This document shows positions 1 to 64,000 of a DNA stretch of 64,000 nt, piece by piece. The stretch is from Shewanella loihica PV-4 (lineage in GTDB: Bacteria; Pseudomonadota; Gammaproteobacteria; Enterobacterales; Shewanellaceae): NCBI RefSeq assembly GCF_000016065.1, contig NC_009092.1, positions 496,001-560,000 of the forward strand. Direction: 5' to 3'. The notes below the pieces were generated by a model, which saw only the letters and a list, made by a program, of their open reading frames with translations, did no database searches and had not been told where the DNA came from. Each line of letters starts with the position of its first letter. The first letter of the stretch is position 1. The position numbers were made by a program, and so were the translations under genes.

Positions 1-653
1 AGGCTGAGTCGCTCGTTGAGGTTGGTGACCAGGGCGGTCTGCTCAGCAGTGACATCCTTACCCGCCTTGGCCGCCTCATCCACCGCCAGCTTGAGTTTGT
101 CCTGGGTGAAATGCACCAGGCTGTTGAGCATGTCTGAGCGTTTCAGCAGTTGAGCCGTCAGCTGGGTCTTGATGGCCTGGGTATCTTCGCCCAAGGCGTC
201 CAGCCAGGTGAGGGTCTCATACTTGGCGCTGAGGATCTCGTCGCGCTGGCGATCCCGCATGGCGAGCTTATACATGACGCCTGTGTCATTATCGCTGCCA
301 AGCTGTTGTTTAAATTGGTCAATATCGGCGGCGTAGTAATCGGCCACCTTGTCGATGAAGGCCAGATGCTTCTGTAGCAGTGGTAGCAGGTTTGCCTTAT
401 CCAGCGGTTGCTGGTTCATCATCAGCTTGAACTTGTCGTGTAACTGGTTGGCGTGCTCCTTGATACGGTACTCGATAAACTGCTTCATCTCGCCGTTGGC
501 ATTGCCTAGTTTAGCGATGTCTGAATCTATGGTCTGTTGCAGTTGAGTCAGTTCAGTCAGGGGCTGGGGTGTCTGGAGGGCTTCATCGGCGGTGGCGGGA
601 AGATGGGCTAGGGCCATCATAGTCACCAGCGCCAGGGCTAAGTTGCGTAACAT
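1..653 (-). CDS. N-terminal part of an exported helical protein, possibly a mechanosensitive channel
   Basis: Only the first 217 codons are inside the window; the gene continues past the left edge. The ATG at 651-653 follows an AGGACGG ribosome-binding site. Residues 1-22 form a signal peptide ending near ATA-DE. The rest is hydrophilic, rich in charge and Leu/Gln heptads, and looks like a long periplasmic helical domain. This is the layout of the N-terminal extension of large MscS/MscK-type channels, but no pore helix is visible here, so that identity is a guess. Another periplasmic coiled-coil protein is equally possible. It is divergent from the zinc-ribbon gene that starts at 778. Confidence 0.7.
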   Translation of the reverse strand, partial: MLRNLALALVTMMALAHLPATADEALQTPQPLTELTQLQQTIDSDIAKLGNANGEMKQFIEYRIKEHANQLHDKFKLMMNQQPLDKANLLPLLQKHLAFIDKVADYYAADIDQFKQQLGSDNDTGVMYKLAMRDRQRDEILSAKYETLTWLDALGEDTQAIKTQLTAQLLKRSDMLNSLVHFTQDKLKLAVDEAAKAGKDVTAEQTALVTNLNERLS

Positions 654-777
654 ATTATCCGTCCTGTGTTAGCTAATGGCTAGGATCATAATCTGTTCCA
701 TCTGCGCTGTAAATTCGCAACGCACGGCGGCGCAATCTGATAGACTAGCACTCTTTGCCGTTATTTGAGAGTTTGTT

Positions 778-1113
778 GTGCTGTGTCCTCACTGTAGTCA
801 CCCCTTTCGCGCCCAACAGGTTGCTGCCCAGCGGGGCAAGGGGCTGGATGCTCAGATCCAATGTCCCCACTGCGAGGCCTGGCTGGGTCGAAGTGCCAAC
901 CTGATGCGATTGAAGATGTTGGGTTTCTATCTGGGGCTGGTGATGCTGGTTGTGGGCTATTTCCTACCAGAGTGGCGTAACCTGACCACGCCTGTGGCGA
1001 TATTTGCCGTGATGATTCTGCTGGTGACTCATATGATGGACCACCTCAAGGTGAACCAGGCTCCGCCGAGGCAAGAGATGGACGACAGCGAGCACAGACA
1101 GAAGTATCGTTGA
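778..1113 (+). CDS. Small zinc-ribbon membrane protein, function unknown
   Basis: A 111-residue protein starting at GTG. Residues 3-6 (CPHC) and about 29-32 (CPHC) form a two-knuckle zinc ribbon. Two hydrophobic segments follow, at about 48-63 and 71-89, and the tail is charged and hydrophilic. The layout suggests a cytoplasmic metal-bound ribbon anchored by a helical hairpin. I do not recognise a named family. The start is chosen because the ribbon begins immediately after it; no strong Shine-Dalgarno site is visible. It stands alone, followed by a perfect hairpin at 1152-1176. Confidence 0.7.
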   Translation: MLCPHCSHPFRAQQVAAQRGKGLDAQIQCPHCEAWLGRSANLMRLKMLGFYLGLVMLVVGYFLPEWRNLTTPVAIFAVMILLVTHMMDHLKVNQAPPRQEMDDSEHRQKYR

Positions 1114-1151
1114 GGGGCGGGCCGTGTGAGTAGGTTAGATGATGATGCGCT

Positions 1152-1176
1152 TGAGCTAGGCCTGGTGCCTAGCTCA
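1152..1176. terminator. Perfect 10-bp hairpin between convergent genes
   Basis: TGAGCTAGGC pairs with GCCTAGCTCA around a 5-nt loop. It lies between two convergent genes, but neither side has a clear T tract. It may be a weak bidirectional terminator or an mRNA end-stabilising hairpin. Confidence 0.4.
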
Positions 1177-1231
1177 TCAGAAATCTGAAATGTGTGCCCG
1201 AGTCGTTATATGCCGACTCAGGCCTAAGCCG

Positions 1232-1357
1232 TTATTCGACGACCTGAACCTGAGCCTCGAGCGCCGCTTCGACGTAATAGATCCCGCCGAGAATGGCGAC
1301 AAAGAAGATGGCGGTCCAGAACAGCATTTTGAAATTTTCGCGAAAAAATTCCTTCAT
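1232..1357 (-). CDS. 41-residue single-pass membrane microprotein
   Basis: The ATG at 1355-1357 follows an AAAGGA ribosome-binding site with a 9-10-nt spacer. The product has a basic/acidic N-terminus (MKEFFREN), one hydrophobic helix at about residues 12-27 (LFWTAIFFVAILGGIY) and an acidic tail. The shape is typical of bacterial small membrane proteins that bind or regulate a larger membrane protein. I do not recognise the family. An upstream in-frame extension exists but has no ribosome-binding site. Confidence 0.55.
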   Translation of the reverse strand: MKEFFRENFKMLFWTAIFFVAILGGIYYVEAALEAQVQVVE

Positions 1358-1608
1358 AGAGAGCATTTCCTTTAAACCTTGAATGGTGAGAGTCGGTAGC
1401 CCAGAGCCGCCGCTCAATTTAGCTGTCATCTTAGTGTCACTAACTTAAGTCAGACTTAATTTTAGCCAATCTGGCCGTGATGAGGGCCACGCTTTGGGTC
1501 GGCGCATAAGTAAAATTTTCGAATAACTTTTGTTACATTCCAGCCTGAGCCACCGCCAATTCTGGCTTGACTTCATCACTCGTATCCCTAAACTTGGTCG
1601 GAATTTGA

Positions 1609-1920
1609 ATGCGTCCAGTAGATCCCATGGCAATAAAGGTAAAAGGAAAAGTTAGAGGAGTGGCGATATGGCTTAGTGCTATATTGTTCTGCTTGTCTGT
1701 GCTTGCGCCTGCCCATAGCCTGGAACATCTGGATGAGGGCGCCACCACACACTGCACCCTGTGTATTCAAAAACTGCAGCTCAATAGCGTCTTGCCGGTC
1801 GGCGAGTTCAGTTTTAGCCTGCCCAGCCTCACGGTGGAAGTGCCGCTGCGCGAGCCCACGGTCCTTGCCGCCGTCCATGTCGACTACTTCCAGAGCCGCG
1901 CCCCGCCCGCGCAATCGTAA
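1609..1920 (+). CDS. Small secreted CxxC protein at the head of the zinc-uptake cluster
   Basis: A 103-residue product with a signal peptide, cleaved near PAHS, leaving a mature protein of about 66 residues. The first part of the mature chain reads LEHLDEGATTHCTLC, an H-x4-...-HCTLC metal-binding-looking pattern like that of DUF2946-type small secreted proteins, which are often found beside metal transporters. It lies 77 bp upstream of the His-rich barrel, on the same strand, and may act in periplasmic zinc or copper handling. The start could be ATG 1609 or ATG 1627; neither has a strong ribosome-binding site. Confidence 0.6.
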   Translation: MRPVDPMAIKVKGKVRGVAIWLSAILFCLSVLAPAHSLEHLDEGATTHCTLCIQKLQLNSVLPVGEFSFSLPSLTVEVPLREPTVLAAVHVDYFQSRAPPAQS

Positions 1921-1997
1921 TACCTCAAAAACTCAAGATAATTAATACTCTGCACCCCATTGGCGGCAGAGTCGTTTAGCTGTTTTTTGGAGACATT

Positions 1998-3203
1998 ATG
2001 ATGAATTTCAATGCCCGCCTGTCGGCGGTTGCTCTTGCCTGTGCCTGTTTACCTAGCCTAATGCCAAGCCTAAGTTTCGCGGCGGATCCTAGCCTGACTA
2101 ACCCTGCCATCAGTGCGGTGCTCGATGGTTATTATCAAAACGCCGAGCGCCCTATGGCAGAGCGTGTCGAGGGCTTCGGTCTGGGTCACACAGAGCTGGC
2201 CCTGAGCGCCAACATAGATGACATGTTCTATGGCAAGTTGACCACAGTCATTGAGGTCGCTGATGGCGAGACCAAGGTGGGACTCGAAGAGGCCTTCATC
2301 CAGACGTTGGCGATGCCCTATGGTCTGTCGATGCGCGGCGGTCGTTTCCTGTCGGATGTGGGTTACCTTAACAATCAGCATGTGCACAGCGATGCCTTCT
2401 CCGATCGTCCGGCGGCCTATCGCGCCTTCCTCGGTGGGCATTACTTCGATGACGGTGTGCGTCTGGACTATGTCGCGCCAACGGATCTCTACTGGAGCAT
2501 GGGTGTCGAGGCCTTCAAGGGCGATAATATGCGCGCCGAAGATGAACACGGCGAGCGCGAATTTAAGAGCGTCGGCGTCTACACCGCCTACACTAAGTTG
2601 GGTGGCGATATTGGTGTCAGCAGCTCCTGGCAGCTGGGTCTGAGTTATCTGCGTAACGAAAACGGTCGCCTCAGCGCCCATGAGGAGCATGAAGAAGCCG
2701 TGGTGGCCGAGGATGGTCATGACCATAGTCATGGGGTCAGCTATACGGGTGAGAACACCTATATGGCGGACTTCGTCTACAAGTGGGCGCCCCAGGGCAA
2801 CTACAAGTATCAGCATCTGACCCTGAGCGGCGAGTATTTCCGTGTGAGCGACTATGCGCCGCTGGACGACCATGACCACGAGGCGGTGGACGATCATGAT
2901 ACCGCTAAGCCGGATGCCCACACGGGTTGGTATCTAAGCTCTGTGTATCAGTTCTCGCCAAACTGGTCGGCGGGTCTGCGTTATGGTCAGGTCGATACCC
3001 ATCTGATGCACGATGAGCACTTCGATGCCCAGAAGCTGAAAGAGACTGAGGTGAGCCTGGCCTGGCATCACAGCCACTTCTCCACCGTGCGCCTGCAATA
3101 TACCAATCAGCAAGGCACTAACTTTGACGGCATCACAGATGATAATGTCATTACTCTTCAATATGTTATGACTCTGGGGGCTCACGGTGCGCATCAATTC
3201 TAA
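1998..3203 (+). CDS. Histidine-rich outer-membrane beta-barrel, probable zinc porin
   Basis: A 401-residue protein preceded by a TTGGAGAC ribosome-binding site, with a signal peptide ending near SFAA. The remainder alternates short amphipathic strands with loops and ends in a terminal beta-strand, as in outer-membrane porins. Two predicted surface loops are packed with His and acidic residues: one around residue 224 (HEEHEE, then DGHDHSHG) and one around 292 (DDHDHE, DDHD). Such loops are typical of zinc-binding outer-membrane proteins. No TonB box or plug domain is visible, so I favour a porin over a TonB-dependent receptor. It overlaps the binding-protein gene by 17 bp, which indicates coupled expression with zinc import. 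Confidence 0.8.
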   Translation: MMNFNARLSAVALACACLPSLMPSLSFAADPSLTNPAISAVLDGYYQNAERPMAERVEGFGLGHTELALSANIDDMFYGKLTTVIEVADGETKVGLEEAFIQTLAMPYGLSMRGGRFLSDVGYLNNQHVHSDAFSDRPAAYRAFLGGHYFDDGVRLDYVAPTDLYWSMGVEAFKGDNMRAEDEHGEREFKSVGVYTAYTKLGGDIGVSSSWQLGLSYLRNENGRLSAHEEHEEAVVAEDGHDHSHGVSYTGENTYMADFVYKWAPQGNYKYQHLTLSGEYFRVSDYAPLDDHDHEAVDDHDTAKPDAHTGWYLSSVYQFSPNWSAGLRYGQVDTHLMHDEHFDAQKLKETEVSLAWHHSHFSTVRLQYTNQQGTNFDGITDDNVITLQYVMTLGAHGAHQF

Positions 3204-4098
3204 CTACTTAAAAGCTGGCGTTGCGGCGCTAGCGCTGAGCTTTGCCTGTGGTGCACAGGCGAAATTGAATATCTTCGCCTGCGAGCCTGAATATGCCGCC
3301 TTGGCCAAGGAGCTGGCACCGGATGCCAAGATCTATGCCGCGACCACGGCGATGCAAGACCCGCATCAGGTGCAGGCCAGACCCAGCCTGATCGCCAAGA
3401 TGCGCCAGGCAGATCTGGCGGTCTGCGCCGGCGCCGATCTCGAGGTGGGCTGGCTGCCCATGTTGCAGATGAAGTCGGCCAACGCCCAGGTGCGCTCGAC
3501 TGATAAGGGGCTATTCTATGCCGCCGAGCATACTCAGACCTTGGATAAGCTGGCTCAGGTGGATCGCAGCATGGGCGATGTCCATGCCCAGGGCAATCCG
3601 CACCTGCACTTCGACCCAGAGCGTCTGCTGGAGGTGGCTAAGGCGCTGTCGGCCAAGATGGTGTCGTTGGATCCAGATAATCGCGCGGCCTACGAATCAG
3701 CCCTGGCCGATTTCAGCCAGCGTTGGCAGGCGGCGATAGCTGGTTGGCAGTCACAGGCGGCGCCGCTTAAGGGCAAGAAGGTGATCGCCTATCACACCAG
3801 CTTCCGCTACCTGTTTAACTGGTTGGGCATGGAGCAGGTGGGGGATCTCGAGCCTAAGCCTGGCCTGCCGCCAAGCACGGGGCACCTGGCCAGCCTGCAG
3901 GGGCGCGCCGGCCAGGGCGATGTGATGGCGATTATTGTCGCCTCCTATCAGGATGAGCGCGGCGCCAACTGGCTCGGTGAGCGCACCGGCTTGCCCGTGG
4001 TGAATCTGCCCATGTCGGTCGGTGGTAACGATGATGCCCAAAACCTCTTTGGCCTGTACGACAGCGTTATCCACTTGTTGCTGGGCGTGAATCGCTAG
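3187..4098 (+). CDS. znuA: Periplasmic metal-binding protein of a zinc ABC importer (ZnuA type)
   Basis: A 303-residue cluster A-I solute-binding protein. The signal peptide ends near GAQA. Family landmarks are DPHQVQ (about residue 57), the NPHLHFDP segment (about 137) and the AYHTSFRYL segment (about 200), which supply the metal-coordinating histidines; a final acidic ligand is expected near the GGNDD segment. The mature chain lacks the long His-rich loop of classical ZnuA. That function may have moved to the His-rich barrel encoded just upstream. The GTG start at 3187 lies inside the end of the barrel gene. The permease follows 60 bp later. Confidence 0.85.
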   Translation: MRINSNYLKAGVAALALSFACGAQAKLNIFACEPEYAALAKELAPDAKIYAATTAMQDPHQVQARPSLIAKMRQADLAVCAGADLEVGWLPMLQMKSANAQVRSTDKGLFYAAEHTQTLDKLAQVDRSMGDVHAQGNPHLHFDPERLLEVAKALSAKMVSLDPDNRAAYESALADFSQRWQAAIAGWQSQAAPLKGKKVIAYHTSFRYLFNWLGMEQVGDLEPKPGLPPSTGHLASLQGRAGQGDVMAIIVASYQDERGANWLGERTGLPVVNLPMSVGGNDDAQNLFGLYDSVIHLLLGVNR

Positions 4099-4158
4099 CC
4101 TGGTTTAGATCCGGCGCCCTCTTTGGGGGCGCCGTTGTTCGCTTTTTGGTACTCAACT

Positions 4159-4950
4159 ATGTTTGATCTCGATCTCTTATCAATTCTACTCCCTGCCTTC
4201 GCCGCGGGGATCCTGGTGCTCTCGACCCATGTCTTGCTCGGGAGTCAGGTGCTCAAGCGGGGCATCATCTTCATCGACCTGGCGATCGCCCAAGTGGCGG
4301 CGCTGGGGGCGATTATTGCCCACACTAACCATGAGCTGGAGCACCTCCCCTACGCCACGGTCTGGATGCCGGCCCTGTTTGCGTTGCTGGGGGCCGGGTT
4401 TATCGCCTGGCTGGCCAAGCGGATGGCCGATGAGCTGGAGGCGATCATCGGTTGCTTCTATGTGTTGTCGGCGGTGGCGGCCATGCTCTTGCTGTCAAAC
4501 GATCCCCATGGCGCAGAGATGCTTAAGCAGTTGATGTCTGGGCAGATCCTCTGGGTGAACTGGTCACAGTTAGTCTTACCGGCTGTGGTGTCTGGCCTGG
4601 TGCTGGCGATCATCGCCCTGCGCCCCACCATACTCAACGGCGCCGGTTTCTATCTGCTGTTTGCCTTAGTGATCACCCTGTCGGTGGAGCTGGTGGGCGT
4701 CTATCTGGTGTTCAGCTCGCTGATCCTGCCGGCGCTGGCGGTCAACAAGCTGCGAGGCAAGGGTAAGTGGCCGTTGGCTTACCTGGTGGGCCTGCTGGGC
4801 TATGGCATAGGCCTGCTGCTATCGGCTAGCTTCGATCTGCCTAGTGGCGCCGCGATTGTGGCGACCCTGGCGGTCAGCACGATAGCGTTTCGTCTGCTGC
4901 AGCCCAGACTACTCAGAGAAAGTTCGATTACAAAGGTCGAGGCTAACTAG
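4159..4950 (+). CDS. znuB: Zinc/manganese-type ABC transporter permease (ZnuB family, ABC-3)
   Basis: About 263 residues with seven to nine hydrophobic helices and the ABC-3 features GSQVLKRGIIFIDLAIAQVAALG, here broken as GSQVLKRGI then IDLAIAQVAALG (about residues 30-55), and a C-terminal SLILPALAVNKLRGKG segment. It should form the membrane channel for the metal delivered by the preceding binding protein. ATG 4159 is preferred because it gives the normal family N-terminus; a TTG at 4123 would add 12 residues. No ATP-binding-cassette gene lies in the cluster, so the permease must borrow an ATPase encoded elsewhere. Confidence 0.85.
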   Translation: MFDLDLLSILLPAFAAGILVLSTHVLLGSQVLKRGIIFIDLAIAQVAALGAIIAHTNHELEHLPYATVWMPALFALLGAGFIAWLAKRMADELEAIIGCFYVLSAVAAMLLLSNDPHGAEMLKQLMSGQILWVNWSQLVLPAVVSGLVLAIIALRPTILNGAGFYLLFALVITLSVELVGVYLVFSSLILPALAVNKLRGKGKWPLAYLVGLLGYGIGLLLSASFDLPSGAAIVATLAVSTIAFRLLQPRLLRESSITKVEAN

Positions 4951-4982
4951 AAAAGCCGATAAAAACGACGCACTTGTGAGTT

Positions 4983-5022
4983 GAGCGGGTAGGGGGCAAC
5001 AGGCACCCGCCCGCTTTTTTCT
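4983..5022 (+). terminator. Terminator after the zinc-uptake cluster
   Basis: A GC-rich hairpin (GCGGGT at 4985-4990 with ACCCGC at 5005-5010) is followed by a run of six T residues, 33 bp after the permease stop codon. Confidence 0.75.
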
Positions 5023-5185
5023 TAGCAGCATTTGATTGCGGTGATGTTTTTCTACTGTTAATTCCATGACTTATATCGTTAACACTTGCCCTGTATCCTG
5101 TAAGGCCGATAGGGGGTTAAGACGACAGGTGTAAGTCAAAAAGCCTGCTGCTATAATGTCGCCACTGAAATCACAGGAGTAAGTT

Positions 5186-5920
5186 GTGCTGTTAATCTTC
5201 AGATCTCTGATCTTAGCCATCATGTTGTTGTTGGCCTTTGTCTTCGGTGGCCTTTATTGTCTGCTGCGCCCCCGTCATAGAGACAATGTGCATCTGTTTG
5301 CTAAGATTTTTTCCTGGGCCGCGCCAGTATTGGGGGTCAAGGTGGTGGTGCGCAAGCCAAAGGTGGAGCGCAGCGAGCCCTGTATCTTCCTGGCCAACCA
5401 TCAGAACAATTTCGACATGTTCACCCATACGGCCGCCGTGCCAAAGGGCACAGTTAGCCTGGGCAAGAAGAGCCTGGCTTGGATCCCTTTCTTCGGCCAG
5501 ATCTACTGGCTGTCGGGTAACATACTGATCGACCGTAAAAACCGTAACCGCGCCTTCGAGACCATGGCGCAGACCGCGAAGAAGATTAAAGATAAGTGCC
5601 TCTCTATCTGGATCTTCCCAGAGGGCACACGCTCACGGGGCAAGGGGCTGCTACCCTTCAAGGCCGGCGCCTTTCATACCGCCATAGAGGCGGGTGTCGC
5701 CATGGTGCCTGTGCTGGCCTCGAATCAGGAACATATTAAGCTCAACCGCTGGAACAACGGCGTGGTGATCATCGAGGTGATGGATCCCATAGAGACCAAG
5801 GGTCTGGCTAAGTCTCAGGTAAAAGAGCTTTCTACCCGGATTCATGCCATGATGGCGGAAAAACTGGCCCAGCTTAATCAGGAAGCCAGCGCCCTGATGG
5901 CCAAGAAAGCAATTAATTAA
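5186..5920 (+). CDS. plsC: 1-acyl-sn-glycerol-3-phosphate acyltransferase
   Basis: A 244-residue PlsC-type acyltransferase. It transfers an acyl chain to lysophosphatidate to make phosphatidate at the inner membrane. An N-terminal hydrophobic anchor (about 1-26) precedes the four family motifs: NHQNNFD (the H-x4-D catalytic pair, about residue 71), NILIDRKNR (about 112), FPEGTRS (about 146) and the later VAMVPVLA segment. The GTG start at 5186 follows a clear AGGAG 6 nt upstream. It is 24 bp upstream of rraB on the same strand and may be co-transcribed with it. Confidence 0.92.
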   Translation: MLLIFRSLILAIMLLLAFVFGGLYCLLRPRHRDNVHLFAKIFSWAAPVLGVKVVVRKPKVERSEPCIFLANHQNNFDMFTHTAAVPKGTVSLGKKSLAWIPFFGQIYWLSGNILIDRKNRNRAFETMAQTAKKIKDKCLSIWIFPEGTRSRGKGLLPFKAGAFHTAIEAGVAMVPVLASNQEHIKLNRWNNGVVIIEVMDPIETKGLAKSQVKELSTRIHAMMAEKLAQLNQEASALMAKKAIN

Positions 5921-5944
5921 GAACATTTTTATTCGGAGAGATCC

Positions 5945-6352
5945 ATGTCTACAGAACGTCAGCTGCAGGAACAGAAACAGGAAAACCAGGAGATCGTGGA
6001 TGCGATTCTTGCCGATGGTTCTGAGCCTGATGCCGAATACACCATAGAGCACCACTTCTCGGCCTCTAACTTCGACCGTCTGGAGAAGGCGGCTGTGGAA
6101 GCCTTTAAGTTGGGCTTCGAGGTAAACGATGCCGAAGAGATGGAGCTGGAAGACGGCTCAGTGCTCTTTTGTTTCGACGCCATCGCCTACCACAAACTCG
6201 ACGTGGCCTTGCTGGACAAGGCCTGTGAAGATCTGATCCAGCTGGCGGCTAAGCTCAAGGTAGATTATGACGGTTGGGGCACCTATTTCATCGGCGACGA
6301 GATGGAAGATGATGACGAGGAGTATGAAGAGGAAGACTCTCGTTTCCATTAA
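5945..6352 (+). CDS. rraB: RraB, regulator of ribonuclease E activity
   Basis: A 135-residue acidic protein of the RraB (YjgD) family, which in E. coli binds RNase E and remodels degradosome activity. Visible hallmarks are the N-terminal helix rich in Gln/Glu, the central [18 protein letters not shown] segment, the [10 protein letters not shown] segment (about residue 100) and the strongly acidic C-terminus ([13 protein letters not shown]). Length matches the family. A GGAGAG ribosome-binding site precedes ATG 5945. It is followed by a strong bidirectional terminator. Confidence 0.93.
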
Positions 6353-6375
6353 TCTTCGCGTATCTCGCATCGAGC

Positions 6376-6402
6376 AAAAAGCCCATCATAGATGGGCTTT
6401 TT
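6376..6402. terminator. Bidirectional terminator between rraB and the cyclase gene
   Basis: AAAAAGCCCATC pairs perfectly with GATGGGCTTTTT over 12 bp with a 3-nt loop. The A and T tracts on the two flanks serve both convergent genes. Confidence 0.92.
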
Positions 6403-6429
6403 CGTATCTGTCACGGCTTGGGTTTGACC

Positions 6430-7401
6430 CTATTCGGCTTCATCGGGATTGAAGATGACGCAGCAGTTACGCCCCTTCTGCTTGGCCTGATAGAGGGCGC
6501 TGTCGGCTTGGCCTAGCCACTGGGCGCTGTTGCTCAGGTGCTCGTCTATGCCGCAGATGCCGATACTCACCGTCACCTTGAGGATGGCGCTCTCAAACCT
6601 CAGCTCTGAGGCCTCGATCTTCTCCCGCAGGCGATCGGCAAAATGCAGTGCAGCCTCGGCATTGGTGTTTGACAGCACCACGGAGAACTCCTCACCGCCG
6701 TAGCGGCCGGCGCAGTCTGTGTCCCGAAGGGACTGACGCAGGATATGGGAGACATGCTGGATCACCCTGTCACCGGCGATATGGCCGTAGGTGTCGTTGA
6801 TCCGTTTGAAATGGTCTATGTCGAACATCACCAGTGTGGTGGGCTCGCCGTAGCGGGCATGGCGGTCGAACTCTTTCTGCATGCACAGCTGCCAGTGACG
6901 GCGGTTGTGCAGCTGGGTCAGGCCATCCGTCTGGCTCAGATGCTCCAGGCGCTCGTTGGCGGCCTTGAGCTGTAGCTTGTTGATCGCCACATCGGTAACG
7001 TCATAGATGATCATGCTGATATGGGTGATCTGGCCCGTGAGGGAGGAGAGGGGCAGCAGGGTCACATTCTGGTACATGAAGTCGGCGCGGCCCGTGATGG
7101 GGCGATAGTTGCCAAACTTAAACACATAGGGACGTTGCTCCCAGCTGATGAAGGCGCGGTTCTTGAGCAGAAACACAGACTCCATCTTCTGCTTCAGCCA
7201 GTTTGCCGGCAGGTAGTCGAATTGATCGAATATATTTTTGCCCTTGATGGAGTTGGGTGAGATGCCGCTATGGTTCTCCATGAAGCCGTTCCAGAGCTGG
7301 ATGTTGTAGTCGCGATCCAACACGACCAGGCCCACCTCTATGGTCTGCACCATATCGATTAGCCAGTGGAGTTCGTTCATCGCGCTTTGGTCATATGGCA
7401 T
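6430..7401 (-). CDS. PAS-GGDEF diguanylate cyclase
   Basis: About 323 residues. A PAS-like sensor occupies about 10-145 (the motif begins VQTIEVGLVVLDRDYNIQLWN and is split here only for naming). A GGDEF domain fills about 165-320, with NRRHW, DIDHFKRIND and the active-site GGEEF. An RDTD inhibitory site lies exactly five residues before GGEEF, so product inhibition by c-di-GMP is expected. The ATG at 7401 is chosen because it lies 13 bp after the stop of the upstream response-regulator gene and has a GGACC site; a longer frame would run into that gene. The two genes probably form a signal-transduction operon. Confidence 0.9.
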   Translation of the reverse strand: MPYDQSAMNELHWLIDMVQTIEVGLVVLDRDYNIQLWNGFMENHSGISPNSIKGKNIFDQFDYLPANWLKQKMESVFLLKNRAFISWEQRPYVFKFGNYRPITGRADFMYQNVTLLPLSSLTGQITHISMIIYDVTDVAINKLQLKAANERLEHLSQTDGLTQLHNRRHWQLCMQKEFDRHARYGEPTTLVMFDIDHFKRINDTYGHIAGDRVIQHVSHILRQSLRDTDCAGRYGGEEFSVVLSNTNAEAALHFADRLREKIEASELRFESAILKVTVSIGICGIDEHLSNSAQWLGQADSALYQAKQKGRNCCVIFNPDEAE

Positions 7402-7414
7402 ATCTTGGTCCAAC

Positions 7415-8410
7415 TTAATCCAGCAGGTAGCCCAGCTTATAGTTAAGCGTCGGCAAAGAGTCTTCGGTAAACAACAAGAGGAGATCGCATTGAATATCAT
7501 GGCCTTCGATGCGGTAGTTGATCTCCATCGCCAGAGTGCGGGACCATTTCTCCGAGTTGTCGTGAATCAGGTCGTTTACCGTGCAGTGACGCCCCAGCAC
7601 CACGGGATGGCTCTGGCTGAACTTCATGTGCAGCTGCTCCGAGATACCGCTGAGGAAGGCGCCGATAAGCACGTTGCCCGTATCTATCATCACCTCTATC
7701 TCTGTGTTGGCATCCTCGGGATTTGCCAGCCCCATCAGCTTGGCCATGTCCTGAAAGGAGGAGTCGTGAAACAGCAGTAGCGCCTCGCCAGCTACCCCTG
7801 CGCCGATAAAACCCTGGCACAGGGCCGATACCGTGCTGTAGCGCTCGGTGGCCTTGAGGGTCATGGTAAGTTCGCTGACTTCCAGCACGTTGACGTTAGG
7901 GATTGGCAGCAGCACGAAGACATCCAGCAGCTTGGCCAGCAGATCGGCGGCGCGGCCCATGGCCACGTTGGCGACTTCCTGGCAGGCGTCGCGCAGATCC
8001 ACCTCTATCATGGGGTTGTCGTTGTCTTGCTCCCCTAGGGCTATGGTGAGTATGCCGTACTCCTGGAGTATGTTACTGATGGCATCGGCGCTTACCGGCT
8101 TCTGAATAAAGTCCAGGGCGCCTAGGGCCTTCACCTTCTCGTGGGCCTTGATCTGAATGTCACCGGAGACCACGATCACTAGGGCGGGCAGATCTTCCTT
8201 CTGAATCGTCTCCAGTACCTCGTAACCATCCATGACAGGCATGTTGAGATCGAGAAAGACCACTTCGCCCTTGCCGGCCCTGATCGCCTCGATACCTTCG
8301 GCACCATTGTTGGCAAAGGTGATCTCGACATCCCACTCCTTGGGCAGGGTCCTGGCCATCTGCTTGCGAGCGAGTGCGGAGTCATCGCATATGAGTACGG
8401 GAATCGACAT
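7415..8410 (-). CDS. Response regulator with CheC-type phosphatase domain
   Basis: A 331-residue protein. An N-terminal receiver domain (about 1-120) has the acidic pocket DD (9-10), the phospho-acceptor Asp in FLDLNMPVMDG, the Ser in VVSGD and the Lys in IQKP. A C-terminal CheC/CheX-like domain (about 135-331) carries one canonical phosphatase motif, D-x3-E-x2-N-x22-P (DACQEVAN). A second motif has Asp in place of the Glu (E-x3-D-x2-N-x22-P, around MIDTGN). The layout suggests that it removes phosphate from itself or a partner. It is the first gene of the pair with the GGDEF cyclase, so phosphorylation may set c-di-GMP output. Confidence 0.88.
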   Translation of the reverse strand: MSIPVLICDDSALARKQMARTLPKEWDVEITFANNGAEGIEAIRAGKGEVVFLDLNMPVMDGYEVLETIQKEDLPALVIVVSGDIQIKAHEKVKALGALDFIQKPVSADAISNILQEYGILTIALGEQDNDNPMIEVDLRDACQEVANVAMGRAADLLAKLLDVFVLLPIPNVNVLEVSELTMTLKATERYSTVSALCQGFIGAGVAGEALLLFHDSSFQDMAKLMGLANPEDANTEIEVMIDTGNVLIGAFLSGISEQLHMKFSQSHPVVLGRHCTVNDLIHDNSEKWSRTLAMEINYRIEGHDIQCDLLLLFTEDSLPTLNYKLGYLLD

Positions 8411-8815
8411 CTAGTTATAACATCCTAATCTGCCTTCATTATTAGAAGATAACACCAAATCACTTGCTTGGTGGCTAAAAGCTTCGTCCTGAGGCAGTTT
8501 TCATCGGTTTTGTCTGTGGTAATGACAGGGTTTAATGGGACTTGCAGTTGGTCTCTTTGCCGGGGGCATCTACCCCAATCCCAGGCATCCAGGCCGGGTC
8601 GCCGGGTATGTCGGCGCAGGTATATGACAAGCTTTGCCCAAAGGTTATTATCTATCAGCTTGATTAACAACCGTAAACTCTTAAGTGGCAATATTTTGAC
8701 GCCAGTCAAAAAACGGACTTATGTTATATCTTTTAGGGATATTTGCCAAATGTGTTACATTTCTTCTGGACTGACCAGTAGCAGAGTTTAACTGCAGCGA
8801 TTGAGGAGTAAAGGA
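8411..8815. other. Divergent intergenic region
   Basis: About 405 bp between the response-regulator operon (left) and the crotonase gene (right). Besides the FadR-like site at 8766-8778 I found no convincing structure or gene. Short open frames here lack ribosome-binding sites and look like noise. Confidence 0.6.
8766..8778 (+). promoter_or_regulatory. FadR-like operator upstream of the crotonase gene
   Basis: CTGGACTGACCAG is an inverted repeat that closely resembles the fatty-acid regulator FadR operator core (CTGGTnnGACCAG). It lies 37 bp before the ATG of an enoyl-CoA hydratase-family gene, a position suited to repression, which fits regulation of fatty-acid breakdown. Whether this genome encodes FadR cannot be seen here. 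Confidence 0.5.
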
Positions 8816-9625
8816 ATGCAACATCCCCACGTCACCCTGACCATAGCCGAGGGCATCGCCTGGGTAGAACTGTCACGGCCGGAAAAGTACAACGCCCTCA
8901 ACTATGCGCTGTTCGACTCTATCGTGAAGGTGCAGAAGGTTATCGCCGGGCGCAGAGACGTGCGGGCGGTGATCCTCAGTGGCAGTGGCGGTAACTTCTG
9001 CTCCGGGCTGGATGTGGCCAGCGTGATGAAGTCACCCATGCAGGCGTTTAAGTTGCTGTTTAAATGGCTGCCGGGCAATGCCAACCTGGCGCAACGGGTC
9101 TCCATCGGCTGGCGCCGCCTGCCCGTGCCAGTGATCTGCGTGCTCGAGGGGATCTGCTATGGCGGCGGCACTCAGATAGCCTTGGGGGCCGACATGCGTA
9201 TCGCCGCGCCAGACTGCCGTCTCTCTATCATGGAGGCCAAGTGGGGCCTGGTGCCCGACATGGCCGGCCTGGTCGGCCTGCGGGAGCTGGTAGGTAAGGA
9301 TGTGGCTATGCAGCTCACCATGACCGCCGAGGTGATCGATGCCGAGCAGGCCAAGGATTATGGCCTGGTGACCCAGGTGAGTGAGGCGCCGCGCGAGGCC
9401 GCCGAGGCACTGGCCTTGCGGCTGGCGAAAACCTCCCCCGATGCTAACGCCGCGATCAAGTTCAGCATTAACAAGAGTTGGCGCGCCGGTGAGCGCAGCC
9501 TGCTGGCGCGGGAATCTCTGAGTCAGGTACGCCTGTTGCTGGGTAAGAACCGGGTGATAGCCGCCCTGCGTCAGACCAAAGATCCCGAGCGGCGCTACCG
9601 GCCGCGTCAGCCCTGGTGGCGCTAA
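8816..9625 (+). CDS. Crotonase-family enoyl-CoA hydratase/isomerase
   Basis: 269 residues with the crotonase fold. The first oxyanion-hole strand is in the SGSGGNFCSGLDV segment (about residues 60-72) and the second in ICYGGGTQIALGAD (about 111-124), followed by the IMEAKWGLVPDMAG segment that holds the catalytic-region residues. It probably hydrates, isomerises or otherwise processes an acyl-CoA, as in fatty-acid breakdown; the substrate cannot be told from sequence. The start at ATG 8816 follows GAGGAG and AAAGG. A FadR-like site lies just upstream, in keeping with that role. Confidence 0.88.
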   Translation: MQHPHVTLTIAEGIAWVELSRPEKYNALNYALFDSIVKVQKVIAGRRDVRAVILSGSGGNFCSGLDVASVMKSPMQAFKLLFKWLPGNANLAQRVSIGWRRLPVPVICVLEGICYGGGTQIALGADMRIAAPDCRLSIMEAKWGLVPDMAGLVGLRELVGKDVAMQLTMTAEVIDAEQAKDYGLVTQVSEAPREAAEALALRLAKTSPDANAAIKFSINKSWRAGERSLLARESLSQVRLLLGKNRVIAALRQTKDPERRYRPRQPWWR

Positions 9626-9633
9626 CCAGAACC

Positions 9634-9676
9634 CTTATCGCTAAGGTCGGCGACATTGGTATGTCGCCGCTAAGCG
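9634..9676 (+). terminator. Long hairpin after the crotonase gene
   Basis: A strong inverted repeat centred near 9657 (CGGCGACAT paired with ATGTCGCCG, extended by TCGCTAAG and CTAAGCGA arms) begins just after the stop codon. There is no T tract, so it may stabilise the mRNA end rather than act as an intrinsic terminator. Confidence 0.45.
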
Positions 9677-9699
9677 AATGAGTCATAAGTAATTTTCAA

Positions 9700-9715
9700 T
9701 GTGATCTGCTTCACA
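9700..9715. promoter_or_regulatory. CRP-like binding site
   Basis: TGTGATCTGCTTCACA matches the CRP consensus TGTGA-N6-TCACA in both half-sites. It lies 81 bp upstream of the YqhA-family gene start, a distance compatible with activation. Direct evidence is only the sequence match. Confidence 0.6.
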
Positions 9716-9796
9716 CTCCGCTTCCCCAGGCGCGACTAAGTCCCCGAGGCCCGCTAGTATCCCGCTGCCAAATTTTTGATTAAGGAAAGCATGATA

Positions 9797-10294
9797 ATGC
9801 GACAAGGGTTCGAACGATTTCTCTGGAGTAGCCGCCTCTCTGTGATGATTGGGGTGTTTGCCTGTGTGCTGGCGGCCTTTGTGGTGTTTGTCATGGGGGT
9901 GAAGGACGTGGTCCACATGGTCGCCCTGCTGTGGGACTATGTGCTGACCGGCAGCTACGAGGTGCGCAACGATCTTGTGATGGTGGTGGTCGAGATCTTA
10001 GATACCTTCCTGCTGGGATCTGTACTGCTCATCTTCGCCTTCGGTCTGTATGAGCTGTTTATCAGTAACCTGCAGGCGGCGGAAGACAGTGTCGCCGGCG
10101 GCAAGATATTGGTGATCAGCAGCATAGACTCGCTCAAGAGCAAGCTGGGTAAAGTGATCCTTATGATGTTGATCATCAAGGTGTTCTCTTACTTTACCGA
10201 GATGAAGCCCACCTCAATGCTAGAGCTGCTCTACATGGGCGTCATCGTCGTGCTGATCGCCCTGGCTTTGATGTTGAGTAAAGATAAGAAGTAA
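9797..10294 (+). CDS. YqhA-family (UPF0114) inner-membrane protein
   Basis: A 166-residue protein with four hydrophobic helices (about 15-37, 58-85, 107-130 and 136-155) and the family segments RFLWSSRLSV near the start and LLGSVLLIFAFGLYELFI (about 76-93). The UPF0114/YqhA family has no established role. ATG 9797 is preferred to ATG 9791 because AAGGAAAG lies at the right distance. A CRP-like site upstream hints at carbon- or respiration-linked expression. Confidence 0.82.
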   Translation: MRQGFERFLWSSRLSVMIGVFACVLAAFVVFVMGVKDVVHMVALLWDYVLTGSYEVRNDLVMVVVEILDTFLLGSVLLIFAFGLYELFISNLQAAEDSVAGGKILVISSIDSLKSKLGKVILMMLIIKVFSYFTEMKPTSMLELLYMGVIVVLIALALMLSKDKK

Positions 10295-10341
10295 AAGGCA
10301 AGAAGTAAAAGACAAGAAGTAAGGGGCTAGATACCCAAGCT

Positions 10342-11226
10342 TTATGGATAGGCCCGCAGGATACGCTGGGCGAAGCCCTGTACCAGGGTCAGGACATCCT
10401 GCCAGGCGCTGGGCTGATCCAAGTTTAACGCCAATTGCTGCTGCTCATACCGCAGCGGCTCCCCCATGGGGGAGAGGGCCTTGCGGGCCTTTTGGGTCGC
10501 CAGGGAGGCGGGCAGTCCGTCCGGCGATTGAATGTCCAATACCGGCAGCTCGAGCTTAGCCAGCTTGCCCGGCAGATCCCGATTCTCCTCATCCTGTTCA
10601 AGATAAGGGTTGATCACTACCAGTAGATCTGGGCTGGGCAGCGCCGAAGTCGTCAGCATCTCGATCACCAGGCCGGCGCTCTGGCCGGTAACTATCAGTA
10701 TGCGTTTACCCGGATAACTCTTGCCGAGAGAGTCGAGCTGACCCAGGGTCTGACTCATCACAGTCTTCTGTTGCTCCCGCAGCGCCGCCCAATCCTCCTG
10801 GCTGTATTTAGGCAGACTCTGATTACTCTTCTGGCTAAGCTGCTGCTCGCCCGGCTTAGGGATCTCTCCTGCGTCGGTAATATGATTAGGCTGAGCAGCG
10901 CCCTGGGGCGCGCCTATGCTGAGGGTCGCCCAGCCCTTGGGCGTCAGCTCGCGCCTGAGAAAGGCTAGCAGTCCCTCTGGGTCGGCGTCCTCGCCTAAAT
11001 CTCCTAATAAGACTGCCGCACCATATTGATTTCGCCCCTGCCAGGGACGCACCAATACAGCTTGCTCAGCATCGCCCAGGGTGATCTTTGCCACCTCGGC
11101 AGGCGGCAGGTAATCATAATCCGGTGTGGTACTGCGCTGGGCTATGGCCATAGCGGGAATTAGGGCCTGGCTCATCAGAGCGAGTAGGGCAAGGCTAAGC
11201 TGTGTGGAGCGTAGAATCATCGGCAT
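10342..11226 (-). CDS. DUF3530 alpha/beta-hydrolase-like exported protein
   Basis: 294 residues with a signal peptide ending near AIAQ. The rest resembles DUF3530: an opening LLGDLGEDADPEGLLAFLR segment, a Gln/Ser-rich linker (about 110-150), then RILIVTGQSAGLVIEML (about 176-192). The usual nucleophile elbow G-x-S-x-G reads G-Q-S-A-G, so a catalytic Ser may be present. Substrate unknown. Its 5' end faces away from the YqhA gene. Promoter region and ribosome-binding site are weak; ATG 11220 is an alternative start. Confidence 0.75.
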   Translation of the reverse strand: MPMILRSTQLSLALLALMSQALIPAMAIAQRSTTPDYDYLPPAEVAKITLGDAEQAVLVRPWQGRNQYGAAVLLGDLGEDADPEGLLAFLRRELTPKGWATLSIGAPQGAAQPNHITDAGEIPKPGEQQLSQKSNQSLPKYSQEDWAALREQQKTVMSQTLGQLDSLGKSYPGKRILIVTGQSAGLVIEMLTTSALPSPDLLVVINPYLEQDEENRDLPGKLAKLELPVLDIQSPDGLPASLATQKARKALSPMGEPLRYEQQQLALNLDQPSAWQDVLTLVQGFAQRILRAYP

Positions 11227-11307
11227 CTAAGTCATTGGGTGTTTACTTTGGCTATGGCGTCAGTATAAGCCTAAGTGCTTGCCATTGGCGATAAAATGCA
11301 GAAGAAG

Positions 11308-11334
11308 CTGGCACCGACTAGAGGTCGGTGCCAG
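11308..11334 (-). terminator. Terminator of rapA
   Basis: CTGGCACCGAC and GTCGGTGCCAG form an 11-bp perfect stem with a 5-nt loop, placed 28 bp after the rapA stop codon on the minus strand and followed there by a pyrimidine-rich stretch. Confidence 0.7.
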
Positions 11335-11361
11335 TGGAAGAGGTGTAGCGCTAAGGGCAGA

Positions 11362-14268
11362 TTAGGCGTGGCTGACTAGCACCAGACGCACGGCGTCCAG
11401 TTGCAGCTGACAGGCATCTAAGTAGTTGCCCAGCTCGACCATCTGATTTCTCAGGTGCTCCAACTCCTCGTCACGAATGTTGGGGTTGACCGCCTTGAGG
11501 GCCTCCAGACGTTCCAGTTCTGCGGTGAGCTGCTGGGTCATCTTGTTGCTGGCCTCTTCGGTCAGCTGCTTCATCGCCGCCTGGGCAAACTCCTCACCCT
11601 TGGCAAACAGCGGATGCAGCAGGGTCTGCGAGGCGTTCACCAGCTTGCTGGCGATATGGCGGTTGACCGCGCTTAGCTGCTTGTCGAAGCTCTCGTAGCT
11701 GACATTCTGCGACAGGTTGTTGCCATTCTTGTCCAGCAGCACGCGTACCGGGGTCGGCGGCATGTAGCGGTAGAGCTGGCTCGAACGCGGCGCCGAGGCA
11801 TCGGCCATATAGATCAGCTCCAAGAAGATGGTGCCCGCAGGTAGTGCCTTGTTCTTGAGCACGGCGACGCTGGTGGTGCCTGTCTCAGAAGAGGTGATCA
11901 GATCCAGCCCTGTCTGTACCAGCGGGTGCTCCTGGGTGATCAGGGCGATATCGTCGCGGGACAGCGCCATCTCACGGTCGAAGGTGACGGTAATGCCATC
12001 TTCCGGCAAACCAGGGTAGGTCGGGAACATCATGTGTTCGCTCGGATGCAGCACGATGGCGTTCTCGCCGCTGTCTTCCTGCTCGACGCCTATGATATCC
12101 CACAGGCGGATCACAGAGCCGATCAGCTGGGTGTCCTGGTCGCGGGCTGCCAGATTCTCCACCAACTTTTGCGCCTTGTCGCCGCCATGGGAGTTGATCT
12201 CCAGCAGCTTGTCGCGGCCCTGTTCCATCGCCTTCTTCAGCGCCTTGTAACGGCTCTGGGTGTGGTTGAGCAGTTGGGTGAACTTGTCTTCGTCGCGGTA
12301 GACCAGCTGGGTCAGCAGCTCTTCGGAAAACTCGTTAAACAGAATATGGCCGGTAGGGCAGGTCTGTTCGAAGGCATTCAGTCCCTTGTGGTACCAGTTC
12401 ATCAGGTTTTCCTGGGCCGTGTTGGCCAGGTAAGGCAGATGGATCTCGACATCGTTGGCCTGACCGATACGGTCCAGACGGCCGATGCGCTGCTCCAGCA
12501 GATCCGGATTCAGCGGCAGGTCGAACAGCACCAAATGGCTGGCAAACTGGAAGTTACGACCTTCCGAGCCGATCTCACTACAGATCAGCGCCTGGGCTCC
12601 GCCGCTTTCCTGGGCAAAGTAGGCGCCCGCCTTGTCGCGCTCTATGATAGACATGCCTTCGTGGAAGACGGTGGCCTGAATGCCCTCGCGGGTACGCAGG
12701 GCTTCTTCCAGGCTCAGGGCGGTCTCCGCCTGGCTGGCGATGATCAGCACCTTCTTGCTGCGATGGTTCTTGAGGAAATCGATCAGCCAGTCGACCCTAG
12801 GGTCGAACTTCCACCAACTGGCGCTATCGCTCTCGAAGGCCTGATAGAGTTTTTCTGGGCTCAGGGCCTGTTTCACCTTGGCGGTCAGATCTGTCTGGCC
12901 ACCCATCATGTCAGACACCCTGGCGGCTGTCTTATACTGAGCCGGCATGGTCTGTGGGTGAGCGTTGAAGATACGGGTCGGGAAGCCCTTCACCGAGGCG
13001 CGGCTGTTGCGATAGAGCACGCGGCCGGTGCCGTGTCTGTCTAACAGCTCCTGCAGCAGCTCGCTGCGGGCCTGGTCACGTTGTTCGTTGTCGACACTCT
13101 CATCTTCAATCAGACGCAGCGCCGGGGTGATATCTTTCTCGTTGAGCAGCTCGGTCAGGCTGGCAACGGCCTCGTCGGGCAGACGTTTACCACTGGCCAG
13201 AGCATCGGCGGCGCTGGCCACCTCTTTATAGCTCTCCTCCTCTTTGAGGAAGGCCTGATAGTCGTAGAAACGGTCCGGGTCCAGCAGACGCAGACGGGCG
13301 AAGTGGCTCTGGTGGCCCAGCTGATCTGGTGTGGCGGTCAGTAGCAGCACGCCGGGCACCACTTCACTCAGGGCCTCGACCACGCGATAGGCGCGGCTCG
13401 GTTCCTCTTCGGTCCACTCCAGGTGGTGGGCCTCGTCGACCACCATGAGATCCCAGTCGGCATCCAACGCCTGGTCCAGGCGTTTCTTCTTACGCAGCAG
13501 CTCGAGTGAACAGATCACCAGTTGCTCTGTGTAGAAGGGGTTGTCGTGGTCGGCGTAGGCTTCGACGCATCTGTCTTCATCGAACACCGAGAAGCGCAGG
13601 TTGAAACGGCGCAGCATCTCCACCAACCACTGATGGCGTAGGGTGTCTGGCACTATGATCAGGATACGCTCAGCGCGGCCGGTCAGCAGCTGCTGGTGGA
13701 TGATCAGGCCGGCTTCTATGGTCTTACCCAGGCCCACCTCGTCCGCTAACAGGACGCGCGGTGCGAAGCGTTGGCCCACTTCATGGGCGATCCACTGCTG
13801 ATGGGGGATCAGGCCGACGCGGGGACCCTGTAGGCCCAGCAGATCTGAGGTGGCCAGCTTATGCCGCAGCAGCTGGCTCTGATAGCGCACGCCGAATCTG
13901 TCCAGACGATCGATCTGGCCGGCAAATAGCCTATCCTGGGGCTTGTTGAAACGAATATTGTGGTTAAGCAGCGTCTCTCTGAGGCTGACCTCCTCGCCGG
14001 TCTCGGTGTGGATACCGTGGTAGATCACCAGCTGGTTCTTCTCTTCGATCTCGCTGACCTTGAGACTCCATCCTTCGTGACTCTCAATGATATCGCCGGG
14101 GTTATAGATCACTCGGGTTAGCGGGGCATCGTCGCGGGCAAACATGCGGTTTTCGTCAGTGGCGGGGAACATCAGGGTGACCATACGGCCTTCGAGTCCA
14201 ATGACAGTACCTAAACCGAGTTCCGATTCGGTATCACTAATCCAACGTTGACCTAAGGAAAAGGGCAT
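11362..14268 (-). CDS. rapA: RapA, RNA polymerase-recycling SWI2/SNF2 ATPase
   Basis: 968 residues, the usual RapA (HepA) length. RapA binds core RNA polymerase and uses ATP to release it from stalled post-termination complexes. The N-terminal Tudor-like RNA-polymerase-binding region starts [20 protein letters not shown]. The Walker A motif is in [15 protein letters not shown] (about 172-186), the DEAH box in [11 protein letters not shown] (about 277), motif III in LLLTATP, and the C-terminal helicase motifs in [10 protein letters not shown] and [10 protein letters not shown] (about 590). It is divergent from the phoH-type gene and ends in its own terminator. Confidence 0.97.
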
Positions 14269-14633
14269 TTACAAATTCTCATCTACAGGGTGAATCACGA
14301 AAGGGCGCGTATGTTATCCAATCGAGACTATGATGTCGAACATATCTGACCCGTAATTGCCTCGTTAAAAATACTAATTAGATTACAAATTATCCAATCG
14401 GATTGGCCGCCGCCCGCCTTGTCATCTTAATGTCATTTTAGGCCACCAGTCTCGAATTGGGTCGGGCGATTTTCTGGACAAGTTTCCGTTGAAGCCGTGA
14501 GATTTTGGTGTCAGTATGGATTTAATCCCTAAGTGCTTTGTTGCGCGTCACTATACTGACAGAGAAGGAGGCTAATTACCCGCTCAGCTCGCTTGACTAC
14601 AAATATAACACCCTACGCACAAGTGGAGGCGCC
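14269..14633. other. Divergent promoter region between rapA and the PIN-PhoH gene
   Basis: About 365 bp, partly AT-rich. It holds two exact copies of TTATCCAATCG, at 14314-14324 and 14390-14400, the second inside the palindrome CCAATC-G-GATTGG (14394-14406). These could be operator sites for one of the two divergent genes. No RNA gene is recognised. The PIN-PhoH frame can be extended upstream to 14538 but without a ribosome-binding site as good as that at 14634. Confidence 0.5.
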
Positions 14634-16028
14634 ATGGAACAAGACGACAAGAAGTTGTTTGTACTGGATACCAATGTGTTACTGCATGAACCCTTAGCCA
14701 TCTATTCGTTTAAGGAGCATGATGTCGTAGTCCCCATGACTGTCCTTGAAGAGTTGGATCAGATCAAAGACAGGAAACGAGATGTTAGCCGAGATGCCCG
14801 AGTCGCCATTCGCGCATTGGAAGACATACTCGGCGGGCAGACCACCCCAGAAGAGATTGTCAGCGGGGTGCCCTTGCCTAAACGCGAAGGACACGGTGAC
14901 GCAGTAGGTTCCCTCTCTATCTTCCCCGACCATCAACTCGAATTTACCCAGGCATCCCTGCCCGGCGACAACAACGACAACCGCATCATCAATACAGCCC
15001 TGCATCTGCAGAATCAGTTTGCCCCACGCCATGTGGTGTTGGTGACCAAAGATATCAACATGCGCCTCAAGGCCAAGGGCGCCGGCATCAATCTGGTCGA
15101 AGATTACCGCACCGACCAGCTGATCGACGACATTCGCTTTCTGACCAAAGGCTTCCATCAGTTTGAGGGGGATTTCTGGGCGCGCAAGGAACATGTCAAC
15201 ACCGAGACCCAGGGGCGTCATACGGTGCACAGGGTGCCAGTTAAGGAGGTGGGTGAAGAGAACTTCTATACCAACCAATACCTTATCGACGAAGACTCCA
15301 ACTTTTGCGGCCGGGTACTGAGCAACAACGACGAAGAGCTGGAGATATTGGATCTCGGCCGTGACCGTCTGCTCAACCTGGATGCCTGGGGCATCAAGCC
15401 CAAGAACGTCTACCAGGGGATGGCGATGCAGGCGCTGCTGGATCCCGATATCGATCTGGTGATCCTCACAGGCCCCGCAGGCTGTGGTAAGACGCTACTG
15501 GCTATGGCGGCGGCCCTGGAGATGGTGGTGGAGCGTGGCCTCTACGATAAGGTGATAGTGACCCGTAACACGCCGGAGATCGCCGAGTCTATCGGCTTCC
15601 TACCTGGCACAGAGGAGGAGAAGATGGCGCCCTGGCTGGCGGCCATTACCGATACCCTGGAGGTGCTGCACAAGCACGACGTTAACCCCAGCGGCAGCAT
15701 GAACTACATCATGGACAAGGCTAACATTCAGTTTAAGTCGATCAACTTCATGCGCGGACGTTCGATACAGAACTCTGTGGTGCTGCTGGATGAGTGTCAA
15801 AACCTGACCGCCTCGCAGATCAAGACGATGATCACCCGTATGGGCGAGGGGACTAAGCTGATCTGTAGTGGTAACCTGGCGCAGATCGATTCTAACTATC
15901 TGACGGCGGTGACCTCGGGACTCACCTATATCGTCGAGCGCTTTAAAAACTTCGATGGCAGTGCCAACATCTACCTCAACGGCGTGGTGCGCTCTCGCCT
16001 GGCAGAGTTTGCCGAGGAAAACCTCTAA
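14634..16028 (+). CDS. PIN-PhoH fusion ATPase (PhoH2 type)
   Basis: 464 residues. A PIN nuclease-like domain (about 5-140) opens with FVLDTNVLLHEP, with further acidic residues in LEELDQIKD and VTKDINMR. A PhoH ATPase domain (about 240-464) has Walker A GPAGCGKT (about 280) and Walker B VVLLDECQN (about 382). PhoH2 proteins are RNA-unwinding and RNA-cleaving enzymes in other bacteria. The start ATG 14634 follows GGAGG 8 nt upstream. It is monocistronic, with a terminator at 16052-16076. Confidence 0.92.
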   Translation: MEQDDKKLFVLDTNVLLHEPLAIYSFKEHDVVVPMTVLEELDQIKDRKRDVSRDARVAIRALEDILGGQTTPEEIVSGVPLPKREGHGDAVGSLSIFPDHQLEFTQASLPGDNNDNRIINTALHLQNQFAPRHVVLVTKDINMRLKAKGAGINLVEDYRTDQLIDDIRFLTKGFHQFEGDFWARKEHVNTETQGRHTVHRVPVKEVGEENFYTNQYLIDEDSNFCGRVLSNNDEELEILDLGRDRLLNLDAWGIKPKNVYQGMAMQALLDPDIDLVILTGPAGCGKTLLAMAAALEMVVERGLYDKVIVTRNTPEIAESIGFLPGTEEEKMAPWLAAITDTLEVLHKHDVNPSGSMNYIMDKANIQFKSINFMRGRSIQNSVVLLDECQNLTASQIKTMITRMGEGTKLICSGNLAQIDSNYLTAVTSGLTYIVERFKNFDGSANIYLNGVVRSRLAEFAEENL

Positions 16029-16051
16029 CCGCTTAGGCGGCCACCGACGGC

Positions 16052-16078
16052 AAAAGGCTCCCTGGCGGAGTCTTTTGT
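16052..16078 (+). terminator. Terminator after the PIN-PhoH gene
   Basis: AAAAGGCTCC pairs with GGAGTCTTTT (one G-T pair) around a 5-nt loop, 24 bp after the stop codon, ending in a short T tract. Confidence 0.75.
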
Positions 16079-16268
16079 CTAAAGTAAGGGCGATCTTGTG
16101 GGTCTGCGCCAATGCGCCGGCCCTGTGCCAGGCTGACGACTGAGATCATTCTGGCAAAAGCGACTCCCCTTTGTATTCCATTGGGCTGGCTTCCTGATAC
16201 TATATGCAGAATATGATGCGCCGCCCCGGGTTAGCCCAAGGGCAGATGCTTGTTTTCAAAGGTAATCA

Positions 16269-19200
16269 ATGAAGTCGACAGAGCCGGACTTACAGCTTAA
16301 GTCTCCGATTCAAAAAAACTACAATCGCGCGGTTTTCTATACCTATATCGGCGTGATCATCATGGCGTTGCTGACGGCCTGGATCTTCTTCGAGCGTCAA
16401 AAGACTCAGATGATGGATCAGCGCGAAGAGCTGGTCGAGCGTCACGTGTTGCAGATCGACCTCCTGTTGGAATCCAGTATCCGCGCGGTGAAGAGCCTGC
16501 GCAACGTGGCGGTGGATCACCTACGTCTGGGTGAGTTGGTGCGTACCGACCGTCTGCCCCAGTATGAGAAGTTTAACGAGAGCGGCCAGTTCTTCACCCT
16601 TGAGCCCAGCTATGCCCAGAGCGGCAAGCCCTTCACCAACATGGGGCGGATCACGGGCGCGGGCTCGCTCAATGGCCGCAGCGATAAGTTTTATCAGGAG
16701 CTGGAGATGCTGTTCGAGCTCTCCCTCTCCTTCCCGGTCGCCAGACAGGCGGCGCCCAAGGCCTCCTCTATCTACTACATTTCCAAACATCGGATGATGT
16801 CTTACTACCCCTGGCCCTCGGACGAACAGCGTTTTCGCGACGAGCTGCTGAAGAAGCAGCAGTTCCAGCTGGTCACCCCGGCGATGAACCCACAGCGCAG
16901 CGTGGCCTGGAGCCCGGCCTATGTGGAGCCCAATGGCAAGGGGCTGTTGACCACGGTCGGCGTGCCCATTTATCTGGAAGATGAGTTTATCGGCTCCATC
17001 AACCTGGACATGACCCTCTCCTCACTGGATAAGCAGATCCGCCTCTACTTCAAGATGCCGGGCACGGTAATCCTGCTGGATCAGCAGAACAACATTCTCT
17101 CTCACAGCGATATCGACGCCGCCGACATCAACCGCGTCTTCCACATCAGCCAGAAGATCCCCTCGGCGCTGCACTCGGTGCCCGAGTCTGAGCTGTTCGA
17201 TGCCCACGAGGGGATCATGCGCAACGGCTACTATATCCACTCGGTGGCGCTGCAAAATGCCCCCTGGCGCCTGCTCTACCTGCAGGATGAGAACGAGCTG
17301 TTTAAGGACTCCTGGGAGAAGCTGGAGCTGACCTTCCTGCTGGTGGTGATCGCCCTGTCTGTGCTGGTGACCATAGTGCACTGGCAGACCCGCCGCTCCT
17401 TCGTTAACCCGGCGTCGCGTCTGTTGTCGCACCTTGAAGGCTGTTCTCAGGAGCCACGCAAGCCACCGGCCAAGATCACCCAGGGCTGGGAGCCCTGGTT
17501 CCAGCTGGTGAGTCGCATCTTCGAAGAAAACCAGCAATATACCCGTCACCTGGCGGAGCAGAACCGTCGCCTGGATAACCTGGTGGCGCGGCGTACCGAG
17601 CGTCTCAAGGAGACCACGGAGCGGCGCGAGCGGGAATACGCCCTGTTGCGCTCCCTGCTGGATTCCATCCCAGAGGCGATCATCTTCAAGGATAAAGAGG
17701 GTAAATACCTGGGCTGTAACAAGTCCGCCGAGCGCATGCTGGGTTATACCGAGAGCGAGATGATAGGCCAGGATTCCCAGACCATGACCAGCAACGAGCA
17801 GTCGATGCGGATCCGCGCCGAGGATGAGCGGGTGCTGTCCGAGCGCACGCCGCTGCGCTATCAGGAGAAGGTGGAGCTGGCGGGCAAGCCGGTGTTGCTC
17901 GATACCCTCAAGCTGCCTTTCTACAACCGCCGTGGCGAGCTGCTGGGCCTGATCGCCGTATGGCGTGACGTGACCCGGGAATATGAATCGGCCGAGCAGC
18001 TCAGGCTGTCGGAGGAGCGTTATCACCTGGCGATGGACGCGGTAGAAGATGGCCTGTGGGACTGGTATCTGGATTCCGAGCAGATCATCTGTAACCCGGC
18101 TTACTACTCTATGCTCGGCTATAAGAGCAACGAATTCCCGGCCCTGGTCTCTACCATAGACGAGCTGGTGCATCCGGACGATCGCATCCGGGTACAGGAG
18201 TATCGCGAGCAATACCTGGCGGATCCTATCGGCGCCTACGACGTCGAATTCCGTATGCGCGGCAAGAGCGGCATGTACCACTGGGTGCTCAGCCGTGGCC
18301 GTGTGGTGGAGTTCACCTCGGACAATCAGCCTAAGCGTATGGTGGGTACCCACAAGGATATTACCCGCCATAAGAGCAACGAGGTGGCGCTGCTGGAAGC
18401 CAAGCAGGACGCCGAATCGGCCAACCTCTATAAGAGTGAGTTCCTGGCCAACATGAGTCACGAGATCCGCACGCCGATGAACGCCATTATCGGTATGTTG
18501 CAGCTGGCCAGTCGCACCCAGTTGACGCCACAGCAGGCGGATTATCTGGATAAGGCGGGCTTCTCGGCCCAGTCACTGCTGCGCATCATCAACGACATCC
18601 TCGACTTCTCTAAGATCGAGGCCGGTAAGCTTGAGCTGGAGCGGGTCGCCTTCCCACTGGATAAGGTGCTGGACCACGCCCTGGATCTCAACGCCCTCAA
18701 GGCACAGGAGAAGGGGGTCGAGCTGCTGCTGTATGCACCTGTCACCGCCGGGCTTATCCTCGAAGGGGATCCTCTGCGTTTGGGTCAGGTGCTGATCAAC
18801 ATGCTCAGCAACGCGGTCAAATTTACCCAGAGCGGCGAGATCGAGCTGGGCTGTGAAGACGTGGGCGAGCGGGATCACCGCATCACCCTCAAGTTCTGGG
18901 TGCGCGACACCGGCATAGGGATCAGCAAGGAGCAGCAGGAGAGCCTGTTCGACGCCTTCGCCCAGGCCGACGGCTCGACCACCCGCAAGTATGGCGGCAC
19001 AGGTCTGGGTCTCTCCATCAGTAAACATCTGGTTTCCATGATGGGCGGCACCATGCAGGTGCAGAGTGAGCTAGGGGTCGGCAGTACCTTCAGCTTCACC
19101 ATCAGCTTCGAGATCGCCGAAGAGGCCGAGGTGAAACCGCTTATCGTGCCCGAGGTGATCGGTAACCTGAAGACGCTGGTGGTGGACGACAACCCGACGG

Positions 19201-19961
19201 CGCTGCAGATCTATTCTACCGCCATGCGCGATTTCCACTTCGACGTGGACACCGCATCCAACGGCGCCGAGGCGCTATACAAGCTGGAGCACAGACCGGT
19301 GGATCTCCTGCTGCTGGACTGGATGATGCCAGAGATGGATGGGGTCGAGGTGATCAAGGCACTGGATGCCATGGTGGCCGACGGCCGCCTGGAGAAACGT
19401 CCGGTGATCATCATGATGACCGCCTACGCCTCCGAGCCGCTCAAGGAAGATCTGGACGATCTCGACATCTATGCCATGTTGCAGAAGCCGTTCAAGGCCT
19501 CGGCCCTGTTCGACGAGATCATCGCTGCCTTCATCGACAAGCCCAAGATCAATCCGGCGGCCGCGCTGCCTGTGGAAGGCAACGCCACGGGTACTGGGCA
19601 GATCCTGCTGGTGGAAGACAACTTCATCAACCAGCAGGTGGCGACCGAGCTGCTCAAGAGCGCGGGTTACGAGGTGGACGTGGCCGAGAATGGTCAGGTG
19701 GCCCTGGATATGGTGGACGCCAAGCAGTACGACGCCGTGCTGATGGATATTCAGATGCCAGTGATGGACGGTCTGACGGCCACCAAGGAGCTGCGTAAGC
19801 GCTACACCAAGGAGGAGCTGCCGGTGATCGCCATGACGGCCCACGCCATGTCGGGGGATCGCGAGAAGAGCCTGGCGGCGGGCATGAACGCCCACATCAC
19901 TAAGCCTATCGTACTCAACGAGCTGTTCGACACCCTGGCCCAGTGGATAGTGCGTCACTAA
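16269..19961 (+). CDS. Hybrid sensor histidine kinase with dCache, two PAS and two receiver domains
   Basis: 1230 residues. A transmembrane helix (about 24-41), a periplasmic dCache-like sensor (about 45-345) and a second helix (about 353-372) are followed by a coiled linker, PAS domains at about 460-570 and 580-705, a HisKA domain with the phosphorylated His at 731 (NMSHEIRTPMN), and a HATPase domain with the N box NMLSNAVKF, G1 DTGIGIS and G2 GGTGLGLSI. Two receiver domains follow (about 980-1100 and 1115-1230), both with intact Asp, Thr and Lys. No HPt domain is present, so a separate phosphotransfer protein is needed. AAAGG precedes the ATG. No cognate partner is adjacent. Confidence 0.95.
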   Translation: MKSTEPDLQLKSPIQKNYNRAVFYTYIGVIIMALLTAWIFFERQKTQMMDQREELVERHVLQIDLLLESSIRAVKSLRNVAVDHLRLGELVRTDRLPQYEKFNESGQFFTLEPSYAQSGKPFTNMGRITGAGSLNGRSDKFYQELEMLFELSLSFPVARQAAPKASSIYYISKHRMMSYYPWPSDEQRFRDELLKKQQFQLVTPAMNPQRSVAWSPAYVEPNGKGLLTTVGVPIYLEDEFIGSINLDMTLSSLDKQIRLYFKMPGTVILLDQQNNILSHSDIDAADINRVFHISQKIPSALHSVPESELFDAHEGIMRNGYYIHSVALQNAPWRLLYLQDENELFKDSWEKLELTFLLVVIALSVLVTIVHWQTRRSFVNPASRLLSHLEGCSQEPRKPPAKITQGWEPWFQLVSRIFEENQQYTRHLAEQNRRLDNLVARRTERLKETTERREREYALLRSLLDSIPEAIIFKDKEGKYLGCNKSAERMLGYTESEMIGQDSQTMTSNEQSMRIRAEDERVLSERTPLRYQEKVELAGKPVLLDTLKLPFYNRRGELLGLIAVWRDVTREYESAEQLRLSEERYHLAMDAVEDGLWDWYLDSEQIICNPAYYSMLGYKSNEFPALVSTIDELVHPDDRIRVQEYREQYLADPIGAYDVEFRMRGKSGMYHWVLSRGRVVEFTSDNQPKRMVGTHKDITRHKSNEVALLEAKQDAESANLYKSEFLANMSHEIRTPMNAIIGMLQLASRTQLTPQQADYLDKAGFSAQSLLRIINDILDFSKIEAGKLELERVAFPLDKVLDHALDLNALKAQEKGVELLLYAPVTAGLILEGDPLRLGQVLINMLSNAVKFTQSGEIELGCEDVGERDHRITLKFWVRDTGIGISKEQQESLFDAFAQADGSTTRKYGGTGLGLSISKHLVSMMGGTMQVQSELGVGSTFSFTISFEIAEEAEVKPLIVPEVIGNLKTLVVDDNPTALQIYSTAMRDFHFDVDTASNGAEALYKLEHRPVDLLLLDWMMPEMDGVEVIKALDAMVADGRLEKRPVIIMMTAYASEPLKEDLDDLDIYAMLQKPFKASALFDEIIAAFIDKPKINPAAALPVEGNATGTGQILLVEDNFINQQVATELLKSAGYEVDVAENGQVALDMVDAKQYDAVLMDIQMPVMDGLTATKELRKRYTKEELPVIAMTAHAMSGDREKSLAAGMNAHITKPIVLNELFDTLAQWIVRH

Positions 19962-19993
19962 TTAGACAGTGCAATGCGCATGTGCGAGAACAG

Positions 19994-20016
19994 AAGGGGC
20001 CCTGGCCCCTTTTTTG
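19994..20016 (+). terminator. Terminator after the hybrid kinase gene
   Basis: AAGGGGCC pairs with GGCCCCTT over a 2-nt loop, followed by a run of T residues, 32 bp after the stop codon. Confidence 0.9.
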
Positions 20017-20183
20017 TGGCTGTCGCTCCGCTGGCCAACAAGGCGGGGAGGCTTATGATGCGGCGTGAATTATTTGCACTTGAGCCAGAGTGGAGACCTG
20101 TTAAGCTAAGTGACTGATATTCACGAGACGCATAATATTTGAACAACTAAGTCTCTCATTATAAGTCTCAGCAAGGAGATAAC

Positions 20184-22583
20184 ATGAGACCCTCTACACT
20201 CGCGCTGGCCCTTGCCCTCATTCTGGTCCCGACTGGCCCCCTGCTCGCCGTCGAAAATAGCGCTAAGGTGATCAAGAGCAGCCAGGCCGCTAATGGCTTT
20301 ATCAACCTCTTCTATCAGCAAGGCTCGGGCGATCTCTACCTGGAGGCGACCCGCCTCAATCAGCCTTTCCTGCTGGTGACCAGCCTGCCCCATGGCGTGG
20401 GCTCTAACGATATCGGCCTGGATCGCGGCCAGCTGGGGATGACCCGCCTGGTGCAGTTTGAGCGCCACGGCCCCTATCTCATTCTGAAACAGCTCAACAC
20501 CCGCTACCGGGCGACCACAGATAACGGCGCCGAGCAGCGGGCAGTCAAAGAGGCCTTCGCCGAATCTGTGCTCTGGCGCGGCAAGCTGCTGGAGGGCAAG
20601 CAGGCGCTGGTATCGATTAACGACCTGGTACTGCGAGACCTGCACGGTATAGCCGACACCCTGGAGCAGACCAAGCAGGGGCATTATCAGCTGGATAAGG
20701 AGACCTCGCTCATCCTGCCTCAGGGGGTGAAATCCTTCGAGCGTAACAGCGATGTAGACGTACTGCTCACCTTCAAGGGCGCCAAGGCCGGGCCTCAGGT
20801 GGCCGAGGTCACCCCAGATGGCAAACAGATGTCGCTGCGGATGCGCTACTCCTTCGTCGAGCTGCCGGACGACAACTACCAGCCCAGGTCCTATCACCCC
20901 AACAGTGGCTACCTGTCTGACGAGTATCTGGATTACGGCGCGCCAATCGACAAAGACATAGTGCAGCGCCATCTGCTGCGTCATCGCCTGCAGAAGGTCA
21001 CCCCGGGCGATGCGCCCAGCGAGGTGGTGAAACCTATCATCTACTATCTGGATCCCGGTGTGCCCGAGCCTATTCGTAGCGCCCTGCTAGAGGGCGCTCG
21101 CTGGTGGGAGACCGCCTTCAACGAGGCGGGCTTTATCAACGGCTTCAAGGTAGAGCTGCTGCCGGAAGATGCCGACCCTCAGGACATTCGCTACAACGTG
21201 ATCCAGTGGGTACACAGGGCGACCCGCGGCTGGTCTTATGGCAGCGCCATCGCCGATCCCCGCACAGGTGAGATCATCAAGGGCCATGTAACCTTGGGCA
21301 GTCAGCGCGTCAGGCAAGATCACCTCATCGCCCGCGGCCTCACCGCAGGCTGGCAAGACAGGGAGGCGGCCGCCCAGGCGGTGACGGAGCTCTCCCTGGC
21401 GCGTATTCGCCAGCTGTCGGCCCATGAGGTGGGCCACACCTTAGGCCTGGATCATAACTTTGCGGCGTCGAGTAACGATAACGCCTCTGTGATGGATTAC
21501 CCGCACCCCAAGGCGACCCTCAAGGGCGACAAGATAGATATCTCTGCCCCCTATGATGAGGGCGTCGGTGCCTGGGACAAGTTTACCGTGGCCTATGGCT
21601 ATGGTCAGTTTAGCCAGGAAGATCAACAGGCTAAGTTGACTGAGCTGATGCAGGCGGTGGAGCGTCAGGGGCTAAGATATATCGGCGAAGCAGATTCGCG
21701 CCGCGCCGGTGCCAGCCATGCCTACGCCAGCCTGTGGGACAATGGCCAGGATCCTGTGGCCGAGCTGAGCCGCCTGGCCAAGGTGCGTGAAGTGGCCATC
21801 GACGGCTTTAGCGATGCCGCCTTGCTGAAAGGCCAGCCCTATGGCGAGCTGCGCGACGCCTTCGTCCCCATCTATCTGCTAACCCGCTATCAGATAGAAG
21901 CCGCGGCCAAGTTTATCGGCGGCACCGACTATACCTATTCCACCCAGGAGGGCGGGCGTAGCTGGCATTATATGGCGCCTGAGCTGCAAAAGAATGCCCT
22001 GGAGGGCCTGCTGCAGGGCCTGAGCGTGGATGCCCTGGCGCTGCCAACCAAGGTGACCGATGCTCTGGTGCCGAAGTCGGGCAACTATGGCGCCACCCGC
22101 GAAAGCTTCGATAGCGCCACCGGCGTGGTGATCGACCCTATCGGCATGGCCGAGGTGCTGAGTCGTCACACCTGTGGGCAGCTGCTGCAGCCGATGCGAC
22201 TAAATCGCGTCAATCAGGGCTACTTTGCCGACAAGGAGCAGCTCTCCGTCGTCACTCTGGTAAACAAGCTGCTGGCCAAAACAGTGTTTGCCGATGCCCC
22301 TAACGGCCCAAGCCAGGGGGTATGGATGCGGGTCAACGCCGTGGTGCTCGACGCCCTGTTGGCTAGCTACCACGACGGGGCGAGTTCGCCCGAGGTGAAG
22401 GCGCAGCTGGCGGGCCGTCTGGCTTTTGCTCAGAAGCAGCTCAGCCGACTGGTGAAGCGCAGCAGCGACTATGAGGCGGCCCACTATCAGTGGCTGCTCG
22501 ATGGCCTGGAGAAGGGGCTGAAGGATAGCAAGTACAAGCTGATCCACAAGCCGTTGGCCATGCCGCCGGGTTCGCCGATTTAA
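20184..22583 (+). CDS. Secreted zinc-dependent metalloprotease (DUF5117/DUF4953 type)
   Basis: 799 residues with a signal peptide ending near LLAV. The zinc site HEVGHTLGLDH begins at His414, giving three His ligands and a catalytic Glu, and is followed by a methionine-turn-like VMDYPHP segment (about 437). This is the metzincin arrangement. Upstream is the DUF5117-like region (about 60-190, with LPHGVGSNDIGLDRGQLG) and downstream the DUF4953-like region, together making the large bacterial family of unknown natural substrate. GGAGAT precedes the ATG. The gene is single and ends in a strong terminator. Confidence 0.92.
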   Translation: MRPSTLALALALILVPTGPLLAVENSAKVIKSSQAANGFINLFYQQGSGDLYLEATRLNQPFLLVTSLPHGVGSNDIGLDRGQLGMTRLVQFERHGPYLILKQLNTRYRATTDNGAEQRAVKEAFAESVLWRGKLLEGKQALVSINDLVLRDLHGIADTLEQTKQGHYQLDKETSLILPQGVKSFERNSDVDVLLTFKGAKAGPQVAEVTPDGKQMSLRMRYSFVELPDDNYQPRSYHPNSGYLSDEYLDYGAPIDKDIVQRHLLRHRLQKVTPGDAPSEVVKPIIYYLDPGVPEPIRSALLEGARWWETAFNEAGFINGFKVELLPEDADPQDIRYNVIQWVHRATRGWSYGSAIADPRTGEIIKGHVTLGSQRVRQDHLIARGLTAGWQDREAAAQAVTELSLARIRQLSAHEVGHTLGLDHNFAASSNDNASVMDYPHPKATLKGDKIDISAPYDEGVGAWDKFTVAYGYGQFSQEDQQAKLTELMQAVERQGLRYIGEADSRRAGASHAYASLWDNGQDPVAELSRLAKVREVAIDGFSDAALLKGQPYGELRDAFVPIYLLTRYQIEAAAKFIGGTDYTYSTQEGGRSWHYMAPELQKNALEGLLQGLSVDALALPTKVTDALVPKSGNYGATRESFDSATGVVIDPIGMAEVLSRHTCGQLLQPMRLNRVNQGYFADKEQLSVVTLVNKLLAKTVFADAPNGPSQGVWMRVNAVVLDALLASYHDGASSPEVKAQLAGRLAFAQKQLSRLVKRSSDYEAAHYQWLLDGLEKGLKDSKYKLIHKPLAMPPGSPI

Positions 22584-22600
22584 GCTCTGTTACATTAGCT

Positions 22601-22627
22601 AAAAGCCCCGCATCGCGGGGCTTTTTT
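22601..22627 (+). terminator. Terminator after the metalloprotease gene
   Basis: AAAAGCCCCGC and GCGGGGCTTTT form an 11-bp stem with a 3-nt loop and a T run. It may also serve the convergent gene on the minus strand. Confidence 0.93.
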
Positions 22628-22655
22628 ATGGTCTAAATTTGCCCGAGCCGGCGGG

Positions 22656-23195
22656 CTAGAGACGCTGCACCGAATCGAGGAAGTTGCGGGCGGTCTGCTC
22701 TTCACGGCTGGACTGATAGCTGGCCATCAACAGCAGTAGGTGGTCGTCGATGATATAGATGTGTTGCAGCATGCGGGTATCGTCCTTGGGCAGACGCATC
22801 TCTACCTCGTAGCCACGCATGCCATTGGTGTTGATATAGCCCTTGCTGAGGATCAACTCCTCGAGAATGGCGGCGACTTCAGGCCCCGCCATGCTGGTGT
22901 ATTTGTCCATTTCATACGGAAGAAACTCCAGATCTTCTGGCTCGAAGCGTTCCATCGACGACTTGAAGGTCATCACGAACATGGTGAGCTTGTCATCGGC
23001 TTTTTTCTGGGTATTGAGGGACTCGAACTCCACCTGGGTGTTTTGCTTGTGCAGCACCTTAGGATCCGGCAACAGCTTGAGGCTTACGGGCACAGAGGTG
23101 AGGCGATAGGTTTGTAGCGGGTAGGGGGCAAACCAGTGTTGGTAGCCAAAGTAGAGCGCAGCCACCAGGGCCGCCAGTTTGATCAGGTGCGACAT
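22656..23195 (-). CDS. Membrane-anchored protein, family not recognised
   Basis: 179 residues. A single N-terminal hydrophobic helix (about 5-20) is followed by a soluble, periplasm-facing domain with mixed alpha/beta character, including KLTMFVMTFKSSMERFEP (about 69-86) and an HIYIIDDHLLLLMASYQS strand-rich segment (about 145-162). The size and the ending resemble small periplasmic sensor or PsbP/DcrB-like folds, but I cannot name it. It is convergent with the metalloprotease gene and shares the terminator zone. Confidence 0.65.
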   Translation of the reverse strand: MSHLIKLAALVAALYFGYQHWFAPYPLQTYRLTSVPVSLKLLPDPKVLHKQNTQVEFESLNTQKKADDKLTMFVMTFKSSMERFEPEDLEFLPYEMDKYTSMAGPEVAAILEELILSKGYINTNGMRGYEVEMRLPKDDTRMLQHIYIIDDHLLLLMASYQSSREEQTARNFLDSVQRL

Positions 23196-23504
23196 GTTTG
23201 TTTCCTTGTCTGCTTAGCCAGGGGCTAAGGGTTATCCGTAACGCGTCATTGGGTCGTGCCAGCCATATCTGCCCGACTTGCCTTATTTGCTGTGCATTGC
23301 GCACGTGTCATGCAAATAGACTCAGCGGCTGCAGCAACCAAGTGAGTTTACCCAGCAAATCACCCAAATAGCAAATTTGCTGCTGGGTGGCTTGCCATGC
23401 AAAAAGTGTAACAATTTGCAAGCCTTACTGTGATCTTGTTCAAAAAATGTGGGGTTTAGGTTAGTATCTTTGTTAGCTAATTGTGGTCAATAAGATTGGA
23501 GTAC
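23196..23504. other. Intergenic region with a large palindrome
   Basis: About 309 bp between divergent genes. At 23361-23389 lies a nested palindrome: CACCCA, then the perfect dyad AGCAAATTTGCT (23370-23381), then TGGGTG. It could be an operator or a hairpin. A TGTGATCTTGTTCA half-match to the CRP consensus lies at about 23429-23442. No gene is seen. Confidence 0.5.
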
Positions 23505-23813
23505 ATGATGAAGTTGTTAGCCAGCACGACCTTAGCTTTAGCCTCTCTACTACTTACTACCCAGGCGTTTGCCGAGAGACCAGATTTCTCTAAGACCGCT
23601 GCGGCAAGAGCCGATTATCTCTTTGCCAACAACCCAAGTGCGCAGCTGGATCAGGTGCAGCGGTCAAGCAGTCGTCATGATTTTTCCAAGACGACCGCCG
23701 CCAACAGTGAGTATCGCTTCGCCGACAATCCTCCCGCCGATGAGACCGAACTCGAGCCGAGAACGACTCAGCACGATTTCTCGCGCACGGAAGCGGCCAG
23801 GAAACAGAGCTAA
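23505..23813 (+). CDS. Small secreted protein with three FSKT repeats
   Basis: About 102 residues: a signal peptide ending at AFA, then three repeats of about 32 residues. The repeat core is (R/Q)(P/H)DFS(K/R)T-x-AA-x3-Y-x-FA-x-NP. Copies begin at about residues 22 (RPDFSKT), 54 (RHDFSKT) and 86 (QHDFSRT); the last is truncated. The repeat has no family I recognise. The GGAG before ATG 23505/23508 supports the start. It is monocistronic with a strong terminator. Confidence 0.7.
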   Translation: MMKLLASTTLALASLLLTTQAFAERPDFSKTAAARADYLFANNPSAQLDQVQRSSSRHDFSKTTAANSEYRFADNPPADETELEPRTTQHDFSRTEAARKQS

Positions 23814-23831
23814 AGCATTTTTGATCTTGTG

Positions 23832-23857
23832 AAGGAGCCGCTTAGGCTCCTTTTTTT
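23832..23857 (+). terminator. Terminator of the FSKT-repeat protein gene
   Basis: AAGGAGCC and GGCTCCTT form an 8-bp stem with a 5-nt loop, followed by a T run. Confidence 0.9.
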
Positions 23858-23931
23858 ATGGCTGTTTTTGCGGTTGTTTTGCAGAGTTAGCTAAGGATTT
23901 GAGTCGGTCATTTGAGCCAGTCTCTTGAACC

Positions 23932-24315
23932 TTAGCGGTTAGCCTCGGCGTGCGTCTCGCCCTGCCGCGCCTCCAGGCGCATCAGCTTACGGCCCTGACG
24001 ATAGGCGTCTATGATGCCGATGAGCCAGCCGAGGATGAAGGCCCAGGTGGCGGCCTCGACCCAGAAGGCCTCGCCACCCTGGGGTGCCTGGCTGATGGCG
24101 GCATAGATAGCGCCATAGTCCAGCGGCAGCTCGCCCGACAGAATCTGGTCAGATACCGTTACGGCGCGGTTGACCGCCTGATACAGCAGGTAGGCGAGGC
24201 CGCTCAGGCTGATGCAGGAGATCAGTGTCCCGGCGTTATAGCGCTTGAGGTAGAAGTGGCCCGACCCCGGGCAGACGAAGGCCGAAAGCAGGGTGGATAT
24301 GATGGCTTTATTCAT
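23932..24315 (-). CDS. Small multi-pass membrane protein (TM2/DUF5683-like)
   Basis: 127 residues with hydrophobic helices at about 5-20, 30-48 and 86-104. The N-terminal segment PGSGHFYLKRYNAGTLIS resembles the G-x-G-x-H-x-FYL hairpin entry of TM2-like proteins. Charged C-terminus. Function is unknown. It is followed upstream, on the same strand, by the lipoprotein gene ending at 24368, about 52 bp away, so the two are likely co-transcribed. Confidence 0.65.
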   Translation of the reverse strand: MNKAIISTLLSAFVCPGSGHFYLKRYNAGTLISCISLSGLAYLLYQAVNRAVTVSDQILSGELPLDYGAIYAAISQAPQGGEAFWVEAATWAFILGWLIGIIDAYRQGRKLMRLEARQGETHAEANR

Positions 24316-24367
24316 AATGTTCGCTTCTGAGTTGTTTGGTTTCAGCCTCTACACATTAGCGGCTGAA

Positions 24368-24751
24368 CTATTCCAGGTCGATGCGCCTGATGGCGGCCCT
24401 GAGGTGTTCGGCCTTGGCCCGCATTGTCTCGGGTGCCCCGTCGCCTTGGGCGGCGAGCTGACTCTCAATGCCGCTCAGCTCCTGCACCAGCCAGCCACGC
24501 ACCATCACATAGTAGCGCGAATCCGTGCCGTAGCGGGCGATCACCTCTAGCTGCTCGGGTGATGGGGTGGCGATCGCCTGCTGCAGCGCCTGCACCATGG
24601 CCCCCAACTCTTGCTGCTCTGCCTGGTGACTAGATTGAGACTGAGTCTGGGACGGATCTTGGGCCTGACCGTGACCATTGGCGCAGCCGGACAGTATTCC
24701 GGTGATGAGCAGGCTGGCTGCAAATAGGGTGAACAAAAACAGACGAGCCAT
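24368..24751 (-). CDS. Small lipoprotein, function unknown
   Basis: 127 residues beginning MARLFLFTL; the lipobox LSGC gives acylation at about residue 22. A Gln/Ser-rich linker (QSQSSHQAEQQ) is followed by a helical domain with repeated Leu and Glu. ATG 24751 is chosen because GTTGGAC lies 9 nt upstream. No family recognised. It is the first gene of the pair with the TM2-like protein. Confidence 0.6.
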   Translation of the reverse strand: MARLFLFTLFAASLLITGILSGCANGHGQAQDPSQTQSQSSHQAEQQELGAMVQALQQAIATPSPEQLEVIARYGTDSRYYVMVRGWLVQELSGIESQLAAQGDGAPETMRAKAEHLRAAIRRIDLE

Positions 24752-24868
24752 GGGCGTGTCCAACTAAGTGGCCTATAAGTGAGTCTGATAATAACAGCTC
24801 TTTTGGGCCTGTTTAGCCTTATGGATTAATTTTTATGCAAGCTACACCCGCGCTGTTTATCTGTGAAG

Positions 24869-24898
24869 CAAAAAAACCACCGCCTCGGGGCGGTGGTC
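24869..24898 (-). terminator. Terminator of the cytochrome gene
   Basis: On the minus strand ACCACCGCC pairs with GGCGGTGGT, followed by a run of T residues, just past the stop of the c-type cytochrome gene. Confidence 0.9.
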
Positions 24899-24911
24899 AG
24901 CAGGTGAAATC

Positions 24912-25322
24912 TTAGTTCTGTTTCGCGCCTTCATCTATCCAACGCTTGATGAGGGCGATCTGCTCGCTGCTGAGGGGCTTTCCTTCGCCTTGCGCAAATT
25001 TATCACTGTGGTGGGGCGGCATCTGGATCTTGCTATCGACCTTATGGTCGATCGCCAGGTAGAGGGTGCTGGAGGCGGAACTGCCGGGAACCACGACGGG
25101 GCCAAGCTGGGTACCGCGCATCACGCCCTGATAGCTATCCAGTGCCAGATGGGTTTTTGCCATGCCTTCGCCTGCACCCGAATGACAGCTGATGCAGGAG
25201 GCGTTGAGTATGGGCTGTACTTCGGATGAGAAGCTCACCGGCCGCTCACAGCCCAGTAGCGCCGTGGCGGCCAATGCTGCCACCAGTAACAGGCGCCTGT
25301 CGATGGAGTGATGAGCATACAT
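24912..25322 (-). CDS. c-type cytochrome lipoprotein, single heme
   Basis: 136 residues. The signal sequence carries a lipobox LLGC (Cys at about 25). A heme-c site CISCH lies at about 47-51 and a likely axial Met in IQMPPHH (about 103). This matches the small single-heme cytochrome domain seen in planctomycete-type PSCyt proteins. It is probably an outer- or inner-membrane-anchored electron carrier. Start at ATG 25322, with GGAGG 4-8 nt upstream; a longer open frame crosses the RND gene in the other reading frame and is not coding. It has its own terminator. Confidence 0.85.
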   Translation of the reverse strand: MYAHHSIDRRLLLVAALAATALLGCERPVSFSSEVQPILNASCISCHSGAGEGMAKTHLALDSYQGVMRGTQLGPVVVPGSSASSTLYLAIDHKVDSKIQMPPHHSDKFAQGEGKPLSSEQIALIKRWIDEGAKQN

Positions 25323-25465
25323 AGTATCCTCCCAATAACCTTGTATTATGTACGGTTTAAGTATAGTCCCGCCGCGCCTAATCCTCCTGTGTGGTGAGTG
25401 AGACAAGGCGCCTGTGGTGAGCGGGTGTAAATCCAGCTTGCCGCTAAAACCGAGATGAACCAAAG

Positions 25466-25492
25466 AAAAAGCCCGACTCTCTCGAGCCGGGC
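25466..25492 (-). terminator. Terminator of the RND pump operon
   Basis: GCCCGaCTC pairs with GAGcCGGGC in a hairpin followed on the minus strand by a T run. It lies 27 bp after the RND gene stop codon. Confidence 0.8.
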
Positions 25493-25518
25493 ACGCCGGG
25501 AAGCGAAATGTAAAGGGG

Positions 25519-28500
25519 TTATGCGGTCTTAGGCACCTTGATGCCGAAGACCAGGGTGTAGGCCACCGGCAGCACCACCAGGGTGAGCACAGAGGCGAAG
25601 CCAAGGCCGAAGATGATGGTGATCGCCATGGAGCCGAAGAAGGCATCCGGCAGCAGGGGGATCATCCCCAGCATTGTGGTGATCGCCGCCATCAACACCG
25701 GACGCACACGGCTCACCGAGGAGTCGAATACCGCGCGGTAGGCATCCTTACCCTGACTCAGCTCGAGGTTTATCTGATCCACCAGGACGATACCGTTCTT
25801 GATGATCATCCCGGTCAGACTCAGCAGACCCAGCAGCGCCATGAAGCTGAAGGGGGCATCGAACAGCAGCAGGCCTGAGACCACGCCGATCAGCGCCAGC
25901 GGCACGGTAAACCAGATCACCAGGGGCTGTCTGACCGAGTTAAACAGCAGCACGGTTATCAGGAACATCGCCAGGTAGCCAAGTGGGATCGAGCTAAATA
26001 CCGATTGCTGCGCCTCGCTTGAGGTCTCATATTCGCCGCCCCATTCCAGCTCATAGCCGGCGGGTAGGCTGATGGCCTCGACCTTAGGTCGCAGTTTTCT
26101 AAATACCGAGTCAGCGGTCTCGTTGCCGCCGTTCAACGGGTCGGCGAGCACAGAGATCACCCGCTTACGGTCGCGGCGCATGATCAGCGGATCTTCCCAC
26201 TCTGTGGTGAAGTCACTGACCACCTGAGAGATGGGCACGAACACATTGTTTTCCGTGCTCCACACCTGCAGCGCCGAGATGCTGTCGGCATTGAGACGTT
26301 CATCGGCCGGCGCCCGGGCAATAATTGGTAGCAGATGGCTGTTCTCACGATACAGGCCGACATGCTTGCCGCTGAAGTTGGTCAGCAGGGCGTTATCCAG
26401 ATCTTGCTTACTGATGCCGGTTTCCCTGGCCTGAGCCAGTGCCAGCTGTGGACGCACCAGGGTTACCTGGTTACGCCAGTTGTGGCGCACGCTGGTGGCG
26501 CTCGGCTCGGCGAGGAAGATCTCGCTCGCCTGCTGGGCCAGCTGTCTCAGCACCTCTGGGTCTTCGCCGTAGAAGCGTGCCTCGATCTTGGCCGCCGGGC
26601 TGGGGCCATTCTCCATATACTTGAAGCGATATTCCGCCTCTGGGTAGTGCTGTACCAGGTCCTGCTCGAGCCTGCGCATATAGGCATTGAGGGTCTCCAG
26701 ATTGCTCATCTCGATCAGCAGCTGGCCATAGGCGGCGTAGCCCTTCTCCGGCACATAGGGCAGCACGAAGCGCTGGGCGCCCTGGCCGACCACACTGGTG
26801 ATGTTCACCAGGCCGAGATCCTGTTTCTCCTGCTCCGCCATTAAATCCTGCTCGATACGACCCAGCAGCGCCTCGGTGGCCTTGATGTCGCTGCCTTCAG
26901 GCATCCACACATCCACGAAGAAGATAGGGGTGTTAGAGGCCGGGAAGAAGACGTTTTTCACCTGACCAAAGCCCATCACCGAACCCACCAGGGCCAGCAG
27001 CACGACCAGCAGGGTCAGGCCGCGAAAACGCATCGCCAGGCTCAGGCTGCCGCGATAGAGCTGGAACAGCCAACCCTTGTAGGGGTCGCTATCTGCTTCA
27101 TCGGGGATCTCGCCATCCTTAAACAGCAGATCGCAGAAGAAGGGGGTCAGCGTCATGGCGGTGATCCAGCTGATAAACAGGGAGATCAGCAGCACCAGGA
27201 ACAGAGAGATACAAAACTCACCCGTGGCGTTGTCCGACAGACCGATAGGCGCGAAGGCGATGATGGCAATAACCGTCGCCCCCAGCAGTGGCCACTGGGT
27301 CTGAGTGATCACCTGCTTGGCGGTCTCCAGACGCGACTGGCCGCGCTTGAGGCCTATGATGATCCCTTCAGTTACCACGATGGCGTTATCCACCAACATC
27401 CCCAGGGCGATGATCAATGCCCCCAGCGAGATGATCTGCAGCTCGATATTGAGCACCTTCATCATGATGAAGGTACCGAGAATGGTGAGCAGCAGCACTA
27501 GCCCCATTAGCAGGCCAGATCTCAGCCCCATGAAGATCAGCAGCACGCCGATAACGATGGCGATCGATTCCGCCAGGTTCACCAAAAAGCCGTTGATGGT
27601 CTGATCCACCATCTTGCTCTGGTCGTAGACTGTGGTCAGCATCATGCCCACCGGCAGCTCGTCGCTGAGCGCCATCATCTTCTGATTGACCGCCTCGCCC
27701 ACCTTGACCACGTTGACGCCGCTGGAGAAGGCGATGCCCACAGACAGCGCCATGTCGCCGCCGCTGTGATACAGGTTGCTCGGGGTCTCGTCCATCGCCT
27801 TGTAGATGTTGGCGATATCCCCCAGGTAGATCAGCTTGGCGCTACCGGGCGCACTCACCACAAGGCGTGATAGCGCCTCGACGCTGTCGAACTCGCCCGT
27901 GGGGTGGATGCGGATACGGTTGTCGCCCACGCGAATGCTACCCGCGTTAGAGACCACGTTCTGGCTGTTGATCAGGCCATAGATATAGTCCTGGTTCAGG
28001 CCTAAGGCGTTGATCTTCTGAGTGGAGATCTCCACTACTACCTGTTGGTCGACGATACCTGCGATGTTGACGCGCTTGATCCCATCGACCAGCACCAGCT
28101 CGCGGCGCAGAAAGTCGGCATAGTTTTCCAGCTCGCGTTCGCTGTAGCCGTCGCCGCTGAGGTTGAGCAGAATGCCATAGACGTCGCCGAAGTCGTCGAT
28201 CACCTGAGGTGTCATGGCGCCGCTGGGCAGACTCCCCTGGGTATCGCTTACCTTACGGCGCACCAGATCCCAGATCTGCGGCAGCTTCTCGGCGTCGTAC
28301 TTGTCCTCCATCTCAATCTGGATCTGCGACAGGCCGGCGCTGTTGATCGAGGTGATATGTTTCACCCCATCGAGCTGCTGCAGCGCATCTTCCAGGGGCA
28401 GGGTAACCTCTTCCTCCACCTGCTCCGGCGAAGCGCCAGGGTAGGCGGTGACGACCAGTGCCTCTTTAATGGTAAATTCGGGAAATTCCAGCTGCCCCAG

Positions 28501-28593
28501 GCTCATGAACGACAGGCTGCCACCTATGAGGAGCAGCAGGGCAAACATCCAACTGACCACCTTGTGGGTGATCGAATACTCGGCAAAATTCAT
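25519..28593 (-). CDS. RND efflux transporter, inner-membrane pump
   Basis: 1024 residues with 12 expected transmembrane helices, two large periplasmic loops and the family motifs: LEFPEF near the start, YPGASPEQVEEEVT (about 52-65), and the proton-relay helix GALIIALGMLVDNAIVV (about 395-411, carrying the Asp relay). The second half repeats the fold, as in AcrB and the heavy-metal/aromatic export RNDs. Substrate cannot be told from sequence. It starts 3 bp after the stop of the membrane-fusion gene, with GAGG in its end, so the two are translated from one mRNA. No outer-membrane channel gene is present. Confidence 0.95.
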   Translation of the reverse strand: MNFAEYSITHKVVSWMFALLLLIGGSLSFMSLGQLEFPEFTIKEALVVTAYPGASPEQVEEEVTLPLEDALQQLDGVKHITSINSAGLSQIQIEMEDKYDAEKLPQIWDLVRRKVSDTQGSLPSGAMTPQVIDDFGDVYGILLNLSGDGYSERELENYADFLRRELVLVDGIKRVNIAGIVDQQVVVEISTQKINALGLNQDYIYGLINSQNVVSNAGSIRVGDNRIRIHPTGEFDSVEALSRLVVSAPGSAKLIYLGDIANIYKAMDETPSNLYHSGGDMALSVGIAFSSGVNVVKVGEAVNQKMMALSDELPVGMMLTTVYDQSKMVDQTINGFLVNLAESIAIVIGVLLIFMGLRSGLLMGLVLLLTILGTFIMMKVLNIELQIISLGALIIALGMLVDNAIVVTEGIIIGLKRGQSRLETAKQVITQTQWPLLGATVIAIIAFAPIGLSDNATGEFCISLFLVLLISLFISWITAMTLTPFFCDLLFKDGEIPDEADSDPYKGWLFQLYRGSLSLAMRFRGLTLLVVLLALVGSVMGFGQVKNVFFPASNTPIFFVDVWMPEGSDIKATEALLGRIEQDLMAEQEKQDLGLVNITSVVGQGAQRFVLPYVPEKGYAAYGQLLIEMSNLETLNAYMRRLEQDLVQHYPEAEYRFKYMENGPSPAAKIEARFYGEDPEVLRQLAQQASEIFLAEPSATSVRHNWRNQVTLVRPQLALAQARETGISKQDLDNALLTNFSGKHVGLYRENSHLLPIIARAPADERLNADSISALQVWSTENNVFVPISQVVSDFTTEWEDPLIMRRDRKRVISVLADPLNGGNETADSVFRKLRPKVEAISLPAGYELEWGGEYETSSEAQQSVFSSIPLGYLAMFLITVLLFNSVRQPLVIWFTVPLALIGVVSGLLLFDAPFSFMALLGLLSLTGMIIKNGIVLVDQINLELSQGKDAYRAVFDSSVSRVRPVLMAAITTMLGMIPLLPDAFFGSMAITIIFGLGFASVLTLVVLPVAYTLVFGIKVPKTA

Positions 28594-28596
28594 CTG

Positions 28597-29679
28597 TTAA
28601 ACACCTCGTTGCCAGCGCAGCGGCTTGACCTGCTGACTCTCGTGCAGCTGGGCCACACCGGCGACTACCACACGGTCACCTACCGTCAGGCCCTGGGTGA
28701 TCTCTATCCCCTGACTGGTCACCTTACCCAGGCTCACCTTGCGGGCGCTCACCTGGCCCGTGCCCAGATCATAGGTCCAGACGATAGGCTCACCGTCTTG
28801 ATCTCGCTTGAGCACGGCGCTCGGCGGCACTATGGCGCTCTTCTTTTTGGCATCGGGACCGGCGATATCCAAGATCAGCTGGGCACTCATGCCCGGCAGC
28901 ACGCTAAATTCGGTCGGGGTCGGCAGGGTAAACACCACCTCGTAGCTCTGGGTGCCTGGCGTCACCTGAGTGGCGAACTCCTTGAGACGCGCGGCATACT
29001 GCTGCTCCGGGTGATTGCTAAAGGTCACCATGGGCAGTGAAGGCGAGTGTGGGTTAAAGGAGGTCACACGGCTGGCCAGCGACTCGGGCACCTGGATCAC
29101 TACGTCGATGAAGCGATCTTTCTGCAGCACCAGAACCGGCTGGTTGGCCTGTACTATCTGAAAATTCTCTATCTTGGTCTTGGCGACCGTGCCGCTGAAG
29201 GGCGCCTTGATCACCGTATAGCTCAGCTGATCCTGGGCGCTGGCCAGGTTGGCGGCGCTGGATTTCAGCTGGGCCTTGGCCAGGTCATATTCCGCCTGGG
29301 AGATCAGCGCCTGGCGCAGCAGCTCGCCCTTACGGTTAAAGTCGGCCTGGGCCAGTTCATGATCTGCCTCGCGGTTGAGCAATTGGTTGCGAGCGTCTCT
29401 GTCGTCGAGGCGCGCCAGCACCTCGCCCTTGGTGACGCGCTGGCCATCCACTAGAGAGAACTCGATCAGCTGACCCGATAATCTGAACGACAGTTCCGCC
29501 TGCTTGGTGGCGGCGACCTTGGCGGGGAAGCTTCTCAGGGTGCCGCTTCCCAACTCGGTGATCTCCAGCAGCTTAACGGGACGAACACTCTCGGGAGCGA
29601 TCTCGGCAGATTCTGTGCTGCAGCCGGCAAGTACTAGAGTTAATACGAGTAGTGAAAGTGACGTTGTAAGGGGTTTCAT
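28597..29679 (-). CDS. Membrane-fusion (periplasmic adaptor) lipoprotein of the RND pump
   Basis: 360 residues. A lipobox (VLAGC) sits at about residue 19 and shows membrane attachment by acylation. The lipoyl-like halves and long helical hairpin (about 60-180, with RDARNQLLNREADHELAQAD) are followed by the barrel region (SAQLILDIAG, about 270) and a final KPLRWQRGV. ATG 29679 is preferred because GGAG is 8 nt upstream. It is the first gene of the operon with the pump and is divergent from the LysR gene. Confidence 0.92.
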   Translation of the reverse strand: MKPLTTSLSLLVLTLVLAGCSTESAEIAPESVRPVKLLEITELGSGTLRSFPAKVAATKQAELSFRLSGQLIEFSLVDGQRVTKGEVLARLDDRDARNQLLNREADHELAQADFNRKGELLRQALISQAEYDLAKAQLKSSAANLASAQDQLSYTVIKAPFSGTVAKTKIENFQIVQANQPVLVLQKDRFIDVVIQVPESLASRVTSFNPHSPSLPMVTFSNHPEQQYAARLKEFATQVTPGTQSYEVVFTLPTPTEFSVLPGMSAQLILDIAGPDAKKKSAIVPPSAVLKRDQDGEPIVWTYDLGTGQVSARKVSLGKVTSQGIEITQGLTVGDRVVVAGVAQLHESQQVKPLRWQRGV

Positions 29680-29763
29680 ATCGTAAACTCCATCATTTGT
29701 GACAAGGTGTATCTCATGGCGGCTAAGATAGCAGCGCGATACATCTATTAAAATGGAATTATG

Positions 29764-29780
29764 TGGAACCGTGAGTTCCA
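29764..29780. promoter_or_regulatory. Inverted-repeat operator between LysR gene and RND operon
   Basis: TGGAAC-CGTGA-GTTCCA is a perfect 6-bp inverted repeat with a 5-bp spacer. It lies in the 196-bp divergent promoter region between the adaptor and LysR genes, the normal place for a LysR-type recognition site. Confidence 0.6.
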
Positions 29781-29875
29781 AAAATTGAAACTGTATTAAC
29801 TTGATTTACCCCTGTGACTGTGTGCAAAGTAATAACAGAATCAGGTCTGCCGCCTGTTATTGAAGTGAGACTGTG

Positions 29876-30820
29876 ATGAAAACCGAAGATATTGCCCTGT
29901 TCCACCGCATCGTCGAGACGGGCAGCCTGGTCGAGGCTGCCGATATTCTCAATGTGCCTAAATCGACCCTGAGTCGGCGCCTGCAGACGCTGGAAGATGA
30001 GCTCAATGTTAAGCTGTTTCATCGCCAGAGTCGCGCCATGACCCTCACCGCCTCGGGCAGCCATTTCTACAATAAAACCACGCCCTTGCTGGCGACTCTG
30101 GAGCAGACCTTCTCCGAGCTGTCGGGGAAGGAAGCGGCGGTTACCGGCCATCTACGCATACTGATCTTTCCGATCCCTGAGCTCTTGTATATCACTCAAG
30201 CGATATTCGAGTTTATGGATCTTAATCCGGCGCTGACGGTGGAGATCATCGTCAGCTCGGAGCCCAAGGATATGATCCGCAATAATATCGATCTGGCCTT
30301 CATGCTCGAAGATGCGTTTAACGAGAATGAGATGGTGGCGCGGCATATCATCAGCGAATTCGTGCATTTCTTTGCCAGCCCGGAATACCTGGAGAGGGCG
30401 GGTAAACCGACTAAGCCGGAGGAGTTGCCCGAGCATAACTCCATTTTGTTTCGCTATCCCAACGGTAGGATCTTTAATGAGGTGCCCTTCGGCAAAGACA
30501 GGATACTGTCGGTAACGGGTAACCTGTGTGTTAACAGCCTGAGTACCTGTCTAGAGGCGGCCTTGATGGGGCGTGGCATCGCCATGATGCCGCTACCGAT
30601 CGCCCGGGAATATGTGGAAAATGGCAAGCTGGTGATGCTATTTGAAGATATCGAGCCCTATGAGGGTAAGTGCTTCCTCGTCTATCCGTCGCGGCGTTTC
30701 ATTAGCCTCGCCAGCCAGCGCTTTATCGACCATGTGTTGCGGGCACTAGATGAGTGTTTGCAAAATGGTGCCTGCGATCGTGAAGCCAGGACCAAGGGGG
30801 CGATTAAGCCGTTAATTTAA
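29876..30820 (+). CDS. LysR-family regulator, divergent to the RND pump
   Basis: About 314 residues. The N-terminal helix-turn-helix (about 1-60: EDIALFHRIVETGSLVEAADILNVPKSTLSRRLQTLEDELN, shown as separate motifs FHRIVETGSL and KSTLSRRLQTLE) is typical. The substrate-binding half has the two alpha/beta subdomains (about 90-300). It probably controls the pump operon from which it diverges; the signal molecule is unknown. ATG 29876 is preferred to GTG 29873. Its stop is only 2 bp from that of the convergent pentapeptide gene. Confidence 0.92.
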   Translation: MKTEDIALFHRIVETGSLVEAADILNVPKSTLSRRLQTLEDELNVKLFHRQSRAMTLTASGSHFYNKTTPLLATLEQTFSELSGKEAAVTGHLRILIFPIPELLYITQAIFEFMDLNPALTVEIIVSSEPKDMIRNNIDLAFMLEDAFNENEMVARHIISEFVHFFASPEYLERAGKPTKPEELPEHNSILFRYPNGRIFNEVPFGKDRILSVTGNLCVNSLSTCLEAALMGRGIAMMPLPIAREYVENGKLVMLFEDIEPYEGKCFLVYPSRRFISLASQRFIDHVLRALDECLQNGACDREARTKGAIKPLI

Positions 30821-30822
30821 CG

Positions 30823-31494
30823 CTATTCGCCGCAGACGATTAAGCCAAAGGGCGCCAGCAGCTGACTCTGCTGCCAGGCGTCTATCATCACCCCTTCCAG
30901 CGCCACCTCGCGGGGATCCAACCCCTCGAGATCCACCCTTGTCAGGTTGGCGCCCCTGAGATCGAACTCGCCCCACAGCTCAGGGCTAAACTCGCCGCCG
31001 CTGAGGTCACTGCCCTTAAGCGATGCCCCGGTCAGGTTGGCGCCGCGCCAGCGGTTGTCGGTCAGTTCGCACTCTTCCAGTATCACCTGAGACAGGTTGC
31101 CATAGGCGAGGTTACAGCCGCTGAATACGGCGCTGCAGAAGTAGTGATTGATGCCGATTTGATTGGCGAAACTGGCGCGGTAGAAGTCGGCGCCCTGCAG
31201 GTTGGATGCTCGAAACTCGGCGCCGAAACAGCGGGCACCGGTGAAGCGCGCCAGGTTGAGGCGACAGTCACTGAACTTGGCGTTGATCAGCGTGGCGTAG
31301 CTAAAATCACACCCCAGCAGATCGCCGGGCTCGACAAACTGACACTGCTTGAAATGGCAGTCGGTCAAATCCGCGCGGTTAAAGCTGCAGCGCACGAAGC
31401 GGCAGCGACGAAACAGTAGCCCCTGCAGATCTTTACCGCTGAAGTCATGCTCAAAGTAATCCCGTTCAAGCGTCTCGTGTTGCAAATCATCCAT
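30823..31494 (-). CDS. qnr: Qnr-family pentapeptide-repeat protein, possible quinolone-protection protein
   Basis: 223 residues built of A(D/N)LXX pentapeptides that fold as a right-handed beta-helix. Compared with remembered QnrA it shares the start (MD), the two family loops (EPGDLLGC and NQIGINHYFCSA), the GANLTGASLKGSDLS run (about 150-165), the GLDPREV segment (about 193) and a C-terminal WQQSQLL-x-FG ending. Qnr proteins mimic DNA and protect gyrase and topoisomerase IV. Its start, ATG 31494, is 16 bp from the stop of the MATE gene, so they are co-transcribed. Related chromosomal qnr genes are known in Shewanella; whether this one gives resistance is unproven. Confidence 0.82.
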   Translation of the reverse strand: MDDLQHETLERDYFEHDFSGKDLQGLLFRRCRFVRCSFNRADLTDCHFKQCQFVEPGDLLGCDFSYATLINAKFSDCRLNLARFTGARCFGAEFRASNLQGADFYRASFANQIGINHYFCSAVFSGCNLAYGNLSQVILEECELTDNRWRGANLTGASLKGSDLSGGEFSPELWGEFDLRGANLTRVDLEGLDPREVALEGVMIDAWQQSQLLAPFGLIVCGE

Positions 31495-31510
31495 GGCGGC
31501 TAGCCCTCTG

Positions 31511-32878
31511 TTAACGCTTGTAGATCTCGACATGCTTGGGCGTGGTGTCTGGCTCTGTGATGCGACTGGCCAGGATATAACAGGCGATCCCCATCACGGC
31601 GTTGGTGATAGGTAGCGCCAGCAGCAGGCCCTTCACGCCGCCCAGATAAGAGCCCAGCGCCGCCAGCGGCAGCAGGAGTAGAAACAGGCGACAGACGTTA
31701 AGCACCAAGGAGCTCATCGGCCTGTGATAGGCGTTGAGTGAGGTGGCGGTAAGGATCACCATCCCCAGTGGACCATAGGCGGCGGGCAGGGCGATGATGT
31801 AGAAGCTGAGCCACTCGATCACCTGGGGATCTTTACTGAACAGTTGGGCAATAGGGGTAGCCATGAGTGCCAGCGGCAGATAGATGAGGGTCTGGAACAC
31901 CAGCACGAAACGTAGCGACAGCATGAGGGCGTCGCGGGCGCGCTCCGTCTGTCCCGCCCCTAGGTTTTGGGCGATAAAAGGCACCAAACTGGAGGAGAGC
32001 GCCATCACGGCGATCAGCAAAACCGATTCCAAACGGGTACCGGCGCCGAATGCCGCCACCGCGCTGTGGTCGATGCGCGCCAGCATGGCCATTATGATGG
32101 CGTTGGCCACAGGGTTGAGCAGGTTCATCAGCGCCGCAGGCTGGGCGATATGGGCCAGCTGGCGCCAGTTGCAGTGAATGCGCTCAAGGTTAAACTCGGC
32201 AAAGTCCACCAGGTTGCGCTTGATGATAAGCAGGTAACCCGACAGAGACAGCGCCACCACCCAGGAGATCAGGGTGGCGATGGCCGCGCCCTGAATTTCC
32301 AAGCGGGGGAAGGGGCCTAGACCGAAGATCAGCAACGGGTCGAGCACCAGGTTGATCACCGCCGCCAGCGCCATGATCTTGGCCGGCGACTTGGTATCGC
32401 CGGTGGCGCGCAGCCCCTGGTTGCCCACCATCAAGAGCACCAGCAGCGGCGCCCCCAGATACCAGAGAAACATATAGTCGCGGATCAGCGGCAGGCTGTC
32501 GTCGTTGGCGCCCAGCAGGGTAAACAGCGGGCCGATAAATAGGCTGCCCAGCAGGGACAGGGCGGCGATCAGCCAGAAGGTGATCAGCAGGGCGTCATGC
32601 AGAAATACCTTGGCCTTGGGGCTGTTGCCACTGCCGATGAGGCGGCCGAGATTAGTCGATACCCCGGCACCTATGCCGATGGCGATGCTGGAGACGATCA
32701 GGGTGACCGGAAAGGTAAAGCTGATGGCCGCCAGGGCTTCTGTCCCCAACTGGCTGATAAAAAAGGTGTCTACAAGGCTGAACCCAAGAATGGTGAGAAT
32801 ACCAATCAGGTTCGGGAGGCTCATATTTAGCAGTACACGACCGATTGGCTGACTGAGCAGCCCGTGTCTGTCTCTCAT
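31511..32878 (-). CDS. MATE-family multidrug efflux transporter
   Basis: 455 residues with 12 predicted helices and the MATE landmarks FSLVDTFFISQLGTEALAA (about 33-51) and GATLISWV-type segments. The N-terminal PIGRVLLNMSLPNLIG is typical of the NorM/DinF branch. It probably exports cationic drugs with Na+ or H+ antiport. It is the first gene of a pair with the Qnr-family gene: the 16-bp gap and shared strand indicate one transcript. Confidence 0.93.
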   Translation of the reverse strand: MRDRHGLLSQPIGRVLLNMSLPNLIGILTILGFSLVDTFFISQLGTEALAAISFTFPVTLIVSSIAIGIGAGVSTNLGRLIGSGNSPKAKVFLHDALLITFWLIAALSLLGSLFIGPLFTLLGANDDSLPLIRDYMFLWYLGAPLLVLLMVGNQGLRATGDTKSPAKIMALAAVINLVLDPLLIFGLGPFPRLEIQGAAIATLISWVVALSLSGYLLIIKRNLVDFAEFNLERIHCNWRQLAHIAQPAALMNLLNPVANAIIMAMLARIDHSAVAAFGAGTRLESVLLIAVMALSSSLVPFIAQNLGAGQTERARDALMLSLRFVLVFQTLIYLPLALMATPIAQLFSKDPQVIEWLSFYIIALPAAYGPLGMVILTATSLNAYHRPMSSLVLNVCRLFLLLLPLAALGSYLGGVKGLLLALPITNAVMGIACYILASRITEPDTTPKHVEIYKR

Positions 32879-32952
32879 GTATGTGGAATGCCTAGGTAAC
32901 AGAAGGAGGGCAATTCTATCAGGAAAGGCTGATCTTTTATAAAACCCAGTTA

Positions 32953-32973
32953 AAAAAAATCAGATTTTTTTTG
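32953..32973. other. A/T-tract palindrome upstream of groESL
   Basis: An AAAAAAAATC-AG-ATTTTTTTT palindrome lies about 30 bp upstream of the sigma-32 promoter. It may serve as a terminator for a transcript reading from either side or as a bent DNA element. Confidence in a function is low. Confidence 0.35.
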
Positions 32974-32980
32974 TAAAGCC

Positions 32981-33009
32981 CTTGGATCTGCTAAACCTTA
33001 TCCCCATAT
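32981..33009 (+). promoter_or_regulatory. Sigma-32 heat-shock promoter of groESL
   Basis: A CTTGGAT -35 element (32981-32987) and a CCCCATATA -10 element (33002-33010) with a 14-bp spacer match the RpoH consensus (CTTGAA, CCCCAT-T). It is about 100 bp upstream of groES. Confidence 0.85.
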
Positions 33010-33105
33010 ATCGAACATCCCGCGGCGAAAGCTATCTCGCCGCACTTTTAATTTGATAAACCGCCAACGTTTGTTGGGCAAAAAAATCATTAGGAGAGTC
33101 CGTAG

Positions 33106-33396
33106 ATGAATATTCGTCCATTACATGACCGCGTCATTGTTAAGCGTTCTGAAGTTGAATCAAAATCAGCCGGTGGCATCGTACTAACAGGTAGTGCAGC
33201 CGAGCAGTCAACTCGCGGTGAAGTTCTTGCAGTAGGCAATGGCCGAATTCTTGAAAATGGCACTGTGCAACCACTGGACGTGAAAGTGGGTGACATAGTG
33301 ATCTTCAACGAAGGTTACGGCGTGAAGAAAGAGAAGATCGACGGCCAAGAGGTGTTGATCCTGTCTGAATCAGATTTAATGGCTGTAGTGGAATAA
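33106..33396 (+). CDS. groES: GroES co-chaperonin
   Basis: 96 residues, family-typical. The opening [13 protein letters not shown] and the mobile-loop segment [17 protein letters not shown] (about 18-34) are clear. The heptameric lid closes the GroEL cavity during ATP-driven folding in the cytoplasm. A GGAGAG ribosome-binding site precedes the ATG. It is 56 bp from groEL in one operon behind a sigma-32 promoter. Confidence 0.98.
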
Positions 33397-33440
33397 TCCA
33401 CTAAGTTACTCAATATCCCGTTTAACCAGAATTTTATTAA

Positions 33441-35102
<1,662 letters not shown>

Positions 35103-35151
35103 TTCTAGCTGGTTAAAATCGTCTATAGCGGCGTTATCTTGCCACTCGTTT

Positions 35152-35209
35152 AGACAGCTAAACGTCGCGGCAAGATGCCTTGCTCTAAAACGATTTTTCC
35201 TGCGCTAGA
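35152..35209. repeat. Direct repeat copy 1 downstream of groEL
   Basis: 58-bp segment starting AGACAGCTAAACGTCGCGG; the second copy begins 239 bp later. They differ at one position. Similarity continues, more weakly, to the terminator that follows each copy. Confidence 0.9.
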
Positions 35210-35252
35210 AGCAATGCTGGTCTAAAGCTCAGAAGCTTAGAACGTAAAAATG

Positions 35253-35287
35253 AAAGCCCCGATACTTAACCGTATCGGGGCTTTTTC
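35253..35287 (+). terminator. Terminator of groESL
   Basis: AAAGCCCCGATAC and GTATCGGGGCTTT form a 13-bp perfect stem with a 6-nt loop and a T tract. Confidence 0.95.
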
Positions 35288-35390
35288 ATATGGATATGAT
35301 TATCCCCGGAGTATATGGATATACGAAGAGGGGATTTGCTTTGTGGTGAGTGAGCAGCGCTGTGTTGCCACATGCTTGTAAGGTATTAGC

Positions 35391-35448
35391 AGACAGCTAA
35401 ACGTCGCGGGAAGATGCCTTGCTCTAAAACGATTTTTCCTGCGCTAGA
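35391..35448. repeat. Direct repeat copy 2 downstream of groEL
   Basis: Second copy of the 58-bp segment. Its following sequence is more diverged from copy 1 and contains the weaker hairpin at 35500-35524. Confidence 0.9.
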
Positions 35449-35499
35449 TACTCTGCTGGTCTTAAGCCTAACAGCCTGAAACCAAAAGAATAGAAGCCG

Positions 35500-35524
35500 C
35501 GGTATCGTCAGATAGCGTTTTTTT
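35500..35524 (+). terminator. Degenerate terminator in the second copy
   Basis: CGGTATC-GTCA-GATAGCG is an imperfect stem followed by seven T residues. It occupies the place that corresponds to the groESL terminator in copy 1, as expected from a duplicated groEL flank. Confidence 0.5.
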
Positions 35525-35628
35525 CAAGGCCATTTTTAATAAGTAAGCTAAAGCTTAAAGTTAATATTATAAGTGAATGAATGCAGGGGAATGACTTGCA
35601 ATTTTTAATGGGTGTCAAGACTGTTGTT

Positions 35629-36156
35629 TTATTTAAATAAAAATTTCATTATCTCAATAAATAAATAAACAATGGCTGTCCCGAAAAACATACCGAAGAG
35701 TGTATGGCGATAGGACCAAAACATATAAGACTTTGATGATACAATTTTGTCGAAATGAGTATTTTCAATTCCATCTATTAAGTCTTCACAACATTCTTGC
35801 AGCTCAAACTTTAGCCGCTCTCTATCCTCGACAGACGTTTTTTTGTCTAAATAACACTCTATATCAAAGTTGTAAAGTGGCGTTAATTTATCTTCGCTAA
35901 TGAATTTACATGAGGAAAGTTTGTTCAACTGCCTAAGTTTCCAATTTACGCGAGAAACTTTAGCGTTATATCGTTCTTGCTCATATAGTTTTTCACTTTT
36001 TTCTTCGCTCCATTTGAACTCAGATAAAGAAGCTATTAGATCAATTAATGCGTCTTTTTGAGCGGATATTGCTCCACGCTTTACACTATGATGATGTATA
36101 AATAGACTAAGAATCCAACTGATGAATATCCATTCGAACTTTATCCAGCCAGTCAT
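35629..36156 (-). CDS. Two-helix membrane protein of the GHKL/STAS-like operon
   Basis: 175 residues with an N-terminal hydrophobic helix (about 8-20), a long charged, Lys/Glu-rich cytoplasmic or periplasmic middle with coiled-coil character (about 25-140), and a C-terminal helix (about 152-172). I do not recognise a family. It starts with ATG overlapping the stop of the DUF4325 gene by 4 bp, so translation is coupled. A/T-rich codon use differs from the core genes around it. As the third gene of the operon it may be the membrane target or effector of the ATPase/STAS-like pair. Confidence 0.75.
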   Translation of the reverse strand: MTGWIKFEWIFISWILSLFIHHHSVKRGAISAQKDALIDLIASLSEFKWSEEKSEKLYEQERYNAKVSRVNWKLRQLNKLSSCKFISEDKLTPLYNFDIECYLDKKTSVEDRERLKFELQECCEDLIDGIENTHFDKIVSSKSYMFWSYRHTLFGMFFGTAIVYLFIEIMKFLFK

Positions 36157-36500
36157 TTTGGTCTCTTTTGTTCAGCAGCAATAATACGATCATTAGCAGT
36201 CGTTACAAAGTTTTCTACAGTGTCATGTTTTATTGTTAACTTCTCATCTAATTCTTCTTTTGTAAATCCTCTGCGGGAAATCAATCCCCCGAATGCTTCA
36301 TCCAAAAATGACCTTCCATATCTATTGTATCCTGTTAGATCAACAATTACTTTATCGTTGGCCTTTAGAGCATCGACTAAAATTGTATCGCGAAAAACTT
36401 CTCCAGCTGTAAATTCACAGCCTGGCGCGTCATCTTTATATCGACCTTTTGGTCGTGGGTGGAATTCGTTGGTAACCACTATCGTTTTAACAGAGTTCAT
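36153..36500 (-). CDS. STAS-like (DUF4325) protein
   Basis: 115 residues with the DUF4325 core: GEVFRDTILVDALKANDKVIVDLTG (about 33-57, shown here as GEVFRDTIL and KVIVDLTG), then SFLDEAFGGLI (about 64-74). This is the STAS-like fold, related to anti-anti-sigma factors but lacking a conserved phospho-Ser I can place with certainty; Ser 64 lies at the expected loop. It overlaps both neighbours: 14 bp with the ATPase gene and 4 bp with the membrane-protein gene. AT-rich composition. It is likely the partner that the GHKL ATPase binds or phosphorylates. Confidence 0.82.
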   Translation of the reverse strand: MNSVKTIVVTNEFHPRPKGRYKDDAPGCEFTAGEVFRDTILVDALKANDKVIVDLTGYNRYGRSFLDEAFGGLISRRGFTKEELDEKLTIKHDTVENFVTTANDRIIAAEQKRPK

Positions 36501-37653
36501 CTAGTTTTATGCTCCATTGAAGTAACGTACCAGATAGTTCATTTTGTAATTCTATCCTAGTATGCTCTTCCTTGCCTCCTTTATTGTATTGATAGCATCC
36601 GCTATTGCTCAATATGATTAGTTTACTGTCTGCGTCAGTGGTTACAATATCTTTTATTGAAACGCTTCCTTGCCCGTGACTATCATCATCTAAACTTGTC
36701 ATGTCATGCATCATGGAAGCATGGATTAGACCTGAATCACCGATAGTATTTCGTAGCGGTGCAATCATAGACTTTGCGGTTCGCACCAACTTAGTAAGCT
36801 GACCTAATTTAGAGTTATCTTCTATTTCACCGTGAAGTAGTTTAGAAAACTCTTCCGGATAGTGCTTTTTCACTCTGTTTTGGAATACTTTACTGTCTTC
36901 AAATGATAGTGGTATGCCCCTGCCTGAATCGAATATTGCTAAATACATATACTCTTCTTTTTCATTCCCGTTATGGCCAATTGAACATACTAGCCACCAT
37001 TTCTTATCTTTGTCTAAAGGTTGGTCTGGATAAGCATGGCGACCAACATTTTCTAGTGTTTCAATTACTGCTTGAGATATGCGTGATTCGATATTGTCCG
37101 GGATATCACCGTCGTAAAACTTATCTCTAATTGCGTCGACTAAGGCGTCAGGAAAAGTTTGATATTCTTGATTGCTGCCGCTTATGACTGGAATTCTCTT
37201 TATTTTTGGGTTAAACATGGCCTGATTTCGCTCAGCTTTAGGGGAAAATGCTCCAGAATCTTTTATAAGCTTATTAACGAATGGAGATTTTTTAGACCAG
37301 ATAACGGATATTTTGCAATTGTATTTGTCTTGAATCTCATATAACAACAAAAAGACTGGCAGATTTGTGACTGTTGTGTTTACGAAAGACAGATAAATGT
37401 GTTTTTTCTCGCTGAGCAATATTTTAAAATCTTGTAGAAAATCAACAAATGCCTGATCGTAACCAGTTCTAACAATATCAAATATTTTGGGTACAGGTAA
37501 AATTGGAATGTTAAAAATTGTCTCCAATTTTTTTCCATTGAATGAATGAATAGCATGGCCTTTAAAAATATTATGATTTTTTCCTATTCGATTAGCGTAG
37601 AAGCTGGCTTTTTTTGCAAGTTCTCGGTCATGGACTTGTAGTTTCTTTTTCAT
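36487..37653 (-). CDS. GHKL-type ATPase with N-terminal STAS-like domain
   Basis: 388 residues. Residues about 60-135 have the alternating strand/helix pattern of a STAS-like domain (HIYLSFVN, then CKISVIWSKKSPFVNKLIKDSG). A GHKL ATPase domain follows: the N box ETLENVGRHA (198-207, catalytic Glu and Asn), the G1 box DSGRGIP (242-248), and a terminal GTLLQWSI strand. This is the kinase fold of anti-sigma and MORC/Hsp90-type enzymes, without a His-phosphorylation domain. It starts the three-gene, overlapping operon. Composition is distinctly A/T-rich, as expected of transferred DNA. Substrate unknown. Confidence 0.8.
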   Translation of the reverse strand: MKKKLQVHDRELAKKASFYANRIGKNHNIFKGHAIHSFNGKKLETIFNIPILPVPKIFDIVRTGYDQAFVDFLQDFKILLSEKKHIYLSFVNTTVTNLPVFLLLYEIQDKYNCKISVIWSKKSPFVNKLIKDSGAFSPKAERNQAMFNPKIKRIPVISGSNQEYQTFPDALVDAIRDKFYDGDIPDNIESRISQAVIETLENVGRHAYPDQPLDKDKKWWLVCSIGHNGNEKEEYMYLAIFDSGRGIPLSFEDSKVFQNRVKKHYPEEFSKLLHGEIEDNSKLGQLTKLVRTAKSMIAPLRNTIGDSGLIHASMMHDMTSLDDDSHGQGSVSIKDIVTTDADSKLIILSNSGCYQYNKGGKEEHTRIELQNELSGTLLQWSIKLDELC

Positions 37654-37869
37654 TTATCTGAGTACCAAGTGTTATTGATGGCTGCCGTAGGTCATTGATT
37701 GGTATTTTTTAATTTATAATAAGGTGTTTGATTGACTCATTTTTAAGAAATAGCATTCCGGGCAAAGAGACATTGGTTTGGAAGTTCTATTTCTATTCTT
37801 TGCGTAGTTTTTTACTGGAGAGATTTTTGTATAGATAATGCTCAATGAGTCGTTAATTCTTGTAGCAGT

Positions 37870-38667
37870 TTACTTCCCATTCTTCTTGGCTCGTTTGCTC
37901 TCTCTGATCCACATGACTGAACCGTTGGTTTTTCGCATCTCGAATAGGTCTATGGCGGCGAAGAGATCGCTGAGTTTCTTGAAGCCATAGTTTCTTTGGT
38001 CGAATGAGCTGTGGTTCGAAATGTGAGAGCCGATGGGGCCGAGGCGTGACCAGCCGTCATCTTCTTCTGTTGCCTCAATTGCCTGTCGCAGTAGGTGAAT
38101 TAACTTGGTGTCACCTTTAAGGTTTTGTTTGCGTGGAACACTGGCTTTTGTGGTTGGCGTGGTGGTTTTTGCTTCTTTATCTGTTGCTGACTCAGTTACT
38201 TTCTCTATAGGCACTTCTACTTCGGTTTCAACTTCGGGTTCTGCGTCTAGGTAGAGGAAGCGAGAGCAGCTGTTGACGAAAGCGGTGGGGGCTTTACGTT
38301 CGCCAAAGCCGAATACCTTTTTGCCGTCTGAGAGCACTCTGGTGACTAAGGGAGTGAAGTCGCAGTCAGAGGAGATGAGGCACATGATATCTATATCTTT
38401 GGTGTATAAGATGTCCATGGCATCGATTACCAGTGCGATATCTGTGGCGTTCTTTCCTTTGGTCAGGTCGAACTGTTGAATAGGTTGAATGGCATATTCG
38501 TGCAGTATGTCTTCCCAGTGCTTCAGGCCTGGGCTTTTCCAGTTGCCGTAGGCTTTGCGAATACTCACCACGCCATGTTTGGCTAGCTCAGCCAGTATCA
38601 CGTCAAACTTTCTTGCCGGTGCGTTATCTGCGTCGATAAACACCGCTATTTTCGCTACGTCTTGCAT
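37870..38667 (-). CDS. NYN-domain protein with C-terminal LOTUS (OST-HTH) domain
   Basis: 265 residues. The N-terminal NYN/PIN-like nuclease domain (about 5-140) has the acidic motif VFIDADNAP (about 9-17), DIALVIDAMD (about 76-85) and SSDCDFTPLV (about 97-106), which would hold the metal-binding acids. A Glu/Thr-rich linker (about 145-190) leads to an OST-HTH/LOTUS RNA-binding domain (about 195-258, with RLGPIGSHISN). The layout is that of bacterial LabA-like proteins thought to act on RNA. Role unknown. GC content is intermediate. Confidence 0.85.
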   Translation of the reverse strand: MQDVAKIAVFIDADNAPARKFDVILAELAKHGVVSIRKAYGNWKSPGLKHWEDILHEYAIQPIQQFDLTKGKNATDIALVIDAMDILYTKDIDIMCLISSDCDFTPLVTRVLSDGKKVFGFGERKAPTAFVNSCSRFLYLDAEPEVETEVEVPIEKVTESATDKEAKTTTPTTKASVPRKQNLKGDTKLIHLLRQAIEATEEDDGWSRLGPIGSHISNHSSFDQRNYGFKKLSDLFAAIDLFEMRKTNGSVMWIRESKRAKKNGK

Positions 38668-38698
38668 CTGCTAGCCCCGAAATTGAAGTTGCTATTAG

Positions 38699-39073
38699 TT
38701 AGTTTTGATTTTTGACGGAAGAGAAGTAAAAACCGCAGACAGAGCCTATGATGGCACCAGAAAAGGCAAGAATTTCTGAGAAGTACTTATTTTCAAAAAT
38801 TGCTGCCTCAGCAATGATGATTAATAGGATTACTACAATAGCAATAGCCAGCAAGGGGGCGATTCGTTTGTTCATTCGCTCGGTTAGGGGCTCAGCTTTA
38901 CCTATGCCACCGCATGAGCCACACATCAGTCCATGCTGATTTTGTCTACGCCAGAAAGGGAGTTCGTTCTTCTTGGCACAGGCTTCACATGAACAATTAT
39001 CTTTGCCGTTGGTGCAGGTACCTGTCCCCGAGCAGTGTTGACAGTCATACAGGTTTACTTTGATTTCGTGCAT
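38699..39073 (-). CDS. DnaJ-type zinc-finger membrane protein
   Basis: 124 residues. CQHCSGTGTC, CSCEAC and CGSCGGIG form CxxCxGxG-like knuckles as in the DnaJ cysteine-rich domain. Two transmembrane segments follow, at about 72-90 (APLLAIAIVVILLIIIAEA) and 99-117. No J domain is present. It may act as a membrane-bound zinc-finger chaperone-like or redox protein. The start ATG 39073 is preferred because AAAGGA lies 9 nt upstream; the nearer ATG 39082 has that site too close. It is co-directional with the NYN gene. Confidence 0.68.
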   Translation of the reverse strand: MHEIKVNLYDCQHCSGTGTCTNGKDNCSCEACAKKNELPFWRRQNQHGLMCGSCGGIGKAEPLTERMNKRIAPLLAIAIVVILLIIIAEAAIFENKYFSEILAFSGAIIGSVCGFYFSSVKNQN

Positions 39074-39237
39074 CAAACTCATTCCTTTGAAAATGCCTTC
39101 AAGTGGTGCGTTGGAGCGTTGAGGGATTGGATAAGGGCGATTGCTCGTAGAGCGTTTATGAGCGCGAACCATGGATGGTGAGCTGGCACTTTTGCATGGA
39201 CGCAATTGCCTGTCGAAACGGTCCCCTTTCCCCCGGT

Positions 39238-39278
39238 GTGGTGTGGAACACCACGACTTTCGCCAAGCGTAGCTTGGC
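39238..39278. repeat. Cluster of two short palindromes
   Basis: Two adjacent inverted repeats in the 39.1-39.4 kb non-coding part: one with 7-bp arms GTGGTGT/ACACCAC, the other with 7-bp arms GCCAAGC/GCTTGGC. The cause is unknown; they may be part of a repeat element. Confidence 0.5.
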
Positions 39279-39717
39279 ATCAGGTATCAAAACAGCATCA
39301 GGGCTGTCATCCCTGTCATAGGCATCGCTACCGCCCGAAATTCTAGCTATTCCAGAGCGCGTAATATCCAATTAATGCTAATAAAAACAATGTTAAAGCT
39401 ATCATTCTGTCGCAGATAAAACCTTATCCAAGGTCAAAAACTATGCAGATTGGCTGAGCCAGAGCCAGAGAGGGGAGTTTGAGGTGAGGTGTGAAAGCTG
39501 TCCTTGCCTTATGCCGTCTCTCTGGTGAGAGCGGCGCCATCCCTGACATTCATTCGCATACTTTAGTAAGCGCTTAAATATTGTTTTAACAACAAAACAT
39601 TAACTTATCCTACAGTATCGCCGCCGCGCAAGGCAATAGTGAACAAGGCACCGCTTCGAAATGGTCGGGAGCCGTCAGATTAGTGTCGATGATGTTTTGC
39701 GGTGTTAGAGACTCTGA

Positions 39718-39739
39718 GAGTGTAACAAATGACACTTTT
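39718..39739. promoter_or_regulatory. HipB operator 1
   Basis: GAGTGTA and TGACACTTTT flank a 5-bp spacer; the dyad centre is at 39727.5. It is the most distal and weakest of four related operators. Confidence 0.65.
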
Positions 39740-39765
39740 GGCCCATTTGCTAACCCGAACAGATG

Positions 39766-39790
39766 AAAGGTGTATGATGTTACACTTTTT
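39766..39790. promoter_or_regulatory. HipB operator 2
   Basis: AAGGTGTA-TGATGT-TACACTTT; centre at 39777.5, exactly 50 bp from operator 1. Confidence 0.75.
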
Positions 39791-39815
39791 GCTCTATCGG
39801 TCTTGTTAATACTTA

Positions 39816-39839
39816 AAAAGTGTATGTTGCTACACTTTT
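39816..39839. promoter_or_regulatory. HipB operator 3
   Basis: AAAGTGTA-TGTTGC-TACACTTT; centre at 39827.5, exactly 50 bp from operator 2. Confidence 0.8.
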
Positions 39840-39865
39840 ATGTTGAATCATCCCTTTATCGTGGC

Positions 39866-39889
39866 TAAAGTGTAGCAAAGTACACTTTA
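39866..39889. promoter_or_regulatory. HipB operator 4
   Basis: TAAAGTGTA and TACACTTTA are perfect inverted arms with a 6-bp spacer; centre at 39877.5, exactly 50 bp from operator 3. It ends 10 bp before the hipB ATG and so covers the leader and likely the ribosome-binding region. Confidence 0.85.
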
Positions 39890-39899
39890 TGGTGATCTT

Positions 39900-40136
39900 A
39901 TGAGCTCCTCGTTAAACCAAGATTCGTTGGGATTACTGATTAAAACCCGCAGGAAGGAAGCGGCGCTGACTCAAGAGGTGGCGGCAATGTTGTGCGGTGT
40001 CACTAAGAAAACCTTGATTCGTGTCGAGAAGGGCGAAGATGTCTACATCTCTACCGTATTCAAGATACTTGATGGTCTGGGGATTCGGCTCGCTGTCGAG
40101 TCAAAGTCAGATGCCGGCTCAAGTGAGTGGTACTAG
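39900..40136 (+). CDS. hipB: HipB-type antitoxin and repressor
   Basis: 78 residues with a Xre-type helix-turn-helix (about 10-65: [19 protein letters not shown], then [12 protein letters not shown]). It would bind the toxin HipA and repress the operon by binding the four palindromic operators just upstream. The ATG at 39900 follows a weak GGTGAT. The stop codon lies 2 bp before the toxin start. Confidence 0.9.
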
Positions 40137-40138
40137 CC

Positions 40139-41440
40139 ATGGCCGAATCACCAATCCTTGTGTTAGATATGCTACTTGGTGACCAGCTTATCGGCGCGTT
40201 GTCATTTGATCCAAGCGATGAGCGTTTTGCGGTCAGCTACACTCAAGCCTGGCAGCAAAGCGGTTTTCCATTATCACCTACGATCCCTTTGGATGGCTCG
40301 GGTAGCAGTACGCAAATTGCCATGTTTCTGGTTAATTTGCTGCCTGAGAATAAGGGGCTCGATTACCTTGTTGAATCGCTTGGTGTTGCAAAGGGCAATA
40401 CCTTTGCGCTCATCCGGGCCATTGGCCTAGATACTGCGGGTGCCATCGCCTTTTCTTCTAAAGGTTCTGCATTTCCACCGACAACACTCCGGACTATCAG
40501 TGACGATGAGATCGTTCAGCGACTGGAAGATCCTGAGTTCTGGCCGATGGAGATTTGGGATGGTAGACCCAGGCTGTCGGTGGCTGGGGTACAGTCAAAG
40601 TTAAATCTCTTCTTTAATGGTGAGGAGTTTGGCTTCGGTGAAGGAGCACTGTCATCGACACATATCCTGAAGTTTGAACAGCATCCGCATCTGGTCATCA
40701 ACGAGTTCCTTACTATGCGCTTGGCTAAGGCGCTGGCCTTGAAAGTCGCGAATGTCGAAATTCGTTGTTTTGGCCAGTATAAATCCTTGTGTGTCGAACG
40801 TTTCGATCGTCGCTATCTGGACGATGAAAACAGGGTGCAGAGGCGGCACATTATCGATAGTTGCCAAGCACTTGGTTTTAGCGTCAACAAGAAATATGAA
40901 CGTAACTTTGGTAGTGGACGGGATGTCAGGGATATTCGTGAAGGTGTCAGCCTGCCAAGGTTGTTTGGTCTTGCGAATCAATGTATTAATCCGGCTGCAG
41001 CCAAGCAGGATATGTTGCGGTGGACGCTGTTCAATTTATTGAGTGGCAATGCCGATGCCCATGGGAAAAACTACTCGTTTTTTATGACGCCTAACGGGAT
41101 GTTACCTACACCTTGGTATGACCTCGTTTGCGTGGCCTTATATGAGGATTTTGAACAAGAGTTGGCAATGGCGATAGATGATGAGTTCGATCCCAATAAG
41201 ATCTATGCCTATCAACTTGCCGCCTTTAGTGAAGAGGTGGGATTACCAAGAGCCTTAATCGTAAATAGCCTGGATAAGATGGTGGCTAAGATAAGGCTCG
41301 AAATTAATGGTGTCATCGCCATGCTCAAAGACTTGGACGAAGATGAGCAGGCTTTTGTGGAGGCATATAAGGCACAACTGCTGGCCAGATGCGAACGTTA
41401 TTCGGCGATCGCTCCTGAAATCAAGGCTATTGAGCTTTAA
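40139..41440 (+). CDS. hipA: HipA-type serine/threonine kinase toxin
   Basis: 433 residues. HipA kinases slow translation in persister cells; in E. coli the target is glutamyl-tRNA synthetase. The autophosphorylation loop AGVQSKL carries Ser153 and the catalytic Asp is Asp306 in SGNADAHGKN; the metal-binding Asp follows in TPWYDLVC (about 327). These match E. coli HipA Ser150, Asp309 and Asp332 in order, so the enzyme looks active. Tightly spaced 2 bp after hipB. A terminator-like hairpin follows at 41446. Confidence 0.92.
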   Translation: MAESPILVLDMLLGDQLIGALSFDPSDERFAVSYTQAWQQSGFPLSPTIPLDGSGSSTQIAMFLVNLLPENKGLDYLVESLGVAKGNTFALIRAIGLDTAGAIAFSSKGSAFPPTTLRTISDDEIVQRLEDPEFWPMEIWDGRPRLSVAGVQSKLNLFFNGEEFGFGEGALSSTHILKFEQHPHLVINEFLTMRLAKALALKVANVEIRCFGQYKSLCVERFDRRYLDDENRVQRRHIIDSCQALGFSVNKKYERNFGSGRDVRDIREGVSLPRLFGLANQCINPAAAKQDMLRWTLFNLLSGNADAHGKNYSFFMTPNGMLPTPWYDLVCVALYEDFEQELAMAIDDEFDPNKIYAYQLAAFSEEVGLPRALIVNSLDKMVAKIRLEINGVIAMLKDLDEDEQAFVEAYKAQLLARCERYSAIAPEIKAIEL

Positions 41441-41445
41441 CCCTT

Positions 41446-41477
41446 AACAGGCCATCGGCATCAGCCGAGCTGTTTTT
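41446..41477 (+). terminator. Terminator of hipBA
   Basis: AACAG and CTGTT outer arms with TCGGC and GCCGA inner arms form a hairpin followed by T residues, right after the hipA stop. Confidence 0.7.
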
Positions 41478-41509
41478 AATGATTAGGACAAATTTCCTTA
41501 AGTGGAGCT

Positions 41510-42568
41510 ATGGTATGGATACACAACATGTATGAAGATCTTATGCCGGTTTTGGTGATCGCCGTGACGCTGGCGTTGCTCGTTGCCGTCATGCTTTTTA
41601 TCGAGGGGCGACGTAAGCCGACCATAATGCCGGGCTGGCTCGATCTGCAGGGCTTTGAGCGCCTGTTCATCTACTGGGACGCGCCGAGCGCGAAGGAGTA
41701 TGGCGAAAAGCATCCCCGCCGTTATCAGCGTCTGCTCGAGGCCTGGCAAGATCTGCCGCCAGAGGAGGCCTGGTTTCATTACAACCTCTCCTGCATCGGC
41801 GTGACGCCTGTGGGGTCGAGTGTGCGTAGCGCGAAACGTTGGTGTCAGAAGGCCTGGCTGAAGAAGCAGGATGTTGAGGCGGCCTATCATCTGGGGATGA
41901 TGCAGCTCATGGGCTTGGGCGGGGCGCCGGAGTATCGCTCGGCGCTGACACTGTTTGAGGCGGCGGAGCAAGGGGGCATCATACGCGCCACTACCGCTCG
42001 CGGCCTGATGTTGCTGCGTGACCCTGGTTTTATGAATACTGGCTTTGTAAATACAGGCGATGGCAACTCATGTATAGGAGATTCTGGCTTAGCAGAGGAC
42101 TGGCCAATCGAGGTGCCCAAGGCGCAGCGCCACGGCGAGGCGCTGGCTTGCTTCACGGGGGCGTTTGAACAGGGCGATATGCTGGCGGCGCTTAACTTGG
42201 GTTACATGTTGGAGCATGGTCTTGGTTTAGATGCGGGTGCAGAAGCTGAAAGCGCGGCCAATCTGGATCGCGCCATCGAGAGTTATCTGCTGGCAGCAGA
42301 GGCCGGATTGCCGGCCGCTCAGTATCGTCTGTCTATGCTGTTTGAGGATCGCGGTGAACTGGTCGATGCCTACCGTTGGGCCTATATTGCAGCGGCCTGT
42401 TCTGAGTCCGACATTCCCATGGCCCGCAGCCAGAGGTTGGCGACCCTGCTGGACAGACGCACCCTGCAGCAGGCGCAGGAGTCGGCCAGGGTAACCGCCC
42501 ACAGGATAATGACGCCACGGGTGCTCGCCATGTTACATAACCTTAAGCATCTGCGCAGCGCGGCCTAA
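41510..42568 (+). CDS. Membrane-anchored Sel1-repeat protein
   Basis: 352 residues. An N-terminal membrane helix (about 13-31) is followed by Sel1/TPR-like repeats: AAYHLGMMQLMGLGG (about 124-138), AALNLGYMLEHGLGL (about 226-240) and AAQYRLSMLFEDRGE (about 266-280). Such repeats make protein-protein contact surfaces. GGAG precedes the ATG. It lies just outside the hipBA island in the same direction; codon use has returned to the host pattern. The partner is unknown. Confidence 0.82.
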   Translation: MVWIHNMYEDLMPVLVIAVTLALLVAVMLFIEGRRKPTIMPGWLDLQGFERLFIYWDAPSAKEYGEKHPRRYQRLLEAWQDLPPEEAWFHYNLSCIGVTPVGSSVRSAKRWCQKAWLKKQDVEAAYHLGMMQLMGLGGAPEYRSALTLFEAAEQGGIIRATTARGLMLLRDPGFMNTGFVNTGDGNSCIGDSGLAEDWPIEVPKAQRHGEALACFTGAFEQGDMLAALNLGYMLEHGLGLDAGAEAESAANLDRAIESYLLAAEAGLPAAQYRLSMLFEDRGELVDAYRWAYIAAACSESDIPMARSQRLATLLDRRTLQQAQESARVTAHRIMTPRVLAMLHNLKHLRSAA

Positions 42569-42702
42569 TCCTTTATCTGGCCTCTGTGCTAACGATCGGC
42601 TTTAACCAGAACAATTACCCATTTTTAAGATTTGCCTCAGCTTGCTTGGGTAGCATGGTGACTGTTTTGTGTCTGGAATGGTTATCAAAGGGAGCGAGTG
42701 GC

Positions 42703-43107
42703 ATGGGAAATCAGCATTTAAATGGGACTAAGCGTGGGCCTTGGATGGCGATTGGGGTGAGTCTGGCCGTGGTGGGCCTGATCGCGCTGCTGCTTATGAT
42801 GATGCCCAAGGGCTTTAAGGCGACCCATGAGGAGATAGGCAAGGGCACGCCAGCCCTGGTGTTTGTCTACGACCCTAATCTGGCGGTGAGCCATACTCAG
42901 ACAGAGCAGATGAACGAGGCGCGGGGCCACCTGGGCGATAATGTACTGTTTCTGCTTGCGAGAGTCGGCACCCCTGAGGGTGAGCAGCTGATCGCCAAAT
43001 ACCGCGCGGGTGCCGCCGAACTCCTGCTGTTTGACGGTTCGGGCAAGCTGGTTAAGCGCCAACTCGCGGTGCAAGACGCCAATCAGTTGATGCGCTGGGT
43101 ACGTTAA
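42703..43107 (+). CDS. Membrane-anchored thioredoxin-fold protein without a CxxC site
   Basis: 134 residues. A transmembrane helix (about 16-36) is followed by a thioredoxin-like domain: PALVFVYDPNLAVSHTQTEQMNE (about 49-70), then GDNVLFLLARVGTPEG and AELLLFDGSG strands. No CxxC or CxxS active-site motif is present, so it is probably a binding or scaffold version of the fold. The start ATG 42703 is preferred because GGGAGCG is 8 nt upstream. Confidence 0.65.
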   Translation: MGNQHLNGTKRGPWMAIGVSLAVVGLIALLLMMMPKGFKATHEEIGKGTPALVFVYDPNLAVSHTQTEQMNEARGHLGDNVLFLLARVGTPEGEQLIAKYRAGAAELLLFDGSGKLVKRQLAVQDANQLMRWVR

Positions 43108-43396
43108 TCCCTCGTTGGGCGCGTTTTCGAGCGCGCCGCCTATCTTTAATCGCTAATCCTTTAATACCAATTCTTTGCTGCTAGTTACTCAGTGCTAGCC
43201 ATTGTCCCTGCAGCTCGCCTTAACCTAAGTGTTTCCAGTTTGCTGAACATTTGTTAATCGAAAAAGTCGTTGTTGAAACCCGCTGGGGTGTTAAAATGCC
43301 GCTCGGCTTGCGGTTGCTGCTGTTTAACACGGCAACAAATACGCAGCCCCATAACTCCTAACATCTTATTTTTCCTGACTAATCATTAGAGTGTTT

Positions 43397-44563
43397 ATGA
43401 AACGGATTTTATGCTTGTCCCTGCTGGCCTTTTCTCAAATGGCCGCCGCCGTAGAGCCCCTGATTGAAACGCCAAAAGATATGCAGCCTACCTGGGTCGA
43501 TGAGATCCTGGACGTCTTCGGCGCCGACGGTGAGTTTGACGAGAGCAAGACCATAGACATGAGCTACCTGCCGACCGCCTATTACACGCCTGAGAAGAAA
43601 TTCGGCGTGGGCCTCCTGATGGTGGGCCTGTATAAGACAGATGGCGCGGCGCCCGAGGAGCAACCTTCCTCTTTGGTGCTGAACTCCTTCGTGTCGATGA
43701 ACAACTCCTACGGCGTCGAAGTGGAAAACATGACCTTCTTCAACGGCGGCAAGCAGCGTCTGCTGCTGGGGCTGGAGCTGCATAACGAGGCGTCTGTCTA
43801 CTACGGCCGTGGCATAGCAGACGGTAACATCGACAGCAATCACCATGAGTTCGACGAGCAGCTCTACAGCTTCACGCCGCGCTGGATGACCCAGGTGGCC
43901 GACAACTATTTTGTTGGTGTGGGCGTCGACTTCACCTACGCCAGTGCCGACAAGTTCACTCGGGTAGAGGGTGATATTCCCCTGCCATCCGACGGCATCT
44001 TGCCAAGCAACTTCAGCTCCGGCCTGGTGGTCACCAGCATCTATGATTCCCGCGACTACCGCCTCAACGCCACCAAGGGCTGGTTGTTCCAGCTCGATGC
44101 GGGCCTGTATCAAAACAGCGAGTACGACAGCTTCGCCAAGTATGACCTCGAGCTGGCCAACTATATCGATCTCAGCACCACCTCATGGCTTAGCCAGATG
44201 CCTGGCCTAATCGCCTGGCAGGTGCAGGGCCACTTCACCAGCGGCGATGTACCCTGGAACATGCTGCCGGATCTTGGCGGTTCCAGCGCCATGCGCGGCT
44301 ACATCAAGGGCCGCTACCGTGACAAGCAGATGATGATGGGCCAAGTCGAGTACCGTCTGCCTATCTTCCAGCGTTACGGCATGGTGTTCTGGGGCGGCGT
44401 GGGTAGCGTGGCCGACAAGGTGAGCGATCTTAACGATGAGCTGCTGACCTCTTACGGCACAGGTTTCCGCTTTAAGATCAAAGACAACATCAACCTGCGT
44501 CTGGATGTGGGTGTCGGCGAGAACGAGACCAACTTCTACCTCAACGTCAACGAAGTCTTCTAG
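43397..44563 (+). CDS. Omp85-type outer-membrane beta-barrel without POTRA domains
   Basis: 388 residues. A signal peptide (ends near AAAV) is followed by an acidic linker and then a 16-strand-like barrel with the conserved loop-6 motif MRGYIKGRYRDKQ (about 297-309), matching the (V/M)RG(F/Y) lid of BamA/TamA. It ends in Phe, as outer-membrane proteins do. No POTRA repeats are visible, so it resembles short D15/patatin-like barrel proteins. ATG 43397 is preferred. It is 2 bp from the DUF3108-like gene, which indicates one transcript. Confidence 0.85.
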   Translation: MKRILCLSLLAFSQMAAAVEPLIETPKDMQPTWVDEILDVFGADGEFDESKTIDMSYLPTAYYTPEKKFGVGLLMVGLYKTDGAAPEEQPSSLVLNSFVSMNNSYGVEVENMTFFNGGKQRLLLGLELHNEASVYYGRGIADGNIDSNHHEFDEQLYSFTPRWMTQVADNYFVGVGVDFTYASADKFTRVEGDIPLPSDGILPSNFSSGLVVTSIYDSRDYRLNATKGWLFQLDAGLYQNSEYDSFAKYDLELANYIDLSTTSWLSQMPGLIAWQVQGHFTSGDVPWNMLPDLGGSSAMRGYIKGRYRDKQMMMGQVEYRLPIFQRYGMVFWGGVGSVADKVSDLNDELLTSYGTGFRFKIKDNINLRLDVGVGENETNFYLNVNEVF

Positions 44564-44565
44564 CC

Positions 44566-45378
44566 ATGACAGTGCTGCCTGTTCGCTTGTGTGTTAACGC
44601 CAAGCCTATGCTTGTCGCCTCGGCCGTTGTTGCGGCCCTGGCTTTGAGCCAGTGCGCGAAGGCGGACGAGACTCAGATCCGTGATGCACAAGACAAGGCT
44701 GTTATCGATGCGGCCCCTAAGCAAAAGCCACAGTGTACTCGCCGCTCGGATTACGATATCTATCTCAGCGGCATACACACGGGCACCATGAGCCGCACCG
44801 AGCAGTGGCAGGGCAAACGCGCGGTAGTGACTTCAAACAGTGAGGCCAGCATCTTAGGCATTGGCACCCGCTATCGGCAGCGGGCCGAACTCAGCTGGTC
44901 GGAGACCACAGAGGAGTGGATCACCCAGGCGTTTCATCAGCAGGTGAGCGGCTTTCGCGCCAGAGACATGCAGGTGCGCTTCAGTCAGAATGGCCGCGCC
45001 GCGCGGGTGGATCTGGATGGTGAGGTGACCGACTATCACTCCAAAGACAATGCCCTGCGGGATGTGGACACCCTGGCGATAGAGATGCGCCGGCTATTGA
45101 TGCAGGGCAGGCACCAGTTTGCCCTGGTTCGTCAGGCGTCAGATGCCATGGAGCCCTATCAATTCTATGTTAAGGCTCCGCAAGCCGCCGAAGTGGCGCC
45201 TTGGGGCCAATTGATGTTGGTGCCAGTGGAACAGACTGGTGCCGAAGAGGTGACCTACTACTTCGCTCCCGAGCTGGACTATCAGCTGATCAAGGCGCGC
45301 TATCACGGCATCTTGCTGCAGGGCCTTATCGAGCTGAACCATTACAGCTCAAGTTGCGACTTGGCCCCCTCGGCGTGA
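44566..45378 (+). CDS. DUF3108-like exported protein
   Basis: 270 residues with a signal peptide ending near KADE. The central body resembles DUF3108: RRSDYDIYLSGIHTGTMSR (about 59-77), a series of beta-strands, and YYFAPELDYQLIKARYHG (about 230-247). The role of DUF3108 proteins is unsettled. The start codon is 2 bp after the stop of the Omp85-type gene; the pair is probably an envelope module in which this lipid- or envelope-binding domain serves the barrel. Confidence 0.75.
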   Translation: MTVLPVRLCVNAKPMLVASAVVAALALSQCAKADETQIRDAQDKAVIDAAPKQKPQCTRRSDYDIYLSGIHTGTMSRTEQWQGKRAVVTSNSEASILGIGTRYRQRAELSWSETTEEWITQAFHQQVSGFRARDMQVRFSQNGRAARVDLDGEVTDYHSKDNALRDVDTLAIEMRRLLMQGRHQFALVRQASDAMEPYQFYVKAPQAAEVAPWGQLMLVPVEQTGAEEVTYYFAPELDYQLIKARYHGILLQGLIELNHYSSSCDLAPSA

Positions 45379-45410
45379 GTCGCCCGCTTTCTTTCCTAAT
45401 CCAAGCTCAG

Positions 45411-45475
45411 CGCCCAAGATAAACGCCTAACATAAACGCTCAAGATAAACGCCCAAGATAAACGCCTAGCTTAAG
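45411..45475. repeat. Five tandem copies of a 13-bp unit
   Basis: The unit CGCCCAAGATAAA is repeated at 45411, 45424, 45437, 45450 and 45463 (the last diverged). It fills the gap between two convergent genes, an ordinary place for slippage-prone repeats. Confidence 0.85.
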
Positions 45476-45499
45476 CGACTAATTTAACCCAAGAGCCTG

Positions 45500-46771
45500 C
45501 TAGTTGGTTTCGTAGTGGGCGATCGGCAGCTGGCTGACGCTATCGAGTCGCCAGGCGCCCTTCTCATACACAAAGCTGACGCTGTGCAGGGCATCCTTAA
45601 AGTCATAGCGTTCGCTTGATTTGGGCAAGGCATCTTTAAATTCGACCTGAATGTTTTGGTAGCCTTGCTCGAGCGACATCTTACTCAGATGGCTGGGCAG
45701 GTCTATCAGGCGGCTCAGCGCCTTGTCTAACTCACGATCCTTGATCGGTAGCTTGAGTTTAAACTGCTCGCTGAACAGCGCCGAGAAGGCCTGTTTATCT
45801 TTGCTGTGGGTGTAGGCGGCGACAGTCCAGTCGGCCAGCAGCAGTTCGAATGCCTTGTCGGCCTGGGTGAGCGAAGCGATAGGCGTCTTGTTGTCGTTGG
45901 CGAGGTATGCCTTGAGGGTCGCCTCGGCTGCTTGGTATCCGTCGATGAAGATCTGCGCCACCTCAGTCGCCGCCGGATCTTGGCTCGCCTTAAGCTCATC
46001 GGTTACCGCCGCGATGGCGTCCCCTCGGGCCTGCCAGCTGTCGAAGCCCTTCATCAGGCCTTGGAGTGAGGCCTTATGCTGTTTTACCACCTCGGCAACG
46101 GCCTTATCCTGTTGGCGCGCCTGTCTGATCTTGGTGCCGACATACTCGCTGTAGGTGCCGCTGAGCAGGCTGGCTGGCGACTCGAAGTAGAGGCCCGCAC
46201 CGCTATAGGGATCGACCCAGAAAGCGCTGCTATCTATCGGTGCCATGGTCTTGGGCGTTATGCCATCGAAGTAGAGATCTGTGAGTGCCGTCTTGTGCTT
46301 AGCGTAGAAGGCAGCAATCGCCTTGCTATCCGTTGCGGGCACTTGCCGGTATTGCGCCGCTAGTTGTTGCAGGCCATGGGATGCCTGGATCCTCTGACTG
46401 GCATAGTAGCCGCAGCGCAGGTCACAGGCTTGTTTGGTCAGGGTAGAGGTCGCACCTAAGTTTATCGCCTTGCTCTGCACAAACACCTCGGCGGTATAGA
46501 TGCCTCTGGGGATGGCGCCGCTCTTATCCATCAGATAGATGGTATTCCTGGGGCTATGGCGGCCGACGACCTGGAGATCTTGCTTGCTGGCGCAGAGGGA
46601 AAAGTCACGGCTGGTGACCGGCAGCTCCTTGTTGTAGGTGGAGACGACCAGCTTATCCAGGTTAATCCCTTCGGGCACTGTGCCTGTGATGCTGAGGTTA
46701 CACTGCTGAGCGTTAGCGTTTATTGTCATCGCGCCTAAGCCTAGGCCGATGATCAGACATCCTTGTTTCAT
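45500..46771 (-). CDS. Secreted protein of unknown family
   Basis: 423 residues with a signal peptide ending near ANA. Residues about 20-120 have strand-rich segments and Cys at about 23, 58, 117 and 121; the latter reads QACDLRCGYYAS. The middle (about 130-330) is helical with many Ala/Gln. The end (about 370-420) is a KGAWRLDSVSQLP strand-rich stretch as in NTF2-like or DUF4878-type domains. I cannot assign a function. The gene is single, convergent with the DUF3108-like gene. Confidence 0.65.
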   Translation of the reverse strand: MKQGCLIIGLGLGAMTINANAQQCNLSITGTVPEGINLDKLVVSTYNKELPVTSRDFSLCASKQDLQVVGRHSPRNTIYLMDKSGAIPRGIYTAEVFVQSKAINLGATSTLTKQACDLRCGYYASQRIQASHGLQQLAAQYRQVPATDSKAIAAFYAKHKTALTDLYFDGITPKTMAPIDSSAFWVDPYSGAGLYFESPASLLSGTYSEYVGTKIRQARQQDKAVAEVVKQHKASLQGLMKGFDSWQARGDAIAAVTDELKASQDPAATEVAQIFIDGYQAAEATLKAYLANDNKTPIASLTQADKAFELLLADWTVAAYTHSKDKQAFSALFSEQFKLKLPIKDRELDKALSRLIDLPSHLSKMSLEQGYQNIQVEFKDALPKSSERYDFKDALHSVSFVYEKGAWRLDSVSQLPIAHYETN

Positions 46772-46807
46772 CTTACATCCTTGTTTGTTTATTGAAGTTT
46801 TAGAGAC

Positions 46808-47425
46808 TTAGCCACAGAACTGTCTTTCGCAGGGAATGCCATCATGATCACCATCCATTTCTGTGCCGGGACAATTGCGGAGGTAGAATTTGGCTTCCTG
46901 GCAGGAGCTCATCTGGCTGCAATGTATCTTGCCTGCTTCGCAGCGAAACTTGGGGGTGGCCGGTTGCCACTCCTGAGCCTCTACGGCGGGGAGCTCTTCG
47001 AAGCTGGCGACAGGCGTGGCGTTGAGTGCCTGATATTGTTTAATGGCGAAGCTGCCAATACTCACGAGTATGATAATGAAGATCATCCGCTGCAGGCGTG
47101 AGCCGGAGCGGCGATGAGAATAGTGGGACGACTGCGTATGGTCTCTATGTTGCGGGCGAGTCGGTTTATTCGCGAGGCCAGAAGCCCTCCCCGAAGCTAT
47201 GCCTGAAACCACGGCGACGCCTTCAATGCTGGCCTTGACAGCCTTTATCTTGCCATCGCTCTGTTGCTGGCTTTGGTAGATGATCTCGTCGCCCACCACA
47301 GGCTTTCTGGCCATCTGTTTCAGGGCCGAGATATGGATAAACACATCTTGGGCATTGGGCGTGTTCGGCTTGATGAAGCCAAAGCCTTTGTCATCGTTCC
47401 AGCGAACCAGGGTGCCTCTTTCCAT
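46808..47425 (-). CDS. Cold-shock domain fused to a membrane helix and an Excalibur calcium-binding domain
   Basis: 205 residues. An N-terminal cold-shock domain (about 1-68: KGFGFIKP and DVFIHISAL, i.e. RNP1- and RNP2-like motifs) is joined by an arginine-rich linker to a transmembrane helix (about 113-127) and a C-terminal Excalibur domain (about 160-205) with CPGTEMDGDHDGIPCERQ. The layout puts nucleic-acid binding inside the cell and a calcium- or metal-binding, Cys-rich domain outside. It is unlike ordinary CspA. The gene is single. Confidence 0.85.
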   Translation of the reverse strand: MERGTLVRWNDDKGFGFIKPNTPNAQDVFIHISALKQMARKPVVGDEIIYQSQQQSDGKIKAVKASIEGVAVVSGIASGRASGLANKPTRPQHRDHTQSSHYSHRRSGSRLQRMIFIIILVSIGSFAIKQYQALNATPVASFEELPAVEAQEWQPATPKFRCEAGKIHCSQMSSCQEAKFYLRNCPGTEMDGDHDGIPCERQFCG

Positions 47426-47517
47426 GGCTAAGATAGTCCTTTTATGAATTATTTGCCTGTTGATTCAGCGGCTAAGCAATATTGTTCGTCTATGCTATCG
47501 CGAATGCTCCTGCTTTG

Positions 47518-48534
47518 TCATCCGCTAATGGTGACCAGGTTCAGCACCCAACCCATTAGGGTGAAGGCGACCAGTAGCAGGGCAAACAGCAGGGCCAGCA
47601 GGCGCCACTGCATCACCTGTTTGAGCATGACAAATTCGGGAAAGCTGGCGGCGACCGTGCTCATGCAGAAGGCCAGGGTAGTGCCCAGGGGCACGCCTTG
47701 GATCAACAGGCTCTCCAGCACCGGAATCACCCCGGTGGCATTGGCATACAGGGGGATGCCCATCAGTACGGCGATGGGCACTGACCACCACTGGCCGTCG
47801 CCCAGGTTGGCTTCAAGATAACCTGCGGGCACGAAGCCGTGTAGCGCCGCACCGATACCTACCCCAATAATCACCCATTTCCACACGCGGCCGAAGATGG
47901 TGAGCGTCTCCTGCTTGGCGAACTGGTGACGCTGGCGCCAGCTTATGCCGGGCGTGCTCTCGTCTGGCGTGTAAGTGTCAGATGCTGAAGCTGTGGTTTG
48001 CGTCTGGGTGGCGCCGCGTCGGTAGGCGTTGGCGGCGAGGGGCTGTAGCCAGCGCTCAGCATGCAGTAGGTCGAGCAGGGCACCGCCGAGCATGCCAATG
48101 GTGATGCCGGTGAGGGCGTAGAGCAGGGTGATCTTGGCCCCCAGCAGGCTAAACAGCAGCAAGATGGCCACCTCGTTGATCAGCGGCGAGGTTAGCAGGA
48201 AGGCCATGGTGATCCCCACGGGGATCCCCGCCGTCGTAAAGCCGAGGAACACGGGAATACTGGAGCAGGAGCAGAAGGGGGTGATGGCGCCAAAGCCGGC
48301 CCCCAAGCCATAACCCAGCAGCTTAGGCTTGCCCGCCAGATAGTCGCGCACCCGCTCGACATTAAGCGCTGCCCGCAGCCAGCCGATCAGGTAGATCATC
48401 ACCACTAAGAGGGCGAAGATCTTGCTGGTGTCTTCGACGAAGAAGTGCAGCGCCTGCCCGGCGGCGCTCTGGCTGGAGAGGCCGAGCAGATCGTAGACCA
48501 AGAGATCGGCGAGTTGGGTAAACCAGGCTAGCAT
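47518..48534 (-). CDS. ArsP/YraQ-type permease
   Basis: 338 residues with 8-10 hydrophobic helices. The motif TPFCSCSSIPVF (about 85-96) contains the paired Cys typical of the DUF318 (YraQ/ArsP) permeases, some of which export trivalent organoarsenicals. A second copy of the fold has ATGVIPVLESL (about 269-279) and a FCMSTVAASFPEF segment (about 290-302). It is the third gene of an operon after arsR-type and thioredoxin-type genes, so it is probably a metalloid or thiol-reactive toxicant exporter. The real substrate is open. Confidence 0.88.
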   Translation of the reverse strand: MLAWFTQLADLLVYDLLGLSSQSAAGQALHFFVEDTSKIFALLVVMIYLIGWLRAALNVERVRDYLAGKPKLLGYGLGAGFGAITPFCSCSSIPVFLGFTTAGIPVGITMAFLLTSPLINEVAILLLFSLLGAKITLLYALTGITIGMLGGALLDLLHAERWLQPLAANAYRRGATQTQTTASASDTYTPDESTPGISWRQRHQFAKQETLTIFGRVWKWVIIGVGIGAALHGFVPAGYLEANLGDGQWWSVPIAVLMGIPLYANATGVIPVLESLLIQGVPLGTTLAFCMSTVAASFPEFVMLKQVMQWRLLALLFALLLVAFTLMGWVLNLVTISG

Positions 48535-48561
48535 GGGGCCTCCCTAGAGGTGACTGAGGCG

Positions 48562-48810
48562 CTATTGCACCTTGTTAATCTTGGTCAGCAGCTGGGCGAG
48601 CTCTTCTTCGCTGGGCAGGCGGCCGGCGGCCAGCACCTCACCGTCGATCACTATGGCCGGGGTCGACATCACGCCGTAGGCGGCGATCTGCGCCATGTCG
48701 GTCACCTTGGTCAGCTCAATATTGAGGTTAAGCTCATCGGCGATCCTGGCGATGTCGCTGGCGAGGTTAGTGCAGCGTTTACAGCCGCTGCCGAGTACTT
48801 CTATCTTCAT
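48562..48810 (-). CDS. Small thioredoxin-like redox-disulfide protein
   Basis: 82 residues with the glutaredoxin/thioredoxin core: LGSGCKRC (Cys 10 and 13), then a STPAIVIDGEV cis-proline segment. These small redox-active disulfide proteins often sit next to ArsP-type permeases. It probably keeps a thiol or metalloid reduced for export. It lies 10 bp downstream of the ArsR gene and 27 bp upstream of the permease gene. Confidence 0.87.
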   Translation of the reverse strand: MKIEVLGSGCKRCTNLASDIARIADELNLNIELTKVTDMAQIAAYGVMSTPAIVIDGEVLAAGRLPSEEELAQLLTKINKVQ

Positions 48811-48820
48811 CTGTTTCCCC

Positions 48821-49225
48821 TTATCTCACGGATTGAATAGCTTTGGCTTTATCTGTTTTGGCTGCTAATGACTTGGCGCAGCAGCCGGGTGATTGCGCAA
48901 GGGCGGTTTCGATACAGCTCAGCATGCCGAGCAGGCAAGGCGTCTCCAGACGGTAGTAGATCTGCTTGCCCACGCGACGACTGGCGACTATGCCCGCCTG
49001 CCGCAGTAGCGCCAGGTGTTTGGAGACGGTGGATATGTCGGCGTCGACGCCATCGGTCAGCTCGCAGACGCAACGCTCCTGATGTTCCAGCTGTTCAACC
49101 AGCCAGAGACGGGTCGGGTGGGCCAGCGCCTTGAGCAGGGCGGCGCGGTTGTTGAGCCGCTGCTGGCTCTGGGTATGAGTCTGGGCCTGAGCTTGAGTCT
49201 GGATCTGAGCCGTCGTTGCTTTCAT
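48821..49225 (-). CDS. ArsR-family metal or metalloid-responsive repressor
   Basis: About 134 residues. A Gln/Thr-rich N-terminus precedes a winged-helix domain (about 25-105), with the CVC metal-site segment ERCVCELTD (about 49-57) and HTH KHLALLRQAGIV. Two Cys (about 115-116, GCCAKS) near the end may add ligands. It should release the operator at 49251-49272 when a metal or metalloid binds and so derepress the cassette. ATG 49225 follows GAGGCGC. Confidence 0.9.
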   Translation of the reverse strand: MKATTAQIQTQAQAQTHTQSQQRLNNRAALLKALAHPTRLWLVEQLEHQERCVCELTDGVDADISTVSKHLALLRQAGIVASRRVGKQIYYRLETPCLLGMLSCIETALAQSPGCCAKSLAAKTDKAKAIQSVR

Positions 49226-49250
49226 GGTGCGCCTCAAAAAGTGGAGCCTT

Positions 49251-49272
49251 CATTTGGCATAATAGCCAAATG
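49251..49272. promoter_or_regulatory. ArsR operator
   Basis: CATTTGGC-ATAATA-GCCAAATG is a perfect 8-bp inverted repeat with a 6-bp spacer, 26 bp upstream of the arsR-type start codon. This is the usual form of an ArsR recognition site. Confidence 0.82.
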
Positions 49273-49502
49273 TTCTGGGGTGAGTCAGCTTTATATCAAG
49301 CGTTTAGCTCGGGTTTGTGATGGGCCTGTCAACTGCAGAAGGCTTTGTGAGCCCTGGCTGATTTGCAATCTGAGTGAAGTAGATTTGCAGTTTGTGCAAC
49401 TCTGCCTGGCCCACTGTGTGAGTGCGTTTGATGATGCGGCGAAAATTTGTACTTCGGCCACTTGGTGATAGAGTGAACAGATGCTGATCACAAGGAATTA
49501 AG

Positions 49503-49931
49503 ATGAAGGCACTCAAACTATCCCAGGGGCTGACATTGGGACCCGCTCTGTTACTGCCTGCTCTGTTAATAGGGCTTGGCCTGTATAGCGCCCAGGCGTC
49601 GGCCAGCAATGGTTTTAACAGTGAGGCGAGTCACGCCGCCGGAGGCGCCGCCATGGCCGGGGCGCTGGTGTGGGCATCGGATGCCTGGACACCTCAGTAT
49701 GACAGGGCCTGGGTGGGCTTCTCCGTCAGCGCCGCCATCGGTATCCTGGTGCAATATCATGAGTATGACAAGGGTACCAACACCGCCAGCGAAGCCCTGC
49801 TGGACGCCGCGTCTCACACCCTGGGGGCAGCCATCGGCGCCTATGTGACAGACGGCTATCTGCTTAGCCCTGTGGTCAAGCCCGAGCCGGGCGGCAGTTA
49901 TGTGGGCGTGGATCTCTCCTTTCGTTTCTAG
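49503..49931 (+). CDS. Small exported membrane-associated protein, YfiM/DUF2279-like
   Basis: 142 residues. A signal peptide ends near ASAS. The segment EASHAAGGAAMAGALVWASDAW and the later LDAASHTLGAAIGAY resemble the two His-centred helices of DUF2279 (YfiM) lipoproteins, but no lipobox is seen, and the end VGVDLSFRF is beta-barrel-like. Function unknown. AAGGAA precedes the ATG. It is divergent from the arsR cassette. Confidence 0.65.
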   Translation: MKALKLSQGLTLGPALLLPALLIGLGLYSAQASASNGFNSEASHAAGGAAMAGALVWASDAWTPQYDRAWVGFSVSAAIGILVQYHEYDKGTNTASEALLDAASHTLGAAIGAYVTDGYLLSPVVKPEPGGSYVGVDLSFRF

Positions 49932-50049
49932 CGCCGTCCCTCTTTGGTGACTGACCCTGGATGGCGTTTGACAGATTAAGCTTGGTTTAAGTGTTAGGGC
50001 CGATCATGTTGGCCAAATCACAATAAAAACAACTTGAAGGAGAGGACGC

Positions 50050-52077
50050 GTGAAGAAGATAGCCATTTTGTTGCTGTGCATCTTGATGCCGGTGACGACG
50101 GTTTTTGCCCAGACGGGCAAGCCCCTGTCGGTGGAGGTGCTGTGGCAGCTCAGCCGAATAGGTAACCCCAGCATTTCCCCCAACGGCGATTACATCATCG
50201 CCCCAGTCACCGAGTACGATGTGCCCGAAGACAAGGGCAATACCCAGCTGTGGCTGTTTAGCCAGGACGGCAAGCAGCAGCGGGCGCTGACCGCCAAGGG
50301 GATGCGGGTGAGCGAGCCGGTATTCTCTCCAGACAGCAAGACCCTGGCCTTTATCAGCAAGCGCGATAAGGATGAGGCGGGGCAGATCTATCTCTTGCCT
50401 ATGGATGGACCGGGCGAGGCCCAGCGCCTGACCGATGTGCCGAGCGGCGTCTATGGCCTCAAGTGGGTGGGCGAGCACCTCTACTTCATCAGCTCTGTCT
50501 ATCCGGGTAAGAACTGGAAAGAGATCGGCGAGCAGCTCAAGGCCGATAAGGACAACAAGGTATCGGCCCATCAGTGGAACGCGCTGCCTTATTCTAGCTT
50601 CGATCACTGGATAGACGAAGGCCGTCAGGCTCACGTGTTCCGTATTGCCGCCAAGGGCGGCGAGGTGGAGGCGATCACTCAGCCCCTGAATATCGAGCTG
50701 CCACGCTCCTCCCAAGGTGCGGGCAGCTATGATATCAGCCCGGATGAAGCCTGGATCGCCTTCAACGCCAACGGCAGCGACAATCAGGTGAATCCTAAGT
50801 TAGATCTCTTCCTCGCGGCCATCGGCAGCGGCAAGGCGGAGAACATCACCCCAGACAACCTGGCGCCAGACGCCAGCCCGCAGTTCAGCCCCAACGGTAA
50901 GACACTGGCCTTCACCCGCCAGCACATTCAGGGCTTCTATGCAGACACCGCCAAGCTGATGCTGTTCGACTTGAAGAAGCGCAGCACTAAGATGCTCGCC
51001 AAGGAGTGGGACCGCTCTGTGGCCCGCTTCGTGTGGACCCCAGACAGCAAGGGCTTCTATGCCGCCATCGACGACGCGGCCACCAGACGCCTGTACCATA
51101 TCGACGCCAAGAGCGGCAAGGTGAAGGCGATCACCAAGGCGACCAATTTCGGTCAGCCGGCCATCGCCAACAATGGCACGTTAGTGGCGACTAACGACAG
51201 CTTCCTCTACCCGGCGCGCCTGGTGAAGGTGAATGGCAAGAACGGCAAGACCAGCCGTTTGGATAGCTTTAACGACGAGATCCTCGCGGATGTCGATCTG
51301 GGCAGCTATGAGTCGGTGACCTACAAGGGTTATAACGACCAAGAAATCCAGATGTGGGTGCACTACCCACCGGGGTTTGATCGCAGTAAGAAATATCCGC
51401 TGATGATGCTGGTTCATGGTGGGCCGCACAACGCCATCTCGGACGGTTTCCATTACCGCTGGAACGCCCAGACCTTCGCCTCTTGGGGTTATGTCACCGC
51501 CTGGCCAAACTTCCACGGCTCCAACAGCTTCGGTCAGGCGTTTGCCGACAGCATCAACCCAGACTGGAAGAACAAGTCACTGGAAGATGTACTCAAGGCA
51601 GCCGACTGGTTTAAGCAGCAGTCCTGGATCGACGACAAGCGCATGGTGGCCGGTGGTGCCAGCTATGGCGGTTACCTGACCTCTATCATCCTGGGGCAGA
51701 AACATCCCTTCAACGCTCTGTTGATCCACGCCGCCGTATACAACATGTACTCGCAGATGGCGGCGGATTTCTCGGTGCACAGCCCACGCTTTGGCAACTA
51801 CTGGGATAACCCAGAGATCTACCAGTCTATCTCGCCTCACTACGGCGCGGGCAATTTCAACACCCCGACCCTGGTGATCCATGGTCAGCTGGATTATCGC
51901 GTGCCAGTGGGCCAGGGCTTCGAGCTGTTCAGAACCCTGCAGACCCGTGGCGTGGAGTCGCGCATGATCTACTTCCCCGACGAGAACCATTGGATCATGA
52001 AGCCCAACAACTCCATCTACTGGTATCACCAGGTGAAAGACTGGATGACCCGCTTCGCCGAGCCGGGTGGCAAGTAG
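50050..52077 (+). CDS. Secreted S9-family prolyl oligopeptidase/dipeptidyl peptidase
   Basis: 675 residues. A signal peptide (ends near VFAQ) precedes a seven-bladed propeller (about 25-400), with WD-like blades such as SPNGDYIIAPV and SPDSKTLAF. The alpha/beta hydrolase domain (about 420-675) has nucleophile GASYGGY, the Asp in HGQLDYRVP and the His in DENHWI, a complete catalytic triad. It cleaves short proline-containing peptides in the periplasm. GGAGAGG precedes the GTG start. It is alone and ends in a strong bidirectional terminator. Confidence 0.95.
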   Translation: MKKIAILLLCILMPVTTVFAQTGKPLSVEVLWQLSRIGNPSISPNGDYIIAPVTEYDVPEDKGNTQLWLFSQDGKQQRALTAKGMRVSEPVFSPDSKTLAFISKRDKDEAGQIYLLPMDGPGEAQRLTDVPSGVYGLKWVGEHLYFISSVYPGKNWKEIGEQLKADKDNKVSAHQWNALPYSSFDHWIDEGRQAHVFRIAAKGGEVEAITQPLNIELPRSSQGAGSYDISPDEAWIAFNANGSDNQVNPKLDLFLAAIGSGKAENITPDNLAPDASPQFSPNGKTLAFTRQHIQGFYADTAKLMLFDLKKRSTKMLAKEWDRSVARFVWTPDSKGFYAAIDDAATRRLYHIDAKSGKVKAITKATNFGQPAIANNGTLVATNDSFLYPARLVKVNGKNGKTSRLDSFNDEILADVDLGSYESVTYKGYNDQEIQMWVHYPPGFDRSKKYPLMMLVHGGPHNAISDGFHYRWNAQTFASWGYVTAWPNFHGSNSFGQAFADSINPDWKNKSLEDVLKAADWFKQQSWIDDKRMVAGGASYGGYLTSIILGQKHPFNALLIHAAVYNMYSQMAADFSVHSPRFGNYWDNPEIYQSISPHYGAGNFNTPTLVIHGQLDYRVPVGQGFELFRTLQTRGVESRMIYFPDENHWIMKPNNSIYWYHQVKDWMTRFAEPGGK

Positions 52078-52106
52078 GGGATTAATTCAACCTTTACGTC
52101 AGCAAT

Positions 52107-52144
52107 AAAAAAGGCTGCCCCAATTATTGGGTGCAGCCTTTTTT
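52107..52144. terminator. Bidirectional terminator after the S9 peptidase gene
   Basis: AAAAAAGGCTGC pairs with GCAGCCTTTTTT, with an inner CCCAAT/TTGGG pairing. A and T runs serve both the peptidase gene and the convergent DUF2999 gene. Confidence 0.93.
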
Positions 52145-52158
52145 GTATAACAATTTGC

Positions 52159-52413
52159 TTAGGATTTTTGTAGCTGGGCCTTGGCCGCCTCGACCTTGGC
52201 GAAATCCAGGCCTAGCTCGGTCACCGCTTCTTTGATCAGGGCGGGGTTTTGCATCACCAGCGCCATCAGCTGTTGTAGCTTTTCCGGGGCGATCCCTAGC
52301 TGACCAATGGTGCCCATAGCCATCAGAGGGTTTTCGGTCAGGGCTTGAAACAGCTCCTGGATCTGCGCGTCGCTGACGTTATGTTCTTTTAAGATCGCAA
52401 TAATCGGATTCAT
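52159..52413 (-). CDS. DUF2999-family small protein
   Basis: 84 residues, helical, with the DUF2999 pattern MNPIIAILKEHNVSDAQI at the start and LGIAPEKLQQLM in the middle. These proteins are conserved in Shewanella and relatives; no role is known. It is single. Confidence 0.82.
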   Translation of the reverse strand: MNPIIAILKEHNVSDAQIQELFQALTENPLMAMGTIGQLGIAPEKLQQLMALVMQNPALIKEAVTELGLDFAKVEAAKAQLQKS

Positions 52414-52482
52414 TGCACTACCTTATCTCGGTTGAAAGTAAAACAGGCCGCAAGTGTAGCATCCTCTGTGACCAGCTCAAGC

Positions 52483-52554
52483 GATAGCTTCTAATGCCTA
52501 GCTTCTAGCGCATGCCGCAGCATCTAGTTCATGCCACTGTATCTAGTTCATGCC
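52483..52554. repeat. Degenerate 18-19-bp tandem repeat at the chemoreceptor stop codon
   Basis: Plus-strand units ending in ATGCC occur at 52483-52498, 52499-52516, 52517-52535 and 52536-52554; the last two share CTAGTTCATGCC. The stop codon (52543-52545) and the last three codons of the chemoreceptor gene lie in the final unit. Confidence 0.75.
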
Positions 52555-54135
52555 ATTGTGCTTGAAGCAGTCCACATAGGCCTTATCCTCCTTCTGGATG
52601 TGCTGGCTGAGCCAGCTCTTCAGAAATGCCATCAACTCATCGCCAATATCTTCGCCCTGTTCGACCCGGCGCTGAAACGCCAGCACCTTGCCGACCAGCT
52701 GGTGGTGAGAGTCGGTATGCTGCTTATCCTGAGGGTAGCCAAACTGCTCGAACAGCGTCTCTTCATATTTGAAGTGATTGGCCGTGTAGTCGATCAGCCC
52801 CTGTACCACTCGCTTGATGGAGGCCAGGCCATAGTTGTTGTTGAGCAGATAGTAGAGCTCGTTGATCAGGTGTACCAGGGTCTTGTGCTGACGGTTGATC
52901 TCGGCGAGGTTGAGATCCAGGGCATCGCTCCATTCGATCAGCTTGTCGCGGCGTGTATCCTCTCGGCCGATCTGCTCGCTGTCGGTGGCAAAGCGGTGAA
53001 GCAGGGAATCGATCTCACCCGCTAAATTACGCACCGTGATGCTGGCCAGCAGTGTCTCCTGGGTAGCCTTGACGTTTTCATCGGATACCTTGTCGACCTC
53101 CACCAGACAGGTTTCCAGCATCTGAGTCTGCTCTACCTGATGCTGAGAGGCGACGGCGATCTCCTGGCCCAGGGCGTCGATGGCGTCTATCTGGCTCACC
53201 AACTCTTCGAAATGGGATTCGGCCTCGTTGGCCACGCTCTGGGAGTGTAGCACGCTCTGGCGGTTTTTCTGCATCGCCGCGATGGCATCATTTATCTGGG
53301 TCTGCAGGTTAACTATCTTGTTGTTGATATCTTCGGTGGCCACCTGGGTGCGTAGCGCCAGAGAGCGAACCTCGTCGGCGACCACGGCGAAGCCTCGGCC
53401 CAGCTCGCCGGCGCGGGCACTCTCGATGGCGGCATTGAGCGCCAGTAGGTTGGTCTGCTCGGCAATCCCCTTAATGGTTTCTACCACCTGACCTATCTGC
53501 AGGCTCTCCTGCTTGAGCTGCTCGAAGTTCTGGTCCGAGGCGGCAAACTGTTCGCCAACATCTTCAAGCGCCGTCTCGAGGGAGCGCATCTCCTGCTTAC
53601 CACGATCCGCCTGACGCTTGGACTCGCTGGCCAGCTGTGAGGTGGACTCGCAGAAGGAGGAGACTTCGGCGGTGGTCTCAAACAGCTTGGAGACTATCTG
53701 TTTGGCCTCTTCGACATCGTCCTTCTGTCTGAGGGCGCCGGTTTTGGAGACTTGGGAGTCGGCCTGAACTGTATCGGCCACCCTGACCAGCTGCTGGGCT
53801 GACTTGCTCAGGGAGAAGACGGTACGTGACACATCTTCGCCTATCTGATTGAAGGCCTTAAACAGCGGGCCGCCGAGGGCCTCCTGGGTGTCGAGTCTTA
53901 CCCTGAGATCGCCCTCGGAGAGATGGATGGCGGCGCTGCGCAGCCTGCCGAACATGCTATTCAGGGCTAGCAGCACAGAGAGGATAAATAGGTAATCGAT
54001 AACTAACAGGGCCAGCCAGCCCCAGGCGCCTTGGCGTATCAAGAGGTAGGCTATCGGCACTAGTGGCAGGCCGGTCAGCAGACTCCACTGCAGGGCGCTC
54101 AGCGAAGCGATCCTTTTCGCAATTTTATCAATCAT
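52543..54135 (-). CDS. Methyl-accepting chemotaxis protein with C-terminal hemerythrin domain
   Basis: 530 residues. Two closely spaced transmembrane helices (about 16-36 and 40-58) and a HAMP-like stretch are followed by the methyl-accepting coiled coil with the conserved hairpin [21 protein letters not shown] (split: [13 protein letters not shown] and [21 protein letters not shown], about 222-260). A hemerythrin domain (about 400-528) has [25 protein letters not shown] and LSQHIQKED, supplying the di-iron His and acids. It should sense O2, NO or redox and signal to CheA. Very little periplasmic loop. ATG 54135 follows AAGG. Confidence 0.93.
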
Positions 54136-54220
54136 TCCCAAACCTTATGTTGAGTGTGACTCTATAAAATTTAGTCCAAATTCACTAAATAGGTTATCTG
54201 TATCCGCTAATAAAAACCGC

Positions 54221-54250
54221 TCGGCCCGGCGCTGATTTAGCCGGGCCGAA
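54221..54250 (-). terminator. Terminator of the lipoprotein gene
   Basis: TCGGCCCGGC pairs with GCCGGGCCGA, followed on the minus strand by GCGGTTTTTA. Confidence 0.85.
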
Positions 54251-54296
54251 TGTTGGTCGAGTGCGGGCTGAATGTGGGGGGAGAGAAGGTGAGCGC

Positions 54297-54803
54297 CTAG
54301 AGGCGGGGATCGCCGGACTTGCTGTCGACCTTGCCGATCACCTCGATATCGCTCAACTTAGAGAGTATGCCCCACTGTTGTATGGTCATCATATCCTTCA
54401 CCTCCTGGGCCTTAAAGCTCAGGCGCAGGCCATCCTTGCGATACTCCTGGGGGAGATTTTGCGGCAGTATGTGGCGGCCATCGTCGGCGACTATGCCCCA
54501 GAAACCACCCTCGAGATTGAAATACCTAACCGTGCCTTGTGTCATGGTGATCGCCTTCTGCAGTGAGTCGCTGGTCTCCTTAGATAAACCATCGGCGACG
54601 ATTTTAAGATCCTCGGCCTTGGGCTGAGCCTTGCTCGTTTCGACTTGAGTCGCCTTGGCCTCATCGGCCTTCATTGCGACTGTCTCTTCAGCGCTTTGCT
54701 TTGCCGCAGGTGGCTGCGCGGGGGCTGATTGCTCTTCCTGGTTACAGGCCGAGAGCGTCAGGGCGGCGAGTAGGGGGAGTGACAGCTTGGTGATTACACC
54801 CAT
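54297..54803 (-). CDS. Lipoprotein of unknown function
   Basis: 168 residues with a lipobox LSAC (about residues 16-19). A Gln/Ala/Lys-rich linker follows (about 20-70), then a compact domain with VRYFNLEGGFWGIVADDGRHILPQNLPQEYR (about 93-123; shown only as named parts YFNLEGGFWG and PQNLPQEYR), as in small OB-fold-like periplasmic domains. ATG 54803 is chosen because GAGGAAC is 8 nt upstream. Single gene. Confidence 0.68.
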   Translation of the reverse strand: MGVITKLSLPLLAALTLSACNQEEQSAPAQPPAAKQSAEETVAMKADEAKATQVETSKAQPKAEDLKIVADGLSKETSDSLQKAITMTQGTVRYFNLEGGFWGIVADDGRHILPQNLPQEYRKDGLRLSFKAQEVKDMMTIQQWGILSKLSDIEVIGKVDSKSGDPRL

Positions 54804-55046
54804 AGGTAAGTTCCTCATGCACTTTATGTTTATCTTAATTACTCTAACAGAATCCCCAGGAATGCCTAGCCCAAGGAGTGGGGCAATGCTTGCAATAGCA
54901 TTTGCAAGATAGCTCGCCTCATAGCAGGCTAGCGCTAGCACGCCAGTATCTATTGGTTTTTCGCATATTAACTGCCAAGGCGGATCGTCCCTGCGGGGAT
55001 AAGATGACGCCCCATTACCTCTGTGATAACCAATAAGAGAAGGCCC

Positions 55047-55799
55047 ATGAAAAAATTACTCCTTGTTCCGGCGTTGATCTCTGGCGCCCTAGTTGCCGCT
55101 ACGCCGGCATCGGCGGCGACCATCATAGGTGGCATAGGCTTCGAGTCGGCGCGCACAGTGCAGCCTACGGAGAAGAAGGAGAAGCAGCAGGTCGAAGCCA
55201 TCTTACAGGCGGTGAATGTGGAGTTTCTCGGACTTAACTGGAGCAACACCACGGCCGCCAAGATAAACCGTAACGGCGATATGACGGTGGCGCGCAACTG
55301 GGCCTACGGCTTCTGGAACGACAATTTCGGTGTCTCAGTGGATCTTATCAAGGGGGACTGGCTCGGCGCAGGCCCCAATATCGCCGCGGTGGGTCTCGCC
55401 TATCAGGATTGTTGGGACAAGTTTTGCCTGCGGGTTAACCCGACCCTGGCGGCGATCGACATGAAGGGCGCCGACGGTCAGGTGTTTAAAGATAATGGTG
55501 CCCAGCTCAACCTTAAGGCGGATTATCAGTTTAACGATACCTTCAGTGCCACCTTTCATCCCCAGTATGCCAGCTGGAACGATGACGAATTGGGGCAGAC
55601 CCTTAAGCTGGAGTTTAACCTGACCGCTAACCTGACGGACAATAAGCGTCATAAGCTGATGCTGGTGAACGAACATTTTCTGGTCAATAACGCCTCTACC
55701 GACCACAGAACCCGTTACATAGGCGAGAACTCTCCCTTCGGCGGTTATGTGGTGGGTACCGAGTCGACCCTGAAGCTGCGTTATTTTTACGTGTTTTAA
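55047..55799 (+). CDS. Outer-membrane beta-barrel protein
   Basis: About 250 residues with a signal peptide ending near ASAA. The rest is alternating amphipathic strands (for example GFWNDNFGVSVDLI, TFSATFHPQYASW, TLKLEFNLTANL) and ends with LKLRYFYVF, the aromatic C-terminus of outer-membrane proteins. It resembles Tsx/OmpK-type nucleoside channels in size, but I cannot confirm it. AAGAGAAGG precedes ATG 55047. Two hairpins follow, at 55823-55852 and 55861-55896. Confidence 0.72.
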   Translation: MKKLLLVPALISGALVAATPASAATIIGGIGFESARTVQPTEKKEKQQVEAILQAVNVEFLGLNWSNTTAAKINRNGDMTVARNWAYGFWNDNFGVSVDLIKGDWLGAGPNIAAVGLAYQDCWDKFCLRVNPTLAAIDMKGADGQVFKDNGAQLNLKADYQFNDTFSATFHPQYASWNDDELGQTLKLEFNLTANLTDNKRHKLMLVNEHFLVNNASTDHRTRYIGENSPFGGYVVGTESTLKLRYFYVF

Positions 55800-55822
55800 A
55801 TCAAACCTTTGCCTACAAATTT

Positions 55823-55852
55823 GCCGACACTACCCTCTCTCCTGGTGTCGGC
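55823..55852 (+). other. Hairpin after the outer-membrane protein gene
   Basis: GCCGACAC and GTGTCGGC form an 8-bp stem with a 14-nt loop. No T tract follows. Confidence 0.4.
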
Positions 55853-55860
55853 GATCTCCG

Positions 55861-55896
55861 CCTGGGCCCACCCTTAGGGTGTGGCCCAGGTTTTCT
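55861..55896 (+). terminator. Terminator after the outer-membrane protein gene
   Basis: CCTGGGCCCACCC and GGGTGTGGCCCAGG form a long stem with a 3-nt loop and a T run. Confidence 0.85.
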
Positions 55897-55983
55897 TCTT
55901 CCCCTTAGCCAAGTACCATAGCCTGCAACAGACTGATTTATAACGCCGCGAATTACCCAGTTCGGCGGCCATAGGAAGGTGTG

Positions 55984-56685
55984 ATGCTTGCTAACAAATT
56001 GCTTGCCAGAAAAAGAGGCCCCATGACCGCGATGCGCCGTCAGCGAGGCTTTAGCGGAATGCAGATCTTCTTGATCGTGCTCCTGACCATGGTGCTCACC
56101 GCGCTGGCCAGCTTCTTTATCATCAAGACCTATATCTTTCCCTCGCCCTTTACCCCAGTGACCCTCAATGCGAAGGAGGAGCAGCGGCTGGATAACAAGC
56201 TGTCCCAGCTGGGCTGGCAGGTGGAGCGTAAGGATGATCGTCACGGCGGCGCTGGCAAACTCGAGCCCGAGCCCTATCGTGAGCGCGACGCCGACCGCCG
56301 GGTGACCTTTAGCGAGAAGGAGGTCAACGCCATGATCGGCCGCAACCCTGATTTTGCCGAGCGCGTGGCGATAGACTTCTCCGACAATCTGGCCAGCGCC
56401 AAGATCTTGATCCCCATTCCCCAGGACTTTCCCATCATGGCCGGTGAGATCCTGCGGGTGAACGCCGGGCTGGATATTCATCTGGACGCCAGCCGTCGCC
56501 CTGTGGTTGCCCTGGTTGGCGTGAGCCTGATGGGCGTGCCTATCCCCAATGCCTGGTTGGGTAACATGAAGAACGTCAATCTGGTTGGGGAGTTTGGCGA
56601 TCGCGGTTTCTGGACCGCCTTCGCCGATGGGGTCGAAGATCTACAGATCCGCGATGGCGAACTCTATCTTAAATTACGCCGCTAG
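55984..56685 (+). CDS. Arginine-rich single-pass membrane protein, family not recognised
   Basis: About 233 residues. A basic N-terminus (RKRGPMTAMRRQRGF) precedes a single helix (about 27-48), then a soluble domain rich in acidic residues (about 60-230) with IDFSDNLASAKILIPIPQDFPIM (about 128-150, listed as segments) and GVSLMGVPIPNAWLG. The domain looks like a lipid- or substrate-binding beta-rich fold. AGGA lies 7 nt upstream of ATG 55984; ATG 56023 is an alternative. Single gene. Confidence 0.65.
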   Translation: MLANKLLARKRGPMTAMRRQRGFSGMQIFLIVLLTMVLTALASFFIIKTYIFPSPFTPVTLNAKEEQRLDNKLSQLGWQVERKDDRHGGAGKLEPEPYRERDADRRVTFSEKEVNAMIGRNPDFAERVAIDFSDNLASAKILIPIPQDFPIMAGEILRVNAGLDIHLDASRRPVVALVGVSLMGVPIPNAWLGNMKNVNLVGEFGDRGFWTAFADGVEDLQIRDGELYLKLRR

Positions 56686-56720
56686 AATCGCCCGGCCTCA
56701 GCTGAATTGGAGGCAAAATA

Positions 56721-56746
56721 AAAGCCGGTGATGAGGGCCGGCTTTC
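56721..56746. terminator. Terminator between convergent genes
   Basis: AAAGCCGG and CCGGCTTT form an 8-bp stem with a 9-nt loop. On the minus strand it is followed by TTTTATTTT, suiting the Cys-rich microprotein gene. Confidence 0.7.
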
Positions 56747-56780
56747 GATGCAGTGGTGTAGGGAGATGGTGAGATGGCGC

Positions 56781-56891
56781 CTAGTCCTTGGTCTGCTGGG
56801 TGTCGGCCTCCTGCTCTGCTGCCTTCTCTTGCTTGGTCTCTTCCTGTTTAGGTTTCTCGGCCTGTCCGCCGCATCCGCCACAACAACTCAT
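56781..56891 (-). CDS. 36-residue Cys-rich microprotein (CCGGCGG type)
   Basis: The ATG at 56889-56891 follows a GGAG ribosome-binding site 5 nt upstream. The product begins MSCCGGCGGQ and continues as a Lys/Glu/Gln-rich tail. The CC-x2-C-x2 cluster resembles a metal- or iron-sulphur-binding motif; small proteins with a CCGGCGG or CCGSCGG start occur in Shewanella and relatives. The role is unknown. It is too short for most automatic annotation but is supported by the start, the ribosome-binding site and the terminator. Confidence 0.7.
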   Translation of the reverse strand: MSCCGGCGGQAEKPKQEETKQEKAAEQEADTQQTKD

Positions 56892-57039
56892 AACAACTCC
56901 TGTTGGTTCGATTAACTGGTCACAGAGTACTTGATTAAATTACTCGGGTATTTGATCTCGATCAGCTTTTGTCGACTTGTTGTGATCGCCGCCGCGCGCG
57001 GCAGCGATCCTTTAAGCATTCTGGCGATCATTTAAGATC

Positions 57040-58413
57040 TCAGGCGGTCAGCTCCTGCTGCGCGCCCTGGCTATCCCGGGCGGCGAAATAGCTCAGGGTG
57101 TCGGCTATGATCACCTTGCGCAGGCCGATGAGGGCGATCAGGTTGGGGATCGCCATCAGGCCGTTGACGGTATCGGCCAGCAGCCAGATGAGATCCAGCT
57201 GGATGAAGGCCCCCACGGCGATAAGGCTGAGGAAGATAAACTGGTAGATCTTAATCCCTCGCTCGCCCAGCTTGTGGCCGGTGAGATAGTACCAGCAGCG
57301 CTCGCCGTAGTAGTGCCAGCCCAGTATGGTGGTGAAGGCGAAGCAGACCAGGGCTATGGTCACCAGATATTGGCCGATGACGGCCGAACCGCCGGTGGCG
57401 AAGGCGGCGCTGGTCATGGCGGCACCTGCGGCGTCGCCGCTCCAGACACCTGTGATGATCAGCACCAGTCCCGTTATGGTGCAGATGAGCAGGGTATCGA
57501 AGAAGGTGCCCGTCATGCTCACCAGTCCCTGTTCGACCGGCTCCTTGGTTTTGGCGGCTGCCGCTGCGATGGGCGCGCTACCCAGACCAGACTCGTTGGA
57601 GAAGACCCCACGGGCGATCCCTATCTGAATTGCCTGGGCGACCGTGGCACCCAGGAAGCCGCCGGCGGCCGAGATGGGGCTGAAGGCCGAGTGGATCACC
57701 AGCTGCAGCGCCGGGATGATCTGCTCGCTAAAGGTCACCAAAATCCACAGGCAGGCCAGCACGTAACCCAGGGCCATGCTGGGCACCAGCTTCTGTGCCA
57801 CCTTGGCGATCCGCTTAACGCCCCCAAGGGTAACAGCGGCTACCAGCAGGGTGAGCACTAGGGCCGTGACCCAGGCGGGAACGTGGAAGGCGATGGTCAT
57901 GGCATCGCTGATGGCGTTGACCTGGGCAAAAGTGCCTATGCCGAAGAAGGCGACGCCGACGCCGAACAGGGCGAACAGCTTGGCCAGCCAGCCCAGACCC
58001 AGGCCGCGCTCTATGTAATACATGGGGCCGCCGGCGATATTGCCGCGTGCATCTGTGGTGCGATACTTGAGCGCCAGCATGCACTCGCCATACTTGGTCG
58101 CCATGCCGAAGAAGGCCGCCAGCCACATCCAGAAGAGGGCGCCCGGGCCGCCTACCTTGATGGCGGTGGCTACGCCGACGATATTGCCCGTGCCTATGGT
58201 GGCCGACAGCGCGGTGCACAGGGCGGCGAAGGAGGAGAGATCCCCCTGGCCGCTGGCGGGTTTAAACAGCAGCCTAAGCGCCAGGGGCAGCTTGAAGACC
58301 TGGATTAGCCTGAGGCGCAGGGTGAGATAGAGGCCGGTACCGACCAGCAGGCACAGGGTGATGGGGCCCCAGACGATGGCGTTGATCTCGCTTAGTAACG
58401 CGTGAAAATTCAT
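57040..58413 (-). CDS. AGCS-family sodium-dependent alanine/glycine symporter
   Basis: 457 residues with about 11 helices and the family motifs GTGNIVGVATAI (about 75-86) and FSNESGLGSAPIAAAAA (about 279-295). It takes up small neutral amino acids with Na+. A tandem glycine riboswitch on the same strand lies about 250 nt upstream, so glycine is a likely substrate and expression should follow glycine level. The Shine-Dalgarno site GAGGAAC lies before the ATG. Confidence 0.94.
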   Translation of the reverse strand: MNFHALLSEINAIVWGPITLCLLVGTGLYLTLRLRLIQVFKLPLALRLLFKPASGQGDLSSFAALCTALSATIGTGNIVGVATAIKVGGPGALFWMWLAAFFGMATKYGECMLALKYRTTDARGNIAGGPMYYIERGLGLGWLAKLFALFGVGVAFFGIGTFAQVNAISDAMTIAFHVPAWVTALVLTLLVAAVTLGGVKRIAKVAQKLVPSMALGYVLACLWILVTFSEQIIPALQLVIHSAFSPISAAGGFLGATVAQAIQIGIARGVFSNESGLGSAPIAAAAAKTKEPVEQGLVSMTGTFFDTLLICTITGLVLIITGVWSGDAAGAAMTSAAFATGGSAVIGQYLVTIALVCFAFTTILGWHYYGERCWYYLTGHKLGERGIKIYQFIFLSLIAVGAFIQLDLIWLLADTVNGLMAIPNLIALIGLRKVIIADTLSYFAARDSQGAQQELTA

Positions 58414-58663
58414 GATGTTCCTCGAATATTAAACTCTAGGGTCCGTAGACCCCCTAATATGGAGGAGGAAAAGAAATGTCTGTGTGGAGACCGGCGTTTG
58501 TGGCTAACGTGACACTTATTAGTAGTGACGGCTATTAACAGTGACACCTAGCGGCACCGATTAACAGCGGCAGGCTTTAACAGTGGCGCGCAGCTACTGG
58601 CAAAAGCAACAAACGACAGTGACTGAATATAGCCGGGGCTATAACCGCTACAGTCATCCTCTC
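58414..58663. other. Riboswitch downstream region leading into the symporter gene
   Basis: About 250 nt between the glycine aptamers and the symporter ATG, on the minus strand. It holds a possible expression-platform hairpin (GACTG outer arm, TATAGCC/GGCTATA inner arms, CAGTC) near 58618-58655 and three degenerate TTAACAG-type repeats between 58530 and 58590. There is no clear T-run terminator, so the switch may act at translation initiation or by a less obvious terminator. Confidence 0.5.
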
Positions 58664-58890
58664 CTCTGTCCTTTTGCCTGAGCGTTTCGCGCAGCCATTG
58701 GGGCTGCACTTTCGCCTTCGGCGCCGTGATACCTAGGGGTTATCCTGGGCTCTCAGTCTCTCCAGAGGCTCGTCCAGTAACAGTCCACGCCACAATATGG
58801 CACCTGAAAGAGTGGTTTCTCGCCGATAACGCCTGGCGACAAACTTGCCTCGTCGGTGTGGGGTTGACTCCCCACTCTCCTGCTACCTTC
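58664..58890 (-). promoter_or_regulatory. Tandem glycine riboswitch
   Basis: Read on the minus strand, two glycine aptamers lie in a row. The upstream aptamer (about 58781-58890) has GCAGGAGAGTGGGG, CACACCGACGAGGC and CTCTTTCAGG. The downstream aptamer (about 58664-58778) has CTCTGGAGAGA, CGCCGAAGGCG, ACGCTCAGGCAAAAGGAC and AGAG. These are the conserved glycine-riboswitch elements, in the order and with the short linker of the two-aptamer class. It is followed by the AGCS symporter gene. Confidence 0.92.
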
Positions 58891-59305
58891 ATCCGAACGG
58901 AATCCGGGGGCGGCAGCCCCCGGGGCCGTATAGCATGCGCCAAACGCCGCGCCAGCTCAAGGGGCGAAGTCACACTTTTGGTTGAGAGAGTAGCAAGGAT
59001 GGTCGCCAAGAGAGAGGAGAGGGGGTGAACGCCAGGCTTAGACCAAAGGCGTACGATTTTTTTCGCCCAGCCCCTTACCTTGGCGCCCGCCCAGGGTTTA
59101 GAATAAAAGCTCATAATCACGTTGTGGTTATACTGGCATTCATTGCTTAGCAGTCCAGCCTCTACGCTCACAGAAACTTCAGGTGTATCGTCACCTCACG
59201 ACTTGCCATTTTTTGCCAAGTGCAGACAAGCCTTGATCTCGACTCGTTACACTCAGATGTTCGCAACTGTGTTGCGGCCGCAAGCATTATTTCATCGGGA
59301 TCAAC
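58891..59305. other. Divergent leader region between riboswitch and SulP gene
   Basis: About 415 bp. It contains a perfect GC hairpin (CCGGGGGC-GGCA-GCCCCCGG, 58904-58923), probably in the 5' end of the symporter mRNA, and otherwise promoter-like AT-rich DNA for both directions. No gene is seen. Confidence 0.5.
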
Positions 59306-61003
59306 ATGTTTTCAGCAGTCAAAAAAAGCATTAGCGCTAAACCCTCTTTTCAGGAGATACAGACCAACATCTTGGCGGGATTGACCGTGGGGGTGATTGC
59401 CCTGCCACTCTCTATGGCACTGGCGATCGCCAGCGGCGTGCCGCCTCAGCACGGCCTCTACACGGCGATGATCGCCGGCATAGTGATCGCCCTGTGTGGC
59501 GGCTCTAAGGTCAACATCTCGGGGCCGACGGCGGCCTTCGTGGTGATCTTGCTGCCCATAGTGCAGCAGTTTGGTCTGGGGGGACTCCTGCTGAGCGGCC
59601 TGATGGCCGGGGTGATACTGCTGTTGATGGGACTGGGTAAGCTGGGCAAGTTGATCGAGATAGTGCCTTATCCGGTGACCGTAGGCTTCACCGCCGGGAT
59701 AGGCGTGGTGATCGCCACCTTTCAAATCAAAGACTTCTTCGGCCTCGAGGTGGCCGCTGGTGGCGAGCATTACCTGGAAAAGCTCTCCTATATCCTCCAG
59801 GCGCTGACCAGCATCAGTTGGCAGGAGACGCTGATCGGTGCCCTGACCCTGGCCGTGTTGCTGGCCTGGCCCAAGCTCAAGTCTAAGGTGCCGGCGCACC
59901 TGGCCGCGCTCTTGGTGGGCGCACTCATCGCCTGGGTCATGACCCAGATGATCGGCGGTTTCTCGGTGGCGACAATCGGCAGCCGTTTTCACTATGAGCT
60001 CGATGGCCTGCTGGGCAGCGGTATTCCGCCCATCATGCCAAGCTTCGAGTGGCCCTGGAATCTGCCGGGCGCCGATGGTCAGCCCATAGGCATGAGTTTC
60101 GAGCTGGTGCGTGAGCTACTGCCCTCGGCCATCACCATCGCCATCCTGGGCGCGCTGGAATCCTTGCTGTGCGCGGTGGTGGCCGATGGCATGTCGGGCA
60201 AGAAACACAACCCCAACGATGAGCTGATCGGCCAGGGGCTGGGTAACATCTTGGTGCCCCTGTTTGGTGGGATCCCCGCGACGGCGGCTATCGCCCGCAC
60301 TGCGGCCAACGTCAAGGCTGGGGGTAGCATGCCGCTGGCCTCAGTGGTTCATGGTCTGTTTATTCTGGCGGGGATCCTCCTGCTGGCGCCGCTGCTGTCA
60401 TACATTCCTATGGCGTCCATGGCGGCGCTGCTGCTGGTGGTGGCCTGGAACATGAGCGAGGCCAAACACTTCGTCCGCACCCTCAAGGTGGCGCCGAGGG
60501 ACGATGTGTTGATCTTGGTACTCTGTTTCGCCCTTACCGTGTTGTTCGACATGACGATTGCCGTGGCGGTGGGCATGGGGCTGGCGGCTATGTTGTTTAT
60601 TCGCCGCAGCATTAGCCTGACCGATGCCAGGGCGGTGGAGACTAACCATCAGGCCTATGAGGTGCCTGAGAGTGTGGTGGTGTACGACATCAATGGGCCG
60701 CTGTTTTTCGGCTCTGCCCACAAGGCGCTCAAGACTATCGCCCTGGTGCGTCCCGACGTGAGGGTGGTGATTCTGGATATGTCCGAGGTGACTCTGCTGG
60801 ATATGAGCGCCATCGTCGCCATGGAGTCGATCGCCCAAGATCTGTCGGGCAAGCAGGTGGCGCTGATCATCAACAACCTGCAGCCGCGCATGTTGCTCAA
60901 GCTCAGGCGGGCGGGGATCCGCAAGCGCCGTGGTCAGGTGGAGTATGCTCGCACCATGGACGACAGCTTCGCCCTGGCCCAGCGGATGACGGCGCAGGCA
61001 TAA
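59306..61003 (+). CDS. SulP-family anion transporter with STAS domain
   Basis: 565 residues. The SulP signature starts VGVIALPLSMALAIASGVPPQHGLYTAM (about 29-56; shown as ALPLSMALAIASG and PPQHGLYTAM), with about 10-12 helices. A cytoplasmic STAS domain (about 445-555) has DINGPLFFGSAHKAL and ILDMSEVTLLDMSAI. Bacterial members carry bicarbonate, sulphate or C4-dicarboxylates; the substrate cannot be fixed. No strong ribosome-binding site is visible. It is convergent with the flavin-reductase gene, with only 5 bp between the stops. Confidence 0.92.
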   Translation: MFSAVKKSISAKPSFQEIQTNILAGLTVGVIALPLSMALAIASGVPPQHGLYTAMIAGIVIALCGGSKVNISGPTAAFVVILLPIVQQFGLGGLLLSGLMAGVILLLMGLGKLGKLIEIVPYPVTVGFTAGIGVVIATFQIKDFFGLEVAAGGEHYLEKLSYILQALTSISWQETLIGALTLAVLLAWPKLKSKVPAHLAALLVGALIAWVMTQMIGGFSVATIGSRFHYELDGLLGSGIPPIMPSFEWPWNLPGADGQPIGMSFELVRELLPSAITIAILGALESLLCAVVADGMSGKKHNPNDELIGQGLGNILVPLFGGIPATAAIARTAANVKAGGSMPLASVVHGLFILAGILLLAPLLSYIPMASMAALLLVVAWNMSEAKHFVRTLKVAPRDDVLILVLCFALTVLFDMTIAVAVGMGLAAMLFIRRSISLTDARAVETNHQAYEVPESVVVYDINGPLFFGSAHKALKTIALVRPDVRVVILDMSEVTLLDMSAIVAMESIAQDLSGKQVALIINNLQPRMLLKLRRAGIRKRRGQVEYARTMDDSFALAQRMTAQA

Positions 61004-61008
61004 AGCGA

Positions 61009-61638
61009 TTAGGGCACTTGGGGTCGCTGCATGTCGAAGCGCAGCGCCTCAGAGATGCCATAGTAGGCCGAGGGGCCACCGGCCCTGAGGATAGGCTTGG
61101 CCTTGGCGGTCTGGTAGCTGCCATCTTCTATCAGGCTGGGGTCGATATGCACGGCGACCACTTCGCCCAGCACCAGCCAGGTCTCAATTTTATCGCCAGC
61201 GGCCGATTGCAGCTGTAGCGACTGGGTCAGCCTGCACTCGAAGTTGACCGGGCTCTCGGCCACCCGGTCGACCCCCACAACGCTACCCGCCACAGGCGTG
61301 AGCCCGGCAAAATCAAACTCGTCGCTGCCCGCTGGCAGGGCCGCCGAGGTGAGGTTCATCTTCTCGGCCAGCGGCCGGGTGGCCAGGTTCCAGACAAATT
61401 CGCCCGTAGCCAATATGTTGGCCAGGCTGTCCTTATAGCCGACGCTGGCGAAGCCTATGATGGGCGGATGGTAGTTGAAGCAGTTGAAGAAGCTATAGGG
61501 AGCCAGATTTCTATGGCCTTCGGGGCTGCGAGAGGCGATCCAGCCGATCGGCCTGGGCCCGACGATGGCATTGAGCGGATCGTGCGCCAGCCCATGGCCC
61601 TTGCTTGGTTCATAGTAATAACGCGCCTGTGTGTCCAT
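61009..61638 (-). CDS. Flavin reductase-like FMN-binding protein
   Basis: 209 residues with the split-barrel FMN-binding fold: VGPRPIGWIASRSPEG (about 26-41), NLAPYSFFNCFNYHPPIIGFAS (about 44-65) and EFVWNLAT (about 81-88). Members reduce FMN with NAD(P)H or bind it as an oxidoreductase. The start ATG 61638 follows GAGGG. Single gene, divergent from the M24 peptidase gene. Confidence 0.88.
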   Translation of the reverse strand: MDTQARYYYEPSKGHGLAHDPLNAIVGPRPIGWIASRSPEGHRNLAPYSFFNCFNYHPPIIGFASVGYKDSLANILATGEFVWNLATRPLAEKMNLTSAALPAGSDEFDFAGLTPVAGSVVGVDRVAESPVNFECRLTQSLQLQSAAGDKIETWLVLGEVVAVHIDPSLIEDGSYQTAKAKPILRAGGPSAYYGISEALRFDMQRPQVP

Positions 61639-61783
61639 CTCATCACCCTCTGCCAAGATCGCTGTCGATTAGGTTAGTCGATTAGGTTATTTAACGCCGC
61701 TTCAGCTCGAAAAACAACTCTCTGGTCTTGGGTTGAGTTTTTGATTAGTCTAAAAAATTCCCTACCTAACAGTGAGAGCTCGA

Positions 61784-63136
61784 ATGCTTGCCAATAAGAA
61801 TAATAATTTAAGCCTCTTTGCGATTGTTATCTCGCTCGTCTGCCTACTTGCACCTCAGCTTGGTCAGGCGGCCGCTACCGACGAGATACTGCCGCTGCGC
61901 GAGCGTGCGGCGATGATCGACAGCCTGATTCAGAAGCGTGTGCAGCAACTGCTGCCCGACTTGATGCGCGAAACCAATATCGATATGTGGCTGCTGATCA
62001 GCCGTGAATATAACGAAGATCCCGTGCTGCAAACCCTGCTCCCTGCCACCTGGTTGTCGGCGCGGCGCACCACCATACTGGTATTTGCCCGCGATAAGCA
62101 GGGGGAGGTGACCGCCTATGCCATCGCGCCTTATAGCGTGGGGAATCTGTTTACCAAGGCCTGGGATAAGGAGGCGCATCCCAGTCAATGGCAGGCGCTG
62201 AACGCCTTAGTGGAGCGCTATCAACCCAAGCGTATCGGGGTGAACCGCTCCGGTAGCTGGGCCCACGCCGACGGCCTGGTAGCGGGAGACGAGCAGTGGC
62301 TCTTGAGTCATCTGCCCGAGCGTTATCGACAGGCGCTGGTGTCTGCCGAGCCACTTGCGGTGGGCTGGCTTGAGCGCCGCATCCCAGAGGAGATTGAGCT
62401 CTACCCCAGCCTGGTCAAGATGGCCCATGAGATCATCGCCCAGGGTTTTTCCAATCGGGTGATTAAGGTGGGGCAGACGACCAGCGAGGATCTGGTGTGG
62501 TGGTTTAGGGAGCGGGTACGTGAGCTGAAACTCGACACCTGGTTTCATCCCAGCGTCACCATACAGAGGGCTAAGCAGCAAGACTTGTCTGGCGATAGCG
62601 TAATTCTGCCGGGTGATCTCCTGCATGTGGACTTTGGTATCACCTACCTGAGATTGAATACCGATACCCAGCAACTCGCCTATGTGCTGCGCGATGGCGA
62701 GACCCAGGCGCCCGACTATCTGGTGAAGGCGTTTAACTCTGGCAACCAGCTGCAAGACATACTCACGGCTCAGTTTGCCGTGGGCAAGACGGGCAATGAG
62801 GTGCTCAAGGCGGCGCGTGAACATGCCATCGCCGCTGGGCTGAAACCCACTATCTATTCTCATCCCATCGGCTATCACGGTCATGGTGCCGGCACTAGCT
62901 TAGGGATGTGGGATGCCCAGCAAGGGATCGCGGGATCTGGGGATCACCCCCTGCATCTTAACACCGCCTACTCCATTGAGCTCAATAACGCCGTGTTTAT
63001 CCCCGAATGGGAGCGCGAGATCCGTATCATGCTGGAGGAAGATGCCATGTTTGACGCCAGCGGCGTCTGGTATCTGGATGGCCGCCAAACGGCACTGATC
63101 TTAATCGAACCGGAATTAAGTATGGGAGGTAAGTGA
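61784..63136 (+). CDS. Secreted M24-family metallopeptidase (Xaa-Pro aminopeptidase-like)
   Basis: 450 residues with a signal peptide ending near GQAA. The creatinase-like N-terminal domain (about 30-190) leads to the pita-bread catalytic domain. Metal ligands are HVDFG (about 285), a His in SHPIGYHGHGAG (about 368-376), SIELNN (about 404) and MLEEDAMF (about 424), i.e. the Asp-Asp-His-Glu-Glu set, with the second Asp expected near ITYLRLNTD. It cleaves N-terminal residues before proline. The start is ATG 61784; GTG 61772 is possible. Followed by a lipoprotein gene 88 bp away. Confidence 0.9.
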   Translation: MLANKNNNLSLFAIVISLVCLLAPQLGQAAATDEILPLRERAAMIDSLIQKRVQQLLPDLMRETNIDMWLLISREYNEDPVLQTLLPATWLSARRTTILVFARDKQGEVTAYAIAPYSVGNLFTKAWDKEAHPSQWQALNALVERYQPKRIGVNRSGSWAHADGLVAGDEQWLLSHLPERYRQALVSAEPLAVGWLERRIPEEIELYPSLVKMAHEIIAQGFSNRVIKVGQTTSEDLVWWFRERVRELKLDTWFHPSVTIQRAKQQDLSGDSVILPGDLLHVDFGITYLRLNTDTQQLAYVLRDGETQAPDYLVKAFNSGNQLQDILTAQFAVGKTGNEVLKAAREHAIAAGLKPTIYSHPIGYHGHGAGTSLGMWDAQQGIAGSGDHPLHLNTAYSIELNNAVFIPEWEREIRIMLEEDAMFDASGVWYLDGRQTALILIEPELSMGGK

Positions 63137-63224
63137 GCGGACTAATACATTTGTTGTATTTTTGTTGACACTCGATTGGCCTGGCAGTAGCTTCTAGTTT
63201 CTTTTTTTTGAGGGAACAAAAATT

Positions 63225-64000
63225 GTGACTAACTACAAGATACAAAAACATTTTTCGCTAATTTTAGGGGTTGTTTTATTAGGCCTGACCACAGGTTGTG
63301 CCACCTCTTATAAGGTTGACCCTGAGCTGGTAAGCCAGTTTAAACCTGAGGCGACGCCGACTCAGGAGCAAACTTTCGTCTATGTGATCCGCGGTGCTAA
63401 CTTTCAGGGGGGCGCCCGCGGTGCCTGGGTAGCGGCTAACAAAGATGTGGTTGCCGATCTCTCTAACGGCAGTCATACCCTGTTAAAGTTGGCAACCGGG
63501 CTTAACTCTGTGCATCTGGTGCAGGGGCTGGTGGGCTTCGGTTATAGCCGGGTAGATAATCGTCCCGGTGAGACAGTGTATCTGACCATAGACTACACCA
63601 CGGGCAAGATGAAGGAGGTCGAGCGTGACCTTGGTGTCTCCATGATCATGCAGACCAAGAAGGCCAAAGATATCGGTGCGCCGAGAAAGAACGATGCCTA
63701 CGATAACCTGTTGGCCAATCCCGCCTTGCTGGGCTTTCCCGTGATGAAGACCGGCGTCGAGCCGATTAAACCCGATGAGCACTCGGCGGTGATCAACTTC
63801 TATCGCATGGAGACGCTGATCGGCGAGGTGCCTTTCGATATCTGGTCTGAAACCGGTTATGTGGGTAGTACCAAGGCGGGCACCTATTTTCAGGTGAGAG
63901 TCACTCCGGGCAAGCACACCTTCGTATCACTCTCCGAGCGTTATTCCGTGCTCGAAGCCGAGGTCGAGGCGGGCAAGGAGTATGTGGTCGAGTACGATGT
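63225..64000 (+). CDS. Lipoprotein with two DUF2846-like domains, truncated at the window end
   Basis: The GTG start at 63225 follows GAGGGAAC. The lipobox TTGC gives acylation at about Cys 25. Two similar halves follow: one with TFVYVIRGANFQGGARGAW (about 49-67) and one with VINFYRMETLIGEVPFDIW (about 188-206), each continuing through a glycine-rich hairpin, a GxHT strand and an acidic-x-YVxxxY end. This is the DUF2846-like pattern of surface lipoproteins. At least 258 residues are in the window and the C-terminus is missing. Confidence 0.82.
   Translation, partial: MTNYKIQKHFSLILGVVLLGLTTGCATSYKVDPELVSQFKPEATPTQEQTFVYVIRGANFQGGARGAWVAANKDVVADLSNGSHTLLKLATGLNSVHLVQGLVGFGYSRVDNRPGETVYLTIDYTTGKMKEVERDLGVSMIMQTKKAKDIGAPRKNDAYDNLLANPALLGFPVMKTGVEPIKPDEHSAVINFYRMETLIGEVPFDIWSETGYVGSTKAGTYFQVRVTPGKHTFVSLSERYSVLEAEVEAGKEYVVEYD

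Follow-up and report, generated by a model that had tools for sequence, protein, structure and literature searches.

The minus-strand genes at 35629-37653 of the window (the whole 64-kb stretch of DNA that was analysed) encode a kinase, a STAS-like protein and a small membrane protein, here called K, S and M, and we read them, by analogy and with a probability of about 0.6, as a VapKSC-like module for abortive infection or toxin-antitoxin action whose effector is a membrane protein. VapKSC is a kinase-STAS switch that holds the VapC nuclease (Chambers et al. 2026, EMBO J, June 2026, PMC13373217). We put at about even odds the broader proposal that membrane-type K-S-M trios are a separate branch of kinase-gated immunity, as yet undescribed and, within the sampled order, outnumbering VapKSC-like trios by 18 to 3 among 26 DUF4325 places, in which an anti-sigma-type kinase would free a membrane-disrupting effector with a [GS]W/juxtamembrane basic-acidic motif from a STAS antitoxin, the phosphoserine lying one residue off that of VapS (Arg-Ser in two-helix trios, Ser-Ser in most one-helix trios).

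In the ORF list the genes lie in the order K-S-M and overlap by 14 bp (K/S) and 4 bp (S/M), and their GC content is 33-38% compared with 55.4% for the window, which bears out the overlapping operon on AT-rich DNA of the preliminary description. PADLOC has no model that matches K, S or M of the window, NCBIfam names none of the three (only a meaningless match of M, E 0.58), K and M fall below every Pfam cut-off, and Rfam finds no match across 34900-41600. Two E. coli trios, together with the kinase and third protein of Marinobacter phage AS1, gave only a weak LeoBC match with PADLOC (E 0.013). A promoter scan returned 9 hits where 8.6 are expected and is not used as evidence.

Table 1. Features of the K-S-M locus, with positions in the window.
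Feature	Position	Strand	Description
K	36487..37653	-	388-aa GHKL (SpoIIAB-like) putative serine kinase with a probable N-terminal STAS domain
N box of K, E198-H206, ETLENVGRH	37036..37062	-	Glu198, Asn202 and His206 in 57/57 aligned kinases
G1 box of K, D242-P248, DSGRGIP	36910..36930	-	D242 and G244 in 57/57, G246 in 56/57
G2 box / ATP lid of K, H326-S330, HGQGS	36664..36678	-	G327 and G329 in 57/57
S	36153..36500	-	115-aa DUF4325 STAS-like protein with a short C-terminal tail; putative inhibitor (antitoxin) of M
Arg63-Ser64 of S	36309..36314	-	Arg at the inferred VapS phosphosite position; neighbouring Ser64 the putative phospho-acceptor
M	35629..36156	-	175-aa membrane protein, putative effector
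N-terminal hydrophobic helix of M, ~residues 8-22	36091..36135	-	invariant S13-W14 of the [GS]W motif (alignment)
Juxtamembrane KRGAISAQKD of M, residues 26-35	36052..36081	-	Arg27 and Asp35 in 18/18 rows; K26 in at least 90%
C-terminal hydrophobic helix of M, ~residues 150-172	35641..35709	-	hydropathy 1.85 at 152-170; helix 142-174 in model
Block of K-S-M, NYN-LOTUS gene and gene 38699-39280	35487..39765	.	blastn and tblastn against G009

The preliminary description had offered the three genes as a possible system, and the trio does recur as a unit, small membrane protein included, in 22 of 23 K-bearing genomes. Within the order, 17 genomes out of 394 contain a match to the K profile, and within the phylum 7 out of 398; two genomes belong to both sets, and the genome studied here is counted. 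A search of 40 relatives with the single protein adds one more, G011. S follows K directly in all but one of these (G436, locus L045), and in every K-S genome S is followed in turn by a small protein whose hydrophobic stretch scores 1.4 or more. On viral contigs K, S and a small protein stand together in 22 of 23 loci, the other (L079) ending at the contig edge; in one viral contig (L058, 6154-6505) the S gene is broken into two frames. Homology searches returned 69 relatives of K, 19 of M and 148 of S, of which 120 are listed; the closest named ones belong mostly to Vibrio, Shewanella and Aliivibrio (for S, among the matches listed), and in Aliivibrio fischeri ES114 VF_2039 is a relative of K and VF_2040 of S. 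The third protein of L102 has no hydrophobic stretch, and in L110, L135 and L049 S is present without a recognised membrane partner.

DUF4325 itself occurs in several settings. The 26 places found in the order, sorted by reading, comprise 18 membrane-type trios, 3 trios with a PIN-type third protein (L093, L123, L133), 3 single chains with DUF4325 at their C-terminal end, and 2 others; the 30 loci drawn from 31 places in the phylum comprise 9 membrane-type trios (counting L101, with a kinase piece only, L102, and L104, where the start of the third gene is unsure), 3 of PIN type (L090, L091, L093), 6 single chains and 12 others, with G037, G188 and the genome of the window present in both searches. 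Of the five PIN-type loci, two (L090 and L093) clear the Pfam cut-off for PIN, two (L091 and L123) fall short of it, and one has no match: L133, whose third protein looks PIN-like at its start by eye; all five fit the published VapKSC layout (PMC13373217). The nine single chains (L085, L087, L088, L094, L096, L099, L113, L114, L117) are 334-355 aa long, and three of them (L085, L088, L113) have a below-cut-off HATPase match before DUF4325 and weak HTH-type matches at the start; they are possibly CapK-like and STAS parts joined in one chain.

For comparisons across types we picked 60 loci by hand, one per place where possible: 55 membrane-type, a default label for loci lacking a PIN third gene that hence includes L102, and 5 PIN-type. 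The table leaves out repeats, L058 (S split), L045 (no S), L049 (no K), L079 (contig edge), the nine single-chain loci and those with S but no recognised third gene (L082, L083, L095, L097, L098, L100, L103, L105, L107, L109, L110, L111, L134, L135), and keeps the near-duplicates L055/L081 and L071/L077/L122. The tree of 57 kinases made from it omits L050 (interrupted), L101 (only 186 aa, weakly matching HATPase) and L123 (start mis-set), and is rooted at the midpoint for drawing only, with some long branches. Four PIN-type kinases form one group with support of 100/100 and the 53 membrane-type kinases lie on the other side, where 31 rows with a two-helix, M-type third protein group at 80/84 and 22 one-helix or other rows fall outside both groups. 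On this tree, effector type tracks kinase ancestry. The interrupted kinase of L050, on an Acinetobacter plasmid, lies in two pieces (3626-4195 and 5481-5999) around a copy of ISAba14; S and the third gene there keep open frames.

The GHKL fold with N and G1 boxes read earlier from the sequence of K holds up. Its predicted structure, made from an alignment of the query with 44 of 69 relatives, has a SpoIIAB-type fold when compared with known structures, in matches that mostly span residues 153-388 only, and the motif residues are invariant or nearly so in the 57-kinase alignment. That alignment takes in the four PIN-type kinases, and the Glu/Asn/His and G1/G2 catalytic residues are common to both types. 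A STAS domain probably precedes the GHKL domain: in a Foldseek search of the model the STAS structure 1vc1 matches with probability 0.98 but E 0.077, and the E. coli homologue of K has a below-cut-off Pfam STAS match (E 0.0029). No Pfam HTH matches the N-terminus at E 1, where residues 20-30 of the model are of low confidence. The column of F90 is aromatic in 91% of kinases and reads F/F/M/F in the PIN-type ones; it is at most a tentative counterpart of F54, the conserved aromatic for ssDNA in VapK (PMC13373217), and the alignment gave no firm place for the residue that stacks on ssDNA in VapK and CapK. K also matches phrog_3364 (E 2.2e-39), a family of unknown function, and a sequence search of solved structures gave no relative (best E 0.13 with the single sequence, 0.35 with the alignment).

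S is a DUF4325 protein, as had been proposed: PF14213 matches residues 32-93 of 115 with E 2.6e-16, and about 22 residues follow. Pfam finds DUF4325 alone, with no DNA-binding domain and no C-terminal wHTH; S matches the C-terminal part of phrog_5816, likewise of unknown function, and has no relative among solved structures by sequence (best E 1.2). The SpoIIAB-type fold of K and the STAS-like S together uphold the anti-sigma kinase/STAS partner logic suggested at the outset.

Which residue would such a kinase modify? We placed Ser48 of VapS provisionally on the Arg63 column, by position and motif. Arg63 and Ser64 are both invariant in 30 of 30 close S homologues. In the 60 aligned S proteins the Ser64 column holds Ser in 55 of 55 membrane-type rows and Ala or Pro in all five PIN-type rows, whose preceding column is Ser or Thr throughout (residue 48 in the L133 protein). 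The same preceding column in the membrane-type rows is Arg in 30 (S of the window among them), Ser in 22, Pro in 2 and Ala in 1. An hhalign comparison gives the same register, at very low probability. Because Arg occupies the inferred VapS phosphosite in 30 of the 55 membrane-type rows, the VapS switch cannot carry over unchanged, and the two-helix branch, judged from this column, either uses Ser64 or has lost phospho-control.

M resists assignment to a fold. Its model, from the query and 17 of 19 relatives, is all-helical and of modest confidence (mean pLDDT 73.8, pTM 0.51), and we claim no fold identity, since only generic helical bundles match, none with E of 0.001 or less. Pfam finds no recognisable toxin domain and no PIN match in M, and a profile comparison with one single-helix third protein shows no similarity (probability 2.5). 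The hydropathy of the N-terminal helix is just 1.35 in the protein of the window. Membrane prediction here is a crude Kyte-Doolittle scan alone, with a threshold of 1.4, which is reached by 53 of 55 membrane-type third proteins (L102 scores 0.77 and L056 1.39) and 0 of 4 PIN-type ones, and also, in the controls, by 4 S proteins out of 60 and by 26 of the 57 kinases, which are longer. After removal of copies at 90%, which keeps 52 of the 55 third proteins, [GS]W occurs within the first 70 residues of 36 (500 shuffles: mean 10.2, maximum 22), and in 12 of the 24 one-helix proteins (shuffle mean 4.1, maximum 9). This feature common to the N-termini of third proteins is suggestive only, since the motif was picked after looking at the sequences.

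M could also be a membrane sensor or anchor that reports envelope or infection stress to K and S, with the output elsewhere, in growth control or another protein. A two-helix build with a helical region in the cytoplasm is typical of receptors too, switches of the RsbW/RsbV type usually take their input from sensors upstream, and neither Pfam nor the fold search gives M a toxin domain. Yet five related loci have a PIN-type protein in the position behind S, and no other gene is constant beside the trio in the neighbourhoods read; we consider a sensor unlikely, though worth keeping in mind beside the effector that we favour.

In this genome the trio belongs to a 4.3-kb block; at the same place in G009, a genome of the same genus, groEL and hipBA are only about 149 bp apart. 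G009 carries hipBA right after groEL (identity to the window proteins: 73% for hipB across 78 aa, 75% for hipA across the 208 aa visible), has neither the trio nor the NYN gene there, and has no match to K genome-wide. Because hipBA keeps this site without the rest, we rejected hipBA and the NYN gene as parts of the system, and the hipBA neighbour loses the value as a context clue that it had been given. The trio has a lower GC content (33-38%) than its NYN and 38699 neighbours (47-49%) and may therefore have arrived separately from the rest of the block. Beside it, 37870-38667 encodes a NYN nuclease with an OST-HTH/LOTUS domain, and 38699-39280 a protein with weak DnaJ-like matches (NCBIfam E 0.006) and, by eye, cysteine motifs and a hydrophobic C-terminal part. 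A 22-nt inverted repeat (91%) at 39817-39888, just 5' of hipB, is a possible operator. Within the genus the 3' side of groEL varies: in G015 the gene there is related to the one at 45500 in the window (49% over 307 aa), and in G011 it encodes an AAA_13-type ATPase. Cargo at this site in relatives includes an AAA_13/AbiEii-like ATPase (L159, 525-2870) and a ricin-B-lectin/pectate-lyase-like protein (L156, 618-2234). After groEL the window has a 97-nt direct repeat (85%; 35152-35248 and 35391-35487), and related copies follow groEL in several same-genus genomes.

Elsewhere the trio travels on mobile elements. In E. coli MSB1_9D it occupies the interval from integrase to psu of a P4-type satellite (one neighbourhood read), and its DNA is found in 4 of 5,426 E. 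coli genomes; a second E. coli version, present in 6 of the 5,426, adjoins a prophage integrase. The P4 int-psu slot is a published antiviral hotspot and reservoir of antiviral systems, as the K139-like cI-int slot is an antiviral hotspot of Vibrionaceae (PMC9122126). In four prophage contigs the trio stands between a repressor (CI type in L059, L002 and L057, S24 type in L061) and a phage integrase, slots whose arrangement resembles that of the cI-int hotspot. A T5orf172/DUF4041 gene shares this interval in L059 and L057, and L057 and L061 hold further genes. The T5orf172/DUF4041 gene lies directly upstream of K in L059 (3288-4874), L057 (3290-4963) and L004 (6399-7982, V. aestuarianus), and on the L057 contig a DUF3427/NOV_C protein (7162-8538), a possible defence gene, adjoins the trio. 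Marinobacter phage AS1 has the trio near Cro/CI, and it also occurs on a conjugative (ICE-like) plasmid and on other plasmids. A table for Francisella phage KIRK lists a 293-aa protein, a DUF4325 protein and a TM protein in a row, uncommented; judged from these entries, they may be the same trio. The phage-defence setting first proposed finds stronger support in the int-psu and repressor-integrase slots elsewhere than in the hipBA and NYN neighbours here.

These settings bear on two further explanations. An addiction module that mainly stabilises mobile elements, with phage protection a side effect, would fit a trio found on a conjugative plasmid, other plasmids, prophages and a satellite, but the trio also sits in one published antiviral slot and in slots like a second (PMC9122126), and a kinase exceeds the needs of an addiction pair, which makes this account quite improbable. 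That K and S instead control lysogeny, superinfection or a sigma factor, with M an accessory, is more doubtful still: the trio often lies beside CI-type repressors and integrases, but S consists of one STAS-like domain, about 115 aa in all, in which Pfam finds no DNA-binding domain, and the trio also occurs outside recognised prophages (after groEL here, and on the ICE-like plasmid).

How might a kinase-gated membrane effector work? VapS neutralises VapC, a phosphomimic abolishes this neutralisation, and the operon protects against at least one phage (PMC13373217); by this precedent we expect S to keep M in check until K frees it. For K-S-M we infer the phosphorylation, the ssDNA trigger, S-M binding, the toxicity of M and phage protection; membrane harm by M is suggested by the hydrophobic helices of the protein and by the position of its gene in the operon. 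In the resting cell S would bind M, probably by its short C-terminal tail, and keep it harmless. Phage attack would be sensed via K, perhaps through ssDNA bound between its STAS and GHKL domains, a mechanism suggested for CapK and VapK (PMC13373217), and K would then phosphorylate S, most likely on Ser64. Phosphorylated S would release M, and free M would oligomerise in, or damage, the inner membrane, so that growth halts before phage release.

If this is right, the SpoIIAB/SpoIIAA partner switch of sporulation would be a general immune trigger whose effector slot can be refilled with an RNase or a membrane protein, and DUF4325, a family rarely named in the open-licence PMC literature, would gain a role. 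The predictions are directly testable at Ser64, Asn202 and the S tail, in E. coli and Aliivibrio fischeri ES114 as tractable hosts.

Among known systems, the anti-sigma switches SpoIIAB/SpoIIAA and RsbW/RsbV differ in that no sigma factor is seen in the K-S-M operon, where a membrane protein follows instead, and in that K probably has its own STAS domain. CapK and CapS also pair a GHKL kinase with a STAS partner in immune loci, but CapK begins with an HTH and CapS ends in a wHTH (PMC13373217), whereas S is a lone STAS-like domain and the K-S pair is followed by its own small gene. As to genomic setting, the MSB1_9D trio lies inside the P4 int-psu hotspot and the prophage contigs offer slots comparable to the K139-like cI-int hotspot; the main text of PMC9122126 contains neither 'STAS' nor 'GHKL', and its supplementary tables, beyond that scope, may list the trio unnamed. 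The earlier judgement that no described system has these parts stands in part: VapKSC is the same switch with a PIN toxin, and the trio with a membrane protein was not found as a defence system in the open-licence PMC papers searched. The main text of PMC13373217 has no 'transmembrane', and its four 'membrane' passages are unrelated to an effector. VapKSC, which lies within 10 kb of another defence gene in 36% of cases (PMC13373217), has the same order of kinase, STAS protein and effector, the same SpoIIAB-type GHKL kinase and a small single-STAS protein with a short C-terminal region (VapS residues to 116, S 115 aa). It differs in having the PIN nuclease VapC where a membrane protein fills the third slot here, in that the kinases of membrane-type trios sit on a branch apart from PIN-type kinases, and in the inferred position of VapS Ser48, which is Arg63 in S with Ser64 adjacent. 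Among described systems K-S-M is closest to VapKSC, with a membrane protein in place of the nuclease.
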